From Streptomyces sp. AC555_RSS877 (GTDB lineage Bacteria; Actinomycetota; Actinomycetes; Streptomycetales; Streptomycetaceae), in contig NZ_JAGMUK010000054.1 in NCBI RefSeq assembly GCF_019049245.1, positions 124,001 through 188,000 of the forward strand: DNA of 64,000 nt, read 5' to 3'. This document shows positions 1-64,000 of this stretch, in pieces. The translations under genes and the position numbers were made by a program. Below the pieces are notes generated by a model. That model was given only the letters and a program-made list of their open reading frames with translations, was not told the origin of the DNA and ran no database searches. How positions within the stretch are numbered: the stretch's first letter is position 1; the number at the start of each line of letters is the position of its first letter.

Positions 1-1
1 C

Positions 2-187
2 GGGCCGGACTATCGCTGGCTCGTGCCGTACGCGGGCCTGCTCGGCGCCATCGTCCTGCTGGTCTGCGACATCGTGGGGCGCTTGGTGGTGCGGCCGGGC
101 GAGCTGGACGCCGGTGTCGTCGTGGCCCTCCTCGGCGCCCCGTTCTTCGCGGTTCTGGTGTGGCGCGGAAAGTTCAAGAACGCATGA
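2..187 (+). CDS. cchC: Ferric-siderophore ABC permease CchC, C-terminal fragment
   Basis: Only the last 61 residues are in the window; the gene enters from the left edge. The fragment reads as the end of a FecCD-type permease: hydrophobic membrane segments with the C-terminal [12 protein letters not shown] pattern that ends most FecCD proteins. Its stop overlaps the ATG of the next permease (ATGA), so the two are translationally coupled. FecCD permeases work in pairs with a shared ATPase and a binding lipoprotein, all of which follow. By order it matches cchC of the coelichelin locus; the identity of the missing part is inferred. Confidence 0.85.
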
Positions 188-1287
188 GCGGGACAGAGTT
201 GAGGCCGGACGGGACAGAAGTGAAGCCGGACGGGACAGACGTGAAGCCATCGGTGGCGCCGGGCGTGCGGCTCGGCCAGGTGTCGTTCGTGTGGCGACCC
301 TGGCTCGTGCTCGTCACGCTGCTGCTGGCGGCGGCGACCTTCCTGGTGTTCTGCCTGTCCATCGGCGTCGGGGACTTCCCCATCGGCCTGTCCCGGGTGA
401 TCCCCACGATCTTCGGTGGCGGTGAGCGGGTCGACGAGTTCGTGATCATGGACCTGCGGATGCCGCGTGCCCTGGCAGGGCTCGTCGTGGGCATCGCACT
501 GGGGGTGTCCGGGGCTATCACGCAGTCCATCGCGCGCAATCCGCTGGCCAGCCCGGACATTCTGGGGATCACCGGGGGTGCCAGTGCGGTCTCGGTGTTC
601 CTGGTGACGGTGTCGGGCGGCACCTCCGCGGCGATCGTCAACGCCGTGGGCCTGTCCTCGGCGGCGCTCGCGGGCGGTCTCGGCACCGGACTGCTGGTGT
701 ACTTCCTGGCGTGGCGGCGCGGCGTCGACGGCTTCCGGCTCATCCTCATCGGCATCTCGGTGAGCGCCGTGATGGAGGCGATCACGACCTGGCTGCTGGT
801 CACGGCCGACATCAGGGACGTGGCCCGGGCCCAGGCGTGGCTGGTCGGCTCGCTGGACAACCGGTCGTGGGACGAGGTGTGGGTGGCACTGTGGTGCTCG
901 CTCGCCCTCCTGGTCGTCGTGTCGTGTGCCGCGTTCCAGTTCAAGCCGATGCACTTCGGCGACGAGGTCGCCGCGGGCCTCGGCGTGCGGTACTCGATGG
1001 TGCGGGCCGTGCTGCTGCTGTGCGCGGTCCTGCTGGCCGCCGTGGCGGTGAGCGCGGCGGGCCCGGTCCCGTTCGTCGCGCTGGTGGCGCCGCAGGTGGC
1101 GATGCGTCTGGCGCGGTGCCCGACACCGCCCATGGTGGCCTCGGGCCTGGTGGGAGCGCTGCTGCTGATCGGCGCGGACCTGGTCGCGCGCACGGCGCTG
1201 CCGATCAGTCTCCCGGTCGGCGTGGTCACGGCCGCGATCGGCGGCCCCTTCCTCGTCTATCTGCTGGTGCGGGCGAACCTCAGATAG
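184..1287 (+). CDS. cchD: Ferric-siderophore ABC permease CchD (FecCD family)
   Basis: A 367-residue inner-membrane permease of the FecCD family, expected to pair with CchC and import ferric coelichelin. It has about nine or ten membrane segments and family landmarks such as [20 protein letters not shown] near the N-terminal third, GSLDNRSW mid-protein, and [14 protein letters not shown] followed by a [13 protein letters not shown] segment. The ATG at 184 was chosen because it overlaps the upstream stop as ATGA; a GTG at 160 would add eight residues. The first 20 residues are a hydrophilic DGTxVKP repeat encoded by a 21-bp tandem repeat, outside the conserved fold. Confidence 0.93.
190..248 (+). 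repeat. 21-bp tandem repeat in the cchD 5' end
   Basis: Units at 190-210, 211-231 and a partial one at 232-248 share the pattern GGGACAGA.GTGA.GCCGGAC. They are in frame and encode DGTE/DVKP repeats in the cytoplasmic N-terminus of CchD. Copy number would be expected to vary between strains. Confidence 0.75.
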
Positions 1288-1293
1288 CTGATA

Positions 1294-1312
1294 CAAAGTA
1301 AGGCAAGCCTAA
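1294..1312 (+). promoter_or_regulatory. Iron box (DmdR/IdeR-type operator) before cchE
   Basis: CAAAGTAAGGCAAGCCTAA lies in the 38-bp gap between cchD and cchE. It matches about 12 of 19 positions of the TTAGGTTAGGCT(A/C)ACCTAA consensus for DmdR1/IdeR/DtxR repressors, with AAGGC and GCCTAA halves intact. It suggests iron repression of an internal promoter. Confidence 0.6.
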
Positions 1313-1325
1313 ACAAGGGGGCCTT

Positions 1326-2177
1326 GTGGTCGCTCAGCCCATCACCGGGATCGAGTCCGGGGTCGAGTCCGCGGTCGATGACGCCTCCCGCCTGGCGGCC
1401 AGGGGCGTCACGGTCGGGTACGGCGGCCGGATGGTCATCGACGGTCTTGACGTGGCGATACCGCCCGGGGTGATCACCACGATCATCGGACCCAACGGCT
1501 GCGGGAAGTCGACCCTGTTGCGGACCCTGTCACGGCTGCTCAAGCCGACCAGGGGGACGGTCGTGCTGGACGGCGACGACATCGTCAAGCTCAGGACAAG
1601 GGACGTGGCGAAGAAGCTCGGCCTGCTGCCGCAGGCACCGGTGGCGCCGGAGGGGCTGACGGTGTCGGACCTGGTGGCCAGGGGCCGCCATCCGCACCAG
1701 AGTTGGCTGCGGCAGTGGTCGTCGGACGACGCCGCCGTCGTGGAGCGGGCGCTGGCCATGACCGGGGTGTCCGACCTGGCCGACCGTCCGGTCGACTCGC
1801 TGTCCGGCGGCCAGCGTCAGCGCGTGTGGATCTCGATGACCCTGGCCCAGGGAACCGACCTGCTGCTCCTCGACGAGCCGACCACCTACCTGGACCTGGC
1901 CCACGCGATCGACGTGCTCGACCTGGTGGACGACCTGCACGAGTCGGGGTGCACCGTGGTCATGGTGCTGCACGACCTCAACCTGGCCACGCGCTACAGC
2001 GACAACCTCGTCGTGATGCGGGAGGGGGCGATCCTTGCCCAGGGGCACCCGCGTGACGTGATCACCGCGGAGTTGCTGCACGAGGCGTTCGGACTGCGCG
2101 CCAAGGTGATCGACGATCCGGTGGGCGACCGGCCGCTCATCGTGCCGATCGGTCGCACGCATGTCCAACTCGACTGA
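1326..2177 (+). CDS. cchE: Ferric-siderophore ABC transporter ATPase CchE
   Basis: A 283-residue FepC-type ATPase that powers the CchC/CchD permease pair. Motifs are complete: Walker A GPNGCGKST at residues 55-63, Q-loop LGLLPQ, signature LSGGQRQR from residue 159, Walker B LLLLDEPTTYLDL and the H-loop MVLHDLN. About 30 extra residues precede the usual FepC start. The GTG at 1326 follows an AAGGGGG ribosome site and the iron box at 1294-1312, so this gene probably has its own iron-controlled promoter as well as readthrough from cchD. Confidence 0.95.
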   Translation: MVAQPITGIESGVESAVDDASRLAARGVTVGYGGRMVIDGLDVAIPPGVITTIIGPNGCGKSTLLRTLSRLLKPTRGTVVLDGDDIVKLRTRDVAKKLGLLPQAPVAPEGLTVSDLVARGRHPHQSWLRQWSSDDAAVVERALAMTGVSDLADRPVDSLSGGQRQRVWISMTLAQGTDLLLLDEPTTYLDLAHAIDVLDLVDDLHESGCTVVMVLHDLNLATRYSDNLVVMREGAILAQGHPRDVITAELLHEAFGLRAKVIDDPVGDRPLIVPIGRTHVQLD

Positions 2178-2198
2178 GTTCTCATAAAGTTACAAAAG

Positions 2199-2217
2199 TT
2201 AGGCTAGGCTAACCTCA
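2199..2217 (+). promoter_or_regulatory. Strong iron box before cchF
   Basis: TTAGGCTAGGCTAACCTCA matches 17 of 19 positions of the TTAGGTTAGGCTAACCTAA iron-box consensus, the best match in the window. It lies 72 bp upstream of the cchF start and should bind the iron-dependent repressor DmdR1 when iron is plentiful. Confidence 0.88.
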
Positions 2218-2228
2218 CCTGCGCACGA

Positions 2229-2247
2229 TAAGGTTTGCCTGCCCTTA
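2229..2247 (+). promoter_or_regulatory. Second, weaker iron box before cchF
   Basis: TAAGGTTTGCCTGCCCTTA matches about 13 of 19 consensus positions and starts 30 bp after the strong box. Two boxes in tandem upstream of the binding-protein gene suggest tighter repression there. Confidence 0.5.
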
Positions 2248-2288
2248 GACGGGGGCGCAGCGGACAGCGCGAAAGCAAGGGACTTCGA

Positions 2289-3344
2289 ATGCTCCTCCAT
2301 CGAACGACGCTCAAGAGATCCCGGCGGCGGCTGGCGGCGGTCTTGTCCGCCTCGGCCCTCGGCGTCGGCCTCCTCGCGGGATGCGGTTCCGACTCGTCCG
2401 ACTCGGACAAGGCGAGCGACAGCACCACGACCGCCCCCGCCGGCGCGTTCCCGGTCACCGTGGAGCACGCGTTCGGCACCACGAAGGTCACCGAAGCTCC
2501 GAAGCGGGTCGTCTCCGTCGGCTACACGGACGACCAGACCATCCTGGCGTTCGGCATCAAGCCCGTCGGCATGGTCGACCAGTACCCGAACCCGCCGGGC
2601 AAGACCCCCGACATCAACACCCAGTGGCCCTGGGTGAAGGACAAGTGGGGCGACACCAAGCCCGAGGTCATCATGAAGAACGGTGACTCCGGCCCCAACT
2701 ACGAGAAGATCGCCGCCCTGCGGCCGGACCTGATCATCGCCGTGTACTCGGAGGTCGACCAGGCGGCCTACGACAAGCTGTCCAAGATCGCTCCGACGGT
2801 GGGCCGTACCAAGGCCGAGAAGGAGCCGTTCAGCGCGCCCTGGCAGGACAACGCGCTGCACATCGCCAAGGCACTCGGCAAGGCCGAGGAGGGCGAGAAG
2901 ATGGTGGAGGGCATCCAGGGCCAGCTCGACGCCGCCAAGGAGGCGCACCCCGCGTTCGCGGACCAGACCGCCGTCGCGCTGTCCTGGTACGAGGACTCCG
3001 TGGCGCCGTTCACCTCCACCGACGTGCGCGGACGTCTGGTGTCGGGCATCGGCTTCAAGTACCAGACCGAGATCGACAAGGTCGCGGACGGCAGCTTCTA
3101 CACCAAGCTCTCTCCTGAGCGCATCGACCTGATCGACGTCGACCACATCTTCGTCATCAACGACAAGGCGGACACGGACGCCCTGAAGAAGTTCAAGCTG
3201 TTCACCAACCTGGACGCCGTGAAGAAGGGCAACGTGTCGTACCTGCTGGACAGCGAGGGCCCGGCGGTCGGCGCGGCCATCTCCCAGGGCACCCTGCTCT
3301 CCATGCCGTACGCGATCGACGAACTCGTCAAGTCGGCCGAGTAG
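2289..3344 (+). CDS. cchF: Ferric-coelichelin binding lipoprotein CchF
   Basis: A 351-residue periplasmic-binding-type lipoprotein that should capture ferric coelichelin outside the membrane and hand it to CchCD. The N-terminus has a basic run, a hydrophobic core and a lipobox LLAGC with the lipidated Cys at residue 32, then a Ser/Asp/Thr-rich linker. The rest is the TroA/FepB-like fold with landmarks KRVVSVGYTDDQTILAFG, RPDLIIAVYSEVDQAAYDKL and a late helix leading to the C-terminus. The ATG at 2289 is preceded by AAGGGA and gives a normal signal peptide; upstream in-frame starts would spoil it. Two iron boxes precede it. Confidence 0.94.
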   Translation: MLLHRTTLKRSRRRLAAVLSASALGVGLLAGCGSDSSDSDKASDSTTTAPAGAFPVTVEHAFGTTKVTEAPKRVVSVGYTDDQTILAFGIKPVGMVDQYPNPPGKTPDINTQWPWVKDKWGDTKPEVIMKNGDSGPNYEKIAALRPDLIIAVYSEVDQAAYDKLSKIAPTVGRTKAEKEPFSAPWQDNALHIAKALGKAEEGEKMVEGIQGQLDAAKEAHPAFADQTAVALSWYEDSVAPFTSTDVRGRLVSGIGFKYQTEIDKVADGSFYTKLSPERIDLIDVDHIFVINDKADTDALKKFKLFTNLDAVKKGNVSYLLDSEGPAVGAAISQGTLLSMPYAIDELVKSAE

Positions 3345-3346
3345 GT

Positions 3347-5134
3347 GTGAGCACCACCGACACGCGCGTCGCCCCGGCCACCCTGCGCACGGCGACCGGA
3401 CGCGAGGCCGGCCGATGGGTCGCGGCGCACTGCCGCGAGGTGCCGTGGCTGACCGCGGCCACCGTGCTCACCACGGTGGCCGGGGCGGCGCTCCAGGTGC
3501 TCCCGGTGCTCCTGCTCGGCCGGGTGGTCGACGGGGTAGTCGAGGGCGAGTCGCGCTCCGTCCTGGTCACGGTCGGCGTGTGGATGGTGGCCGCGGCGCT
3601 GCTCGGCGCGGCGGCCACCGCGGTGTCGACCTACCTGATCGGGAGGCTGGGCGCGGATCTGCTCGCGCGGCTGCGGGAAGGCGCCGTACGGGCGGTGCTC
3701 GGGATGCCGAGCGCACGCATCGAGCAGGTCGGCCGCGGGGACGTGCTGTCCAGGGTCGGCGACGACGTGGCCGTGATCTCCAAGGGCATCCGGACGGCCG
3801 TGCCCACGGTGTTCTCGGCGGGCGTGCTGGTCGTCATCGCCACGGCCGGCATGTTCGGCCTCGACTGGCGGCTCGGCCTGGCGGGCGCCGGCGCGCTGCC
3901 CGCGTACGCGCTGGCCCTGCGCTGGTATCTCCCCCGGTCCGCCCCGCTCTACCGGAAGCAGCGGGTGGCCCAGGCCGACCGCGCGCAGGCGTTGATGAGC
4001 GGTCTGAACGGCATCGACACGGTCCGGGCCTACCGTCTTGAGGGCGCCTTCCGCGAGAAGGTCACCAGTGAGTCGTGGCGGGTGCGCGAACTCGGTATCG
4101 AGGTCTTCCGGTTCTTCGGCCGGTTCGTCGGCAGGGAGAACCGCGCCGAGTTCATCGGACTGGTCCTGATCATCGTGGTGGGGTACGCCCTGCTGGAGGC
4201 CGATGCCGCCAGCCTGGGCGAGGTGTCGGCGGCGCCGTTGATGTTCCACCGGCTGTTCACCCCGCTGGGCTCCATCATGTTCACCTTCGACGAGGCGCAG
4301 AAGTCGGGGGCGAGCCTGACCCGGCTGGTCGGGGTGCTGGGGGAGGCGGCGGAGGACCGGCTGGTGGGCGACGCCACCGTCACGGCGGCGGACGCCGTGC
4401 CGTACCCGGTGACCGTGCAGGGGCTGACGTTCAGCTATCCCGGCAGCGAGGAACCGGTCCTGCGGGACGTCGACCTGACGATCCCGGCCGGCGGTTCGCT
4501 CGCGCTGGTGGGGGCGACGGGCGCGGGCAAGACGACCCTGGCCGCGCTGATCGCGGGCATCGGAACTCCGCAGGCCGGGTCGGTGCGCGTCGGGCCGACC
4601 GACCTCGCCGGTCTGGACGAGGCCGGGGCGCGGGCCCTGGTGAGCATCCTGACGCAGGAGACGCACGTGTTCTCCGGTCCGCTCGCCGACGACCTGCGGC
4701 TGGCCGCGCCGGAGGCGACCGACGCCGAGCTGATGGACGCGCTGCGCACGGTCGGCGCCGACGCCTGGGTCGACGCGCTGCCCGACGGGCTCAGCACGCT
4801 GGTCGGCGAGGGCGGCGAGCGCCTGGACGTCACCAAGGTCGCCCAGATCGCCCTGGCCCGGCTGGTGCTGGGCCGGGCGCCGGTGGTCGTGCTCGACGAG
4901 TCGACCGCGGAGGCCGGCAGCGAGGGCGCCGCCGCACTGGAGCGGGCCGTGGTGGCCGCGTGCGCGGGCCGGACCACGTTGTTCGTGGCGCACCGGCTGA
5001 CCCAGGCGATGGCGGCGGACCGGATCGCCGTGCTGGACGCGGGACGCGTCGTGGAGCAAGGAACGCACGAGGAGTTGGTGGCGCTGGGCGGCCGCTATGC
5101 GCGGCTGTGGCGGGCCTGGCGAGAAGGTAGTTAG
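3347..5134 (+). CDS. cchG: ABC exporter half-transporter CchG (TMD-NBD), intact Walker motifs, degenerate signature
   Basis: A 595-residue exporter half: an N-terminal six-helix membrane domain (about residues 1-330) and a C-terminal nucleotide-binding domain. Walker [10 protein letters not shown] (389-397), Walker B VVVLDEST with Glu518 and the H-loop His549 are intact. The ABC signature is not: LSGGQ is replaced by LDVTK (493-497). The partner CchI has the opposite set of defects, so the two very probably form a heterodimer that exports coelichelin. The GTG starts 2 nt after the cchF stop, giving tight coupling. Confidence 0.9.
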
Positions 5135-5159
5135 TCACCCCGAGTACATCCCTGAGCAG

Positions 5160-5170
5160 GTTGGGCCAAC
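5160..5170 (+). other. GTTGGGCCAAC palindrome upstream of cchH
   Basis: An 11-bp perfect palindrome (GTTGG-G-CCAAC) sits 33 bp before the chosen cchH start. It does not resemble an iron box. A small regulator site or an mRNA hairpin are both possible; no clear function can be assigned. Confidence 0.25.
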
Positions 5171-5202
5171 TTTCATGCCTTGGAAGGGGCGCTGAGTCTT
5201 CG

Positions 5203-8200
5203 ATGGTGGAACCGAGCGCTCGTCTCGTACTGCTTTCTCCCGCGCGACTGGCCGACGTGCGCCGGCGAACCGGCGACTTCTCCGACCGGACCATCGCCGA
5301 AGCGTGCGCGATCGGGCTGTCGTACTGGGCGACCGGCCGGAGCCCCGCAGGCATCGACCTCACCCCCGGCACGCTCTTCGCCGACGTCCTCGGGTGGGTC
5401 GACAACGGCGGGGACGGGCCCGGCGGCTGGGCGGTCGGCACGGACGGCGGGAGCGGCTGGAGCATCGCCGTCCCGGAAGACGTGGTGCCGGCCGAGGCGC
5501 AGCTCGCGCTGGACGACCTGGCCGACTTCCCGGACCGGCCCATCGGCACCATCGGCCCGTCCGGACCGGCGGCCAGGCTCGAGGCCCTGACCGAGTGGAA
5601 CGACACCCGGGCCGACCGGGTCCGCCCGACCATCGTGGAGATGTTCCGCGAGCAGGCGCGGACCAGGCCGGACGCCGTCGCCGTGGTCGACGAGCACCGG
5701 TCGCTGACCTACCGTCAGGCAGCCGACATGTCGGCCCAGTTGGCCCACCATCTGATGGAACGCGGACTCACCGCCGAACAGGTCGTCGGCATCTCCCTGG
5801 GCCGCTCCGCCGACATGGTGATCGGGCTGCTCGGCGTGCTCCAGGCCGGATGCGCGTTCGTGCCGCTCGATCCGCAGTGGCCCGCCGCGCGCCGGGCCGT
5901 CGTCATCGAGGACGCCCGGGTCGTGCTGCAGCTCAACGCCCTGGGCGAGCACGATCCGGGTGAACCGGAAGCCGTGGCCGTCGACCTCGGCGACTGGAAG
6001 TTCGGTGCCTGTCCCACCGAGGGCACCGAGGTCGCCGTCCCCGGCAACGCCCTGGCCTACGTCATCTTCACGTCCGGTTCGACCGGGCGGCCCAAGGGCG
6101 CGATGATCCGGCACGAAGCGATCAGTGAGCGCCTGCTGTGGCAGGTCGACGAGATCCTGGGCTTCGGCCATGACGACGCGTCGCTGTTCAAGGCGCCGCT
6201 GTCCTTCGACATCTCCATCAACGAGATCTTCCTGCCGCTGGTGTCCGGCGGCAGGCTGGTGGTCCTGCGGCCCGGCGGTGAACGCGACCCGCACCACCTG
6301 CTGAGCGTGATCGCCGGACACCGCGTCACCTTCACCTACCTGGTCTCCTCCATGCTGGACGTGCTGCTGGAGATCGCGGGCGACTCCGGGCAGCTGGACA
6401 GCCTGCGGCACGTGTGGTGCGGCGGCGAGGTGCTGACCCCGGAGCTGTACGAGCGGTTCCGCACCCGGCTCGACATTCCCATGTACCACGGCTACGGCCC
6501 GGCCGAGACGACGATCGGCGTCTCGCACGTCATCTACCGGGGCGCGGCGGAACGCCTGTCGACGTCGATCGGCAAGGCCAACCCCAACACCCAGTTGTAC
6601 GTCCTGGACGACGAGTTGCGCCCGGTCCCCGTCGGGGTCGGCGGCGAGCTGTACGTGGGCGGCTTCCTCCTGGGACGCGGGTACGTGGGCGCGCCCGGCC
6701 TGACGGCCTCCCGGTTCGTGGCCAACCCCTTTGCCGACGACGGGTCCCGGCTGTACCGCACCGGTGACCTCGCGCGCTTCGCCCCGGACGGGTCGCTGGA
6801 CTTCCTCGGCCGGGCCGACAACCAGATCAAGATCCGCGGTATGCGGCTGGAGATCGAGGACGTCGAGGTCGGTCTCGCCGAGCACCCCGGGGTACGGCAC
6901 ACCTGCGTCGTCGCGAAGAAGAACACGGCCGGCGGCACCTATCTGGTGGGATACGTGATCCCGGCCGCCGGGAGCGAGGACCTGCGGGCGGACGAGGTCA
7001 AGGCGTGGGCCACCGAGCACATGGTGGAGTACATGGTGCCCGCCCACATCGTCGTGATGCGGGAGTTCCCGCTCACCGCGAACGGCAAGCTCGACCGGAA
7101 CGCGTTGCCGGAGCCCACGATCGGGACGGGCTCCCTCATACCGCCCAGCACCGAGAACGAGCGCGCGGTGTGCGCGGCGGTCGCGTCCGTGCTGCGGCTG
7201 GAGGAGGTCGGTGTCGACCAGGACTTCTTCCAGCTCGGCGGAGACAGCATTCTGGCGATCTCGCTGCTGAGCGCGCTGCGCGAGGCGGGTCTCTACGTCA
7301 CGGCACGGCAGATCTTCACCCACAGCACGACGGGAGCGCTGGCGGCGGTGGCCGGCCGTGAGGACGTCTCCACCGTGGACCACGCCGACGTCGCGACCGG
7401 GTCCGTCGTCGGATCGCCCATCGTGCAGTGGCTCGGCGAGACCACGGACGCGATCGACGGCTTCGTCCAGTCCGTGGTGCTGAACACCCCCGCCGACCTG
7501 ACCGCCGACGCCCTCGACCGGATCCTCGCCGCCGTGGTCGGCCGGCACGACATGCTGCGCGCCAAGCTGGTGCGCGGCGACCGCTGGAGCTTCGACATCC
7601 CGGAGGCGGACCGGGCCGCAGCCGGGTGGAAGGAGAGCGACCGGCCGCTCGACGAGTGCGTCGCGCTCGCCACCGGAGAACTGGACCCGGCGGGCGGCGT
7701 GATGCTGCGTGCCGTCTGGCGCCGCGAGGCGCGGCAGCTGGTCGTGGTCGCCCATCACGTGGTGATCGACGGCGTGTCCTGGCGGGTCCTGATGGAGGAC
7801 CTGGCCACGGCGTGGCGGCAGTTCGCCTCGGGCGCTCCGATCGAACTGCCCCCGGTGGGCACGTCGTTCCGGCGCTGGACGCAGTTGATGGAGCGCGCGG
7901 CCTTCGACGCGGACGGTTCCTTCTACTGGCGTCCCCTGCCGGGAGAGGACCGACCGGTGGGCAGGCGCCCGCTGTCCGAAGCCGACACCGTCGCGGGGGA
8001 GCGGGTGCGGACCGTCTCGGTCGGACCCGAGGTCACGGCCGCCCTGCTGGGCGAGATTCCCGCGAAGTTCCACGCCGGCGTCAACGACGTCCTGCTGACC
8101 GCGCTCGCCGTCACCCTCGCCCGGTGGCGCCGCGACCTCGGCCAGGACCAGACGTTCGCGCACATCGAACTCGAAGGCCACGGGCGTGAAGGGCAGTTCG

Positions 8201-11200
8201 TGGCGAGCACCGCCGGCTTCGAGCCGGAACTGTCGCGGACCGTGGGCTGGTTCACCACCCTGTTCCCGGTGACCGTGGACCCCGGCGCGGCGGCCGACCT
8301 CACCGCACCCGAGTACCTGGCCGCCGCGCTCAAGGCGGTCAAGGAAGACCTCGCCCGGGTGCCGGACAACGGTGTCTCCTACGGCGCCCTGCGTTACCTG
8401 ACCCACACCGAGTTCGACGCGCCCGCACCGCAGGTGCTGTTCAACTACCTGGGCCGCTTCGACGCGGGCGCCCTGGGCGACTGGCAACTCGCCAAGACCA
8501 CCGGACAGTTGGGCGAGAAGCGCGACCCGAGGATGCGCCTGCCACGTGCCCTGGAGTTCAACGCGATCGCCGAACCCGCCCCGGACGGCGGCGACTACGA
8601 GCTGGTCACCACCCTCTCCTGGCCCGACGGGATGTTCACCGACCAGGACATCACGACCCTCGGCGCCTACTTCCGGACGGCCCTCGCCGGACTGGCCGCG
8701 CTCGACCAGGGCGGCCACTCTCCCAGTGACTTCGCCCTGGTGCAGCTGACGCAGGCCGACGTCGACGCCCTGGACGGACCGGCGCTGCGGGACATCCTGC
8801 CGCTGACCCCGTTGCAGGAGGGCCTGTACTTCCACTCGGTCTTCGACGACGACTCGGCGGGTGCCTACGTCGAGCAGCAACTGCTCACCCTGGACGGTGA
8901 GGTGGACGCCGGCCGGCTCGCGGCGGCGGCCACCCGGCTGCTCACCCTGTACCCGAACCTGGCCGCCCGGTTCGTGGCCCTCGCCGACGGCCGTGTGGTC
9001 TCCGTGCTGGAGAGCGGCGTGGAGGCGCCCTTCACCACGCTGGACCGTCCCGGCATCACCGACGACGAGATACGCGACCTGGCCGAGCGGGACCGCCGCG
9101 CCGGGTTCGACCTGGCCACCGGCCCGCTCATGCGGTACACGCTCATCCGCGCGGGCTCCGGCCGGCACGTGCTGGTGCAGACCGTGCACCACATCATCGC
9201 CGACGGCTGGTCGGTGCCGCCGATGCTCCGCGCGCTGCTGGCCGAGTACCACGCGCCGGGCACCCGTTACCCGCTCGGCGGCTTCCCCGACTACGTGCAC
9301 TGGCTCGCCGGGCGCGACGAGGACGAGAGCGACCGCGTATGGCGCGAGGAGCTCGCCGAGCTGCCCGGCCCGTCGCTGGTCGCCGAGGGGCACACCCCCT
9401 CCGACCGGTTCGCCGACACCGCCGTGGAGCCGGGGGACGACATCGACGCGGCCGTCCGGACGGCCGGCGTCCCGCTGAGCGTGGCCGTGCACAGCGCCTG
9501 GGCGGTGACGCTGGGCGGCCTCCTGCACGGCACGGACGTGGTGTTCGGCTCCACGGTGTCCGGACGCGACGCCGACGTGAGCGGCATCGAGGACATGGTG
9601 GGTCTGTTCATCAACACGATCCCCGTACGCGCCCGGTGGACCGGCACGACCACCTCCCGCGAGCTGCTCGCCTCCGTGCGGGCACACCAGGGGGCGGTGC
9701 TGCCGCACCAGCACGTCTCGCTGGCGAGGATCGGCCGCCAGGCCGGCGCCGGCTCACTGTTCGACACCCTCGTGGTGTTCGACGTGGCGACCGATGCGAA
9801 CGCCCTGCGGGGACCCGACGACACGCTGGTCATCACCGACATCGCGAACGAGGGAGCCCCGCACTACCCGTTGACGCTGGTGGTGGAGCGCACGCTCGAC
9901 GGCCGTCCGCGCTTCCAGCTGATCTACGACGGTGAGCTGCTGCGGGAGGCGAGCGCTCGGACGATCCTGCGCACGTTCACCTCGACCCTCACCGGCCTGC
10001 TCACCCGGCCGGACGCCCTCGTCGACGGCCTGGCGGCCGAGAGCGACCGGCGTCCCGCGCCGATCACTCCGACGACCCTGGGCGGGCTGTTCGACGCCGC
10101 CGCGCGCCGCGACCCGGCCGCCACCGCCGTCACCCAGTGCGGTCTCGACGGCGGCACCCGGTCGCTGACCTACGGCGAACTGGCGGACGCGAAGAACGAG
10201 TTGGCGGCCGTCCTGCGCGGGGCCGGTGTCGGGCCGGGCCAGCGGGTCGCCGTCGCCGTCCCGCGCTCCGTCGAGCAGGTCGTCGCCCTGGTCGCGATCG
10301 TCGCCGCGGGCGGCGCGTACGTACCGCTGGACCTGGCCTACCCGGACGACCGGCTGGAGTACATCCTCGCCGACGCCGCCCCGCAGGTCGTCCTCGTGGA
10401 GCGTGAGCAGCGGGACCGCTTCACGCAACTGCTGGCCCGGGCGGGCGTGCCGGCCCGCGTGCTCGTACAGGGGGACGAGCTGCCGGTGGGGGACACCGCC
10501 GCGGCCGAGGCCGGTTGGCACGACCCCGCGTACGTGATCTACACCTCCGGATCGACCGGCCGTCCCAAGGGCGTCGTCGTCCCGCACTCCAGCGTCGTGA
10601 CCCTGCTCGCGAACACCCGGCCCGGCATGGAGTTCGGTCCGCACGACGTGTGGGTCCAGTTCCACTCCTTCTCCTTCGACTTCGCGGTCTGGGAGCTGTG
10701 GGGCGCGCTGGCGCACGGCGGTGAGCTGCTGGTGCCGGACTACGCGCTGACCCGCTCCCCGGTCGACTTCCACCGGCTGGTCCGCGAGCGTTCGGTGACC
10801 GTGCTCAACCAGACGCCCTCGGCGTTCTACCAGTTCATCGAGGCCGACCGGCATGCCGACGAGCCGGTCACCGCCCTGCGCCGGATCATCTTCGGAGGCG
10901 AGGCGCTGGATCTCGGGCGGCTGCGCGGCTGGGTCGAGCGGCACGGCACCGGTGCGCCCGAGCTGGTCAACATGTACGGCATCACCGAGACCACCGTCCA
11001 CGTCACCCACCGGGTGCTGACGGACGAGGACTTCGACGGGGACGACGTCAGTCCGATCGGCGGTCCGATCCCCGGCCTGGTCACCTACCTGCTCGACGAC
11101 CGGCTCCGGCCGGTGCCGCCGGGCCGGGTGGGAGCCATCTACGTCGCCGGCGACCAGGTGTCGCTCGGCTACCTGGGCAGGCCGGGGCTCACCGCGGGCC

Positions 11201-14200
11201 GGTTCGTGGCGAACCCGTTCGCCGGCGACGGCTCCCGGATGTACCACACGGGCGACCTCGCCCGCCGCACCCTCGACGGCGAGCTGGAGTTCGCCGGCCG
11301 CGCCGACGACCAGGTCCAGCTCAAGGGCTTCCGGATCGAGTTGGGCGAGGTGGAGGCCGCGGTCAGGGAACTCGACGGCGTGGTCGACGTGGCCGTCACC
11401 GTGGCGGACAGCGGCGACCACCTGGTCGCGCACGTCGTGGGCCGGGTGCCCGGTGACCTCGTCGATTCGCTGTCCGCGAAGCTGCCCGTGCACATGGTGC
11501 CGGGCCGGGTGCTGCCGGTCGACGCGCTGCCGCTGACGGTCAACGGCAAGCTGGACCGGAAGGCTTTGATCGAGCGCGCGGCCGCGCCCCTTGGGGGCGC
11601 GGGGCTGAATCCATATGCGGCTCCGCCGCGGGGCGCGACCAGCCCCCACCGGCCCGCGGATTCGTCACCGGACTCCGCACTCGCTGCCCTGGTCGACGTC
11701 TTCGCCGACACCCTGCCCGGCACCGTCGTGGACGCCGACACCGACTTCTTCCGCGCCGGAGGCGACAGCATCGTCGCCATCACCGTGATCAACCGGGCCA
11801 GGGCGCTCGGCCTGCCGATCGCGCCACGGGACGTGTTCCTGTACAAGACCCCGCGCGCTCTCGCCGAACACCTGGCGACACACGCACCGCGCACACCGCA
11901 GGCCGCCGCGACCGCGCCCGCCCGCCGCGCGGACGGCCCACTGCCGCCCACGCCGATCATTCTGCGCCAGCGGGAACTCGGCGGATCGCTCGCCCGGTTC
12001 GCCCAGGCCAGGGCGCTGACGGCGCCCGAGGGCACCGGGTTCGCGGACGCCGGGCGCGCCGCGAACGCCGTCGTGGCCGCGCACCCGGCCCTCCGGCTGC
12101 GGCTGCGCGTCGAGCACGGGGTGTGGGCGCTGCGCACCGAACCCGCCCGCGAGGTCACCGTCGTACGACCGGACACGACCGACGCGGCGACGGCGGCGAA
12201 CGAGGCCGCCGGACGGCTCGACCCGGAGTCCGGGGACGTCATCGCGTTCTCGTGGCTGGAGACGAGCCGGACCCTGGTGGTCACCGTGCACCACCTGGCC
12301 GTCGACTCGGTGTCCTGGCTGGTCCTGCTGGACGACCTGGCCACCGCCCTGCGCGGTGAGCCCCTGGCACCGCCGACCACCTCCTACGCCGAATACGCCG
12401 AAGCACTGAACTCCCGGTCCACCGAGGTCATCGACGACCTCGGCCACTGGGCGACCACGCTCCGGGCCCCCGCGCTGCTGCCCGAGGTCGAGGGCCTGCG
12501 CGAGAGCACGGTCGTGCTCGCCCCCGAAGCGAGCGACCGCCTGACCCGCACCGCCCCCGCCGCATTCGGTGTCGGTCTCACCGAGTTGCTGTGCGGTGCC
12601 CTGCGCACCGCGCTGACCCGTGTCCAGCCGTCGCCCACCGATCTCGCGATCGAGCTGGAACGGCACGGCCGGGTGCCGGCGCTGGAGCACCACGACTACA
12701 CCCGTACGGTCGGGTGGTTCACCTCCATCGCCCCCGTACGGCTCACCGCGCACAGCGACCCCGTCGCGGCGGCACGCGAGGTGGCCGAACGCCAGCCGGA
12801 CGAGTGCGCGCACGTCGCCTACGGCCAACTCCGGTACCTCAACCCGCAGACGGCCTCGCTGCTGACAGCCCGCCCGCAGGTGCTGTTCAACTACCTCGGC
12901 CGGGGCAGCGAGTCCCAGGCGCTGCACATCACCGGCGGCGACCAGGGCAGCCCCTACGCCGTCGAGGTCAACGCGTGGACCGACGCGGCCACCGGAAGCC
13001 TGCACGCGGCGTTCACTCTCGCCGAGGGCATCCCCGACGAGATCACCGAACACTGGCTGAGCGCACTGGAACACCTCGCGGACGCCTCCGTGACGGCCGA
13101 GCGCACGGCACCGGTCACCCCGCTCCAGCGCGGTCTGTTCTTCCAGGCCCAGATGGCCGGCACGGCCGGACACTATGTCGCCCAGAGCTGGTTCACCTTC
13201 GACCGGCGCCTGGACACCGACGCGCTGGCCGAGGCGATGGCGTACGTGATCGCCCGTCATCCCGTCGTGGGCGCCGGCTTCACCACCGACGACGACGGGA
13301 ACCCGGTCCAGGTCCTCAGCGCCGGGAGACAAGTCACCGTCCGCACGGTCGAGTTGGCGACGGAGGCGGAGGTCGAGGCCCTGCGTGCCCGGGACCGTGA
13401 CACCGGCTTCGACCCGGGGGAGCCGCCGCTGATCCGGGTGACCGTGGTGCGCCTGCCCGAGGGCCGCGACGGCCTGCTGCTGAGCTACCACCTGCTGCTG
13501 TGGGACGGCTGGTCCCGCGAGATCGTGCTGCGGGACCTCTTCGACGCCTACCAGGCCGTCGTCGCGGGCGAGCCGCTGGACGCGGCCCCGGCCACGCCGA
13601 GCTTCGAGGACTACGCCCGGGCGCTCGACGCCAAGGACCCCGCCGTATCGGAACGCTTCTGGGCGGAGCACCTGGCCGGCCTCCCCGGCCCGACGCTGCT
13701 CGCCGGACCGGCGCCGTCCCTTCCGGACGAGCTGCCGCGCGCACTCGTGCACACCCTGTCCGCCGAACAGTCGGACCTGCTGCGGGAAGCGGCCAGGGCA
13801 CACGGCGTCACCCTGAACTCGGTGCTGACCGGCGCGTTCGGCCTGCTGCTCGGCGCGCACACGGGCCGCGGTGACGCCGTGTTCGGCGTGACCGTCTCCG
13901 GCCGGGAGGGCGAGGGCCTGGACGAGGTCGTCGGCGTGCTGCTCAACACCGTGCCCCTGTGGACGCGAGCACGGCCGGACGACACCGTCCGGGAGTACCT
14001 GACGGCCGTACAGGCGGCCAGGGTCGAGGCGATGGAGCATGAGCACCTGGGCCTCGGCGAGATCCAGCGGGCCAGCGGGCACGACACCCTGTTCGACAAC
14101 CTGTTCGTGCTCCAGAACTTCCTGGACCTGGACGCGTTCGCCGAGATGAACGCCCGGCACGGCATCACCTCGGTGAAGGCCGACGACTCCACCCACTATC

Positions 14201-16188
14201 CGTTCACGTGGGTCGTCACGCCCGGCGAACGGCTCACGGTCAAGCTTGAGCACCGCGACGGCGACACCGGGAGCGCTCGTCGTCTCCTCGACGACTACCT
14301 GCGCGTACTCGAGGACCTGGCCCGGACGACCGGTCCGGTCGGCGCCTTGCGGGGGCTGGGGCCCGAGCCCTCGCGGGAAGCGCGTACGGACGTCGGCACG
14401 GACACCGTCGTCGACCGGTTCGACCGGGCGGCGGACCGCGACCCGCAGCGGGTCGCGCTCGTCGCCCACGGCGAGACCATGACCTTCGCGGGGCTCCGGG
14501 ACCGCAGCCGTGCGGTGGCGGGTGTGCTCGCCCGGCGCGGCATCGGCCCCGAGACGACCGTGGGCCTCGCGATCCCGCGCTCGCTCGACTCGATCGTGGC
14601 GCTGTTCGCCGTACTGCGCGTCGGCGCCGCGTACGTGCCGCTGGAGCTGGACCACCCGGACGAGCGGATCGCCGCTATCGTCGCGGACGCACGCCCGGAG
14701 GTCATCCTCACGGTGAGTGCCGTATCGCCCCGGCTGACCGGCGATCGGGCGGACCTGATCGAGCTGGACCGCCCGCTGCCCGAGGCCGAGCCGTATCTCA
14801 CGTTCGCGCCGGACGACCCGGACCGCCTGCGGCACCCCGCGTACACCATCTACACCTCCGGATCGACCGGGAAGCCCAAGGGCGTGGTGACCGAGTACGC
14901 CGGGCTCACCAACATGCTGATCAACCACCAGCGCCGCATCTTCGAGCCGGTGCTGGCGCAGCACGGCCACCGGGTCTTCCGGATCGCGCACACCGTGTCG
15001 TTCGCGTTCGACATGTCGTGGGAGGAGCTGCTGTGGCTCGCCGACGGCCACGAGGTGCACATCTGTGACGAGGAACTGCGCCGCGACGCACCCCGGTTGG
15101 TCGAGTACTGCCTCGAACACGGCATCGACGTCATCAACGTGACCCCGACCTACGCACAACAGCTCGTCGCCGAGGGCCTGTTGGACAACCCGGCACGGCG
15201 GCCGGCACTGGTGCTGCTGGGCGGGGAGGCCGTCACCCCGACGCTGTGGCAGCGGCTCGCGGAGACCGAGGGGACGGTCGGCTACAACCTGTACGGACCC
15301 ACCGAGTACACCATCAACACCCTCGGCGTCGGCACCTTCGAATGCCAGGACCCGGTGGTGGGCGTCGCGATCGACAACACCGACGTGTACGTGCTGGATC
15401 CGTGGCTGCGTCCCCTGCCGGACAGGGTCCCAGGCGAGCTGTACGTGTCGGGCATCGGCATCGCGCGCGGCTATCTCGGGCAGCCCGCCCAGACCGCGCA
15501 CCGCTTCGTCGCCTGCCCCTTCGGCGCACCCGGCGAACGCATGTACCGCACCGGGGACCTGGTGATCCGGCGGCCCGACGGGAACCTGATGTACCTGGGC
15601 CGCACCGACCAGCAGGTCAAGATCCGCGGCCACCGGGTCGAACTCGGCGAGGTGGAGGCCTCGTTCGCGGCGCACCCGGCGGTGCGGTTCGTCGCCGCGG
15701 TCGCCCAGCCCGACCCGCAGGTCGACGGGGCGTACCGGCTGGCCGCCTACCTCGTGCTCGACGGCGCCGCCGATCTGGCGGCGGTCGCCGCCGAAGTGGG
15801 CGCCGGGCTGCCGGACTTCCTGCGCCCCACCCACTACGCCCAGGTCGACAGCATCCCGCTCACCGTGAACGGGAAGGCTGACACCAAGGCGCTGCCGGAG
15901 GCCAAGCCGCTGGGCGCGCTGACCACGGCGGCGGAGCGCGGCCCCGAGACCGAGACCGAGACCACGGTGTGCGAGTTCTTCGCCGAGGCACTGGACCTGG
16001 ACGACGACGAGGTGAGCGCGGTGAGCGACTTCGTGTCCCTCGGAGGACACTCCATGTTGGCGGTGCGGCTGATCGGGCTGCTCCGCCGGGAGTACGGCCC
16101 CGTGGTCACGATCCGTGACCTGTTCACCCTGCGAACCCCGGAAGCGATTGCCCGCCACCTCGATGACCACCACGATGACAACTCCTGA
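5203..16188 (+). CDS. cchH: Coelichelin nonribosomal peptide synthetase CchH (A-T-E-C-A-T-E-C-A-T)
   Basis: A 3661-residue trimodular NRPS. Residues 1-135 look like the tail of a condensation domain plus the C-A linker. Module 1: A1 (core [11 protein letters not shown] about 289), T1 LGGDS with Ser682, E1 with [10 protein letters not shown] and VLFNYLGRF. Module 2: C2 (His1329-His1330, Asp1334), A2 ([11 protein letters not shown] about 1779), T2 AGGDS with Ser2189, E2 with [10 protein letters not shown]. Module 3: C3 (YHLLLWDG, first His replaced by Tyr), A3 (about 3214), T3 LGGHS with Ser3617. No thioesterase follows. Specificity codes read as DINYWGGIGK, DFWNIGMVHK and DMENLGLINK, fitting formyl-hydroxy-Orn, Thr and hydroxy-Orn. 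E1 and E2 give D residues 1 and 2. All match coelichelin, whose tetrapeptide requires reuse of module 1. ATG 5203 is preceded by GGAAGGGG at an unusually long distance. Confidence 0.96.
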
Positions 16189-17878
16189 CACGCAGCGGCC
16201 CCACCCGGGGTCCGACATCCTCCGGACCGCACTGCGCCGCAACGTGGGCGCCATGGTCTGGGGCACCGTCCTCATGGGCCTGTACCAGGCGGGGGAGACC
16301 GCCTTCCCCATCGCGCTCGGCCTGATCGTCGAACACACGATGAAGGGGGACCGGAACCTCGGCTCGCTCGCCCTGTCCATCGGTGCGCTCGCCGTGATCA
16401 TCACGACCGTGTCGCTGTCGTGGCGGTTCGGGATGCGCATCCTGCAGAAGGCCAACACCACCGAGGCGCACCGCTGGCGGGTGCGGGTCGCGTCCTGCGG
16501 ACTCCAGCCGGTGGCCAGGGACGTCGACCTCAAGTCCGGTGAGGTGCTGACCATCGCCACCGAGGACGCCGACCAGACCGCCGACATCATCGAGGTGGTG
16601 CCGCTGCTGATCAGCTCGCTGGTCGCGGTCGTGATCGCGGCTGTCGCGCTGGGCCTGGCCGACGTCCGGCTCGGCCTGCTGGTGATCGTGGGAACCGTCG
16701 CGATCCTGTCGATCCTGAGCGTGATGTCCAAGCGGATCGGCGCCAGTACCCGCGAACAGCAGGCCCGGGTGGCGCGGGCGGGCGCCAAGGTCGCCGACCT
16801 GATCATCGGCCTGCGCCCGCTGCACGGCTTCGGCGGCAACCACGCGGCGTTCCGGTCCTACCGGAAGGTCAGCACGGAGGCGAAACACCAGGCGATCACC
16901 GTCGCCCGGGTGAACAGCGTGTACGCGGGCACCGCGCTGGCCCTCAACGCGGTCCTCGCCGCCGCCGTGACCCTGACGGCGGGCTGGCTGGCGTTCGAGG
17001 GCCGGATCACCATCGGGGAACTCGTCATGGCCGTGGGGCTGGCGCAGTTCATCATGGAACCGCTCAAACTGTTCTCGGAGATGCCGAAGTACGTGATGAT
17101 GGCCCGCGCCTCGGCCGAACGGATGGCGCTGGTGCTGACCGCGCCGCCGGTGACGACCCCTGGACCGCAGCGTCCGGCCGCGGGCGGGGACCTCGAAGTC
17201 GACTGCGTCCGGTACGGGCTGCTGCGCAAGCTGAAGTTGCAGGTGACCGCCGGCGAGTTCGTGGCGATCGCCGCCTACCAGCCGAGGGCGGCGGCCGACC
17301 TCGCGTCGATCCTGGCCGTGAGCGTGCCGCCGCACGCGTACGAGGGAGTGGTGCGGGTCAGCGGGCAGGAGATCGCGGACCTGTCGGTCGAGGCGGTCCG
17401 CGAGCACATGCTGGTGAACCCGTACGACGGGGAGATCTTCGCCGGTACCCTCCGGACGAACATCGACCCGTCGGGCACCAGCCGGATGATCCCCGAAGCC
17501 GTCGAGGCGTCCATGCTGACCGACGTCGTGGCCCTTCACCGCGAAGGCCTCGACCACGCCGTCCGCGACCGCGGCGCGAACCTCTCCGGCGGCCAGCGCC
17601 AACGGCTCTCCCTGGCCCGCGCCCTCGCCGCCGACACCGACGTCCTCGTCCTGCACAACCCGACCACAGCCGTCGACGCGGTCACCGAACAGCTCATCGC
17701 GCGCAACGTCGCGAAGCTGCGCCGGGGGCGCACCACCATCGTGATCACCAGCAGCCCGGCCCTCCTGGACGCCGCCGACCGTGTCCTCGTCCTGGAGGAC
17801 GGTGTCATCACCGCCGAGGGCACCCATCGCACCCTCCTGGCCACGGACGAGGACTACTGCCTGGCGGTGGCCCGGTGA
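16163..17878 (+). CDS. cchI: ABC exporter half-transporter CchI, intact signature, degenerate Walker A/B and H-loop
   Basis: A 571-residue exporter half with a six-helix membrane domain (about 1-315) and a nucleotide-binding domain. The Walker A position (about 369-381, [12 protein letters not shown]) has no GxxGxGK[ST]; Walker B reads VLVLHNPTT with His498-Asn499 in place of Asp-Glu; the H-loop His is Ser530. The signature LSGGQ (474-478) is perfect. It can therefore complete only the ATP site whose Walker motifs come from CchG. The gene overlaps the end of cchH by 26 nt (or 14 nt if the next ATG, 16175, is used), so it is co-translated with the synthetase. Confidence 0.9.
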
Positions 17879-18236
17879 CCCGCCGCAGCGGACGGTGGTC
17901 GCGGTCAAGCGCGTCTCGATGAACGCTTCTTGCACACTTTTCGGCCATGCCGGGGGTGCGCGGAGCGCCGCCGTCTCGGACGTTCCGCTGCCCGGATCGG
18001 CGACGGCCCGGGCGGCGTGTGGCGCGGATGAGCCGCTTCCGCGGCGGAAGTACAGGCCCCGTAAGGGGTATGTGAAGCACTTGCGTGCAAACGGGTCCGT
18101 AACCCACACCGCAGTACTTTAACCCTCACCGACCTCCGGCAAGCAGTGGCGCGATCTCGTTCCCCCGGGTCTCTGTTACCGGCGGTACCGACGTGCGCGC
18201 TGAGCTCTCCGCCCGGCGGACGAGAGGGGTTTCCCC
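17879..18236 (+). other. Intergenic region between cchI and the MHYT gene
   Basis: 358 bp without a convincing gene. It holds a small palindrome CTTCCG-CGG-CGGAAG (18036-18050) that may help end the cch transcript, followed by a less GC-rich stretch (18050-18125) likely to carry the promoter of the MHYT/kinase pair. No iron box, transposase fragment or obvious direct repeat shared with the other side of the pair was seen. Confidence 0.5.
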
Positions 18237-19049
18237 GTGGGACACATGGACCATTTCAGCGCCGGATGGGTCACCCCCGTCCTCTCCTACGTCATGGCCT
18301 GCGTCGGCTCGGCGCTCGGCCTGCGGTGCACGGTCAGGGCCCTGGAGGCCGACGGTGCCTCGAAACGGAACTGGCTGCTGCTGGCCTCGTTCGCGATCGG
18401 CTCCGGCATCTGGACCATGCACTTCGTCGCGATGATGGGCTTCGGCGTCGAGGGTACCCCGATCCGCTACGACGTCCCGCTCACCGTCCTCAGCCTCGTC
18501 ATCGCCATCGCCGTCGTCAGTGCCGGCGTCTTCACCGCCGGGTACGGGCGCTCGCGCGTCACGTCGGTGGCGCTCGGCGGGCTCGGCACCGGACTGGGCG
18601 TCGCCGCCATGCACTACACCGGCATGGCCGCGCTCAACCTGCACGGCACCGTCGTGTACGACCCGTTCCTCGTCGTCACCTCCGTCGTGATCGCCGTCGT
18701 CGCCGCGACCGCCGCGCTCACTCTCACCCTCATCGTGCGCGGTCCCGTCCTCGCGACCGCCGCCGCGCTCGTCATGGGGCTCGCGGTCAGCAGCATGCAC
18801 TACACCGCCATGTACGCCGTCGACGTCAGCCTCGCGCCCAGCAGCGCCGAGCTGCCCGGGGCCACGGCCACCGAGTTCCTCTTCCCGCTCGCCGTCGTGC
18901 TCGGCTCGTTCCTCTTCCTGACCTCCGCGTACGTCGCGCTCTCCCCGACCGGCAAGCGCGCCGAGTCCGTCGCCGCCGAACTGCTGCGCGAGGTCGAGCT
19001 CTCCACCGCGACCGCCGCCACGCCCGCCGCCACCAGCGCGACCGCCTGA
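18237..19049 (+). CDS. MHYT-domain integral membrane sensor protein
   Basis: A 270-residue membrane protein with seven predicted membrane segments and three MHYT-type motifs: TMHFVAMMGF, AAMHYTGMAAL and SSMHYTAMYAV. MHYT domains are thought to bind a metal, possibly copper, through these Met/His residues near the outer membrane face and to sense O2, CO or NO; that role is predicted for the family, not proven. The C-terminus is an Ala/Thr-rich tail with no output domain, so signalling must use a partner. The GTG start is 7 nt after GAGAGGGGT. The neighbouring kinase 47 bp downstream is the obvious partner. This pair is absent between cchI and cchJ in the described coelichelin locus. Confidence 0.85.
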   Translation: MGHMDHFSAGWVTPVLSYVMACVGSALGLRCTVRALEADGASKRNWLLLASFAIGSGIWTMHFVAMMGFGVEGTPIRYDVPLTVLSLVIAIAVVSAGVFTAGYGRSRVTSVALGGLGTGLGVAAMHYTGMAALNLHGTVVYDPFLVVTSVVIAVVAATAALTLTLIVRGPVLATAAALVMGLAVSSMHYTAMYAVDVSLAPSSAELPGATATEFLFPLAVVLGSFLFLTSAYVALSPTGKRAESVAAELLREVELSTATAATPAATSATA

Positions 19050-19096
19050 GCCGTACGTCCGCACAGCCGCACCGCACACTTTCGAAGAGGTATCCC

Positions 19097-21100
19097 ATGT
19101 CTGTCGCCCGTGCAACGGAACGGCTGCGTCCCAGATCGGTCCGGGCCAAGATCGTCGCCCTGCTCATGCTGCCCATCGTGTCCCTCATGGCGCTGTGGGG
19201 CTTCGCCGCGGTGACCACGGCCTCCAGCATCGGCGACACCGAGCGGGTCAAGGACGTCAACGCCGAACTCCTCGCCCCGGTCGACGAGTTCGTCACCGCG
19301 CTGCAGGCCGAGCGGACCGCCGGCGCACGCCGTGCCGCCGCGCCGGACCCGGCCGGCCTCGACGCGGTCGAGCAGGCCCGGAAGGCCACCGACAAGGCCG
19401 CCACCGCCTTCCGCAACGGCGCCGACGCCGCCACCGCGGACGCCGAGCTCCTCGACGCCGGACTGCCCGCCCGCATCGACCGCCTGGAGACCGACGCGGG
19501 CGGACTCACAGCGCTGCGCGCGCGGACCGACGCGAAGGGCGCCGCCCAGACGGCGTTCACGGGATACTCGACGGTCATCGAGCACGCCTTCGCCGTCACC
19601 GGCGCGCTCACCGGCGAGAACGGCACCCACGCCGCATCCGAGGCACGGGTCGTCCTCGAACTCGCCCGCGCCCGCGAGGCCGTGGCCCGGGAACAGGCCC
19701 TCCTCGCCGCGGGGAGCGGGGCCGGGAAACTCACCACGGAGCAGTACGCGCAGTTCGCCGGCGCCGTCGCCACCCAGCGGGAGCTCCTGAAGCCCGCGGT
19801 CGCGGATCTGAAACCGGCGCACCGGGCGGCGTACGACGCGGTGCTGAAGAGCGGGAGCTACGACAGTCTCGCGGCCGGCGAGGACCGGGTACGCGGCGCC
19901 GGACCCGGCACCCCGGTCGTCTCCGCGGACTTCCTGAGGGACTGGGACAACGCCGCCGACGCCGTGCTGAAGGGCCTCGCCGAGGCCCAGTCGGGAGCCG
20001 GTACGGGCGCCACGGCCAAGGCGAACCCCTTCGGCTGGGACACGCTGGGCGCCTCCGGCATCGCCGTCATCCTCGGCCTGGTGGGCGTGCTGCTGTCGCT
20101 GCTCGTGTCCGTGGGCGTCGGCCGCGGCCTCATCGTCGAACTGCTCGACCTGCGCAACTCCGCCCTGGAGGTCGCCGGACGCCGGCTGCCGCGGGCCATG
20201 CGCAGGCTGCACGCCGGGCAGGGCGTGGACATCGACGCCGAGGCCCCGATGCGCCGTCTCGTCGGCGACGAACTCGCCCAGGTGGGCAGCGCACTCACCG
20301 CCGTGCAGCGGGCCGCGCTCAAGGCCGCCTCCGAGCGCGCCGACCTGCTCCACGGCATCTCCGGCGTGTACGTCAGCCTCGCCCGTCGCAGCCAGGTGCT
20401 GCTGCACCGCCAACTCGACCTGCTCCACCAGCTGGAGCAGCGCCCGCGCGACCCGGCGGAGACGCACGACCTGTACCAGGTCGACTACCTCGCCACCCGG
20501 ATGCGCCGCCACTCCGAGAGCCTGCTCATCCTGTCCGGCGTCGCGCCCGGACGCGGCTGGCGCGACCCGATCCCGCTGGTGGACGTCCTGCGGGCCGCCG
20601 TCGCGGAGATCGAGCAGCCGGGCCGGGTCCAGATCTGGGCCGTCCCTCGCGTCTCCCTCCACGGCGGCGCCGTCGCGGACGTCATCCACCTGCTCGCCGA
20701 ACTCGTCGAGAACGCGGCCTCCTTCTCACCGCCCAGCGCCCCTGTCCAGCTGCGGGCCGGCCGGCTGCGCGACGGCCTCCTCCTCGAGATCGAGGACAGC
20801 GGCTTCGGCATGAACGAGGAGGCGATGGCCGAGGCCAACCGCAAGATCCAGTCCGAGAACGTCGACCTGCTCGACGCCAAGCAGATCGGACTCTTCGTGG
20901 TCAACCGCATCGCCGCCCGGCAGGGCCTGCGCGTCGAGCTGCGCGCCTCGGCGGGCGGCGGCGCCACGGCGGCCGTCCTCATCCGCGAGGACCTGATACG
21001 GGACGACATGCCGGTGCACGACGCGGCACTCCCCGACGGCCAGGACGGCGGCCGGGCACTGGCCCCCGCGTCGGCGTTGATCCCGCAGCAGCGAGGGTGA
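19097..21100 (+). CDS. Nitrate/nitrite-sensor-like histidine kinase, conservon CvnA type (orphan)
   Basis: A 667-residue membrane kinase. A first membrane helix (about 17-38) and a second (about 318-340) flank an extracytoplasmic helical NIT-like domain. A HAMP-like stretch and a DHp-like helix pair follow, with VDYLATRMRRHSESLLILSG at about 462-481, then a HATPase domain with N-box LAELVENAASFSPP (Asn539), G-box EDSGFGM (Asp567) and a late GLFVVNRIAARQG. The layout is that of the CvnA proteins of Streptomyces conservons, but no roadblock, DUF742 or Ras-like GTPase gene follows. The usual DHLATR motif reads DYLATR (Tyr464), so the phospho-acceptor is uncertain. A GAAGAGG site precedes the ATG. 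Confidence 0.85.
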   Translation: MSVARATERLRPRSVRAKIVALLMLPIVSLMALWGFAAVTTASSIGDTERVKDVNAELLAPVDEFVTALQAERTAGARRAAAPDPAGLDAVEQARKATDKAATAFRNGADAATADAELLDAGLPARIDRLETDAGGLTALRARTDAKGAAQTAFTGYSTVIEHAFAVTGALTGENGTHAASEARVVLELARAREAVAREQALLAAGSGAGKLTTEQYAQFAGAVATQRELLKPAVADLKPAHRAAYDAVLKSGSYDSLAAGEDRVRGAGPGTPVVSADFLRDWDNAADAVLKGLAEAQSGAGTGATAKANPFGWDTLGASGIAVILGLVGVLLSLLVSVGVGRGLIVELLDLRNSALEVAGRRLPRAMRRLHAGQGVDIDAEAPMRRLVGDELAQVGSALTAVQRAALKAASERADLLHGISGVYVSLARRSQVLLHRQLDLLHQLEQRPRDPAETHDLYQVDYLATRMRRHSESLLILSGVAPGRGWRDPIPLVDVLRAAVAEIEQPGRVQIWAVPRVSLHGGAVADVIHLLAELVENAASFSPPSAPVQLRAGRLRDGLLLEIEDSGFGMNEEAMAEANRKIQSENVDLLDAKQIGLFVVNRIAARQGLRVELRASAGGGATAAVLIREDLIRDDMPVHDAALPDGQDGGRALAPASALIPQQRG

Positions 21101-21122
21101 CGAGGACACGAGGACGCCGGGC

Positions 21123-21154
21123 AGCGGGCGGTAGCGCCGGCCCGGCGCCCCGCT
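21123..21154. terminator. Bidirectional hairpin between the kinase and cchJ
   Basis: Outer arms AGCGGG/CCCGCT enclose a perfect GCGCCGG-C-CCGGCGC core (21134-21148). It lies in the 67-bp gap between two convergent genes, where a shared terminator is expected. There is no U-tract. Confidence 0.5.
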
Positions 21155-21167
21155 CGCAGCTCCGCCC

Positions 21168-22259
21168 CTAGGCGAGAGCCCAGGCGACATCCCTGAGCAG
21201 GGCGTGACGCCAGCCCGCCCGGTCGTGGCCCGACGGTGACCGGGAGACCCGTACGGTCGCACCGGCCCCTTCCGCCAGGGTCTCGGTCAGTTCGCAGTGG
21301 GGCAGCATCCGCGTCTCGTGTTCTCCCACGTCGAACGCGACCCGCAGACCGGACAGGTCCGGGCGCTCCCGCAGGCGCGCGGCGATGGTGCCGCCGACCG
21401 GGCCGCCCAAGGGGTCGGCCAGGTCCGGGGCGTCGGGTGTCCACCAGAACGAGCCCGACTGGCAGGCGACGCGGGACACCAGGTCCGGGAACTCCAGAGC
21501 CGCGTACAGGGCGCTGAGCCCGCCGAGGCTCTGCCCGGCGACCACCAGCCGGTCCCGGTCCGCGGGTACGCCGGATTCCGCCACCAGCGGCAGCAGTTCG
21601 TCCCGGACCGCCTCCCACAGCTCGGGCGCGCACCCGAACTCGGTCCCCCTGTCCGTGGTCGGCAGGAAGACGAGCGTGACCGGCGGCAGCTCGCCGCCGG
21701 CGACGGCCGCGTCGAACGCGGTCATGGCCGGGTGCAGGTACAGCCAGTCGTCCCCGTCGAGCAGCAGGACCACCGGTCCGCCGCCGCCCGCCGGGTGGAC
21801 CCGCACGGTGCGCCGCCCGCCGAGCCGTGCGCTGTTCCAGCGGATCCGGGTGCGCGGGACGGGCAGCACGTCGTCGGCGCCGAGGTCGGGCCAGTGCGGC
21901 TGGGCCGGGGTGTCCGGGGTCGCGGCGATGGACCGGTCACCGCCCGCACCGGCCGGGTTGAGCGGGTCGGCGCAGGCCGCGTCGCCGACGAGGAACTGGT
22001 AGGTCACGCGCAGCCGCGGGGGCATGCGCACCTCGGCGTACCAGCAGTCCGTGTCGCCCCACCGGCGCAGCGGCACCGGCTCCGACCAGCTCTCGAAGCC
22101 GACGCTCGCCGGTTCGCAGCCGCGCCGCAGGAACAGGGTCACCCAGCCCTCGCCGTCGGGTATCGACGCGGGTGTCCTCGCGGTCGCCCAGAACGCGTCG
22201 GTGCCGGGTGCGCCGGGCAGTCCGAACGCGGCGAAGGTGTCTTCCCCCACCAACCTCAT
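21168..22259 (-). CDS. cchJ: Siderophore esterase CchJ (Fes/IroE-type alpha/beta hydrolase)
   Basis: A 363-residue cytoplasmic esterase of the enterochelin-esterase family. An N-terminal beta-sandwich (about 1-130) is followed by an alpha/beta-hydrolase domain with the nucleophile elbow GQSLGG (Ser244), an upstream VVLLLDGDDW strand and a late catalytic His region (SPSGHDRAGWRHAL). Because CchH lacks a thioesterase, this enzyme is the proposed release factor for the tetrapeptide; iron recovery by hydrolysis is an alternative for the family. A good ribosome site (AAGGAG) precedes the ATG. It is transcribed away from cchK through a shared region with iron boxes. Confidence 0.92.
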   Translation of the reverse strand: MRLVGEDTFAAFGLPGAPGTDAFWATARTPASIPDGEGWVTLFLRRGCEPASVGFESWSEPVPLRRWGDTDCWYAEVRMPPRLRVTYQFLVGDAACADPLNPAGAGGDRSIAATPDTPAQPHWPDLGADDVLPVPRTRIRWNSARLGGRRTVRVHPAGGGGPVVLLLDGDDWLYLHPAMTAFDAAVAGGELPPVTLVFLPTTDRGTEFGCAPELWEAVRDELLPLVAESGVPADRDRLVVAGQSLGGLSALYAALEFPDLVSRVACQSGSFWWTPDAPDLADPLGGPVGGTIAARLRERPDLSGLRVAFDVGEHETRMLPHCELTETLAEGAGATVRVSRSPSGHDRAGWRHALLRDVAWALA

Positions 22260-22287
22260 GAACGTCTCCTTGTGGAGCGGAAAGCGA

Positions 22288-22306
22288 GAAGGCTAAGCTC
22301 ACATTT
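22288..22306 (-). promoter_or_regulatory. Possible iron box on the cchJ side
   Basis: GAAGGCTAAGCTCACATTT matches about 11 of 19 consensus positions, with AGGCTAAGCTCAC as its best part. It lies 29 bp upstream of the cchJ start and next to a stronger box. Weak on its own. Confidence 0.4.
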
Positions 22307-22308
22307 GA

Positions 22309-22327
22309 TAAGGCGAGCCTAACCTTA
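22309..22327 (+). promoter_or_regulatory. Iron box in the cchJ-cchK divergent promoter
   Basis: TAAGGCGAGCCTAACCTTA matches about 14 of 19 positions of the DmdR/IdeR iron box, with a perfect GCCTAACCT half. It is 21 bp upstream of the cchK ATG and 50 bp from the cchJ ATG, so it could repress both directions under iron-replete conditions. Confidence 0.75.
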
Positions 22328-22347
22328 TTCCCCAGGAGGCACCGCAG

Positions 22348-22560
22348 ATGAGCACCAATCCCTTCGACGACGCCGACGGCCGTTTCCTCGTCCTCGTGAA
22401 CGACGAGGGCCAGCACTCGCTCTGGCCGTCCTTCGCCGAGGTGCCCGGAGGGTGGACGGTCGTCCTCGACGAGAACACCCGAGAGGCGTGTCTGGACTTC
22501 ATCGAGGCGAACTGGACCGACCTGCGCCCTCGGTCCCTCGCGACGTCCATGGACGCCTGA
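22348..22560 (+). CDS. cchK: MbtH-like protein CchK
   Basis: A 70-residue MbtH-family protein with all family landmarks: NPFDD at the start, a [12 protein letters not shown] strand-turn, GGW near residue 35 and the C-terminal [10 protein letters not shown]. MbtH proteins bind NRPS adenylation domains and are needed for their folding or activity, so this one is expected to serve CchH. The ATG is preceded by CAGGAGG. An iron box lies 21 bp upstream. The next gene starts 4 nt after its stop. Confidence 0.96.
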
Positions 22561-22564
22561 CCCC

Positions 22565-24145
22565 GTGGTGCTCTGCACCAGACTGACGAACGCCCGCTTC
22601 CTCACCATGGACCCCGGCCATCCCGTCGCCCACGACCTGGGCATCTGGCAGGGCCGGATCGTCGGCCTGGACGAGGCCGTCACCTCCCTGCCCGCACGCG
22701 AGGTGATCGACCTGCAGGGAGCCACCGTGCTGCCCGGGTTCATCGACGCCCACGTGCACCTGGCCTGGACCGGGTTCAAGGAGAACACCCCCAGCATCGA
22801 GGGGTGCACGCGGATCGACGACGTGCTCGCTGTCGTGGAGGAGGCCGTCCTCCGCAAGGGCACACCCGGAGCCTGGGTGAGCATCGCCGGATACGACCAG
22901 CGGGCCCTGGGACGTCATCTGACCGCCGCCGAACTCGACACGGTCAGCCACGGACACAAACTGTTCGTGCTGCACGACTCCGGGCACGGCTGCGTCGTCA
23001 ACTCCGCCGTGCTCGACCTGCTCCCCGCCGACCTCCCGCACGACGGCGGCTTCCTCGCCGAGGGCGCCATGGGCGCCGCCCGCGCACTACGCCTGCCGTA
23101 CTCCCAGCGGGAGTTGGCCGCGGCGATCGGGCGCGCCGCGCGGACCTGCCTGGCCGAGGGCGTCACCGCCTGCGCCGAGGCGGGCATCGGCGGCACCCTC
23201 CTGGGCCACAGCCCGGTCGAGCTGGGCGCCTACCAACTCGCCCGCGAAGAAGACCTGTTACCGCTGCGCGTGCAGCTCATGGTGTCCGCCGACCGGCTGC
23301 ACCCGGTCGCCGCACACGAGGCCGACGGCATTCCGCGGTCCCTCGACCTCGGCCTGCGCACCGGGTTCGGCGACGACCGGCTCTGTGTGGGCGCGCTGAA
23401 GATCTTCACCGACGGCGGCATGATGGCCCGGACCGCCGCGCTCACCAGCCCCTACGAAGGACTCGGCCACGCAGGCCAGTTGCAGGACGACCCGGACGTG
23501 CTCGCGGACACGATCGTCGACGGCCACCTCGCCGGATGGCAGCTCGCCGTCCACGCCATCGGCGACCGCGCCGCCGACATCGCCCTGGACGCCCTGGAAC
23601 GCGCCCAGCGCCTGCGGCCGCGCCCCGGCGCCCGGCACCGCATCGAGCACGCCGGCCTGATCCGCCCCGACCAGCTCCCGCGCTTCGCACGGCTCGGTGT
23701 CAGCGCGGTCGTCCAGCCCAACTTCCTGCGCTACTTCGGCGACGACTACGCGGCGATCATGGGGGAGGAGCGGGCCCCGTGGCTCTACCGCGGCAGGGCG
23801 TTCCTGGACCAGGGCATCACGCTCGTCGGCAGTTCCGACCGCCCCGTCACGGACGGATCCCCGCTGCGAGCCATCCAGTTCATGGTCGAGCGGGCCTCCG
23901 AGTCCGGCCAGGTGATCGGCCCCGACGAGGCCCTCACCGTCGACGAGGCCCTGCGCGCCTACACGGTCGCCGGCGCCTTCGCCTGCCACTGGGACGACCG
24001 CCTCGGCAGCCTCACCCCAGGCAAGCTCGCCGACCTCGTCGTGCTCGGCGACGACCCCCGGCGCGTCGATCCGTCACGCATCGCAGACATCGAGGTCGTG
24101 GCGACATACGTCGACGGCCGCTGGACAGGAAAGGCGGCGCCGTGA
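22565..24145 (+). CDS. Amidohydrolase family 3 (YtcJ/NfdA-like) metal-dependent hydrolase
   Basis: A 526-residue cytoplasmic TIM-barrel amidohydrolase. The metal-binding HxH is in GFIDAHVHLAWTG; later conserved elements are QLAVHAIGDRAAD, ARHRIEHAGLI and the catalytic-Asp region GSSDRPVTDGSP. Family 3 includes N-substituted formamide deformylases; substrates of most members are unknown. The GTG lies 4 nt after cchK, so it is almost certainly on the iron-regulated transcript. Since coelichelin carries N-formyl groups, a role in processing the siderophore is conceivable but unproven. It contains a TTA leucine codon (23258-23260, residue 232), making it a candidate for bldA-dependent translation. 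Confidence 0.85.
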   Translation: MVLCTRLTNARFLTMDPGHPVAHDLGIWQGRIVGLDEAVTSLPAREVIDLQGATVLPGFIDAHVHLAWTGFKENTPSIEGCTRIDDVLAVVEEAVLRKGTPGAWVSIAGYDQRALGRHLTAAELDTVSHGHKLFVLHDSGHGCVVNSAVLDLLPADLPHDGGFLAEGAMGAARALRLPYSQRELAAAIGRAARTCLAEGVTACAEAGIGGTLLGHSPVELGAYQLAREEDLLPLRVQLMVSADRLHPVAAHEADGIPRSLDLGLRTGFGDDRLCVGALKIFTDGGMMARTAALTSPYEGLGHAGQLQDDPDVLADTIVDGHLAGWQLAVHAIGDRAADIALDALERAQRLRPRPGARHRIEHAGLIRPDQLPRFARLGVSAVVQPNFLRYFGDDYAAIMGEERAPWLYRGRAFLDQGITLVGSSDRPVTDGSPLRAIQFMVERASESGQVIGPDEALTVDEALRAYTVAGAFACHWDDRLGSLTPGKLADLVVLGDDPRRVDPSRIADIEVVATYVDGRWTGKAAP

Positions 24146-24372
24146 GCCGGAAGACGACGGCTGTGGAGAGCTACGCGCACCTCTGGGACGACGGCGGGTC
24201 CCGGTACCGCTGGGTCATCTGGCACACCGCCGGCGAGAGCCTGGTCTTCGACCGGGAGACCAACTGCCCGGCCGACACGGGCGACGAGTCGCTCCTGCCC
24301 GAGGTGCTGCGCAGGATGCGCCAGGCCGGCGTACCCGAGACCGACGACTATCCGGGCCGCCCCTGCGGGTGA
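24142..24372 (+). CDS. Small unknown protein (76 aa), coupled to the amidohydrolase
   Basis: The GTG start overlaps the amidohydrolase stop (GTGA), and the frame runs 76 codons to TGA at 24370-24372. The product begins VSRKTTAVESYAHLWDDG and is acidic, with a likely amphipathic helix LLPEVLRRMRQAGVP near the C-terminus, one mid-protein Cys and one at the next-to-last residue. I recognise no family. The coupling and codon use resemble a real gene. A role tied to the amidohydrolase is inferred from position only. Confidence 0.7.
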   Translation: MSRKTTAVESYAHLWDDGGSRYRWVIWHTAGESLVFDRETNCPADTGDESLLPEVLRRMRQAGVPETDDYPGRPCG

Positions 24373-24491
24373 GCGGGACGCCGGGCGCGCGCCGCCACGC
24401 ACCGGGCCGACCACGCCGACGGGGCGGTCGATAGCCTGCCGGGGGAGCATCGGTCTCCGGTCGATGCGCACACAGCGAGGTGAGAGGCCGT

Positions 24492-26318
24492 ATGTTCACC
24501 ACCCGTCCCACTCTCCAGGGCGCCTTCGGCATGGTGTCCTCGACCCACTGGCTGGCCTCGCAGTCGGCGATGGCGGTGCTGGAGGACGGGGGGAACGCGT
24601 ATGACGCCGCCGTCGCGGGGGCGTTCGTGCTGCACGTCGTCGAGCCGCATCTGAACGGGCCCGCCGGCGAGGTGCCGATTCTGCTCGCCCCGGCGGGCGG
24701 CGAGGTGCGCGTGCTGTGCGGGCAGGGCGTCGCGCCGGGCGGGGCGTCCGTCGCGCACTACCAGGGGCTCGGGCTGGACCTCGTCCCCGGTACCGGGCCG
24801 CTCGCCGCAGCCGTCCCCGGTGCCTTCGACGCCTGGATGCTCCTGCTGCGGGACCACGGCACCAAGTCCCTCGCGGACGTGCTGAAGTACGCCATCGGGT
24901 ACGCCGAACACGGGCACGCGCCCGTGGAGAACGTCGGGGCGACCGTCGATTCCGTCCGGGAGTTGTTCGAGACGGCATGGACGTCGTCCGCGGAGGTCTA
25001 CCTGCCGGGCGGGAAGGCCCCGCGGCCGGGTGAGCTGTTCCGCAATCCCGCCCTTGCCGCCACGTGGAAGCGGCTGCTCGAAGAGGTCGACGGCGCCGGG
25101 GACCGGGACGCGCGGATCGAGGCCGCGCGGGAGGTGTGGCGGAGCGGATTCGTCGCCGAGGCACTGGTGCGGCAGGCGCAGCGGCCCACCATGGACACCA
25201 GCGGCGAGCGGCACACCGGCACGCTCACGGCCGCCGATCTCGCCGGCTGGTCCGCCACCTACGAGACGCCGGCGACGTACGACTGGAACGGCTGGACCGT
25301 GTGCAAGGCCGGCCCCTGGAGCCAGGGACCGGTCCTCCTGCAGCAGCTCGCACTGCTGCCGCCCGAGCTGCCCCGGTACGGGTCCGCCGACTACGTCCAC
25401 CTGCTGATCGAGGGCTGCAAGCTCGCCATGGCCGACCGGGAGGCCTGGTACGGCGACGCGGCCGGGGTGCCACTCGCCGCGCTCCTGTCCGACGAGTACA
25501 ACGCGGGGCGGCGACAGCTCGTCGGTGACAAGGCGTCCCGCGAGCTGCGGCCCGGCAGTCCGGGCGGGCGCACTCCGCGGCTGTGCGCTCACGCGCGCGT
25601 GGTGACCGGCGAGATGGCCGGGTCCCTCGCGCTCGGCGTCGGTGAGCCCACCGTCGCCAAACACCCCACGTCCCCGGTGCCCGGTGAGCCCGAGGTCGGT
25701 GCCGACGGGCTCACCCGGGGCGACACCTGCCACCTCGACGTCGTCGACCGCTGGGGCAACATGGTCGCCGCCACGCCCAGCGGTGGCTGGCTGCAGTCCA
25801 ACCCCGTCGTGCCCGAGCTGGGCTTCCCGCTCGGCACCCGGCTCCAGATGGCCTGGCTGGAGGAGGGGCTGCCCAACTCCCTCACCCCGGGCCGCCGCCC
25901 CCGCACCACGCTCACACCCTCGATCGCACTGCGTGACGGGGTGCCGGTCATGGCGTTCGGGACGCCCGGCGGGGACCAGCAGGACCAGTGGCAGCTGCAC
26001 TTCTTCCTCGCGGTCGCGCAGCGGGCCCGGGTCCGGGGCGGACTCGACCTCCAGGGCGCGATCGACGCCCCGAACTGGCACAACGACAGCTTCCCCGGCT
26101 CGTTCTACCCGCGCGGCATGCGCCCGGGCAGCGTCACCGTGGAGTCCCGCACGCCCGAGGACGTGGTGGCGGAGCTGCGGCGCCGCGGGCACGACGTGAC
26201 CGTCGGCGAGCCCTGGTCGGAGGGCCGGCTGTGCGCGGTCGCACGGGACCCGGAGACCGGGATCCTGTCGGCGGCGGCGAATCCACGGGGCATGCAGGGA
26301 TACGCGGTGGGCCGCTGA
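24492..26318 (+). CDS. Gamma-glutamyltransferase family Ntn-hydrolase
   Basis: A 608-residue member of the gamma-glutamyltransferase (GGT) family, which self-cleaves to form a heterodimer and hydrolyses or transfers gamma-glutamyl groups. The predicted new N-terminal Thr of the small subunit is Thr412 in RGDTCHLDVVDRWGNMVAA; the family TTH motif reads TCH. Other landmarks are STHWLASQSAM near the start and FGTPGGDQQDQWQ late. No signal peptide is visible, so it is probably cytoplasmic and may belong to the non-GGT acylase-like branch. The ATG follows GAGGTGAG; an in-frame GTG 12 nt upstream is possible. Confidence 0.85.
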   Translation: MFTTRPTLQGAFGMVSSTHWLASQSAMAVLEDGGNAYDAAVAGAFVLHVVEPHLNGPAGEVPILLAPAGGEVRVLCGQGVAPGGASVAHYQGLGLDLVPGTGPLAAAVPGAFDAWMLLLRDHGTKSLADVLKYAIGYAEHGHAPVENVGATVDSVRELFETAWTSSAEVYLPGGKAPRPGELFRNPALAATWKRLLEEVDGAGDRDARIEAAREVWRSGFVAEALVRQAQRPTMDTSGERHTGTLTAADLAGWSATYETPATYDWNGWTVCKAGPWSQGPVLLQQLALLPPELPRYGSADYVHLLIEGCKLAMADREAWYGDAAGVPLAALLSDEYNAGRRQLVGDKASRELRPGSPGGRTPRLCAHARVVTGEMAGSLALGVGEPTVAKHPTSPVPGEPEVGADGLTRGDTCHLDVVDRWGNMVAATPSGGWLQSNPVVPELGFPLGTRLQMAWLEEGLPNSLTPGRRPRTTLTPSIALRDGVPVMAFGTPGGDQQDQWQLHFFLAVAQRARVRGGLDLQGAIDAPNWHNDSFPGSFYPRGMRPGSVTVESRTPEDVVAELRRRGHDVTVGEPWSEGRLCAVARDPETGILSAAANPRGMQGYAVGR

Positions 26319-26332
26319 ACCCGGCCCCGCGT

Positions 26333-26396
26333 CCGCCGAACCGGTCGTCGCGGGCCGCCGAACCGGTCGGCCGGGCCGCCGGGCCGGTCACGGGCG
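26333..26396 (+). repeat. Three imperfect ~22-bp tandem repeats after the GGT gene
   Basis: Units begin at 26333, 26355 and 26376 with CCGCCGAACCGGTCG, CCGCCGAACCGGTCG and CCGCCGGGCCGGTCA. Each contains the self-complementary CCGG core, so the array could fold into hairpins and act in 3'-end formation. It occupies the gap before the next gene. Confidence 0.6.
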
Positions 26397-26491
26397 CCCC
26401 GGCGCCCGGCACATCCCGGTGTTCACGGTGATTCCACCCGCCATGCACCGGCCGGGTGGGGATTGTCAGTGACGCGTGCTCTCATGGAGGC

Positions 26492-27334
26492 ATGATCGAA
26501 GAGACGGAAACCATCGACGAGTTTCTCACCCGGCACGCGGCGGACGTGGAGGAAGCGGTGCGGAAGGCGGCCGCGGCCGAGATCATGCCGCGCTTCCGCC
26601 GGCTCGCCGCGCACGAGGTCGACCAGAAGGCCGGTCCGCACGACCTGGTGACGGACGCCGACCGCAAGGCGGAGCAGTACCTCACCGAGACGCTCGGTGC
26701 CCTGCTGCCCGGCTCGGTCGTGGTCGGCGAGGAAGCGGTGCACGCCAACCCGGCGTCCTACGAGGCGATCCAGGGCGACACCCCGGTCTGGATCGTCGAC
26801 CCGGTCGACGGGACACGGCAGTTCGTGCACGGCGACCCCGGGTTCTGCACCCTGGTGGCGCTCGCGCAGGGCGGAGTGCTGCGCGCCTCGTGGACGTATG
26901 CGCCGACCCGCGACCAGCTGGCCACGGCCGTGCGCGGACAGGGCGCGTTCCTCGACGGCGAGCGGCTGCACCCCGGCGCCCCACAAGCAGGCCGTGACCT
27001 GCGCATAGCCACCTCCCACCCGGACTACACGACCGACGAGGAGAAGCGCGCGCTGCTCGGGCTGTGGACCGAGGGCGTGGCACCGCGCGCGTGCGGCTCG
27101 GCCGGTCTGACGTATCTGGCCGTCGCCCGCGGGGAGTTGGACGCCACGGCCTTCTCGTGGGAGGCGGCCTGGGACCACGCCGCCGGCCTGCTCCTGGTCG
27201 AGGAGGCGGGCGGCGCGCACCTGACCCTCACGGGGGAGCCGTTCCGCATCACGGGCCACAACACGCTCCCCTTCACCGCCGCCCGGGACGCGGCCACGGC
27301 CCGCCGGGTGGTGGAGCTGCTCACGGCGGGGTAG
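26492..27334 (+). CDS. Inositol monophosphatase family protein
   Basis: A 280-residue Mg2+-dependent phosphatase of the IMPase/SuhB/HisN/CysQ superfamily. Metal-binding motifs are complete: DLVTDADRKAE, GEEAVH, WIVDPVDGTRQFVHG and the C-terminal SWEAAWDHAAGLLLVEEAGG. The substrate cannot be told from sequence; inositol-1-phosphate, histidinol phosphate or PAP are the family options. The ATG at 26492 follows GGAGG by only 1 nt, too close for an ideal site, so a leaderless transcript or the GTG at 26456 are alternatives. It appears to be monocistronic. Confidence 0.88.
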   Translation: MIEETETIDEFLTRHAADVEEAVRKAAAAEIMPRFRRLAAHEVDQKAGPHDLVTDADRKAEQYLTETLGALLPGSVVVGEEAVHANPASYEAIQGDTPVWIVDPVDGTRQFVHGDPGFCTLVALAQGGVLRASWTYAPTRDQLATAVRGQGAFLDGERLHPGAPQAGRDLRIATSHPDYTTDEEKRALLGLWTEGVAPRACGSAGLTYLAVARGELDATAFSWEAAWDHAAGLLLVEEAGGAHLTLTGEPFRITGHNTLPFTAARDAATARRVVELLTAG

Positions 27335-27441
27335 CACCCGAGGACGCTGGTCGGCCCGTGCGGTGCCCCGCGGCCCGGTGCTGTCGGCCCTGCGTCATAT
27401 CCTGATCCGTACAGGCCATCGGCTGACGAAGGGGTCCGAAG

Positions 27442-28860
27442 GTGCCGTCGATGCTCGATGTGGTCGTGGTGGGTGCGGGACCGAACGGACTGACCGCCGC
27501 CGTTGAGTTGGCCCGCCGGGGCTTTTCCGTGGCCCTCTTCGAGGCCCGGGACACCGTCGGCGGGGGAGCGCGCACCGAGGAGCTCACCCTCCCCGGCTTC
27601 CGGCACGACCCGTGCTCCGCGGCCCACCCCCTCGGCATCAACTCACCCGCGTTCCGCGCACTGCCCCTGGAGCGCTACGGCCTGGAGTGGCTGCACGCCG
27701 ACCTGCCGATGGCGAACCCGTTCCCCGACGGCACCGCGGCCGTGCTGGCGCGGTCGGTCGGTGAGACGGCCGCCTCGTTCGGGCCGCGGGACGCGGGAAC
27801 GTACCGACGGCTGGTCGAGCCCTTCCTGCCCAAGTGGGACACCCTGGCCCGCGACTTCATGTCGCTGCCGCTCACCGCGCTGCCCCGGGACCCGCTCACC
27901 CTCGCCCGCTTCGGCCTGGTCGGACTGCCTCCGTCGACCTGGCTGATGCGTCGCTTCCGCGACGAGCGGGCCAAGACCCTGTTCGCCGGCCTCGTCGCGC
28001 ATGTGATGGCCCCGCTCGGCGGCTTCGCCACCGGCGCCGTCGGCCTGGTCTTCGCCCTCGCCGCGCACGCCCGCGGCTGGCCCGTGGCCCGCGGTGGCTC
28101 GCAGGCCATCTCCGACGCCCTTGCCGCCTATCTGAGGGACCTCGGCGGCACCATCCACACCGACTTCGAGGTCAAGCGCCTCGACGACCTGCCGCCCGCG
28201 CGGGCGTACGTCTTCGACACCTCGCCCACCGCGCTGGCCCGCATCGCCGGCTTCGGCCGCTTCTACGAGGGCTACCGATACGGCCCCGGAGTCTTCAAGA
28301 TCGACTACGCCCTGGACGGCCCCGTGCCGTGGACCGCGCCGCAGGCGCGCCGGGCCACCACCGTGCAGATCGGCGCGGACAGCGCGGAGATCGGCGCCGC
28401 CCTGCGCGCGGCGTCGCGGGAGGGCCGCGCACCCGACCGGCCGTTCATGATCACCGTGCAGCCCACTCTCGTCGACCCCGGCCGGGCCCCCGCCGGCAAG
28501 CACGTCTTCTGGGCGTACGGCCATGTCCCCAGCGGCTGGACCGGGGACCTCACCGACGCCATGGAACGCCAACTGGAGCGGTTCGCCCCCGGGTTCCGCG
28601 ACCGCGTCCTCGCCCGCGCGACCGCCGGACCGGCCGAACTCATGGCCCGCAACGCCAACTACATCGGCGGTGACATCGCCTCCGGCGCGGTCACCGGACT
28701 CCAGATCCTGCTGCGGCCCAAGCTGTCCCTGTTCCCGTACGGCACCCCGCACCCGGCCGTCTTCATCTGCTCCTCGGCCACCCCGCCGGGCCCGGGTGTG
28801 CACGGCATGTCGGGGCACAACGCGGCCAAGGCCGTGTGGAGGAGGCTGCGCCGGACATGA
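27442..28860 (+). CDS. FAD-dependent oxidoreductase, phytoene desaturase/PYROXD2-like
   Basis: A 472-residue flavoprotein. The N-terminus has the FAD-binding Rossmann motif [14 protein letters not shown] and the downstream GGGARTEE segment typical of CrtI-like amine oxidase-fold enzymes. The C-terminal region ([20 protein letters not shown]) closes the FAD site as in CrtI and the PYROXD2 group. No carotenoid genes are nearby, so a carotenoid substrate is unlikely; most such stand-alone Streptomyces proteins lack an assigned reaction. GTG 27442 was chosen after GAAGGGG; ATG 27451 is an alternative. Its stop overlaps the next start (ATGA). Confidence 0.85.
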
Positions 28861-29366
28861 CCACGATCACGCTCGTCCAGGGCGACATCACCCGGCAGAG
28901 CGCCGACGCGATCGTCAACGCGGCGAACTCCTCCCTGCTCGGCGGCTCGGGCGTCGACGGTGCCATCCACCGCCGCGGCGGCCCCGCGATCCTCGAGGAC
29001 TGCCGCAGACTCCGGGCCTCGCACTACGGCAAGGGCCTGCCGACCGGCCGGGCGGTCGCCACGACCGCCGGTGAACTGGACGCGCGGTGGGTGATCCACA
29101 CGGTGGGCCCGCGCTACTCCCCCGAGGAGGACCGCTCGGAGCTGCTGGCCTCCTGCTACCGGGAGTCGCTGAGGACCGCCGACGAGCTGGGCGCCCGTAC
29201 GCTCGCGTTCCCGGCCGTCTCCGCGGGCGTCTACGGCTGGCCGATGGACGACGCCGCCCGGATCGCGGTGGAGACGGTACGCGCGACGGCCACAGCGGTC
29301 GAGGAGGTCAGGTTCGTCCTCTTCGACGAGCGGGCGTACCAGGCGTTCGCCCGGCACGTGCGATGA
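28857..29366 (+). CDS. Macrodomain protein, O-acetyl-ADP-ribose deacetylase (YmdB-like)
   Basis: A 169-residue single macrodomain. Landmarks are [19 protein letters not shown], the substrate loop [12 protein letters not shown] and the second loop [12 protein letters not shown]. In the YmdB/MacroD branch these bind ADP-ribose and support hydrolysis of O-acetyl-ADP-ribose or of mono-ADP-ribose from acidic residues; the key Asn and Asp residues are present. It overlaps the flavoenzyme stop as ATGA. The sirtuin that makes O-acetyl-ADP-ribose is encoded 8 kb away at 37341-38066. Confidence 0.93.
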
Positions 29367-29428
29367 GCGGCTGATCGGCGACTGCCCACCGGCCCGCTTT
29401 CGCCCCGCCGCCGTCGACGGCGCCGAGG

Positions 29429-29938
29429 TCAGGACTCCGGCGCCGGACGCGTGGCGCGGGTGCGCGGCCGTGATGCGGCCAGCCCGGACTCCACGGAGGT
29501 GAGCAGCGCGAGGGCCGCGTCGAGGTGGGTGGCGTCGTGGCCGGCGGCCGTGGAGACGGCCGTGGCCCATTCGCGGCGGACCAGGGCGTAGTTGGTGCGG
29601 CCGTGGTCGGTGGTGTGGACGGTGACGCCGCGTCCGTCGCCCGGGTCGGCACGTCGCTCGATGAGCCCCTTCTGTTCGAGGCCGCGCAGGACGGTGGAGA
29701 GGTTGGTGCGCTGCAGCCCGGTCGCGGTGGCGATCCGGCTCGGCGGGGCCGCGTGGTCGTGCTGCAGGTGGCGCATCACCATGCCCTCCGACGGTGACAG
29801 GGGAACGGCCCGCTCGTCGGCGTATCCGCGGAACTGCACCTCCCGGCTGATGATCAGCACCAGGTCGGCCAGTTCGGCCCACCGCTGCTCGTCGTCCGGT
29901 TCGGCCGCCGGTCCCGTCTCCTGCACGTGATCCTCCAC
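29429..29938 (-). CDS. MarR family transcriptional regulator
   Basis: A 169-residue winged-helix regulator. The recognition region is PPSRIATATGLQRTNLSTVLRGLEQKGLIER and the wing follows as RRADPGDGRGVTVHTTDHG, a standard MarR arrangement. GTG 29938 follows TGGAG on the minus strand. A 26-bp palindrome lies 25 bp upstream (29964-29989), a likely autoregulatory operator. MarR genes often sit opposite an exporter they control; here the opposite side holds no intact gene for 400 bp. The ligand is unknown. Confidence 0.9.
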   Translation of the reverse strand: MEDHVQETGPAAEPDDEQRWAELADLVLIISREVQFRGYADERAVPLSPSEGMVMRHLQHDHAAPPSRIATATGLQRTNLSTVLRGLEQKGLIERRADPGDGRGVTVHTTDHGRTNYALVRREWATAVSTAAGHDATHLDAALALLTSVESGLAASRPRTRATRPAPES

Positions 29939-29963
29939 GGCTCCAGGGTACGGGTCACTCGCC

Positions 29964-29989
29964 CAGTGGTTATGAGGGCATACTCACTG
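29964..29989. promoter_or_regulatory. 26-bp palindrome, probable MarR operator
   Basis: Arms CAGTGGTTATG and CATACTCACTG are complementary at 9 of 11 positions around AGGG. Position just upstream of the marR start and symmetry fit a MarR dimer site; the arms also contain TATG/CATA elements that could overlap a -10 hexamer. Confidence 0.7.
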
Positions 29990-34295
<4,306 letters not shown>

Positions 34296-34307
34296 CGTCG
34301 GACGGGT

Positions 34308-34340
34308 GAGGCCCCGGGGTCGCCCGGACCCCGGGGCCTC
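34308..34340. terminator. Bidirectional terminator between beta-galactosidase and arsR
   Basis: Perfect 14-bp arms GAGGCCCCGGGGTC (34308-34321) and GACCCCGGGGCCTC (34327-34340) with loop GCCCG, placed between convergent genes. Confidence 0.88.
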
Positions 34341-34381
34341 CCCGCATTGTCCAACTCACTCACAACCGGCGGCCCGGAGAA

Positions 34382-34744
34382 TCACTCGGCGGCGTCGCTG
34401 AGGCCGAGGCGCAGGTGCTCCACGTGGTAGACGGCCTGGTCGAGCAGCTCGGCGACATGGTGGTCGTGCAGCGCGTACACCACCGAGCGGCCGCGGCGTT
34501 CGCCCACGACCAGGCCCAGGTTGCGCAGCAGCCGCAGCTGGTGCGAGCACGCCGACTGCTCCATGCCCACCGCCGCCGCCAACTCCGTCGCCGGCAGCGG
34601 GCCTTCGCGCAGCCGCGCCAGGATCAGCAGCCGGGAGGGCGTCGACAGGGCCTGGAGCGTGGTGGCCACCTTGGCGACATTGCCCGCGTCCAGGCGTACG
34701 CGTTCGGCGGCGTCCTGCGCGGTGGTGACGGCTCCATGACCCAT
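34382..34744 (-). CDS. ArsR/SmtB family metal-sensing repressor
   Basis: A 120-residue winged-helix repressor. The DNA-binding part is LPATELAAAVGMEQSACSHQLRLLRNLGLV with wing GERRGRSVVYAL. The C-terminal helix carries Asp94-x-His96-x10-His107-x2-His110, the alpha-5 site that binds Zn, Ni or Co in SmtB/CzrA/NmtR-type sensors. The ELCVC alpha-3 arsenic/cadmium motif is absent (SACSH instead). No metal transporter is adjacent, so its target lies elsewhere or it acts on its own promoter. It diverges from the ada-alkA gene across a 147-bp gap. Confidence 0.92.
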   Translation of the reverse strand: MGHGAVTTAQDAAERVRLDAGNVAKVATTLQALSTPSRLLILARLREGPLPATELAAAVGMEQSACSHQLRLLRNLGLVVGERRGRSVVYALHDHHVAELLDQAVYHVEHLRLGLSDAAE

Positions 34745-34891
34745 GGCCGTATCCTACCCACCGCACAGAAATCAGATGAATGGACTTTCATATGTTGCTG
34801 TGACCGGGGTGATCCGGCCCGGCGCAGGACAGCCGAGGTCGATGTCGGATTCTCGCCAGCCCTGGTCCCGCCCCTGGACGATGCTGGACCC

Positions 34892-36406
34892 ATGCAGATG
34901 GGGATGCACACCGACACCGAGCGCTGCGTACGCGCCGTGCGGTCCAAGGACGCCCGCTTCGACGGCTGGTTCTTCACGGCCGTCCTCACGACCCGGATCT
35001 ACTGCCGGCCGAGCTGCCCGGTGGTGCCGCCGAAGCCCGAGAACATGACCTTCTATCCGAGTGCGGCGGCCTGTCAGCAGGCGGGCTTCCGGGCCTGCAA
35101 GCGCTGCCGGCCCGACACCAGCCCCGGCTCCCCGGAGTGGAACCAGCGCGCCGACCTCGTGGCCCGCGCCATGCGCCTGGTCGCCGACGGCGTCGTGGAC
35201 CGCGAGGGCGTGCCCGGGCTCGCCGCCCGGCTCGGCTACAGCACCCGGCAGGTCGAACGCCAGCTCTTCGCCGAACTGGGCGCGGGCCCGCTCGCCCTCG
35301 CCCGCGCCCAGCGCGCCCAGACGGCCAGGGTCCTCATCGAGACGACCCCGCTCCCGATGGCGGAGATCGCCTTCGCCGCCGGTTTCGCCTCCATCCGGAC
35401 CTTCAACGACACCGTGCGTGAGGTCTTCGCCCTCTCGCCCAGCGAACTGCGCGACCGGCTGCCGAAGAAGAACGCCGGGACGACCACCCAGGGTGCCGGG
35501 GCGCACGCCGGGGGCACCCCCGGTGCCCTCACCCTCCGCCTCCCCTTCCGCACGCCCCTCAACCCGGACAACCTCTTCGGCCACCTCGCCGCGACCGCCG
35601 TCCCGGGCGTCGAGGAGTGGCGGGACGGCGCCTACCGGCGCACGCTCCGGCTGCCCTACGGCCACGGCATCGTGGCCCTCACCCCGCGGCCGGACCACAT
35701 CGCCTGCCGCCTCACCCTCAGCGACCTGCGCGACCTGACCGTCGCCATCAGCCGCTGCCGCCGCCTGCTCGACCTGGACGCCGACCCGGTCGCCGTGGAC
35801 GACCAGCTGCGCACGGACCCGCTGCTCGCCCCGCTGGTCGACAAGGCCCCCGGCCGGCGCGTGCCGCGCACGGTCGACGAGGCGGAGTTCGCCGTACGCG
35901 CGGTCCTGGGCCAGCAGGTCTCCACGGCGGCGGCCCGCACGCACGCGGCCCGCCTGGTGACCGCGCACGGCGACCCGGTGGACGACCCGGAGGGCGGCCT
36001 CACGCACCTCTTCCCGGCACCCGAGGCGCTTGCCGGCGTGGACCCCGAGGCGCTGGCCATGCCCCGGACGCGCCGGACCACGTTCACCACGCTGGTGGCC
36101 CAACTCGCCGACGGCTCACTGAACCTGGGGGTGGAGACCGACTGGACGGAAACCCGCGCCCGGCTCCTGGCCCTGCCCGGCTTCGGCCCCTGGACGGTCG
36201 ACGTCATCGCGATGCGCGCCCTCGGTGACCCGGACGCCTTCCTCCCCACCGACCTCGGAATCCGGCGCGCCGCCCAGGAGTTGGGGCTGCCCTCGACCCC
36301 GGCGGCGCTCACGTCCCGCGCGGCGGTCTGGCGGCCCTGGCGGGCGTACGCGGTCCAGTACCTGTGGGCGACGGACAGCCACCCGATCAACTTCCTGCCC
36401 GTATAA
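34892..36406 (+). CDS. Ada-AlkA fusion: methylphosphotriester sensor, AraC activator and 3-methyladenine DNA glycosylase
   Basis: A 504-residue fusion. Residues 1-78 are the Ada zinc domain with Cys38, Cys42, Cys69 and Cys72, the same numbers as E. coli Ada; Cys38 accepts the methyl group from phosphotriesters. An AraC-type HTH (about 85-190, IAFAAGFASIRTFNDTVREVF) follows. After a Gly-rich linker, an AlkA N-domain (about 205-310) and the HhH-GPD glycosylase domain (about 320-500, FGPWTVDVIAMRALGDPDAF with its catalytic Asp) complete it. The missing O6-methylguanine part is supplied by ogt 55 bp downstream. Three close in-frame ATGs (34892, 34898, 34904) make the exact start uncertain. Confidence 0.95.
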   Translation: MQMGMHTDTERCVRAVRSKDARFDGWFFTAVLTTRIYCRPSCPVVPPKPENMTFYPSAAACQQAGFRACKRCRPDTSPGSPEWNQRADLVARAMRLVADGVVDREGVPGLAARLGYSTRQVERQLFAELGAGPLALARAQRAQTARVLIETTPLPMAEIAFAAGFASIRTFNDTVREVFALSPSELRDRLPKKNAGTTTQGAGAHAGGTPGALTLRLPFRTPLNPDNLFGHLAATAVPGVEEWRDGAYRRTLRLPYGHGIVALTPRPDHIACRLTLSDLRDLTVAISRCRRLLDLDADPVAVDDQLRTDPLLAPLVDKAPGRRVPRTVDEAEFAVRAVLGQQVSTAAARTHAARLVTAHGDPVDDPEGGLTHLFPAPEALAGVDPEALAMPRTRRTTFTTLVAQLADGSLNLGVETDWTETRARLLALPGFGPWTVDVIAMRALGDPDAFLPTDLGIRRAAQELGLPSTPAALTSRAAVWRPWRAYAVQYLWATDSHPINFLPV

Positions 36407-36461
36407 GGGTGCACAGGCTGACAAGAGTGACAAGGGATGCAAAGGACGAAGGGACACCTCC

Positions 36462-36947
36462 ATGAAGCGGCACACCGTGATCGACAGCCCGTACGGCCCT
36501 CTCACCCTGGTCGCCGACGACGGCGTCCTCTGCGGCCTCTACATGACCGGCCAACGCCACCGCCCACCGGAGGAGACCTTCGGCGACCGCGACGACCTGC
36601 CGGCCTTCGGCGAGGCCGCAGACCAGCTGAAGGCGTACTTCGCAGGCGAACTGAAGCAGTTCACCCTCGAACTGCGTCTGCACGGAACCCCGTTCCAGCG
36701 CAGCGTCTGGGACCAGCTCCGGAAGATCCCGTACGGCGAGACCCGCTCGTACGGCGAACTGGCCGACATCCTCGGCAACCCCACCGCCTCCCGCGCGGTC
36801 GGCCTCGCCAACGGCAGGAACCCGGTCGGCATCATCGTGCCCTGCCACCGCGTCGTCGGCGCGAACGGCAGCCTCACCGGCTACGGCGGCGGCCTGGACC
36901 GCAAGCAGCGCCTCCTGGACTTCGAGAACGGGCCGGCGCTGTTCTAG
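36462..36947 (+). CDS. ogt: Methylated-DNA-protein cysteine methyltransferase
   Basis: A 161-residue suicide repair protein that removes methyl from O6-methylguanine. The acceptor is Cys128 in IIVPCHRVVG; the DNA-binding HTH with RAVGLANGRNP precedes it and GYGGGLDRKQ closes the active site. The N-terminal half is the usual RNase H-like domain. It lies 55 bp after the Ada-AlkA gene with its own GAAGGGA site and is very likely co-induced by alkylation damage. The convergent VOC gene ends only 9 bp away. Confidence 0.95.
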   Translation: MKRHTVIDSPYGPLTLVADDGVLCGLYMTGQRHRPPEETFGDRDDLPAFGEAADQLKAYFAGELKQFTLELRLHGTPFQRSVWDQLRKIPYGETRSYGELADILGNPTASRAVGLANGRNPVGIIVPCHRVVGANGSLTGYGGGLDRKQRLLDFENGPALF

Positions 36948-36956
36948 CCGCCCGGG

Positions 36957-37325
36957 TCAGCCGGCACGCTCCGCCTCGCCGCGCTCCACGCAGAACTCGT
37001 TGCCCTCGGGGTCGGCGAGGACCACCCAGCCCGTGCCGTCCGCGTTCCGGCGGTCGTCGACCAGCGTGGCCCCGACGGCGAGGAGGCGCTCGACCTCCTC
37101 GTCGCGGGTACGGTCCTGCGGCTGGAGGTCGAGATGCACCCGGTTCTTGACCGTCTTGGGCTCCGGGACGGTGACGAACAGCAGTCCCGCGGCCTCGATC
37201 AGCGCATCCTCGTCCCCCGGCCTGTCGTCCTCGTGCACGGGCCGGCCGAGGACCTGGGACCAGAAGGTGGCGAGGCGGTAGGCATCGGCGGAGTCGATCG
37301 TCACATGGCGAACGGTGGAGGTCAT
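36957..37325 (-). CDS. VOC superfamily protein (glyoxalase-like)
   Basis: A 122-residue vicinal-oxygen-chelate fold protein made of two betaalphabetabetabeta units. The first has IDSADAYRLATFWSQVLGRPV, the second DLQPQDRTRDEEVERLLAVGA followed by VVLADPEGNEFCVE, the standard ending of this group. Possible metal ligands include His134-type positions seen as HLDL and the Glu of NEFCVE. No substrate can be named; members act as glyoxalases, dioxygenases or antibiotic-binding proteins. No obvious ribosome site was seen before the ATG. Confidence 0.85.
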   Translation of the reverse strand: MTSTVRHVTIDSADAYRLATFWSQVLGRPVHEDDRPGDEDALIEAAGLLFVTVPEPKTVKNRVHLDLQPQDRTRDEEVERLLAVGATLVDDRRNADGTGWVVLADPEGNEFCVERGEAERAG

Positions 37326-37340
37326 GACAGCGATTCTGAT

Positions 37341-38066
37341 CTACTCGCCGAGCCCGCGCAGCAGCTCGGGCAGCGCCGTGCCGATCGGCTCCCGGATCAC
37401 CTCGTCGGCCCGCTCGTCGTACGGCGTCGGCTCCGCGTTCACGATGATCAGCCGCGCCCCGTGGTCGGCGGCGACACCCGCGAGCCCCGCCGCGGGCTGC
37501 ACCTGCAGGCTGGACCCGACCGCGACGAAGACCTGACACGCCTTGGTGACGGCCACCGCCTCACCCAGCACGACCGGGTCGAGCCGCTCGCCGAACATCA
37601 CCGTCGCCGACTTCAGGATCCCGCCGCACTTCTGACACGGCGGATCCTCCTCACCGGCCTCGACCCGCGCCAGCGCGTCCTCCATCGGCCCCCGGGCATG
37701 GCACTTCGTGCACACCACGCTCCGCGCGGTGCCGTGCAGCTCCAGCACCTTGCGGGCCGGCATCCCGGCGAGCTGGTGCAGCCCGTCCACGTTCTGCGTG
37801 ATCACCCGCACCGGCACCCCGGACCGCTCCAGCTCGGTCACGGCCCGGTGCGCGGGGTTCGGCTCGGCCTTCAGCGTCCGGTTCTCGCGCCGCATCCGCC
37901 AGGACCGGCGCCGGATCTCCGGGTCGCCCATGTAGTACTCGTACGTCACGAGCTTCTCGGCCTCCGGATCCCGCCGCCACAGCCCGTTGGGCCCGCGGTA
38001 GTCCGGGATGCCGGAGTCGGTCGAGATGCCGGCGCCGCTGAGGACGGCGACGAGGGGCTTGGCCAT
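37341..38066 (-). CDS. NAD-dependent protein deacylase (sirtuin, Sir2 family)
   Basis: A 241-residue sirtuin that removes acyl groups from lysines using NAD+, giving nicotinamide and O-acyl-ADP-ribose. Motifs: GAGISTDSGIPDYRG (NAD binding, from residue 11), TQNVDGLHQLAG (90-101), catalytic His111 in LELHGTA, zinc ligands Cys119, Cys122, Cys144, Cys147 and GSSLQVQPA late. It is the first of three same-strand genes linked to NAD/ADP-ribose chemistry when read together with the Nudix and ADP-ribosylglycohydrolase genes upstream of it. Confidence 0.95.
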   Translation of the reverse strand: MAKPLVAVLSGAGISTDSGIPDYRGPNGLWRRDPEAEKLVTYEYYMGDPEIRRRSWRMRRENRTLKAEPNPAHRAVTELERSGVPVRVITQNVDGLHQLAGMPARKVLELHGTARSVVCTKCHARGPMEDALARVEAGEEDPPCQKCGGILKSATVMFGERLDPVVLGEAVAVTKACQVFVAVGSSLQVQPAAGLAGVAADHGARLIIVNAEPTPYDERADEVIREPIGTALPELLRGLGE

Positions 38067-38139
38067 GGCACCGAGGGTAGGACGCCCGCACGTCCGGAGG
38101 CGAACAGATATCCGGGCCAGGCGCGGGCAGCCGCCGGCG

Positions 38140-38634
38140 TCAGCCCACCCGGTGCCCGTTCTCCAGCTCCGCCGTCCCCGACCCGTCCCGCAGGACGTCC
38201 AGCGCGGTCAGGACGCGGTGGCCCAGGGAGCCGGGCAGGTGCTCGGAGAGTTCCTCGCGCGGGACCATCCGCCAGGACAGCAGTTCCTCCTCCTGGAGGC
38301 GGATGGCCTTGAAGTCGTCCTCGCCGAGGACCCCGCCGTCGTAGAGGTACGCCACCAACGGCGGGCGGGCGGTGCCGTGCACCCAGTCCACCGCGAGCAG
38401 CCGCCCGAGGTCACGGTCCAGGCCGATCTCCTCGAACGTCTCCCGGCGTGCGCCCTGCCGCGGTGTCTCGCCCTCGTCGGACTCGATGGTGCCGCCCGGA
38501 AGCGCCCAGCCCTCCCGGTAGTTGGGTTCCACGAGCAGCACCCGGCCCTCGGCGTCGCGGAAGAGGGCCGCGGCGCCTGCGAGGACACGGGGGAGACCCG
38601 CGATGTACGTGGCGAAGTCTTCACTGGTGGTCAT
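38140..38634 (-). CDS. Nudix hydrolase
   Basis: A 164-residue Nudix-fold pyrophosphatase. The Nudix box reads GGTIESDEGETPRQGARRETFEEIGL in pieces: GGTIE, a loop two residues longer than the canonical spacing, then GE...RETFEEIG, retaining the catalytic REXXEEXG core. The preceding AAALFRDAEGRVLLVEPN strand is standard. Substrate is unknown; ADP-ribose or a (deoxy)nucleotide are plausible given the neighbours. It ends 73 bp before the sirtuin start on the same strand. Confidence 0.9.
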   Translation of the reverse strand: MTTSEDFATYIAGLPRVLAGAAALFRDAEGRVLLVEPNYREGWALPGGTIESDEGETPRQGARRETFEEIGLDRDLGRLLAVDWVHGTARPPLVAYLYDGGVLGEDDFKAIRLQEEELLSWRMVPREELSEHLPGSLGHRVLTALDVLRDGSGTAELENGHRVG

Positions 38635-38672
38635 CAAGGAAGGGTAACCAGCCTCGCAACCCCGCCTCCGGC

Positions 38673-39785
38673 TCACTGCCCGGCTCGCCGCACGGACGGA
38701 CGAGGCGGCTGAGGCTCCGCCACCTCCGCGAGCCGCAGCGTCCGCTCCGCCAGCTCGGTGATCCGCACCCCGTCGAAGCCGAACACCGCGCTGCGCACCG
38801 TGTCCTCCAGCGGGTCCTTCCACTGGGCCGGGATGGCGTCCGCGCCGGTCAGTACGCCGGCCACCGAGCCCGCGGTCGCGCCGTTGGAGTCGGTGTCCAG
38901 GCCGCCGCGGACGGTGAGTGTGATGGTGCGGGTGAAGTCGCCGTCGCCGTACAGCAGCCCGGCGGTGAGGACGGCGGCGTTCGGGACGGTGTGGATCCAG
39001 CCGAGCCCGGCGGTCTCCTCGGCCACCGTGGCGAGCGTGTCCTCCCAGGTCATCCGCGTGTCGTGCAGCGAGACGACCCGCCGTACGGTACGGGCGAGGC
39101 GGCTGCCGGCCGGGATGACGGCCAGCGCCTCGTCCACGGCCCGGCGCACCGTGCCGGCGGTGAACGCCGCCGAGACGAGCGCCGCCGCCCACATCGCGCC
39201 GTACACCCCGTTGCCGGAGTGGGACAGCGCCGCGTCCCGGCGGGCGAGCAGGGCCGCGCGGCGGGGGGCGCCGGGGCGGGTCCAGCCGTAGATGTCGGCG
39301 CGGATGAGGCCCCCGATCCACTCCTGGTAGGGATTGTCGTACGTCGCCGTCAGCGGCGGTTTCAGGCCGTTGGCGAGGTTGCGGTACGCGGCCCGCTCCG
39401 CCGTGAACGTCTGCAGATAGGGCAGCCGCAGCAGCCACAGGTCGCCCACCTGTTCCGTGCTGAAGGAGAAGCCGTGGGTCTCCAGGAGGTCCAGGCCGAG
39501 AATGGCGTAGTCGACGTCGTCGTCGCGGCAGCTGCCGTGGATCCGGCCGCGCACGCACTGGCGCCACTCGGGGCGCAGCTCGAAGCCGTCGCTCTCGCTG
39601 ATGGGCTCGGGCAGGTAGTCGGTGAGCGGCAGCGCGGCGGCCTGCCGCAGATAGCGGTCGATCCGGTCCCGCGTCCACAGGTCGCCCTGCTCGACCGGCT
39701 TGCCGAGCATGTTGCCCGCGATCCGGCCCAGCCAGCCCCCGAGGATGCGGTCGGCGAGCTCGTGCTCGGTGCCCACAGGGGTCAT
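38673..39785 (-). CDS. ADP-ribosylglycohydrolase family protein (DraG/ARH-like)
   Basis: A 370-residue all-helical ADP-ribosylglycohydrolase. The two metal motifs are present: SCRDDDVDYAILGLDLL near residue 85 and GGLDTDSNGATAGSVAG near residue 300, binding two Mg2+ that hold the ADP-ribose. The family removes ADP-ribose from proteins (arginine or serine), from nucleic acid or from small molecules; which applies here is not visible. It lies 38 bp upstream of the Nudix gene, so DraG, Nudix and sirtuin may form one transcript. Confidence 0.92.
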   Translation of the reverse strand: MTPVGTEHELADRILGGWLGRIAGNMLGKPVEQGDLWTRDRIDRYLRQAAALPLTDYLPEPISESDGFELRPEWRQCVRGRIHGSCRDDDVDYAILGLDLLETHGFSFSTEQVGDLWLLRLPYLQTFTAERAAYRNLANGLKPPLTATYDNPYQEWIGGLIRADIYGWTRPGAPRRAALLARRDAALSHSGNGVYGAMWAAALVSAAFTAGTVRRAVDEALAVIPAGSRLARTVRRVVSLHDTRMTWEDTLATVAEETAGLGWIHTVPNAAVLTAGLLYGDGDFTRTITLTVRGGLDTDSNGATAGSVAGVLTGADAIPAQWKDPLEDTVRSAVFGFDGVRITELAERTLRLAEVAEPQPPRPSVRRAGQ

Positions 39786-39975
39786 AGCTCCGGTTTACCC
39801 AATTCCGGCGACGAGCGCGCGGGGTCCGGCCATCCCGCAGGCGTCCGCCGGGGAGTCGCGGAGATCGTCCGAGGGGCCGGTTCGGGCATGACGGCACAGG
39901 CGTCCTGCGGTTAAGGTCACAGCGGCGCGACTGGCCTTGACGTGCGTGGGGCCCGGAGAGCAAGGGGAGTACAAC

Positions 39976-41127
39976 GTGGCGGACGCTGCGCGGAAGGACA
40001 CCCACAGGGTGCTCATCGCCGCAGACAAGTTCAAGGGCTCACTGACGGCCGTACAGGTCGCCGAGCGGGTGACGGCCGGGCTGCGCCGGGTCGTACCGGA
40101 CCTCGAGGTGGAGTCGCTGCCCGTGGCGGACGGCGGTGACGGGACGGTGGACGCCGCGGTCGCGGCCGGGTTCGAGCGGCGTGAGGTACGGGTCGCCGGC
40201 CCCCTCGGACACGAGGTGACGGCCGCGTTCGCACTGCGCGACGGCACGGCGGTCGTGGAGATGGCGGAGGCGAGCGGGCTGCAGCGGCTGCCCGCGGGCG
40301 TCTTCGCACCGCTCTCGGCGTCCACATACGGCTCCGGAGAGCTGCTGCGGGCCGCGCTGGACGCGGGCGCACGGACGATCGTGTTCGGGGTCGGCGGCAG
40401 CGCGACCACGGACGGGGGCGCCGGAATGCTGTCCGCGCTGGGTGCCCGGTTCCTGGACGCGGAGGGGGAGCCGATCGCTCCGGGCGGCGGCGGTCTCGCC
40501 GGACTGGCCTCGGCCGACCTGTCGGAACTGGACCGGCGGCTCGCGTCCGTCGAGTTGGTCCTGGCGAGCGACGTCGACAACCCGCTGACCGGCCCGAAGG
40601 GCGCACCGGCGGTGTACGGCCCGCAGAAGGGCGCCTCGCCGGACGACGTGGAGGCGCTGGACCGGGCCCTGGCCCACTACGCCAAGGTGCTGGAGGAGAC
40701 GGTCGGGGCGAAGGCCGCCGAGTACGCCGCCTCGCCGGGTGCGGGCGCTGCGGGCGGCATCGGATACGGCGCCCTGCTCCTGGGCGCCCGCTTCCGCGCC
40801 GGCATCGAGGTCATGCTCGACGTCCTGGGCTTCGCGCCCGCGCTGGAGAAGGCCACGCTGGTCATCACCGGCGAGGGCTCCCTCGACGAGCAGACACTCC
40901 ACGGCAAGGCGCCGGCGGGCGTGGCGGCCGCGGCCCGTGCGGCCGGCAAGGAGGTCGTCGCGGTCTGCGGACGGCTCGCCCTGCCGCCGCAGGCACTGGG
41001 CCGGGCCGGCATCCGCCGCGCCTACCCGCTGACGGAGGCCGAGCCGGAGGTGGCCAAGTGCATCGCCGAGGCCGGCCCGATCCTGGAGCGCGTGGCGGAG
41101 GGGATCGCCCGGGACTTCCTGACCTGA
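39976..41127 (+). CDS. Glycerate kinase (GlxK/GarK family)
   Basis: A 383-residue glycerate kinase that phosphorylates D-glycerate with ATP, usually to 2-phosphoglycerate in this family. Landmarks: IAADKFKGSLTAVQVAE at the start, PVADGGDGTVDA, VFGVGGSATTDGGAGMLSALG, GGIGYGALLLGARF and ITGEGSLDEQTLHGK. GTG 39976 follows AAGGGGAGT by 5 nt, the best site; it adds about ten variable residues before the fold. Single gene ended by a very strong hairpin. Confidence 0.93.
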   Translation: MADAARKDTHRVLIAADKFKGSLTAVQVAERVTAGLRRVVPDLEVESLPVADGGDGTVDAAVAAGFERREVRVAGPLGHEVTAAFALRDGTAVVEMAEASGLQRLPAGVFAPLSASTYGSGELLRAALDAGARTIVFGVGGSATTDGGAGMLSALGARFLDAEGEPIAPGGGGLAGLASADLSELDRRLASVELVLASDVDNPLTGPKGAPAVYGPQKGASPDDVEALDRALAHYAKVLEETVGAKAAEYAASPGAGAAGGIGYGALLLGARFRAGIEVMLDVLGFAPALEKATLVITGEGSLDEQTLHGKAPAGVAAAARAAGKEVVAVCGRLALPPQALGRAGIRRAYPLTEAEPEVAKCIAEAGPILERVAEGIARDFLT

Positions 41128-41154
41128 GCGGCGACCGAGCGGCGCCATGAACGC

Positions 41155-41190
41155 GGAAGGGCCCCGAGCCGGTCGGCTCGGGGCCCTTCC
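41155..41190. terminator. Bidirectional terminator between glycerate kinase and pssA
   Basis: A perfect 16-bp stem (41155-41170 with 41175-41190) and a GGTC tetraloop sit between convergent genes. It is the strongest hairpin seen in the window. Confidence 0.95.
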
Positions 41191-41210
41191 CCTTGTCTGT
41201 CGTGCGACCG

Positions 41211-42059
41211 CTACGGCAGCTGTGCCGCGCGTGCCTCGCGCCGGTTGTCCCGGAAGCTGTTGACCCGGCGGGCCGTGGCGAACAGCGGGATCACCGCGCC
41301 CATGACCAGCTGGAGCGCACAGCCCATCTGGAGGAGCAGCTGGCCGCCCGGGGCATCGAACGCCCAGGCCGCCAGGAGACCCATCGACAGGACGATCCAG
41401 GAGAGCATCGCCACCGCGAGACGGCCCCGCGGCTTCGGGTACTCGACCCGGCTCACCATCAGCCAGGCCGTGCCCAGGATCGCGAGGAGCGTCGCCTCGA
41501 AGGGAAGTTCGAGGAGCACGATCGAGACCACCGTGAGCGCGCCGAACGGGGACGGCATGCCCTGGAAGGTGCCGTCCTTCACCGTCACGCACGAGAAGCG
41601 GGCCAGTCTCAGCACCACCGCCAGCAGCACCACGATCGCGCCGACCGCCGCCACCCGCTGGTGCGCGTCGTTCGCGACCATGCCGTACACCAGGACGAAG
41701 TACGCCGGTGCCAGGCCGAAGCTGATGAGGTCCGACAGGTTGTCCAGCTCGGCGCCCATGGGGGAGGAGCGCAGCCTGCGCGCCACCAGGCCGTCGAACA
41801 GGTCGAAGACCGCCGCGCACAGCATCAGGATGACGGCGGTGGCCGCGCTGTGGCGGGCCATGCCCGTCTCCTGGCTGCCGGTGAGGTGCGGGATCAGGAT
41901 GCCGGTGGTGGTGAAGTACACCGCCATGAAGCCGCACGTGGCGTTGCCGAGGGTGAGGGTGTCCGCTATTGAGAGGCGGAGAGAGAGGGGCATCTCCTCC
42001 TCTTCGTCCACCTCGTCGGCCTCTGGCACCCAGCCCGTCTGCGTTTCCGGATCAATCAC
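41211..42059 (-). CDS. pssA: CDP-diacylglycerol--serine O-phosphatidyltransferase
   Basis: A 282-residue membrane enzyme making phosphatidylserine from CDP-diacylglycerol and serine. The CDP-alcohol phosphatidyltransferase motif is complete: DLFDGLVARRL...GAELDNLSD, with the metal-binding Asp residues. About eight membrane segments and a basic C-terminal tail follow; the N-terminal 25 residues are acidic and cytoplasmic. GTG 42059 overlaps the psd stop by 8 nt; a TTG at 42065 would add two residues. With psd it supplies phosphatidylethanolamine. Confidence 0.94.
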   Translation of the reverse strand: MIDPETQTGWVPEADEVDEEEEMPLSLRLSIADTLTLGNATCGFMAVYFTTTGILIPHLTGSQETGMARHSAATAVILMLCAAVFDLFDGLVARRLRSSPMGAELDNLSDLISFGLAPAYFVLVYGMVANDAHQRVAAVGAIVVLLAVVLRLARFSCVTVKDGTFQGMPSPFGALTVVSIVLLELPFEATLLAILGTAWLMVSRVEYPKPRGRLAVAMLSWIVLSMGLLAAWAFDAPGGQLLLQMGCALQLVMGAVIPLFATARRVNSFRDNRREARAAQLP

Positions 42060-42708
42060 GGTCAATGCGAGTCACCCCAGCCACGGTCTTCTGTCCGACC
42101 TCGACCGCGACCTCCACGCCCTCGGGCAGGTAGATGTCGACGCGCGAGCCGAAGCGGATCAGACCGATCCGGTCGCCCTGCTCGACCTTGGTGCCCTGGG
42201 GCACGTAGGGGACGATGCGACGAGCGACCGCACCGGCGATCTGGATCATTTCGATGTCGCCGAGTTCGGTGTCGAAATGCCAGACTACGCGCTCGTTGTT
42301 CTCGCTCTCCTTGTTGAACGCCGGAACGAACCCACCCGGGATGTGCTCGACCGACGCCACCGTGCCGGACAGCGGCGCGCGGTTGACGTGGACGTTGAGC
42401 GGGCTCATGAAGATCGCGACGCGGGTGCGACCGTCCTTCCACGGCATGATGCTCTGCACCACTCCGTCGGCGGGCGAGATGACCCTGCCCTGGGCGATCT
42501 CGCGCTCGGGGTCGCGGAAGAACCACAGCATGCCCGCCGCGAGCGCGGTGGCGGGCACGGCGACGGCCTTGGCGGCGCCGGACTTGCGCGCGCGTACCAG
42601 GCTGAGGGCTGCGGTGGCGACGGTCGGCAGGAGCCACGGCGATGCTCCGCGCGCGAGGCGTACGCCTGCCAGGCTGTCGCGAGGTGCAGAGGTTTGGCTG
42701 TGGGGCAT
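42052..42708 (-). CDS. psd: Phosphatidylserine decarboxylase (short, archaetidylserine-type)
   Basis: A 218-residue proenzyme of the short PSD branch. Self-cleavage at Gly187-Ser188 in IRFGSRVDIYLPEG turns Ser188 into the pyruvoyl cofactor. Other landmarks are FFRDPER, SPADGVVQSI, FMSPLNVHVNRAP and AGAVARRIV. One membrane segment lies near residues 45-62. It decarboxylates the product of PssA, encoded next with an 8-nt overlap. ATG 42708 gives the normal N-terminus. Confidence 0.95.
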   Translation of the reverse strand: MPHSQTSAPRDSLAGVRLARGASPWLLPTVATAALSLVRARKSGAAKAVAVPATALAAGMLWFFRDPEREIAQGRVISPADGVVQSIMPWKDGRTRVAIFMSPLNVHVNRAPLSGTVASVEHIPGGFVPAFNKESENNERVVWHFDTELGDIEMIQIAGAVARRIVPYVPQGTKVEQGDRIGLIRFGSRVDIYLPEGVEVAVEVGQKTVAGVTRIDRD

Positions 42709-42833
42709 GGATGACCTTCGTAGCGGATGATGCCGCGCTGCGGGAGGGGGACGGCGGCTTACCGGGATCGTACCGGTCGCGGGCCACAACTGGGCAAGCC
42801 AGGAAGCTGAGTCGGCATCTGAAGAGTGTTGAC

Positions 42834-42866
42834 GGGGTGTGATCTTCTTCTCGAGGAAAACACCCC
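42834..42866 (-). terminator. Possible hairpin after the acyl-CoA dehydrogenase gene
   Basis: Arms GGGGTGT and ACACCCC with a 19-nt loop lie 13 bp past the end of the ethylmalonyl-CoA operon on the minus strand. The long loop makes it a weak candidate. Confidence 0.4.
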
Positions 42867-42878
42867 GAACCCGGACAT

Positions 42879-44084
42879 CTAGCCCTGGAGCCGATACTCT
42901 TCGAGCAGCCTGCGACCGATGATCATTTTCTGGATCTCGGCGGTACCTTCACCGATCAGCAGCATCGGAGCCTCACGGTAGAGGCGCTCGATCTCGTACT
43001 CCTTGGAGAAGCCGTAGCCGCCGTGGATCCGGAATGCGTCCTCCACGACCTCCTTGCAGTACTCGGAGGCGAGGTACTTCGCCATCCCAGCCTCAAGGTC
43101 GTTTCGTTCTCCGGAATCCTTTTTGCGAGCCGCGTTCACCATCATCGCATGGGCGGCCTCGACCTTGGTAGCCATCTCCGCCAGCTTGAACTGGATGGCC
43201 TGGTGCTGGGCGATCGGCTTGCCGAAGGTGTGGCGCTGCTGGGCGTACGAGACGCCGAGCTCGAACGCACGCTGAGCGACGCCACAGCCACGCGCCGCCA
43301 CGTTGACGCGGCCGACTTCCACGCCGTCCATCATGTGGTAAAAACCTCGGCCGGTGGCGCCCCCGAGCACCCGATCGGCGGAAAGCCGCAGGCCATCCAT
43401 GATCATCTCGGTGGTGTCGACACCCTTGTAGCCCATCTTGTCGATCTTCCCGGGGATGGTGAGGCCGGGGCGGACCTCTCCGAAGCCGGGCTCCTTCTCG
43501 ATCAGGAAGGTGGTCATCGACTTGTGGGGCGCGGTGCCCTCAGGGTGTCCTTCGTCACTTCGGACGAGGACGGCCACCAGACTTGACGTCCCACCGTTGG
43601 TCAGCCACATCTTCTGGCCGGTCAGGACGTACTCGTCACCGTCCTTCACCGCCTTCGACGTGATCGCCGACACGTCCGAACCCAGGCCCGGCTCCGACAT
43701 CGAGAACGCGCCCCGGATGTCGCCGGCCGCCATCCGCGGCAGGAAGTGGTCCTTCTGCTCCTGCGTGCCGTGCTGCTTGAGCATGTACGCCACGATGAAG
43801 TGGGTGTTGATGATGCCGGACACCGACATCCAGCCGCGGGCGATCTCCTCCACGCACAGCGCGTAGGTGAGGAGCGACTCGCCGAGGCCGCCGTACTCCT
43901 CGGGGATCATCAGGCCGAACAGGCCCAACTCCTTGAGGCCGTCGACGATCGCTTGCGGGTACTCGTCGCGGTGCTCCAGCCCGGTCGCGACCGGGATGAT
44001 CTCCTTGTCCACGAAGTCGCGGACCGTGGACAGGATCTCCTGCTGGATGTCGGTCAGACCGGCGGTCTGGGCGAGTCGCGCCAT
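42879..44084 (-). CDS. Acyl-CoA dehydrogenase, probable methylsuccinyl-CoA dehydrogenase step
   Basis: A 401-residue FAD acyl-CoA dehydrogenase. Signatures: GAFSMSEPGLGSDVSAITSKA, WLTNGGTSSLVAVL, and the C-terminal AIEGTAEIQ-type motif here IGEGTAEIQKMIIGRRLL with catalytic Glu379. Its place as last gene of the ccr-ecm-mcl-mch operon points to oxidation of methylsuccinyl-CoA to mesaconyl-CoA. It is shorter than the ~550-residue Mcd proteins of proteobacteria, so that role is from context. It starts 2 nt after the hydratase stop. Codon use is normal for the window. Confidence 0.9.
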   Translation of the reverse strand: MARLAQTAGLTDIQQEILSTVRDFVDKEIIPVATGLEHRDEYPQAIVDGLKELGLFGLMIPEEYGGLGESLLTYALCVEEIARGWMSVSGIINTHFIVAYMLKQHGTQEQKDHFLPRMAAGDIRGAFSMSEPGLGSDVSAITSKAVKDGDEYVLTGQKMWLTNGGTSSLVAVLVRSDEGHPEGTAPHKSMTTFLIEKEPGFGEVRPGLTIPGKIDKMGYKGVDTTEMIMDGLRLSADRVLGGATGRGFYHMMDGVEVGRVNVAARGCGVAQRAFELGVSYAQQRHTFGKPIAQHQAIQFKLAEMATKVEAAHAMMVNAARKKDSGERNDLEAGMAKYLASEYCKEVVEDAFRIHGGYGFSKEYEIERLYREAPMLLIGEGTAEIQKMIIGRRLLEEYRLQG

Positions 44085-44086
44085 GG

Positions 44087-44599
44087 CTACTTCTCCTGCT
44101 CCCTGAGCTCGGGCCGGCCGGGCTGCTCGCCGCCGCGCTCCTTGATGTACGTCTCGGTCGGCACCATCACCTTGCGGCGGAACACGCAGACCAGCGTGCC
44201 GTCCTGCTTGTAGCCCTTGGTCTCGACGTAGACGATGCCGCGGTCGTTCTTCGACTTGGACGGCCACTTGTCGAGCACGGTCGTCTGGCCGTACACCGTG
44301 TCGCCGTGGAAGGTCGGCGCCACGTGCTTGAGCGACTCGACCTCCAGGTTGGCGATCGCCTTGCCGGAGATGTCCGGGACGGACATGCCGAGCAGCAGCG
44401 AGTAGATGTAGTTCCCGACGACGACGTTCTTGCCGAAGTCGGTCGTCTTCTCCGCATAGTTCGTGTCCATGTGGAGCGGGTGGTGGTTCATGGTGAGGAG
44501 ACAGAACAGGTGGTCGTCGTACTCCGTGACCGTCTTTCCCGGCCAGTGCTTGTACGTCGCCCCGACCTCGAACTCCTCGTAGGTGCGTCCGAACTGCAT
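44087..44599 (-). CDS. MaoC-family dehydratase, probable mesaconyl-CoA hydratase
   Basis: A 170-residue hot-dog-fold hydratase. The MaoC active-site stretch is CLLTMNHHPLHMDTNYAEKTTDF, with Asn/His positions of the hydratase-2 motif, followed by VVVGNYIYSLLLGMSV. In the ethylmalonyl-CoA pathway this step interconverts mesaconyl-CoA and beta-methylmalyl-CoA. It lies 2 nt after the lyase gene and 2 nt before the dehydrogenase, so it is surely in the operon. The pathway role is inferred from neighbours. Confidence 0.9.
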   Translation of the reverse strand: MQFGRTYEEFEVGATYKHWPGKTVTEYDDHLFCLLTMNHHPLHMDTNYAEKTTDFGKNVVVGNYIYSLLLGMSVPDISGKAIANLEVESLKHVAPTFHGDTVYGQTTVLDKWPSKSKNDRGIVYVETKGYKQDGTLVCVFRRKVMVPTETYIKERGGEQPGRPELREQEK

Positions 44600-44601
44600 G
44601 C

Positions 44602-45561
44602 CTACGCCTCCGGAATCTCGAACTTGCCGGTGCGCTGCATGCCGGCGGCGCGTCCCTTGCCGGAGACGACCAGTGCCATCTTGCGGCTGGCCTCGTCGAT
44701 CATCTCGTCGCCGAGCATCGCCGAGCCCTTCTTGCCGCCCGCCTCGGACGTGTAGTACTCGTACGCGTCCAGGATCAGTTCGGCGTGGTCGTAGTCCTCC
44801 TGGGAGGGCGAGAAGATCTCGTTGGACGCCTCGACCTGACCCGGGTGCAGCACCCACTTGCCGTCGAAACCGAGGGCCGCGGCGCGCTGGGCGACCTCGC
44901 GGTAGCCCTCGACGTTGCGGATCTGCAGGTAGGGGCCGTCGATCGCCTGGAGGTTGTTGGCGCGGGCGGCCATCAGGATCTTCATCAGGATGTAGTGGTA
45001 GGCGTCCGCCGGGTAGCCGGGCGGCTGCTCACCCACGACCAGCGACTTCATGTTGATCGACGCCATGAAGTCGGCCGGGCCGAAGATGATCGTCTCGACG
45101 CGCGGAGAGGCCTGCGCGATCTCGTTGACGTTGTTGAGGCCCTGGGCGTTCTCGATCTGCGCCTCGATGCCGATCTTCCCGACCTCGAAGCCCATGGTCT
45201 TCTCGATCTGCGTCAGCAGGAGGTCGAGGGCGACGACCTGCTGGGCGGTCTGGACCTTCGGCAGCATGATGCAGTCGAGGTTCGGGCCGGCGCCCTCGAC
45301 GACCGTGACGACGTCGCGGTACGTCCACTCGGTCGTCCAGTCGTTGACCCGCACGACCCTGGTCTTGCCCGTCCAGTCGCCCTCGTTGAGGAACTTGACG
45401 ATGGTGTGCCGCGCCTCGGGCTTGGCGAGCGGCGCGCACGCGTCCTCCAGGTCGAGGAAGACCTGGTCCGCGGGGAGGCCCTGCGCCTTCTCCAGGAAGC
45501 GGGGGTTGCTTCCCGGGACCGCGAGACACGAGCGGCGGGGACGCAGACGGTTGACGGTCAT
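44602..45561 (-). CDS. HpcH/HpaI/CitE-type lyase, probable beta-methylmalyl-CoA lyase
   Basis: A 319-residue TIM-barrel lyase of the CitE/malyl-CoA lyase group. Landmarks: RRSCLAVPGSNPRFLEKA, FLDLEDACAPLAK with metal-binding Glu/Asp, IMLPKVQTAQQV, IGIEAQIENAQGLNNV and GFDGKWVLHPGQVEASNEIF. In this operon it should split beta-methylmalyl-CoA into glyoxylate and propionyl-CoA, and perhaps L-malyl-CoA. The ATG overlaps the mutase stop (ATGA). Confidence 0.92.
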   Translation of the reverse strand: MTVNRLRPRRSCLAVPGSNPRFLEKAQGLPADQVFLDLEDACAPLAKPEARHTIVKFLNEGDWTGKTRVVRVNDWTTEWTYRDVVTVVEGAGPNLDCIMLPKVQTAQQVVALDLLLTQIEKTMGFEVGKIGIEAQIENAQGLNNVNEIAQASPRVETIIFGPADFMASINMKSLVVGEQPPGYPADAYHYILMKILMAARANNLQAIDGPYLQIRNVEGYREVAQRAAALGFDGKWVLHPGQVEASNEIFSPSQEDYDHAELILDAYEYYTSEAGGKKGSAMLGDEMIDEASRKMALVVSGKGRAAGMQRTGKFEIPEA

Positions 45562-47585
45562 GCGGGGACCTCCAGGGGGTCGAGCTTGTTCGCTTTCCGG
45601 ATCTCGTCGACGATGCGGCCGATGATTCCCGTGATGTCGAAGTCCTTCGGGGTGAAGACCGCGGCCACTCCCGCGGCCCTGAGCTGTTCGGCGTCGTTGT
45701 TCGGGATGATGCCACCAGCGATCACCGGTATATCTGTGGCACCGGCCACACGCAGCCGATCCAGCACGTCCGGCACCAGTTGGGCGTGCGATCCGGAGAG
45801 GATCGAGAGGCCCACTGCGTGCACGTCCTCGGCGATCGCCGCGTCCACGATCTGTTCGGGCGTCAGCCGGATGCCCTGGTAGACCACCTCGAACCCGGCG
45901 TCCCGGGCCCGTACGGCGATCTGCTCGGCGCCGTTGGAGTGCCCGTCCAGGCCCGGCTTGCCGACCAGGAAGCGGAGCTTGCCGACACCGAGGTCGGCAG
46001 CCGTCAGGTCCACCTTGCGGCGGACCTGGGACATGGCCGAGCCCTCCGCCGCGGCGACGGCCACCGGCGCGGACGACACGCCCGTCGGCGCCCGGAACTC
46101 GCCGAACACCTCGCGCAGGGCCCCGGCCCACTCGCCGGTCGTGACCCCGGCGCGGGCGCACTCCAAGGTGGCCTCCATGAGGTTGGCGGTGCCCTTGGCG
46201 GCCTCCTTCAGCCTCTCCAGCGCCTTGCAGGGGCGCGGGTGGTTGAAAGGCGGCTGATAGCGCGTGTCGCGCCAGTTCTGGAGCGAGGCGACGACCCGGG
46301 CCTCGACGGCCGGATCGACCGTCTGGATGGCCGTGTCGAGGTCGGCCGTCAGCGGGTTCGGCTCGGTCGTCTCGAAGATGTTGACACCGATGATCTTCTC
46401 TTGGCCGGACTCGATGCGAGCCCGCCGCTCGGCGTGCGAGGCCACCAGCTGCGACTTGAGGTAGCCCGACTCGACGGCGGCCATGGCGCCGCCCATCTCC
46501 TGGATCCGCTCCATCTCCGCGAGCGACTCCTCGACCAGCTCGCCCACCTTGGCCTCGATCACCTTCGAGCCCTCGAAGATGTCGGCGTACTCCAGCAGGT
46601 CGCTCTCGTAGGCGAGCACCTGCTGCATGCGCAGCGACCACTGCTGGTCCCAGGGCCGGGGGAGCCCCAGCGCCTCGTTCCAGGCGGGCAGCTGCACGGC
46701 ACGCGCGCGTGCGTCCTTGGAGAGGGTCACGGCCAGCATCTCGAGGACGATCCGCTGGACGTTGTTCTCCGGCTGCGCCTCGGTCAGGCCGAGGGAGTTG
46801 ACCTGGACGCCGTAGCGGAAGCGGCGGTGCTTGGGGTCCTCGATGCCGTACCGCTCGCGGGTGACCTGGTCCCAGATGCGGCCGAAGGCCCGCATCTTGC
46901 ACATCTCCTCGACGAAGCGGACGCCCGCGTTCACGAAGAAGGAGATCCGGCCGACGACGTCACCCATGCGCTCCTGCGGCACCTGGCCGGAGTCCCGCAC
47001 GGCGTCCAGCACCGCGATCGCCGTGGACATCGCGTACGCGATCTCCTGGACCGGCGTGGCGCCCGCCTCCTGCAGGTGGTAGCTGCAGATGTTGATCGGG
47101 TTCCACTTCGGGATGTGGGAGACCGTGTACGCGATCATGTCCGTCGTCAGGCGGAGCGAGGGCACCGGCGGGAACACGTGCGTGCCCCGCGACAGGTACT
47201 CCTTGACGATGTCGTTCTGGGTCGTCCCCTGGAGCTTGGTGACGTCGGCACCCTGCTCCTCCGCGACGACCTGGTAGAGCGCCAGCAGCCACATGGCGGT
47301 GGCGTTGATGGTCATCGAGGTGTTCATCTGCTCCAGGGGGATGTCCTGGAACAGCCTGCGCATGTCACCGAGGTGCGCGATCGGCACACCGACCCGGCCG
47401 ACCTCGCCGCGGGCGAGGACGTGGTCGGAGTCGTAGCCGGTCTGCGTGGGCAGGTCGAACGCCACCGACAGACCGGTCTGACCCTTGGCGAGGTTGCGCC
47501 GGTACAGCTCGTTGGACGCCTCGGCCGTGGAGTGACCGGCGTAGGTCCGCATCAACCACGGCCGGTCCTTCTGACGCTCTGTCAT
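45558..47585 (-). CDS. ecm: Ethylmalonyl-CoA mutase (coenzyme B12-dependent, MeaA-type)
   Basis: A 675-residue mutase with a catalytic barrel (about 1-510) and a fused B12-binding domain (about 535-665) carrying GLDGHSNGAEQIA, whose His is the lower cobalt ligand. The barrel has RTYAGHSTAEASNELY, LSVAFDLPTQTGYDSDH and QGTTQNDIVKEYLSRGT. Being single-chain and next to ccr, it matches the ethylmalonyl-CoA mutase/MeaA clade rather than two-subunit methylmalonyl-CoA mutase. It converts ethylmalonyl-CoA to methylsuccinyl-CoA. It starts 9 nt after ccr ends. Confidence 0.94.
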   Translation of the reverse strand: MTERQKDRPWLMRTYAGHSTAEASNELYRRNLAKGQTGLSVAFDLPTQTGYDSDHVLARGEVGRVGVPIAHLGDMRRLFQDIPLEQMNTSMTINATAMWLLALYQVVAEEQGADVTKLQGTTQNDIVKEYLSRGTHVFPPVPSLRLTTDMIAYTVSHIPKWNPINICSYHLQEAGATPVQEIAYAMSTAIAVLDAVRDSGQVPQERMGDVVGRISFFVNAGVRFVEEMCKMRAFGRIWDQVTRERYGIEDPKHRRFRYGVQVNSLGLTEAQPENNVQRIVLEMLAVTLSKDARARAVQLPAWNEALGLPRPWDQQWSLRMQQVLAYESDLLEYADIFEGSKVIEAKVGELVEESLAEMERIQEMGGAMAAVESGYLKSQLVASHAERRARIESGQEKIIGVNIFETTEPNPLTADLDTAIQTVDPAVEARVVASLQNWRDTRYQPPFNHPRPCKALERLKEAAKGTANLMEATLECARAGVTTGEWAGALREVFGEFRAPTGVSSAPVAVAAAEGSAMSQVRRKVDLTAADLGVGKLRFLVGKPGLDGHSNGAEQIAVRARDAGFEVVYQGIRLTPEQIVDAAIAEDVHAVGLSILSGSHAQLVPDVLDRLRVAGATDIPVIAGGIIPNNDAEQLRAAGVAAVFTPKDFDITGIIGRIVDEIRKANKLDPLEVPA

Positions 47586-47594
47586 CCTGTGACC

Positions 47595-48938
47595 TCAGAT
47601 GTTCCGGAAGCGGTTGATGGCGTCGACGTGCTTCGCGCGCTTCTCCGCGTCGCGCACGCCCAGGCCCTCCTCGGGCGCCAGGCACAGCACCCCGACCTTG
47701 CCCTGGTGGAGGTTGCGGTGCACGTCGTAGGCGGCCTGCCCGGTGTCCTCCAGGGAGTACACCTTCGACAGCGTCGGGTGGATCTTGCCCTTCGCGATGA
47801 GCCGGTTGGCCTCCCAGGCCTCGCGGTAGTTCGCGAAGTGCGAGCCGATGATCCGCTTCAGGGACATCCACAGGTAGCGGTTGTCGTACTCGTGGTTGTA
47901 CCCGGAGGTCGAGGCGCACGTGACGATCGTGCCGCCCTTGCGCGTGACGTAGACGGAGGCACCGAAGGTCTCGCGGCCGGGGTGCTCGAAGACGATGTCG
48001 ACGTCCTCGCCGCCGGTGAGCTCACGGATGCGCTTGCCGAAGCGCTTCCACTCCTTCGGGTCCTGGTGGTGCTCGTCCTTCCAGAACTTGTAGTCCTCGG
48101 CGGTGCGGTCGATGATCGCCTCGGCGCCCATCCTCCGGCAGATGTCGGCCTTCTGCTCGCTGGAGACGACACAGATGGGGTTGGCGCCGCCGGCCAGCGC
48201 GAACTGTGTGGCGTAGGAGCCCAGTCCGCCGCTCGCGCCCCAGATGAGCACGTTGTCGCCCTGCTTCATGCCGGCGCCGTTGCGGGAGACCAGCTGCCGG
48301 TAGGCGGTGGAGTTGACCAGACCGGGCGCGGCGGCCTCCTCCCAGCTGAGGTGGTCCGGCTTGGGCATCAGCTGGTTGGACTTGACCAGTGCGATCTCGG
48401 CGAGGCCGCCGAAGTTGGTCTCGAAGCCCCAGATGCGCTGCTCGGGGTCGAGCATCGTGTCGTTGTGGCCGTCGGACGACTCCAGCTCGACGGACAGGCA
48501 GTGTGCGACGACCTCGTCGCCGGGCTTCCAGGCGTTGACGCCGGGGCCGGTGCGCAGGACGACGCCCGCGAGGTCGGAGCCGATGATGTGGTACGGCAGG
48601 TCGTGGCGCCTGGTGAGCTCCGAGACCTTGCCGTAGCGCTCCAGGAAACCGAAGGTCGACAGCGGCTCGAAGATCGAGGTCCACACGGAGTTGTAGTTCA
48701 CCGAGGAGGCCATGACGGCCACCAGGGCCTCACCCGGGCCCAGTTCGGGCAGCGGCACGTCGTCCAGGTGCAACGACTTGCGCGGGTCCTTCTCGCGGGT
48801 CTGCATGCCCGCGAACATCTCCGTCTCGTCCTTGTGCACGGTGATCGCGCGGTACGAGTCGGGGAGCGGCAGAGCGGCGAAGTCGTCCGGCGTCGAGTCC
48901 GGCGACTGGATCGCGTCCAGGATGTCCTTCACGGTCAC
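47595..48938 (-). CDS. ccr: Crotonyl-CoA carboxylase/reductase
   Basis: A 447-residue enzyme of the medium-chain reductase family that carboxylates and reduces crotonyl-CoA to ethylmalonyl-CoA with NADPH. Landmarks: SVNYNSVWTSIFEP, YHIIGSDLAGVVLRTGPGV, NVLIWGASGGLGSYATQFA (NADPH site), VDIVFEHPGRETFGASV and SHFANYREAWEANRL. GTG 48938 is preceded by GGAGG at 6 nt; the frame could extend further up but without a site. It heads the pathway operon and also feeds polyketide extender units. A 410-bp upstream region with two palindromes probably controls it. Confidence 0.97.
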   Translation of the reverse strand: MTVKDILDAIQSPDSTPDDFAALPLPDSYRAITVHKDETEMFAGMQTREKDPRKSLHLDDVPLPELGPGEALVAVMASSVNYNSVWTSIFEPLSTFGFLERYGKVSELTRRHDLPYHIIGSDLAGVVLRTGPGVNAWKPGDEVVAHCLSVELESSDGHNDTMLDPEQRIWGFETNFGGLAEIALVKSNQLMPKPDHLSWEEAAAPGLVNSTAYRQLVSRNGAGMKQGDNVLIWGASGGLGSYATQFALAGGANPICVVSSEQKADICRRMGAEAIIDRTAEDYKFWKDEHHQDPKEWKRFGKRIRELTGGEDVDIVFEHPGRETFGASVYVTRKGGTIVTCASTSGYNHEYDNRYLWMSLKRIIGSHFANYREAWEANRLIAKGKIHPTLSKVYSLEDTGQAAYDVHRNLHQGKVGVLCLAPEEGLGVRDAEKRAKHVDAINRFRNI

Positions 48939-49169
48939 GGTGTGCCTCCGGCGAATGGCGTCTCGAGGGAAGACGCTGAGGGTTACGTCGGTGCTGCTGA
49001 GGGTGGGTGATGGGTGCCGTCGGTTCGGCGGTTGTGCTGTTCGGCAGCGCTTTGTGGCGCGGGAGGTTGCCTGTGACGCAGGCGTCCGGGCGGGCAGACC
49101 GATGGTTTGCTGGGACAGCCGGCGTACGAAAGGTCTCTGCACGCCGGCCGCCCGGACACCTTCAACGTA

Positions 49170-49184
49170 TGACACCGCGTGTCA
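49170..49184. promoter_or_regulatory. Palindrome TGACAC-CGC-GTGTCA upstream of ccr
   Basis: Perfect 6-bp arms around a 3-bp centre. Size and symmetry fit a TetR- or GntR-type dimer site. It is 232 bp upstream of the ccr start. Confidence 0.5.
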
Positions 49185-49192
49185 CCTCGCAA

Positions 49193-49205
49193 GGCACTGA
49201 GTGCC
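49193..49205. promoter_or_regulatory. Palindrome GGCACT-G-AGTGCC upstream of ccr
   Basis: Perfect 6-bp arms around one base, 8 bp from the previous palindrome. The pair may be adjacent binding sites for one or two regulators. Confidence 0.5.
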
Positions 49206-49303
49206 AGAAGTTCCTCTCAGCTGAAATCTTTACGTAACAAATGAGCGATGATCGATCGAACCGGGGCGGAAAGGTGCCTGAAAAGCTGCCCTGACATGCC
49301 AAA

Positions 49304-49327
49304 ACGGCCACCCCGAGGGGTGGCCGT
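49304..49327 (-). terminator. Intrinsic terminator of the tetR gene
   Basis: Arms ACGGCCACCCC and GGGGTGGCCGT with a GA centre, followed on the minus strand by TTTT. It lies 22 bp past the tetR stop and insulates ccr. Confidence 0.88.
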
Positions 49328-49348
49328 CATCACAGTGGCGAGAAGGGC

Positions 49349-50158
49349 TCAGCGCTCCTTGAGGGCCTCTTCGATGGTCCGCATGACCTGGTCGAGCGGG
49401 GCGTCCGTGCGGGCCACCGTCACCAGCACCTCCCCGTGGGTGGAGACCGTCGCGGCAGCCGGTCTCGGGGTGGTGGCGCGCCCCGCCCCGATGCCCGACC
49501 CGAACGTCTTCCGTACGATCGCGAAGGCGTGGTCCAGCTGGGCCTCGACGTCCCCCTGTGCGCCGGCCCGCAGCCAGCGCCGCAGGACGTGGTTGTGGGC
49601 GGTGACCACGGCGGACGCGGCGACCTCCGCGAGCAGCGGGTCGTCGTTGGCGTCGTCGTCGTGCGCGTGCTCGTCGAAGTGGCCGAGCAGGTAGCGGGTG
49701 AACAACCGCTCGTAGCGGGCCACCGACGCGATCTCCGCCTCGCGCAGGGTCGGCACCTCGCGCGTGAGCTTGTAGCGGGCGACCGAGATCTCGGGCCGGG
49801 CCGCGTACATCCGCATGACTTCCTTGATGCCCCGGCACACCGTGTCGAGCGGATGCTCGTGCGCGGGGGCGGCGTTGAGGACCGCCTCCGCCCGGATCAA
49901 CGTGTCGTCGTGGTCGGGGAAGATCGCCTCTTCCTTCGACCGGAAGTGCCGGAAGAAGGTGCGACGCGCGACCCCGGCCGCGGCCGCGATCTCGTCGACC
50001 GTGGTCGCCTCGTACCCCTTGGTCGCGAACAGCTCCATCGCGGCGGCCGCCAGTTCCCGGCGCATCTTGAGCCGCTGGGCCGCCGCGCGACTGCCTGCGG
50101 CACTTTCCGGTGCGTCGGGCGTAGCTGGTGTACGTGAGGACTTGGCGGGCTGGGGCAT
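49349..50158 (-). CDS. TetR family transcriptional regulator
   Basis: A 269-residue regulator. After a 30-residue Ala/Ser-rich leader, the HTH is AMELFATKGYEATTVDEIAAAAGVARRTFFRHFRSKEEAIF, given here as the usual TTVDEIAAAAGVARRTFFRH pattern. The ligand domain is followed by a His/Asp-rich loop (DEHAHDDDANDD) and an extra 45-residue tail. It sits between the ccr operon and the hydroxyacyl-CoA dehydrogenase gene, so it may sense an acyl-CoA and control one or both; this is inferred. ATG 50158 was chosen; an in-frame ATG at 50176 is possible. Confidence 0.9.
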   Translation of the reverse strand: MPQPAKSSRTPATPDAPESAAGSRAAAQRLKMRRELAAAAMELFATKGYEATTVDEIAAAAGVARRTFFRHFRSKEEAIFPDHDDTLIRAEAVLNAAPAHEHPLDTVCRGIKEVMRMYAARPEISVARYKLTREVPTLREAEIASVARYERLFTRYLLGHFDEHAHDDDANDDPLLAEVAASAVVTAHNHVLRRWLRAGAQGDVEAQLDHAFAIVRKTFGSGIGAGRATTPRPAAATVSTHGEVLVTVARTDAPLDQVMRTIEEALKER

Positions 50159-50333
50159 GCCCCGAACGTACTGCATGTGCGCAGCTCGCCGCGCAGGTCC
50201 CCGCTTTCCCCCGACCGGTGCGGGCGGGGGAGTGGCGGGCGGGGACGAGCCGTTCGGGGCGGGCGGTGCCAACTCGCCCGGCTCGAGCAGTCCGCCCCAG
50301 TCCGCGTCCTTCGTGAACCAGTCGCCGGGACGC

Positions 50334-52139
50334 TCAGCGGCGGGCATATTCGCGGAAGCCGCGGCCCGTCTTGCGGCCGAGGCAGCCCGCGGCCACCAGG
50401 TGCTCCAGGAGCGGCGCCGGGGCCAGGCCCGGGTCACGGAACTCGCGGTGCAGGACCTTCTCGATGGCCAGCGAGACATCGAGCCCGACGACGTCCAGGA
50501 GTTCGAACGGGCCCATCGGGTAACCGCCGCCCAGCTTCATCGCCGCGTCGATGTCGTCGAGAGACGCGTAGTGTTCCTGCACCATCTTGATCGCGTTGTT
50601 GAGGTACGGGAAAAGCAGGGCGTTCACGATGAAGCCGGCCCGGTCCCCGCAGTCGACCGCATGCTTCCTGATCTTGACGCAGACCTCGCGGACCGTGGAG
50701 TGGACGTCGTCGGCCGTCAGCACCGTACGGACGACCTCGACCAGCTTCATCGCCGGTGCCGGGTTGAAGAAGTGCATGCCGATCACGTCCTGCGGGCGCG
50801 AGGTGGCGCGGGCGCAGGCGACGACGGGCAGTGACGAGGTCGTGGTGGCCAGGACCGCGCCCGGCTTGCAGACCTTGTCCAGCGTCGCGAACAGCTGCTG
50901 CTTGACCTCCAGGTCCTCGGCGACGGCCTCCAGGGCCAGGTCGACGTCGGCGAAGGCGTCGTAGGAGCCCGCCGGGGTGATCCGCTCCAGGGTCTGCGCG
51001 GCGGCCTCGGCGGTCATCCGTCCCTTGTCGACGGAGCGTGAAAGCGACTTGCCGATACGGGACTTGGCGGTCTGCGCCTTCTCCTCGCTGCGGGCGGCGA
51101 GCACGACCTCGTACCCGGCCTTGGCGAAGACCTCGGCGATCCCGGACGCCATGGTGCCCGAGCCCGCGACGCCGACTGAGCGGACCGGGCGGCCGGGGAC
51201 GCCGAGGCCGCCGGAGCCGGGTGTCAGGGCGTCCAGCACGACCGTGGCGCTGCCCGGGGCCTCGTAGGTGTAGAAGCCGCGGCCCGTCTTGCGGCCGGTC
51301 AGGCCCGCCTCGCTGAGCTGCTTGAGGATCGGCGCGGGGGCGTGCAGCCGGTCCCGGGACTCGGCGTACATGGCCTCCAGGACCGTACGCGCGGTGTCGA
51401 CGCCGATCAGGTCGAGCAGGGCGAGCGGGCCCATCGGCAGCCCGCAACCGAGCCGCATCGCGGCGTCGATGTCCTCGCGGGAGGCGTACTTCGCCTCGTA
51501 CATCGCGGCGGCCTGGTTGAGGTAGCCGAACAGCAGTCCGTCGGCGACGAATCCGGGCCGGTCACCGACCGCGACGGGCTCCTTGCCCAGCTCGATCGCG
51601 AGGTCCGTGACCGCGGCGACCGCCTGGGGCGCGGTCAGCACCGAGGAGACGACCTCGACCAGCCGCATGGCCGGCGCCGGGTTGAAGAAGTGCAGACCCA
51701 GCACTCGCTCCGGGCGGGCCGAGTCGGCGGCGAGCCGGGTGACGGAGAGGGCGTTGGTGCCGGTCGCCAGGATCGTCTCCGGCCGCACGATCCCGTCGAG
51801 TTCACGGAAGATCTGGTGCTTGATCTCGTACGACTCCGGAGCCACCTCGATGACCAGGTCGGCGTCGGCCGCGGCCCGCAGGTCGGTGGACGTGCGGACA
51901 CGGGCGAGCAGGTCGGTGCGCTCCTGCCCGGTCAGCCGGCCGCGCTCCACGGCGCGGGCGGTCGCGGCCTCCAGGGCGGCGGCCGACTGGGCGGCGGCGG
52001 CCTCGCTGATGTCGATGCCGACGACCTCGCGGCCGGCCTTGGCGAGCACCTCGGCGATGCCGGTGCCCATCGTGCCGAGGCCGACCACGGCAACGGTCTT
52101 GAAGGGGGACAGAGGGGTGTCGGACAGGGGAGCGGCCAT
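50334..52139 (-). CDS. Tandem-duplicated 3-hydroxyacyl (hydroxybutyryl)-CoA dehydrogenase
   Basis: A 601-residue protein made of two complete 3-hydroxyacyl-CoA dehydrogenases in a row. Copy 1 (about 1-290) has VAVVGLGTMGTGIAEVLAKAG and LHFFNPAPAMRLVEVV; copy 2 (about 310-601) has VGVAGSGTMASGIAEVFAKAG and MHFFNPAPAMKLVEVV. Each has an NAD Rossmann domain and a helical C-domain ending GRKTGRGF. It reduces acetoacetyl-CoA to 3-hydroxybutyryl-CoA or works in beta-oxidation, supplying the crotonyl-CoA used by Ccr after dehydration. Both copies keep the FNP catalytic-His context, so both may be active. Confidence 0.93.
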   Translation of the reverse strand: MAAPLSDTPLSPFKTVAVVGLGTMGTGIAEVLAKAGREVVGIDISEAAAAQSAAALEAATARAVERGRLTGQERTDLLARVRTSTDLRAAADADLVIEVAPESYEIKHQIFRELDGIVRPETILATGTNALSVTRLAADSARPERVLGLHFFNPAPAMRLVEVVSSVLTAPQAVAAVTDLAIELGKEPVAVGDRPGFVADGLLFGYLNQAAAMYEAKYASREDIDAAMRLGCGLPMGPLALLDLIGVDTARTVLEAMYAESRDRLHAPAPILKQLSEAGLTGRKTGRGFYTYEAPGSATVVLDALTPGSGGLGVPGRPVRSVGVAGSGTMASGIAEVFAKAGYEVVLAARSEEKAQTAKSRIGKSLSRSVDKGRMTAEAAAQTLERITPAGSYDAFADVDLALEAVAEDLEVKQQLFATLDKVCKPGAVLATTTSSLPVVACARATSRPQDVIGMHFFNPAPAMKLVEVVRTVLTADDVHSTVREVCVKIRKHAVDCGDRAGFIVNALLFPYLNNAIKMVQEHYASLDDIDAAMKLGGGYPMGPFELLDVVGLDVSLAIEKVLHREFRDPGLAPAPLLEHLVAAGCLGRKTGRGFREYARR

Positions 52140-52532
52140 CGCGGACTCCAGGAATGAGGGTGACGACTGGAAGCGCGCCCGGGTGCGCCGGGCTCGGCCA
52201 GAAGAGGGCCGAGCCACGGACGCACCGGGGTGCGAAGAGGAGTGCGGGTGTTGCCGGGCTGTAGGCGCACACGCCCGGTGCCGTCATGAGGGGCGTGCAC
52301 ACGCCCGGGAAACGGCGGAACCGACCGGCCCTGTCCCGGGGCCGGGTCGTACACGGGTACACGAGGTACCGAACCGACTGCTCTCGCGGCGGCTGCGTCA
52401 CCAGGCCACCACGAGCGATCTACGAGTGGGTAACTCGCTCGTCTGAGCTTAACCCGTGAGTAACGAGCGCGCCAGTCCCCGAATTGGTGATGTAGGTCCT
52501 GGCTTCGCGGCTGCCCGCCTAACCTCGGTTTC
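52140..52532. other. Divergent regulatory region with repeats
   Basis: 393 bp between the dehydrogenase (minus) and HEAT-repeat (plus) genes, no gene seen. It holds two direct repeats GCACACGCCCGG (52267-52278 and 52297-52308), the second inside a GGGCGTG-CA-CACGCCC palindrome, and a cluster at 52422-52472 where CGAGTGGGTAACTCG is followed by CCCGTGAGTAACGAG; read on the minus strand these contain two GTTACYCAC elements. These look like binding sites for the neighbouring TetR or another acyl-CoA-responsive regulator. Confidence 0.5.
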
Positions 52533-53111
52533 ATGGACGAAGAGTTGCGATCGCTCACGGAACGCTTACGGCAGGAGTCGGGGGACCCGCCCCTGTACGA
52601 GCGCCTCACGAGGACGAAGGACGTCGACGACCTGGCGGCAGTGCTCACCGAGCCGGGCCGGCCGCTGTGGGCCAGGGAACTGGCCGCGTTCCGGCTCGGG
52701 CTCGCGGGCGACCGTCGTGCCTTCGAATCCCTCGTCCTGCTGCTCAACCACCGCGACCCGCAGCGCTGCGCCTCCGCCGCCCACGCCCTGGGCCGGCTCG
52801 GCGACCCGCGCACCGCCCGCGCGGCCGCCGCCCTGGCCACCAACGAACTCCGCGTCGCCTACGCCCTGCATCCCGTCCGGCTCCTGGTGCAGTTGCGTGC
52901 CCCCGAAGCCGTACCGGCGCTGATCACCACCCTGGGGCGGCGGCTGCGCCCGCACGATCCGTACCGGCGCGTGGCCCTCGCCTGCGTGGAAGGGCTCGGC
53001 ACACTCGGCGACACCCGGGCGAGACCGGTCCTGAACGAGGCACTCGCACACCCGGCGCTCGCGGAGGCGGCGGTGCAGGCGCTGGCGCGGATCCCCGGGC
53101 AGCGGCGGTGA
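52533..53111 (+). CDS. HEAT-repeat protein
   Basis: A 192-residue soluble protein of paired helices of the HEAT/PBS-lyase type: PLWARELAAFRLGLAGDRRAFESLVLLL, QRCASAAHALGRLGDPRTARAAAAL and VALACVEGLGTLGDTRARPVL-like units can be seen, each about 30-35 residues (given here in part as AAHALGRLGDPR and CVEGLGTLGDTR). Such proteins are protein-binding scaffolds; no partner can be named. Codon 12 is TTA (52566-52568), rare in this GC-rich genome, so translation may depend on bldA. It converges with the GNAT gene with only 4 bp between stops. Confidence 0.85.
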   Translation: MDEELRSLTERLRQESGDPPLYERLTRTKDVDDLAAVLTEPGRPLWARELAAFRLGLAGDRRAFESLVLLLNHRDPQRCASAAHALGRLGDPRTARAAAALATNELRVAYALHPVRLLVQLRAPEAVPALITTLGRRLRPHDPYRRVALACVEGLGTLGDTRARPVLNEALAHPALAEAAVQALARIPGQRR

Positions 53112-53115
53112 CCCC

Positions 53116-53643
53116 TCAGGCCGAGGGCGCCGGCTCCCGTACGTACCGGACCTCCGGCACCAGGACTGCGTCGACCTCGAACGGTTCCTCGGCGCCGTCC
53201 GGGCGAAAGCCCGCCCGCTCGTAGAAGCGACGGGCGCGCGTGTTCCCCTTCAGCACCCACAGGAACAGGCGCGCCTGGGCGCCGCACTGCTCCAGCGACG
53301 CCGTCAGCAGCGCCCTTCCGACTCCGCTTCCCAGATGCGCGGAGTCGACGTAGACCGCGTACAGCTCGGCGTCCGCGGTGCGGGTGTCGCCGTCTCGGTA
53401 CGGGCCGTGCGCCGCCCAGCCGACGATCTCGCCGCCCCGCTCGGCGACCAGGTTCACCACACCGTCGCTGGCGCGGGCGGAGAAGAGGGAGCGCCGCCGT
53501 TCGGCGTCCTTCGTCACGCTGAGCGCGTCGAGGAAGGACTGTGGCATCAGGCCCCGGTAGGCGCTCTGCCATCCGCGCACGCGGATCTCGGAGACGCGGT
53601 AGCAGTCGGCGAGCCTCATGTCCCGCACTCGCACGTGAGTCAC
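53116..53643 (-). CDS. GNAT family N-acetyltransferase
   Basis: A 175-residue acetyltransferase. The acetyl-CoA-binding motif A is AVYVDSAHLGSGVGRALLTAS (seen as HLGSGVGRALL), followed by RLFLWVLKGNTRARRFYERAGF, the usual GNAT ending. The acceptor is unknown. GTG 53643 overlaps the RidA stop (GTGA), so it is coupled to that gene. Confidence 0.9.
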   Translation of the reverse strand: MTHVRVRDMRLADCYRVSEIRVRGWQSAYRGLMPQSFLDALSVTKDAERRRSLFSARASDGVVNLVAERGGEIVGWAAHGPYRDGDTRTADAELYAVYVDSAHLGSGVGRALLTASLEQCGAQARLFLWVLKGNTRARRFYERAGFRPDGAEEPFEVDAVLVPEVRYVREPAPSA

Positions 53644-54038
53644 TCGCCGACCACCGCGAACGCCTCGATCTCCATCAGGAACTCGGGCCGGACCAGCGCG
53701 GCGACCTGCACGGCGGAGGCGGCCGGCAGGCGGTCGTCGGGTAGGTGGGAGGCGCGGGCCGCGCGGATCGCGGGCATGTGGGCCATGTCCGTGACGAAGA
53801 AGGTGAGTTTGACGACGTCGTCGAAGGTCGCGCCCGCGGCGGCGAGGCAGCGGCGGAGGTTCTCGAAGACCTGTCGGGCCTGCGCCGCGGGGTCGCCCGC
53901 ACCGACGAGATCGCCGGCCTCGTCCAGGGCGAGCTGGCCGGAGACCGCGACGAAACGGCCGGTGCCCGTCACGACGTGGGTGTACGCGGCGGCGGGGGCG
54001 ACACCGTCGGGGGCGGGAATCCTCGTCAGCTCACTCAT
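53640..54038 (-). CDS. RidA family protein (YjgF/YER057c/UK114)
   Basis: A 132-residue trimer-forming protein. RidA proteins hydrolyse reactive enamines/imines such as 2-aminoacrylate. Landmarks: GRFVAVSGQLALDEAGDLV, QVFENLRRCLAAAGATFDDVVKLTFFVTD and AALVRPEFLMEIEAFAV, where the Arg of VRPEFLMEIE is the carboxylate-binding residue needed for deaminase activity. ATG 54038 gives the standard N-terminus. Followed by the overlapping GNAT gene. Confidence 0.92.
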   Translation of the reverse strand: MSELTRIPAPDGVAPAAAYTHVVTGTGRFVAVSGQLALDEAGDLVGAGDPAAQARQVFENLRRCLAAAGATFDDVVKLTFFVTDMAHMPAIRAARASHLPDDRLPAASAVQVAALVRPEFLMEIEAFAVVGE

Positions 54039-54094
54039 GCGTCCATGGTGGACCATGGGTCCGACAACGCCCCCGACGGGCCGTCAGGCCGTGC

Positions 54095-55681
54095 TCAGCC
54101 GCGGAAGCCGAGCAGACCGTGCAGGGTCGAGCCGCGGGACGACGTCGACGCCGCCTTCGAGCTGAGCGGCTCGGGGTCGGGCAGTGCCTTGCACACCGCG
54201 TCGGCCTCGCCGTGACCGCGCGGCACCGTGCCGTCGGTCAGGTACGCCGCCAGGTACTCGTCCAGGCAGGCGTTGCCGCTCAGCGAGATGCCGTGGTTCC
54301 CGCCGCCTTCCTCGACCACCAGACTGGAGTGGGCGAGCAGCCGGTGGACCGTCACGCCGCCCTGGTACGGGGTGGCCGCGTCGTCCGTCGCCTGGAAGAG
54401 CAGCGCCGGCGGCAGCTTGCCGTTGGCGACGTTCTTCGGCTGCAGCGAGTCCGTCGGCCAGAACGCGCACGGCGCATTGTACCAGGCGTTGTTCCATGCC
54501 ATGAACGGCGCCTTCTCGTGCACCGCCCAGTTGTCCTTGCGCCACTGCTTCCAGTCGCGCGGCCAGGACGCGTCACGGCACTGCACCGAGGTGTAGATGC
54601 TGTAGCCGTTGTCACCGGAGGCGTCCACGGCGGCGAAGTTCTCGTACGCCTCGACCAGCGGGTCGGCGTTCTTGTCGTTCACGTACGCCGCGAACGCCTC
54701 GGCGAGATAGGGCCAGTAGCCGTTGTAGTAGCCGCCCGGGATGAAGGTGTCCTCCAGTTCGGAGGCGCCCACCTTCCCGTCGGCCGGCTTCTTGGCGAGG
54801 GCCGCCCGCATCGCGTACCACTTGGCCTCGATCTTCTCCGGATCGGTGCCGAGCTTGTACGTGGCGTCGTACTTGGCGATCCAGGCCATCAGCGCCCGGT
54901 GGCGGTCGTTGAAGGCGTAGTCCTGGGCGAGGTTGGCGTCGTACCACACACCGGTGGGGTCGACGATCGAGTCCAGGACCAGGCGCCGCACCCGCTCCGG
55001 GTAGAGCTTGCCGTAGACCGCGCCGAGGTAGGTGCCGTACGAGTAGCCGAAGTAGTTGATCTTCTTGGCGCCCAGCGCCTTGCGGATCGCGTCCATGTCC
55101 CGCACGGCGCTGACCGTGTTGATGTACGGCAGCACGCTCGCGTACTTCTTGCCGCAGGCGGCGGCGAAGGACTTGGCGCGGGAGAGGTTGGCCCTCTCGA
55201 TCGCGGGTGTGCTCGGCACGGAGTCCGGGCGCACCGGGTCGAAGTGGCCCGGCCTGCAGTCGAGGGCGGGCTTGCTCGCGCCCACTCCGCGCGGGTCGAA
55301 GCCGATGACATCGTACTGGGCCGCGACCGCCTTGGGCAGCGTGGAGGCCACGAATCCGGCGAGCGTCAGACCGCTGCCGCCGGGGCCGCCGGGGTTGACC
55401 AGCAGCGGGCCCTGGTACTTCTTCGCGGTGTGCGGGACGCGGGACAGTGCGAGGGTGATCTGCCGGCCGTTCGGCTTCGCGTGGTCCAGCGGCACCTTGA
55501 GCGACGCGCACTGGAGCGTCGGATAGTCGGCGGTGCCGCACTTCTTCCAGGCGGGTTTCGCGGCCCCGGAGGTCTGTGCGGTCTGGGCGGTCAGTAAGGT
55601 GCTCGCGCCGGCGGGGACGGCCGTGAAGCTCCCGGCCACGACGACAGCGGCACCGCACAGCGCGGCTGCGCGTTTTCTCAT
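54095..55681 (-). CDS. Secreted alpha/beta-hydrolase peptidase (TAP/SlpD-like)
   Basis: A 528-residue exported serine peptidase of the Streptomyces tripeptidyl-aminopeptidase/SlpD group (family S33). A Sec signal peptide covers about residues 1-27 (basic MRKR, hydrophobic core, VPAGA). The nucleophile is Ser214 in YFGYSYGTYLGAVYG; the oxyanion-hole region is LLVNPGGPGGSG, and the C-terminal TAP-like domain carries the His in GGGNHGISLSGNAC. Paired cysteines suggest disulfides. A TTA codon at residue 29 (55595-55597), right after the signal peptide, suggests bldA-dependent, development-linked expression. Confidence 0.92.
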   Translation of the reverse strand: MRKRAAALCGAAVVVAGSFTAVPAGASTLLTAQTAQTSGAAKPAWKKCGTADYPTLQCASLKVPLDHAKPNGRQITLALSRVPHTAKKYQGPLLVNPGGPGGSGLTLAGFVASTLPKAVAAQYDVIGFDPRGVGASKPALDCRPGHFDPVRPDSVPSTPAIERANLSRAKSFAAACGKKYASVLPYINTVSAVRDMDAIRKALGAKKINYFGYSYGTYLGAVYGKLYPERVRRLVLDSIVDPTGVWYDANLAQDYAFNDRHRALMAWIAKYDATYKLGTDPEKIEAKWYAMRAALAKKPADGKVGASELEDTFIPGGYYNGYWPYLAEAFAAYVNDKNADPLVEAYENFAAVDASGDNGYSIYTSVQCRDASWPRDWKQWRKDNWAVHEKAPFMAWNNAWYNAPCAFWPTDSLQPKNVANGKLPPALLFQATDDAATPYQGGVTVHRLLAHSSLVVEEGGGNHGISLSGNACLDEYLAAYLTDGTVPRGHGEADAVCKALPDPEPLSSKAASTSSRGSTLHGLLGFRG

Positions 55682-55816
55682 GGAGTCCTCCCAGGACGGA
55701 GGGTTTCGGACCGCGAAGGTCACGGTCCCCGCCGCATCGTCCCGGAAAGAACCCCCGGAAGAACGGATTCTGGCAATACTTGACCCAATTGGATCGCGGT
55801 ATGCGCTCGTATGCGC

Positions 55817-56854
55817 TCAGATCAGTGTGAGTTGAGTCGGTTCGGACAGATCGGGCCGGTCGGGCTCCGGCTCACGGACGCGCCGCGGCATCCCCGCGCG
55901 CGTGGGGCCGATCCCGTACTCCTGTGCCAGCTCGTGGACCTGACGGGTGATCCGGCGCTGGTACCACTTCGGGGCGTAGGCGCCGTCCGCGTACAGCCGC
56001 TCGTAACGGCCCACCAGATGCGGATGGTGGCGGGTCAGCCAGGCCATGAACCACTCCCGGGCGCCGGGGCGCAGATGCAGCACCAGCGGGGTGACCGAAG
56101 TGGCCCCGGACTCCGCGATCGCCCGTACGGTGTCCCGCAGTTGGGCCGGATGGTCGCTCAGGAACGGGATGACCGGCGCCATCAGGACACCGCACCCGAT
56201 GCCGTGCTCGCCGAGGGTCCGTACGGCGTCCAGGCGCCGCTCCGGCGCGGGTGTGCCCGGCTCGACGGTGCGCCACAGCTCGGGTTCGGTGAAGCCGACC
56301 GAGACCGAGATGCCGACGTCCGTCACCTCCGCCGCCCGCTTCAGCAGGTCGAGATCGCGCAGGATCAGCGTGCCCTTCGTCAGGATCGAGAAGGGGTTGG
56401 CGTGGTCGGTCAGGGCCGTGATGATGCCCGGCATCAGGCGGTAGCGGCCCTCGGCGCGCTGGTAGCAGTCGACGTTGGTGCCCATCGCGATGTGCTCGCC
56501 CTGCCAGCGGCGTGAGCCCAGCTGGCGGCGCAGCAGCTCCGGCGCGTTCGTCTTGACCACGATCTGGGAGTCGAAGTCGACGCCCGTGTCCAGGTCCAGG
56601 TAGCTGTGCGTCTTGCGGGCGAAGCAGTACACGCACGCGTGCGAGCAGCCTCGATAGGGATTGACCGTCCATTCGAACGGCATGCGGGAGGCGCCCGGCA
56701 CGCGGTTGATGATCGACCGGGCCCGGATCTCGTGGAAGGTGATCCCGGCGAACTCGGGCGTGTCGAACGTACGGCTGATCACGGCGTCCGCGTCGAACAG
56801 ACCGGCGTCGGCCCGGCTGTGATCGCCGGACTCCGTGAGGTTCTCCCAGCGCAT
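55817..56854 (-). CDS. Radical SAM protein of the Rv2578c family
   Basis: A 345-residue radical SAM enzyme. The 4Fe-4S cluster ligands are Cys70, Cys74 and Cys77 in YRGCSHACVYCFAR. The group, named for mycobacterial Rv2578c, resembles spore photoproduct lyase and SplB-like proteins in its core (THSYLDLDTG, VDFDSQIVVK). Substrate is unknown; DNA repair has been suggested for the group. A GAGGAGG site precedes the ATG. A perfect SOS box lies 34 bp upstream, strongly suggesting induction by DNA damage. Confidence 0.92.
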   Translation of the reverse strand: MRWENLTESGDHSRADAGLFDADAVISRTFDTPEFAGITFHEIRARSIINRVPGASRMPFEWTVNPYRGCSHACVYCFARKTHSYLDLDTGVDFDSQIVVKTNAPELLRRQLGSRRWQGEHIAMGTNVDCYQRAEGRYRLMPGIITALTDHANPFSILTKGTLILRDLDLLKRAAEVTDVGISVSVGFTEPELWRTVEPGTPAPERRLDAVRTLGEHGIGCGVLMAPVIPFLSDHPAQLRDTVRAIAESGATSVTPLVLHLRPGAREWFMAWLTRHHPHLVGRYERLYADGAYAPKWYQRRITRQVHELAQEYGIGPTRAGMPRRVREPEPDRPDLSEPTQLTLI

Positions 56855-56887
56855 GAGGCCTCCTCGGTAGCACTGAACCCAAGAATA

Positions 56888-56899
56888 GAACATATGTTC
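56888..56899. promoter_or_regulatory. SOS box (LexA operator)
   Basis: GAACATATGTTC is a perfect palindrome and matches the Gram-positive/actinobacterial LexA consensus GAACNNNNGTTC, equal to the core of the B. subtilis box. It lies 34 bp from the radical SAM start and 90 bp from the SRPBCC start. Confidence 0.88.
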
Positions 56900-56989
56900 C
56901 CTTGATCGTGCGACCCCCGATTTGGGCGCCCGGGACCCGGGGTGGTTGGCTTGCCCAAACCCCGAGAACCAAGGTCCTGGAGGAAGTCA

Positions 56990-57433
56990 ATGGCGCAGGT
57001 CGAGGCCACTACGGAGCGGATCGTCGCGGCGGACGCGGAGAAGGTGTTCGACGCCCTCGCCGACTACAGCGGCACGCGCGCGAAGGTGCTGCCCGCGCAC
57101 TTCAGCGAGTACGAGGTGCGCGAGGGCGGCGACGGCGAGGGCACCCTCGTCCACTGGAAGCTCCAGGCCACCAGCAAGCGCGTCCGCGACTGCCTCCTGG
57201 AGGTCAGTGAGCCCACCGACGGCGAGCTCGTCGAGAAGGACCGCAACTCCTCGATGGTCACCACCTGGCGGGTCACCCCGGCCGGCGAGGGCAAGTCCCG
57301 GGTCGTCGTCACCACCGTCTGGCAGGGTGCCGGCGGTATCGGCGGCTTCTTCGAGAAGACCTTCGCCCCCAAGGGTCTCGGCCGGATCTACGACGCCATG
57401 CTCGACAAGCTCGCCGCCGAGGTCGAGAAGTAG
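56990..57433 (+). CDS. SRPBCC family protein (polyketide cyclase/START-like)
   Basis: A 147-residue hydrophobic-pocket protein of the SRPBCC/START fold: [19 protein letters not shown] at the start, a mid beta-sheet with [21 protein letters not shown], and the long C-terminal helix [22 protein letters not shown]. The ligand is unknown. GGAGG lies 6 nt before the ATG. It diverges from the SOS-controlled radical SAM gene and could share that control. Confidence 0.88.
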
Positions 57434-57446
57434 TCCCCAACGGGAC

Positions 57447-57476
57447 ACCGGTGAGCGGCCGTTGCCCCCCACCGGT
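57447..57476 (+). terminator. Weak hairpin after the SRPBCC gene
   Basis: Arms ACCGGTG and CACCGGT with a 16-nt loop, 14 bp after the stop. No U-tract. Confidence 0.35.
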
Positions 57477-57584
57477 TCGAGTGGATCTCCGTGCGCCCCG
57501 GCCATGCGCCGTAACTCGTCGCGCTTGCTCGCAGTTGTCGCCTTACGCGGGAATTGTGCGAAAGCGCGACGAGGGGAGCGATAC

Positions 57585-60017
57585 GTGGGCGGGGTCACTC
57601 TGGTACAGGACGAACCGGCCCCGGCACCCCCGTCGCAGGGCCCGCCTCCGGAGTCGGCCACCGGCGCCCGACTGAGCCCACGCCAGGTGCGGTGGGTCTT
57701 CTTCGGACTCATGCTCGCGCTGCTGCTGGCGGCGCTGGAGCAGATGATCGTCGCCACCGCGCTGCCGAAGATCGTCGGCGAACTGCACGGCCTGGACAGG
57801 ATGTCCTGGGCGATCACCGCCTACCTCCTCACCGCCACGATCGGACTCCCGGTCTACGGCAAGCTCGGCGACCTCCTCGGCCGCAAGGGCGTCTTCCAGT
57901 TCGCGATCGTCGTCTTCGTCGTCGGATCCGCACTCGCCGGCCGCGCGCAGACCATGGACCAGCTGATCGCCTTCCGGGCGGTCCAGGGCGTCGGCGCCGG
58001 CGGCCTCCTGATCGGTGTGCAGGCGATCATCGCGGACATCGTGCCGGCCCGGGAGCGCGGCCGGTTCATGGGCCTCATCGGCGCCGCGTTCGGTCTCGCC
58101 TCCGTCGCCGGACCGTTGCTGGGCGGTTACTTCACCGACCATCTCTCCTGGCGCTGGTGCTTCTACATCAACGTCCCCTTCGGCCTCGTCACCCTGGCCG
58201 TGGTCGCCGTCGTCCTGAAGCTCCCCAAGCCGACGGCCAGGCCCCGGCTCGACGTCCTCGGCGCGCTGCTGCTCGCCACCGCCTCCACCTGCCTGGTGCT
58301 GCTGACCAGTTGGGGCGGCTCCGAGTACGCGTGGGACTCGCGGGTCATCCTCGGACTCGGCGCCGGCGCGGTGGCCGCCAGCCTCCTGTTCCTCCTCGCC
58401 GAGCACTTCGCTGTCGAACCCCTCATCCCGCTACGGCTGTTCAGGGACTCCGTCTTCAACGTCACCGGCCTGATGGGCGTCGTGACCGGCGTCGCCCTGT
58501 TCGGCGCGGCCAGCTATCTGCCGACCTTCCTGCAGATGGTCGACGGGGCCTCCGCCACCGAGTCGGGCCTGCTGATGCTGCCGATGACGGCCGGCATCGT
58601 CGGCGCCTCGATCATGTCCGGGCAGCTCATCAGCCGCACGGGGCGCTACAAGATCCACCCGATCATCGGCGGGGCGCTCTCCGTGACCGGCATGTGGCTG
58701 CTCTCCCGCCTCGAAGCCGACACGCCCCGGCTGCACTACAGCATCTGGATGGCCGTGCTCGGTGCCGGCATCGGCATGGTGATGCCGGTCCTGATCCTCG
58801 CCGTGCAGAACTCCGTACGACCCGCCGACCTCGGCACCGCCACCAGCGCCGGCAACTACTTCCGGCAGATCGGCGGCAGCGTCGGCGCCGCGGTGTTCGG
58901 GACCCTCTTCGCCGGCCGGCTCGCCGGCTCACTGGAGGAACGCCTGCCCGCGCGCGCGGGTGCCCCGCTCCCCGACCCCGAGTCCATCACCCCGCAGCTC
59001 GTCCACACGCTGCCCCCGGCGCTGCGCGACGGCTACGTCCGGGCCTATGCCGACGCCATGCCGCGGATCTTCCTCTACCTCGTGCCGGTGCTCGTGCTCG
59101 GCCTGCTCATCGCCTTCTTCCTCAAGGAGAAACCCCTGGTGTCCTGCGACGCCCCGGCCGAGGAGCCGGAGACCGCCCGCGCCGACGCCCCGGTCCCGCA
59201 GGTGCTCCCCCACCCTCCGGGCGCGGGTGCCCCCGTCTCGCTTCGCTCGCCGGGCACCGCCGAGATCCCCGTGGGCGGCACCGTGCAGCGTCCCGACGGG
59301 ACGGTCGTGCCGCGTGCGGCCCTCACCCTGATCGACAGCGCCGGGCAGCAGATCGGGCGGGGCGCGAGCGGCGAGGACGGGCGGTACGCGCTGTCGGCGC
59401 CGGGCTCGGGGGCGTACGTCCTGATCGCCGCCGCGGACGGCCATCAGCCGCAGGCCGTCTCCGTGACCGTCGGGGACCGCCCCGTCGAGCTGGACGTCGT
59501 CCTCGGCGGTGCGGGACGCCTCGCCGGGACCGTGGTCACCGCGGACGGCAGTCCCGTCCCGGACGCCATCGTCACGCTCACCGACGTGCGGGGCGAGGTC
59601 GTCGCCACCACCCGCAGCGGGCGCGAGGGAGGTTATGTCATCACCGAGCTGGTGGCCGGCGAGTACACCCTCGCCGTCGGCGCCCCCGCGTACCGGCCGG
59701 CGGCGCTCCCCGTCACCGTCCGGGCCTCCCGGGAGACCCGCCAGGACGTCGAACTCGCCGGCGGGGCCGTGCTGCGCGGCACCGTGCGGGCCGGCGGCGG
59801 ACGGCTCGTGGAGGACGCGCGCGTGACGCTGCTGGACGCGGCGGGCAACGTCGTGGACACCCTCACCACCGGCCCGGACGGAACGTTCACGTTCGTCGAC
59901 ATGGCCTCCGGCGAGTACACCGTCATCGCCACCGGTTACCCGCCGGTCGCCACCGCGCTCCGCGTGGCCGGAGGAGGCCGCACGGAACGGGATCTGCAGC
60001 TGGGGCACGAGGACTGA
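57585..60017 (+). CDS. DHA2-type MFS exporter with three C-terminal carboxypeptidase-regulatory-like repeats
   Basis: An 810-residue drug-exporter-like protein. The first about 520 residues are a 14-helix EmrB/QacA transporter with [48 protein letters not shown] and motif [18 protein letters not shown] (cited in part). After a Pro/Ala linker (about 525-560) come three ~82-residue units (about 563-645, 646-727, 728-810), each with a G-x-V...DG.PVP.A.VTL.D pattern and a later DG.Y.F..LA.GEYTL.A turn, typical of CarboxypepD_reg beta-sandwiches. The fusion is unusual because 14-helix topology puts the C-terminus inside. GTG 57585 follows GAGGGGAG by 6 nt. Confidence 0.9.
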
Positions 60018-60051
60018 AAACCTGTCAGTAACCTGGCGCTGCCGGGCATTC

Positions 60052-60074
60052 CGTCCCTGCTCAGAGCAGGGACG
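60052..60074 (+). terminator. Hairpin after the MFS gene
   Basis: Arms CGTCCCTGCT and AGCAGGGACG around CAG, 34 bp past the MFS stop. A perfect 10-bp stem without a U-tract, likely to end the MFS transcript. Confidence 0.7.
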
Positions 60075-60202
60075 AGCGGGCGTGCGCCGGTGTGATCCCG
60101 CGAAGCGATTCCCGCGTTGCCGCACATCGTGACCGACCGGCGCCGTACGGTGGTCGAGGCGGCACAGATCTCGCGGAGCCGTGGGGAGAGAGGGCCTGGG
60201 CC

Positions 60203-62671
60203 ATGAACCGTGGCACCGAGAGGGACGCACCTCCCAGCCCCGGAGCTGGGAGCGGTGCGGCGGAGCGAGCACCGTCCGGCCGTATCCCGCTGGCCGTGGT
60301 CGTGGTGGACCACGGCGGCCTGGTCTCGCACTGGAGCACGGGGGCGCGCCGCCTGTTCGGCGCCACCAAGGAGGAGGCGATCGGCCGGTTCGCGGTCGAT
60401 CTGCTGCCCGTCTCCGGAGCGCTGCCCGAGGAGGACGAGGTCGCGCCCTACGGGGCGTACGCGGCCTACGACGGCCTCGGACCCGACCTGGAGACGTCCC
60501 TTGACGGCAGGCTGTCCTACCCGGCCGCAGGCCGCGCCCGCCTCGCCGTGGGGGACCTCGACCGCATCGACGTCCTGTGGTGGGCCTACCCGCTGGTCGG
60601 CCCCGGGCGGGAGCGCCTGCTGGTCCTCGCCGCAGACGCGGCCGGACTGCGGCCCGACCACGCCGACGAGGACACCCAGGACCTGGCCTTCGAGCGGATC
60701 GCGCCCGGCTTCGCGCTGCACACCGACTTCCCGGGCGCCGACGAACTGGCCCGCCGGCTCCCCGAGATCCTGCCCAGCATGAGCGTCGACGAGGGCGCGC
60801 GCATCGCCGGACAGGTCCTCGAACTGGGTTATCCCGTCCTGGAGTTCAGTCAGAACGACCGGGTGCCCGTGACCCCCGACTGGGGCGTGCCCCGGCGCAC
60901 CGAGCGCAAGGCCCGCCGTGAACGCGCGGCCCGTGCCCTGGCCGAGGGGCGCCCCCTGCCGCAGGGCGTGGCCGACGAGGCGGAAGACCTCGAGTACACC
61001 GCCGTACGTGAGCGTCTGGAGTTCCTGAACGAGGTCAGCGGCCGGATCGGTACCTCCCTGGACCTGGCGAAGACCATCATCGAGGTCAGCAAGGCCGTCG
61101 TGCCGCGCTTCACCGACGTCGCCGGCACCTATCTGCGTGAACAGGTCGTCGCCGGCGAGGAGTTCTCCGAGGGGGTCCCGGACACCACCACCATGTGGCA
61201 CCGGGTCGCCCTGGAGCACACCGACGAACCCGGCCGCTGGGACGACGTCGTGCCGGTCGGCGAGGCCATGCCGTTCCCCGCGCACACCCCGTTCTTCCAG
61301 TGCATGACCAGCGGCGAACCCGTCCTCGTGCCGCGCATCAGCGAGCCGATGGGCCACGCCATCGCCTCCCAGTTCGAAAAACGGGACATCCGGCCCCTCA
61401 TCACGGGCCGCTCCATGCTGGTCGTGCCGCTCAAGGCACGCAACGTGGTCCTCGGCTTCATGATCCTGCTGCGGCACCCCGAGCGCGTCGAGTTCAACGA
61501 CATGGACCGGGTCACCGGCGCCGAACTCGCCGCCCGCGCGGGCCTCGTACTGGACAACGCGCGCATGTACACCTACCAGGAGAGCGTCGCCGAGACCCTC
61601 CAGGACAGCATGCTGCCGCACATCCCGCCGCGCATGGCGGGCTGCGACATCGCCACCCGCTATCTGCCCGGCACCCTCCTCGGGCGCGTCGGCGGCGACT
61701 GGTTCGACTCCGTGAAACTGCCCGGTGCCCGCACCGCCCTGGTCGTCGGCGACGTCATGGGCCACGGCCTCAACTCGGCCGCCATGATGGGCCAGTTGCG
61801 GACGGCCGTACAGACCATGGCCGCCCTCGACCTGCCGCCCGCCCAGCTGCTGCGCAACCTCGACGACCTCGCCCAGCGCCTCGGCGACACCTACCTCGCG
61901 ACCTGCCTGTACGCCGTCTACGACCCGATCGCGAGCGAACTGCACCTCGCCAACGCCGGTCACATCCCGCCCGTCGTGGTCCGTGCCCGGGACGGCGCCA
62001 GCGAGCTGCTCGACCTGCCGACGGGGGCGCCGATCGGCGTCGGCGGGGTGCCGTTCGAGGCGGTACGCGTGCGCGTGCAGCCCGGCGACCGGCTCGTGAT
62101 GTGCACCGACGGCCTGGTGGAGGTGCGCGGCGAGGACATCGGCGTCGGCCTCGCCACGCTGTGCGAGTCCGCCGCGCACCCCGCCGCCTCCATGGACGAC
62201 GCCTGCGACACGATCATCCGGGCCCTCAACACCCGCGGCGGCCGCAAGGACGACGTGGCCCTGCTGATGGCCCGCCTGAACGGCATCGAGCCCGACGACG
62301 TCGCCGAGTGGCGGCTCCCTCTCGACCCGGCCGAGGTGGGCCGGGCCCGCGCGGTGGTCCGCGAACAGCTCCACGCCTGGGGGCTCACGGGGCTCGCCGG
62401 TCCCGCCGAGCTCATGGTCAGCGAGCTCGTCACCAACGCCGTCCGGCACTCCCACAGCCGCCCCGTCGACCTGCGGCTGGTACGCGGCGACACCCTGCTG
62501 TGCGAAGTGGACGACGACGACCACGAGCTGCCGACCCTGCTGAGCGCGGGGCCGGGCGACGAGGCCGGGCGCGGTCTGCGGGTGGTGAGCACCCTCGCGC
62601 GCGAGTGGGGAACCAGCCGGACGAAGGCCGGCAAGACCGTGTGGTTCGAGCTGACGCTGCCGCGCCGCTGA
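60203..62671 (+). CDS. PAS-GAF-SpoIIE phosphatase-HATPase protein (RsbU/RsbW-like)
   Basis: An 822-residue cytoplasmic signalling protein. Order: PAS-like domain (about 30-160, LFGATKEEAIGRFAVDL), GAF (about 270-455), SpoIIE PP2C phosphatase (about 478-690) with metal-binding GGDWFD, VGDVMGHG, CTDGLVE and RKDDVALL, then a HATPase_c_2 kinase-like domain (about 703-822, LMVSELVTNAVRHS). Such fusions both dephosphorylate an anti-sigma-factor antagonist and can bind or phosphorylate partners, controlling sigma factors such as the SigB/SigF group in Streptomyces. Metal ligands and the N-box are intact. The signal sensed by PAS/GAF is unknown. Confidence 0.92.
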   Translation: MNRGTERDAPPSPGAGSGAAERAPSGRIPLAVVVVDHGGLVSHWSTGARRLFGATKEEAIGRFAVDLLPVSGALPEEDEVAPYGAYAAYDGLGPDLETSLDGRLSYPAAGRARLAVGDLDRIDVLWWAYPLVGPGRERLLVLAADAAGLRPDHADEDTQDLAFERIAPGFALHTDFPGADELARRLPEILPSMSVDEGARIAGQVLELGYPVLEFSQNDRVPVTPDWGVPRRTERKARRERAARALAEGRPLPQGVADEAEDLEYTAVRERLEFLNEVSGRIGTSLDLAKTIIEVSKAVVPRFTDVAGTYLREQVVAGEEFSEGVPDTTTMWHRVALEHTDEPGRWDDVVPVGEAMPFPAHTPFFQCMTSGEPVLVPRISEPMGHAIASQFEKRDIRPLITGRSMLVVPLKARNVVLGFMILLRHPERVEFNDMDRVTGAELAARAGLVLDNARMYTYQESVAETLQDSMLPHIPPRMAGCDIATRYLPGTLLGRVGGDWFDSVKLPGARTALVVGDVMGHGLNSAAMMGQLRTAVQTMAALDLPPAQLLRNLDDLAQRLGDTYLATCLYAVYDPIASELHLANAGHIPPVVVRARDGASELLDLPTGAPIGVGGVPFEAVRVRVQPGDRLVMCTDGLVEVRGEDIGVGLATLCESAAHPAASMDDACDTIIRALNTRGGRKDDVALLMARLNGIEPDDVAEWRLPLDPAEVGRARAVVREQLHAWGLTGLAGPAELMVSELVTNAVRHSHSRPVDLRLVRGDTLLCEVDDDDHELPTLLSAGPGDEAGRGLRVVSTLAREWGTSRTKAGKTVWFELTLPRR

Positions 62672-62825
62672 CCGTCCCAAGGGTGAGGGGGCGCGCGACG
62701 GCGTACTCGTCACGAACGACCCGTGGAGGAATGCGCCGCGCGCTTGTGGGCTTGACCTGGGCGCGATACACCGTACTGACCCGTCACTTGGGGGCGGGCG
62801 GCCTTCGCACCCTGGGGAGTTGCTC

Positions 62826-63551
62826 ATGAGCGTGACGAGTCGGTACCGGGAGGCCTGGGAGGGCTTCTGGCGTGAGGCTTCCGGTGAACCCGGGGCCGTG
62901 TTCTGGGACGCGGAGCCGATCCTCACGGCCGGCGCCCATCTCGCCCTCTTCGAACCCCATCTGGTCGACCCCGGTCTGCCCCTGGTGGACCTCGGCTGCG
63001 GCAACGGCACCCAGACCCGGTTCCTCGCCGACCGTTTCCCGCACGTCCTCGGCGCCGACCTGTCCGCCGCCGCCCTCGACCACGCCCGGCGCGGCGACCC
63101 GGCGGGCCAGGCGTCGTACCGGGTGCTGGACGCGGCCGGCAAGGGCGAGGCGGAGACGCTGCACGCGGAACTCGGCGACGCCAACGTCTACATGCGGGGC
63201 GTCCTCCACCAGGCCGACCCCGACGACCGGCAGGCGCTCGTGGACGGGATCGCCGCGCTGCTCGGGGAGCGCGGCCGGGCCTTCCTGGTGGAACTCTCCG
63301 AGGCCGCCAAGCCCGTCCTCATGGGCCTGGCGCAGCGCCCCGAGGGCCCGCCGCCCAAGCTGGCGCCCGTCTTCCGGCACGGCATCGCGCCCGGCCAGGT
63401 CGCCGACGACGCGATCCCCGTCTATCTGAACGTGGCCGGGCTGAGCGTCCTGGCGAGCGGTGAACTGCCCCTCACCACCACCGAGTACCGGCCCGACGGC
63501 ACCCGGATCGCCCTTCCGTCGAGGTGGCTGGTGGCGAGCCGCACGGTGTGA
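62826..63551 (+). CDS. SAM-dependent methyltransferase (class I)
   Basis: A 241-residue Rossmann methyltransferase. Motif I is PLVDLGCGNGTQTRFLADRF, followed by LGADLSAAALDHAR (SAM ribose-binding Asp) and the post-motif region MRGVLHQADPDDRQALVDGI. The N-terminal 40 residues (SRYREAWEGFWREA) form a helical cap. The substrate is unknown; it resembles stand-alone methyltransferases of secondary metabolism. ATG 62826 follows GGGGAG. A TTGACC element at 62752-62757 with TACTGA 16 nt later may be its promoter. Confidence 0.88.
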   Translation: MSVTSRYREAWEGFWREASGEPGAVFWDAEPILTAGAHLALFEPHLVDPGLPLVDLGCGNGTQTRFLADRFPHVLGADLSAAALDHARRGDPAGQASYRVLDAAGKGEAETLHAELGDANVYMRGVLHQADPDDRQALVDGIAALLGERGRAFLVELSEAAKPVLMGLAQRPEGPPPKLAPVFRHGIAPGQVADDAIPVYLNVAGLSVLASGELPLTTTEYRPDGTRIALPSRWLVASRTV

Positions 63552-63599
63552 CGCCCGCGGCGGTCGGGGCCACAGGGAACTCCCACCGGCGCGGAATCG

Positions 63600-63647
63600 T
63601 TGTCAACTCGCGGGATTGTCAACGTAGTTGTCGCGGCAGTTGTCAAC
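63600..63647. repeat. TTGTCAAC repeat array before the last gene
   Basis: TTGTCAAC occurs at 63600, 63616 and 63640, with a degenerate TTGTCGCG at 63628, giving 16-, 12- and 12-bp steps. With the preceding G two copies form the palindrome GTTG-T-CAAC. The regular spacing suggests several bound copies of a regulator just upstream of the exported protein gene; read on the minus strand each unit also contains TTGACA. Confidence 0.6.
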
Positions 63648-63674
63648 GAAACCCACATCATGGAGGCGCCCACG

Positions 63675-64000
63675 ATGACCCCGACCCACCCCCGCCCGAC
63701 CCGGCGTGCCGTACTCGGCGGCGCCGCCCTGGCGGCCCTGGCCGTGACGGCCGGCGCCGGCACGGCGAGCGCCACCCCGAACGCCGCCTGGCCGACGGAG
63801 TTCCCCCTTCCGAACGGCTGGCTTCCCGAGGGCATCGCCATCGGAAGCAAGCCGTACGCGTACATGGGTTCCCGCGCCAACGGCGCGATCCACCGCACCG
63901 ACCTGCGCACCGGAGAGGGCAAGATCCTCTTCGCCGGCGGCACCGGCCTGATCTCCGTCGGTCTCAAGGTCGACCACGACGGGCTGCTGTACGTCGCCGG
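63675..64000 (+). CDS. Tat-exported SMP-30/beta-propeller-like protein (partial, runs off the window)
   Basis: The first 108 residues are present. A Tat signal (TRRAVLGGAALAALA at 9-23, cleavage near ASA) precedes a region beginning FPLPNGWLPEGIAIG, with YMGSRANGAIHRTDLRTGEG and VGLKVDHDGLLYVAG, the repeating strand pattern of SMP-30/gluconolactonase or NHL-type propellers. The enzyme activity, if any, cannot be judged from this part. TGGAGG lies 8 nt before the ATG. Upstream is the TTGTCAAC array. Confidence 0.8.
   Translation, partial: MTPTHPRPTRRAVLGGAALAALAVTAGAGTASATPNAAWPTEFPLPNGWLPEGIAIGSKPYAYMGSRANGAIHRTDLRTGEGKILFAGGTGLISVGLKVDHDGLLYVA

Follow-up and report, generated by a model that had tools for sequence, protein, structure and literature searches.

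The window analyzed here, a stretch of 64,000 nucleotides from Streptomyces sp. AC555_RSS877, contains genes of the coelichelin (cch) cluster and raises the question of why two genes of signaling type lie between cchI and cchJ. Analysis of the ORF coordinates and neighboring genes revealed the following arrangement.

16178..17878, plus strand: cchI-type ABC exporter, left neighbor (start uncertain; the longest ORF begins at 16115)
18237..19049, plus strand: MHYT membrane protein gene (270 amino acids; identified by ORF and PF03707)
19097..21100, plus strand: NIT-type CvnA-like sensor kinase gene (667 amino acids; adjacent cvnB-D genes absent)
21168..22259, minus strand: cchJ-type esterase, right neighbor, convergent

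In this window, the MHYT and kinase genes are interposed between cchI and cchJ on the strand of cchI, as the original prediction had stated, and the next gene downstream of the kinase gene is the convergent cchJ esterase gene. The cchI-cchJ junction is convergent, 3' to 3', and permissive. In the other 57 loci compared, the cchI gene adjoining cchJ is 84 to 95% identical. An amidohydrolase gene lies beyond cchJ.

The product of the first gene was identified as an MHYT membrane protein by three stretches matching PF03707 (E value, 3.4e-41; 139.5 bits versus a curated cut-off of 21), and the predicted gene boundaries were exact. Its structure model contains seven membrane-length helices and a C-terminal helix (mean pLDDT, 85). 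Three MHYT-type motifs were located at His62, His126, and His188; the motif Met and His are kept in at least 95% of 104 MHYT sequences, as is the Tyr of the second and third motifs. Comparison of the fold with the PDB returned nothing at an E value below 0.001 (best E value, 0.1), and no sequence relatives of the protein were found in the PDB. According to the available text of PMC11347149, the MHYT domain of CoxC from Afipia carboxidovorans senses CO with copper. By analogy, the MHYT motifs of the protein are most likely sites of copper binding, and its ligands may include CO, O2, or NO bound in a copper-dependent manner.

The second gene encodes a CvnA-like kinase with a NIT-type outer domain, which also agrees with the original prediction. 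The following features were assigned to it.

19289..20002, plus strand: NIT domain (residues 65 to 302)
20405..20407, plus strand: His437 codon, in the first helix of a predicted DHp hairpin
20486..20488, plus strand: Tyr464 codon, at the site of the LDH-motif His in MHYT-conservon CvnA
20678..20983, plus strand: HATPase_c domain (residues 528 to 629)

The NIT domain matched PF08376 with an E value of 9.6e-35 (121.5 bits versus a cut-off of 24.9), and the HATPase_c domain was detected with an E value of 1.1e-8. The NIT region (residues 31 to 310) matched the fold of NasR (4akk; Z score, 27.6; rmsd, 3.6; 270 residues aligned), and a sequence-profile search of the PDB gave no match for the NIT domain with which nitrate-binding residues, as reported in the available part of PMC7496416, could be compared. 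Residues 418 to 635 matched the histidine kinase core fold, and the only sequence relatives of the kinase in the PDB were the catalytic regions of QseC and PhoR. A Pfam scan detected no receiver domain in the pair, in cchI and cchJ, or in the amidohydrolase.

Searching for paralogs of the MHYT gene revealed a five-gene conservon that recurs across the sampled genus, with the order MHYT, NIT-type CvnA, CvnB, CvnC, and CvnD, the first two genes of which correspond to the order of the pair. All 56 sampled paralogous MHYT loci, which come from the best-scoring rows and are not a random draw, carry a CvnA-like kinase gene on the same strand, in 55 cases within 800 bp, and 52 of the 56 satisfy the script's rule for a complete roadblock/DUF742/GTPase set. 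In the conservon of this type in the genome analyzed here (G000:C115), Pfam names confirm the set, with the GTPase gene named ATP_bind_1, and its CvnA is 47% identical to the kinase of the pair. No description of an MHYT-led conservon was found in the open-access literature searched, and the term "MHYT" is absent from the available main text of PMC13343842; the arrangement is apparently undescribed so far.

Comparison of the kinases of the pair type (orphan kinases) with those of the MHYT-led conservons revealed a difference at position 464, which is Tyr in 46 of 48 orphan kinases and His in 57 of 57 MHYT-conservon kinases. The LDH-motif His is also present in 11 of the 13 CvnA paralogs of the genome analyzed here. 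Two kinase rows (268 and 83 residues) were dropped from this alignment, and L098, counted among its 39 "core" rows, lies outside the core site described below. Because Tyr464 replaces the conserved His of conservon CvnA, signaling by the kinase may differ from ordinary phosphotransfer. A stricter reading is that the orphan kinase has given up phosphotransfer and, having Tyr464 at the site of the LDH-motif His, serves the MHYT protein as an allosteric or ATPase-only partner in the manner of DivL. This reading is unlikely: DivL ranks third in the kinase fold list (Z score, 16.6), but ordinary kinases score about equally, and two of the cch-located copies have His at position 464. Moreover, His437 could be the acceptor, as position 437 is His in 105 of 105 aligned orphan and MHYT-conservon kinases and lies in the first helix of the DHp hairpin, which is predicted with low model confidence. 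Judged by membrane distance on one CvnF-linked paralog (L203), His437 also appears to be the better fit to His183 of CvnA8, a residue that was functionally tested according to the available text of PMC13343842. The acceptor argument is weakened in turn by the CvnA paralogs of the same genome, since only 4 of 13 have a His at position 437. Tyr464 was first taken as the loss of the phospho-acceptor, an interpretation weakened by the predicted helices and by how far His183 of CvnA8 lies from the membrane.

To place the pair in a wider context, a sample of 246 genomes was used. The sample is termed Streptomyces; the named relatives are all Streptomyces except one, titled Actinobacteria bacterium OK074. 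The described coelichelin locus, in which cchI lies beside cchJ, is known from S. coelicolor (PMC3765725, available text), and it predominates in the sample: of the 54 same-genus genomes that have cchJ, 45 show a gap of at most 261 bp between the two genes. Other genes occupy the gap in seven of the 54 genomes, and the MHYT-kinase pair occupies it in two, including the genome analyzed here, so that the pair is missing from 52 of the 54 cch loci. For the seven other inserts, one protein from each of four was scanned with Pfam and some of the rest were named by eye; the insert of G042 gave an acetyltransferase match below the Pfam cut-off. Together with four named strains, six genomes carry the pair in cch, in all cases on the strand of cchI.

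Outside cch, the pair was found widely beside unrelated genes. Named records yielded 48 kinase loci, of which 40 are located at the ispE/ABC-F site of the core chromosome, 3 beside cytochrome b561/gntP, 4 in cch, and 1 elsewhere; the 18 pair loci of the genus sample are distributed similarly (15 core, 1 cytochrome b561/gntP, and 2 cch). In the genome analyzed here, ispE and the ABC-F gene are 275 bp apart and the pair is absent from that site. Probes for roadblock, DUF742, and GTPase proteins gave no match of at least 90 bits in the 48 orthologous loci, some of which are truncated at contig ends. Possession of the pair shows no association with possession of cch: cch is present in 3 of 18 pair carriers versus 51 of 228 other genomes (odds ratio, 0.69; P = 0.77). 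A conservon-type MHYT gene is present in at least 17 of 18 pair carriers, a count read by eye and uncorrected for relatedness, versus 131 of 228 others, which were classed by E value alone; these E-value classes were checked by neighborhood only in the 56 loci and in the copy of the genome analyzed here.

Phylogenetic analysis revealed that the presence of the cassette requires at least four changes on the cchI-plus-cchJ tree (mean of shuffled data, 5.8; 6 of 500 shuffles as low). The cassette is patchy on the cch tree, yet it is more clustered than expected by chance. On the MHYT-plus-kinase tree, for which 14 of the 56 conservon rows having both proteins were used and the long row L134 with a broken kinase was kept, the pairs located in cch are united in a single group (SH-aLRT, 90). 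Between S. africanus and S. violaceus, the dS of the cassette genes is 0.04 and 0.07 versus 0.28 for cchI and 0.28 for cchJ (simple Nei-Gojobori count), and a step in identity matches this drop. One exchange of the cassette between cch loci is thus visible. A transposon or plasmid origin of the cassette was considered and is not supported by the searches: no transposase was found among the three scanned neighbors (cchI, cchJ, and amidohydrolase); positions 17879 to 18060 and 21101 to 21230 share no direct repeats of 9 to 14 bp and one 11-bp inverted match; no plasmid record covers 80% of the cassette; and among plasmid proteins, MHYT relatives were detected in 178 records, each of them below 60% identity.

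The two ORFs are not chance ORFs, as indicated by their pairing and by their dN/dS values. A same-strand kinase match lies within the 1.5-kb flank of the MHYT gene in 30 of 30 loci, including this window, and pairwise dN/dS values among the six cch-located copies are 0.11 to 0.36 for the MHYT gene and 0.29 to 0.55 for the kinase gene, compared with 0.16 to 0.32 for cchI and 0.21 to 0.34 for cchJ. The kinase is therefore less constrained than cchI and cchJ. Decay of the cch-located copies was rejected, since all six are full-length, with start and end at the expected places.

These data bear directly on the idea that the pair serves specifically to regulate how coelichelin is produced or taken up, linking O2, NO, copper, or nitrogen-oxide signals to iron acquisition. 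The shared strand with cchI in all six cch copies, the intact and constrained genes, the clustering on the cch tree, and a gap 5' of the pair without a recognized terminator would fit such a role. On the basis of the cch census, the test of co-occurrence, and the phylogenies, we rejected it as very improbable: the cassette is missing from most cch loci and patchy among them, it resides mainly at an unrelated core position, the same junction accepts other genes in seven genomes, and no iron box lies nearby. The original prediction had suggested that the pair could be a functional part of the siderophore locus, with a chance insertion as its fallback; the former is not supported, and the latter is backed by the alternative locations and by the cch census.

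Regulatory elements around the pair were searched for, which revealed the following.

2199..2217, plus strand: iron-box-like site (differs from the iron-box consensus at 2 positions; expected count from shuffled sequence, 0)
18050..18236, plus strand: conserved cassette leader (22 aligned upstream regions)
18175-18189: imperfect palindrome GTTACCGGCGGTACC in the cassette leader

For the leader, 24 upstream regions were taken and 2 were dropped for a missing start motif. Most of the block is common to the cch, S. scabichelini, and cytochrome b561/gntP copies, and parts of it are also present in the core-locus copies. The leader is likely the pair's own promoter or operator region. The claim that neither gene has an iron box was upheld, as the iron-box consensus (up to 3 mismatches) matches the window only at 2199 to 2217, about 16 kb upstream of the pair. 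Same-strand ORFs follow this site from position 2289 on, and the co-directional cch genes end with cchI. No sigma-70-type promoter or terminator was found at 17500 to 22600 by a scan that suits Streptomyces poorly, and RNA folding at 17876 to 18060 is not unusual (z score, -0.29).

This layout leaves some room for a position effect. It is possible, if somewhat doubtful, that the pair, without being a component of the cluster, gains iron-responsive expression by read-through from the operon ending in cchI, to which it is co-directional in all six cch copies and behind which no terminator-like site or unusual folding was detected. As part of the same reading, the pair also keeps cchI and cchJ apart; in S. 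coelicolor, the transcripts of these two genes overlap, the 3' untranslated region of cchI (sco0491) extending into cchJ (sco0490) (PMC3765725, available text). A single iron-controlled operon from 2289 to cchI is presumed in this argument, scanning for terminators in this way is crude for Streptomyces, the overlap is reported in that text for S. coelicolor only, and the conserved leader suggests that the pair has its own promoter.

We consider it probable that the pair is one unit, an orphaned conservon input module in which the MHYT protein modulates the kinase, and that it is in cch by chance. The seven-helix MHYT protein would sense a diatomic gas or the membrane redox or copper state and, by contact with the adjacent NIT-type CvnA-like kinase, would modulate it much as CvnF8, according to the available text of PMC13343842, stimulates CvnA8. 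The kinase may combine this input with whatever the outer NIT domain binds. Since roadblock, DUF742, and GTPase genes are missing beside the pair, presumably by loss of cvnB-D from a full conservon, its output would have to be exerted in trans, with CvnB-D from the complete MHYT conservon of the same genome as a possible target. The pair moves as a self-contained cassette that includes a leader of its own; it probably landed once in the permissive 3'-3' cchI-cchJ gap of one Streptomyces group, whose strains have since lost or exchanged it. The pair is not a component of coelichelin biosynthesis. Its position in cch is most likely accidental, and the insertion presumably neutral, because the pair is self-contained, mostly sited elsewhere, and missing from most clusters. 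Some local benefit may nevertheless exist, given the clustering of the cassette on the cch tree and its full-length genes in six genomes. A more far-reaching combination, in which MHYT proteins form a third, so far undescribed accessory class serving kinases with a retained NIT domain, the two-gene module was set free from its conservon in several Streptomyces and signals in trans to CvnB-D of the resident MHYT conservon, and read-through from the iron-controlled operon couples it to iron status wherever it follows cchI, is quite improbable. If true, the strength of a gas or copper input would be tied to iron without an iron box of its own, and a G-protein relay would be rewired by position alone.

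These results remove a tempting link between gas sensing and siderophore control as unsupported and indicate that, where a convergent junction is permissive, a regulator can sit within a biosynthetic cluster as a passenger. Compared with the conservons (CvnA-D), the pair is alike in having a CvnA homolog with NIT and HATPase_c domains and, adjoining it, a likely accessory-input gene; CvnB (roadblock), CvnC (DUF742), and CvnD (GTPase) are absent beside it. Relative to the 56 MHYT-led conservon loci, its MHYT protein is 63 to 70% and its kinase 46 to 57% identical. The orphan kinase is shorter (667 amino acids versus 844 in the MHYT-led copy of the same genome), mostly has Tyr in place of the LDH-motif His, and stands without CvnB-D. 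The described conservon accessories are CvnE (P450) and CvnF (GAF), whereas here the accessory is an MHYT membrane protein. According to the available text of PMC13343842, accessory genes are overwhelmingly found beside CvnA proteins without a sensory domain; the analogy to CvnF is inexact because the kinase here keeps an intact NIT domain. The same text treats the input ligands of conservons as an open question, and if MHYT proteins feed conservon kinases, these ligands would become testable with copper, CO, O2, and NO. The NIT-fold relative NasR acts in transcription antitermination and carries an RNA-binding ANTAR domain, whereas the protein here is a kinase. Finally, CoxC is described in the available text of PMC11347149 as an MHYT-LytTR CO-sensing regulator in which MHYT is fused to a DNA-binding domain, whereas the MHYT protein here stands alone and has a kinase as its partner.

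Analysis of the cchI-cchJ interval of the coelichelin (cch) cluster bore out the predicted presence of an MHYT membrane protein gene and a NIT-type, CvnA-like kinase gene (the pair, or cassette) between the two cch genes.

Genes of the cchI-cchJ interval (window positions)
ends at 17878; same strand as the pair; cchI-type ABC exporter, left neighbour
18237-19049; co-directional with the kinase gene; MHYT protein, 270 aa
19097-21100; co-directional with the MHYT gene; kinase, 667 aa
21168-22259; strand opposite to the pair; cchJ-type esterase, right neighbour

The start of the MHYT gene lies 358 bp beyond cchI, the kinase gene follows after 47 bp, and 67 bp separate its end from the cchJ stop. 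In the window, which has a G+C content of 71.5%, the pair is not compositionally foreign, because its GC3 (MHYT gene, 0.96; kinase gene, 0.94) is near that of cchI (0.94) and cchJ (0.93).

MHYT matches at an E value of 1e-30 or better were found in 211 of 246 sampled genomes of the genus. Orthologs were present in 18 genomes including the own genome (84 to 95% identity in the others); the best match below this range, among the matches listed, had 71% identity. A kinase match lay on the MHYT strand inside the 1.5-kb flank at 30/30 loci examined. Fifteen of the 18 neighbourhoods belong to a conserved core block with the order mannosyltransferase, TP-methylase, tatD-type, G5/transglycosylase protein, ksgA-type, ispE-type, pair, often amidase, and ABC-F-type (families from Pfam, gene names by inference). 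One (G177) lies between cytochrome b561 and a gntP permease, and two (G000, the own genome, and G140) lie in cch. A kinase scan of public genomes yielded 48 loci, a set overlapping the 18 genomes because some contigs are identical. Forty had ispE and/or ABC-F in view, including one at a contig edge without MHYT (L111) and that of S. tailanensis; three were at b561/gntP, one elsewhere (S. scabichelini), and four in cch (S. africanus, S. sp. V4I2, S. violaceus NRRL B-2867, and S. coeruleorubidus). The S. tailanensis locus, with just a 77-residue kinase match after ispE (L136:8001-8231) and no MHYT match, is probably what remains of a degraded pair. The own genome lacks the pair at the core site, where its ispE and ABC-F adjoin (L138; 275 bp between matches).

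More distant relatives were also seen. Genome G008 carries an MHYT-kinase pair (L087:8968-11949 and 12601-14238; 72% and 56%) with no CvnB-D family member seen beside it and, next to it, a gene whose product Pfam places as toxin-type, ADP-ribosyltransferase-like, and lectin-bearing. Two further MHYT proteins of the own genome (L140:5012-5689, 54%; L141:6223-6954, 50%) had no kinase match within the 12 to 13 kb fetched around them.

cchJ was present in 54 of the 246 genomes, and all 54 cchI-cchJ intervals were read, giving 58 loci with the four named carriers. The interval was at most 261 bp in 45 of the 54 (one a 71-bp overlap), held the cassette in two, and measured 735 to 4,837 bp with other genes in seven: G042 (L238), G052 (L214), G065 (L237), G070 (L216), G072 (L221), G200 (L139), and G232 (L219). 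Four of these inserts each provided one protein assigned by Pfam: acetyltransferase-like (match below cut-off), acyltransferase, NAD(P)H-binding, and AraC-type. Since seven other inserts occur and cchI and cchJ are convergent in 58/58 loci, the junction tolerates inserts. Carriage of the orphan pair was not associated with cch (3/18 versus 51/228; odds ratio, 0.69; Fisher P = 0.77, kinship ignored), and in G128 the two lie approximately 3.2 Mb apart.

A functional link to coelichelin, raised in the original prediction, was thus not supported, given the cassette in 2/54 cch loci and the P value of 0.77. The chance insertion proposed as its alternative is the best reading, with 40/48 kinase loci at ispE/ABC-F and other inserts at the junction in seven genomes: the pair is best read as a wandering conservon-type sensor module. 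The sole iron-box-like site found in the window (2199-2217) lies ahead of co-directional genes ending with cchI. No terminator-like site was found by scanning 17500-22600, and shuffled sequence folded as well as the gap after cchI. PMC3765725 reports that transcription of cchI extends into cchJ in S. coelicolor; in the six carriers, the cassette would interrupt this overlap, and read-through from cchI would enter the MHYT gene on the sense strand. Such read-through, which can be tested, would be a position effect and not designed coupling.

In the MHYT-plus-kinase tree, the six cch copies form one group (SH-aLRT 90), which joins three b561/gntP copies (95) and S. scabichelini (100). The cchI-plus-cchJ tree implies no fewer than four gains or losses of the cassette and places empty loci amid carriers with strong support. 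The cassette is nevertheless more clustered than under shuffling of the labels (mean, 5.8 changes; 6/500 as low). The region between cchI and MHYT is alignable across the six carriers, which favours a single original insertion into cch, followed by losses or exchange. Between S. africanus and S. violaceus, dS was 0.28 for both cchI and cchJ, 0.04 for MHYT, and 0.07 for the kinase, and local identity shows a corresponding step; this contrast indicates exchange of the cassette between cch loci. Over the six copies, dN/dS was 0.11 to 0.36 (MHYT), 0.29 to 0.55 (kinase), 0.16 to 0.32 (cchI), and 0.21 to 0.34 (cchJ), the kinase being the least constrained.

Comparison of 22 leader sequences showed that copies in cch, at b561/gntP, and in S. 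scabichelini share most of the approximately 190 bp 5' of MHYT (18050-18236); the core copies share part of it, many including a GTTACC-type palindrome. The pair therefore seems to travel with its own control region. The palindrome at 18175-18189, GTTACCGGCGGTACC, is imperfect and similar in many core-locus copies; that of G140, GTTACCGGCGGTAAC, is perfect except for the centre base. It is a candidate operator.

The MHYT protein has three PF03707 stretches. Among 104 relatives, 95% or more retain the Met and His in all three motifs (His62, His126, and His188) and the Tyr in the second and third. The predicted structure (mean pLDDT, 85) shows seven helices of membrane-spanning length plus another at the C terminus; no solved-structure relative was found by sequence search, and none was convincing by fold search. 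Domain profiles assigned NIT and HATPase_c domains to the kinase, and its model resembled NasR's NIT fold in the outer domain (Z, 27.6) and a histidine-kinase core in the inner part, with low confidence in the DHp region. The kinase differs from the conservon kinases in having Tyr464 where they have the LDH-motif His. At position 464, orphan kinases have Tyr in 46/48 and His in the other two, whereas the LDH-motif His is present in 57/57 MHYT-conservon kinases and in 11/13 CvnA paralogs of the own genome. His437 is His in 105/105 aligned kinases, yet in just 4/13 of those paralogs. Distance from the membrane, gauged on one CvnF-linked paralog, favours His437 as the counterpart of the experimentally tested CvnA8 His183; PMC13343842 terms that residue "highly conserved," wording which favours the LDH position.

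A five-gene conservon headed by MHYT (MHYT, NIT-type CvnA, roadblock, DUF742, GTPase) was seen repeatedly across the sampled genus, and the open-access papers searched yielded no description of it. Among 56 paralogous MHYT loci (L142-L197; 63 to 70% identity), a non-random set drawn from the best-scoring rows, a CvnA-like kinase lay on the MHYT strand in 56/56 and within 800 bp in 55/56. By the script's rule, 52 had the complete complement of roadblock, DUF742, and GTPase genes; L181 failed the distance rule alone, and no GTPase was detected in L147, L158, and L183. The own genome has a complete MHYT-led conservon (contig C115, L086:6372-11320; families by Pfam), whose kinase is the closest paralog of the orphan kinase (47%). 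Two more CvnA-like kinase regions of this genome (C240:87124-88656, adjoined by a roadblock match, and C217:121094-122962) had no DUF742 match at their position.

Conservon-range MHYT proteins occurred in at least 17/18 orphan-pair genomes (read from the match listing) versus 131/228 others (class set by E value) (P = 0.002, kinship ignored), a co-occurrence that makes output of the orphan pair through the resident MHYT conservon plausible. PMC13343842 describes CvnF8 as a partner that binds CvnA8 and raises both its ATPase activity and its autophosphorylation; by analogy, the MHYT protein is likely a modulator of the kinase and would act on its neighbour as CvnF8 does on CvnA8. PMC11347149 reports copper-requiring CO sensing by the CoxC MHYT domain. 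Unlike the described conservon accessories, MHYT goes with kinases that retain the NIT domain.
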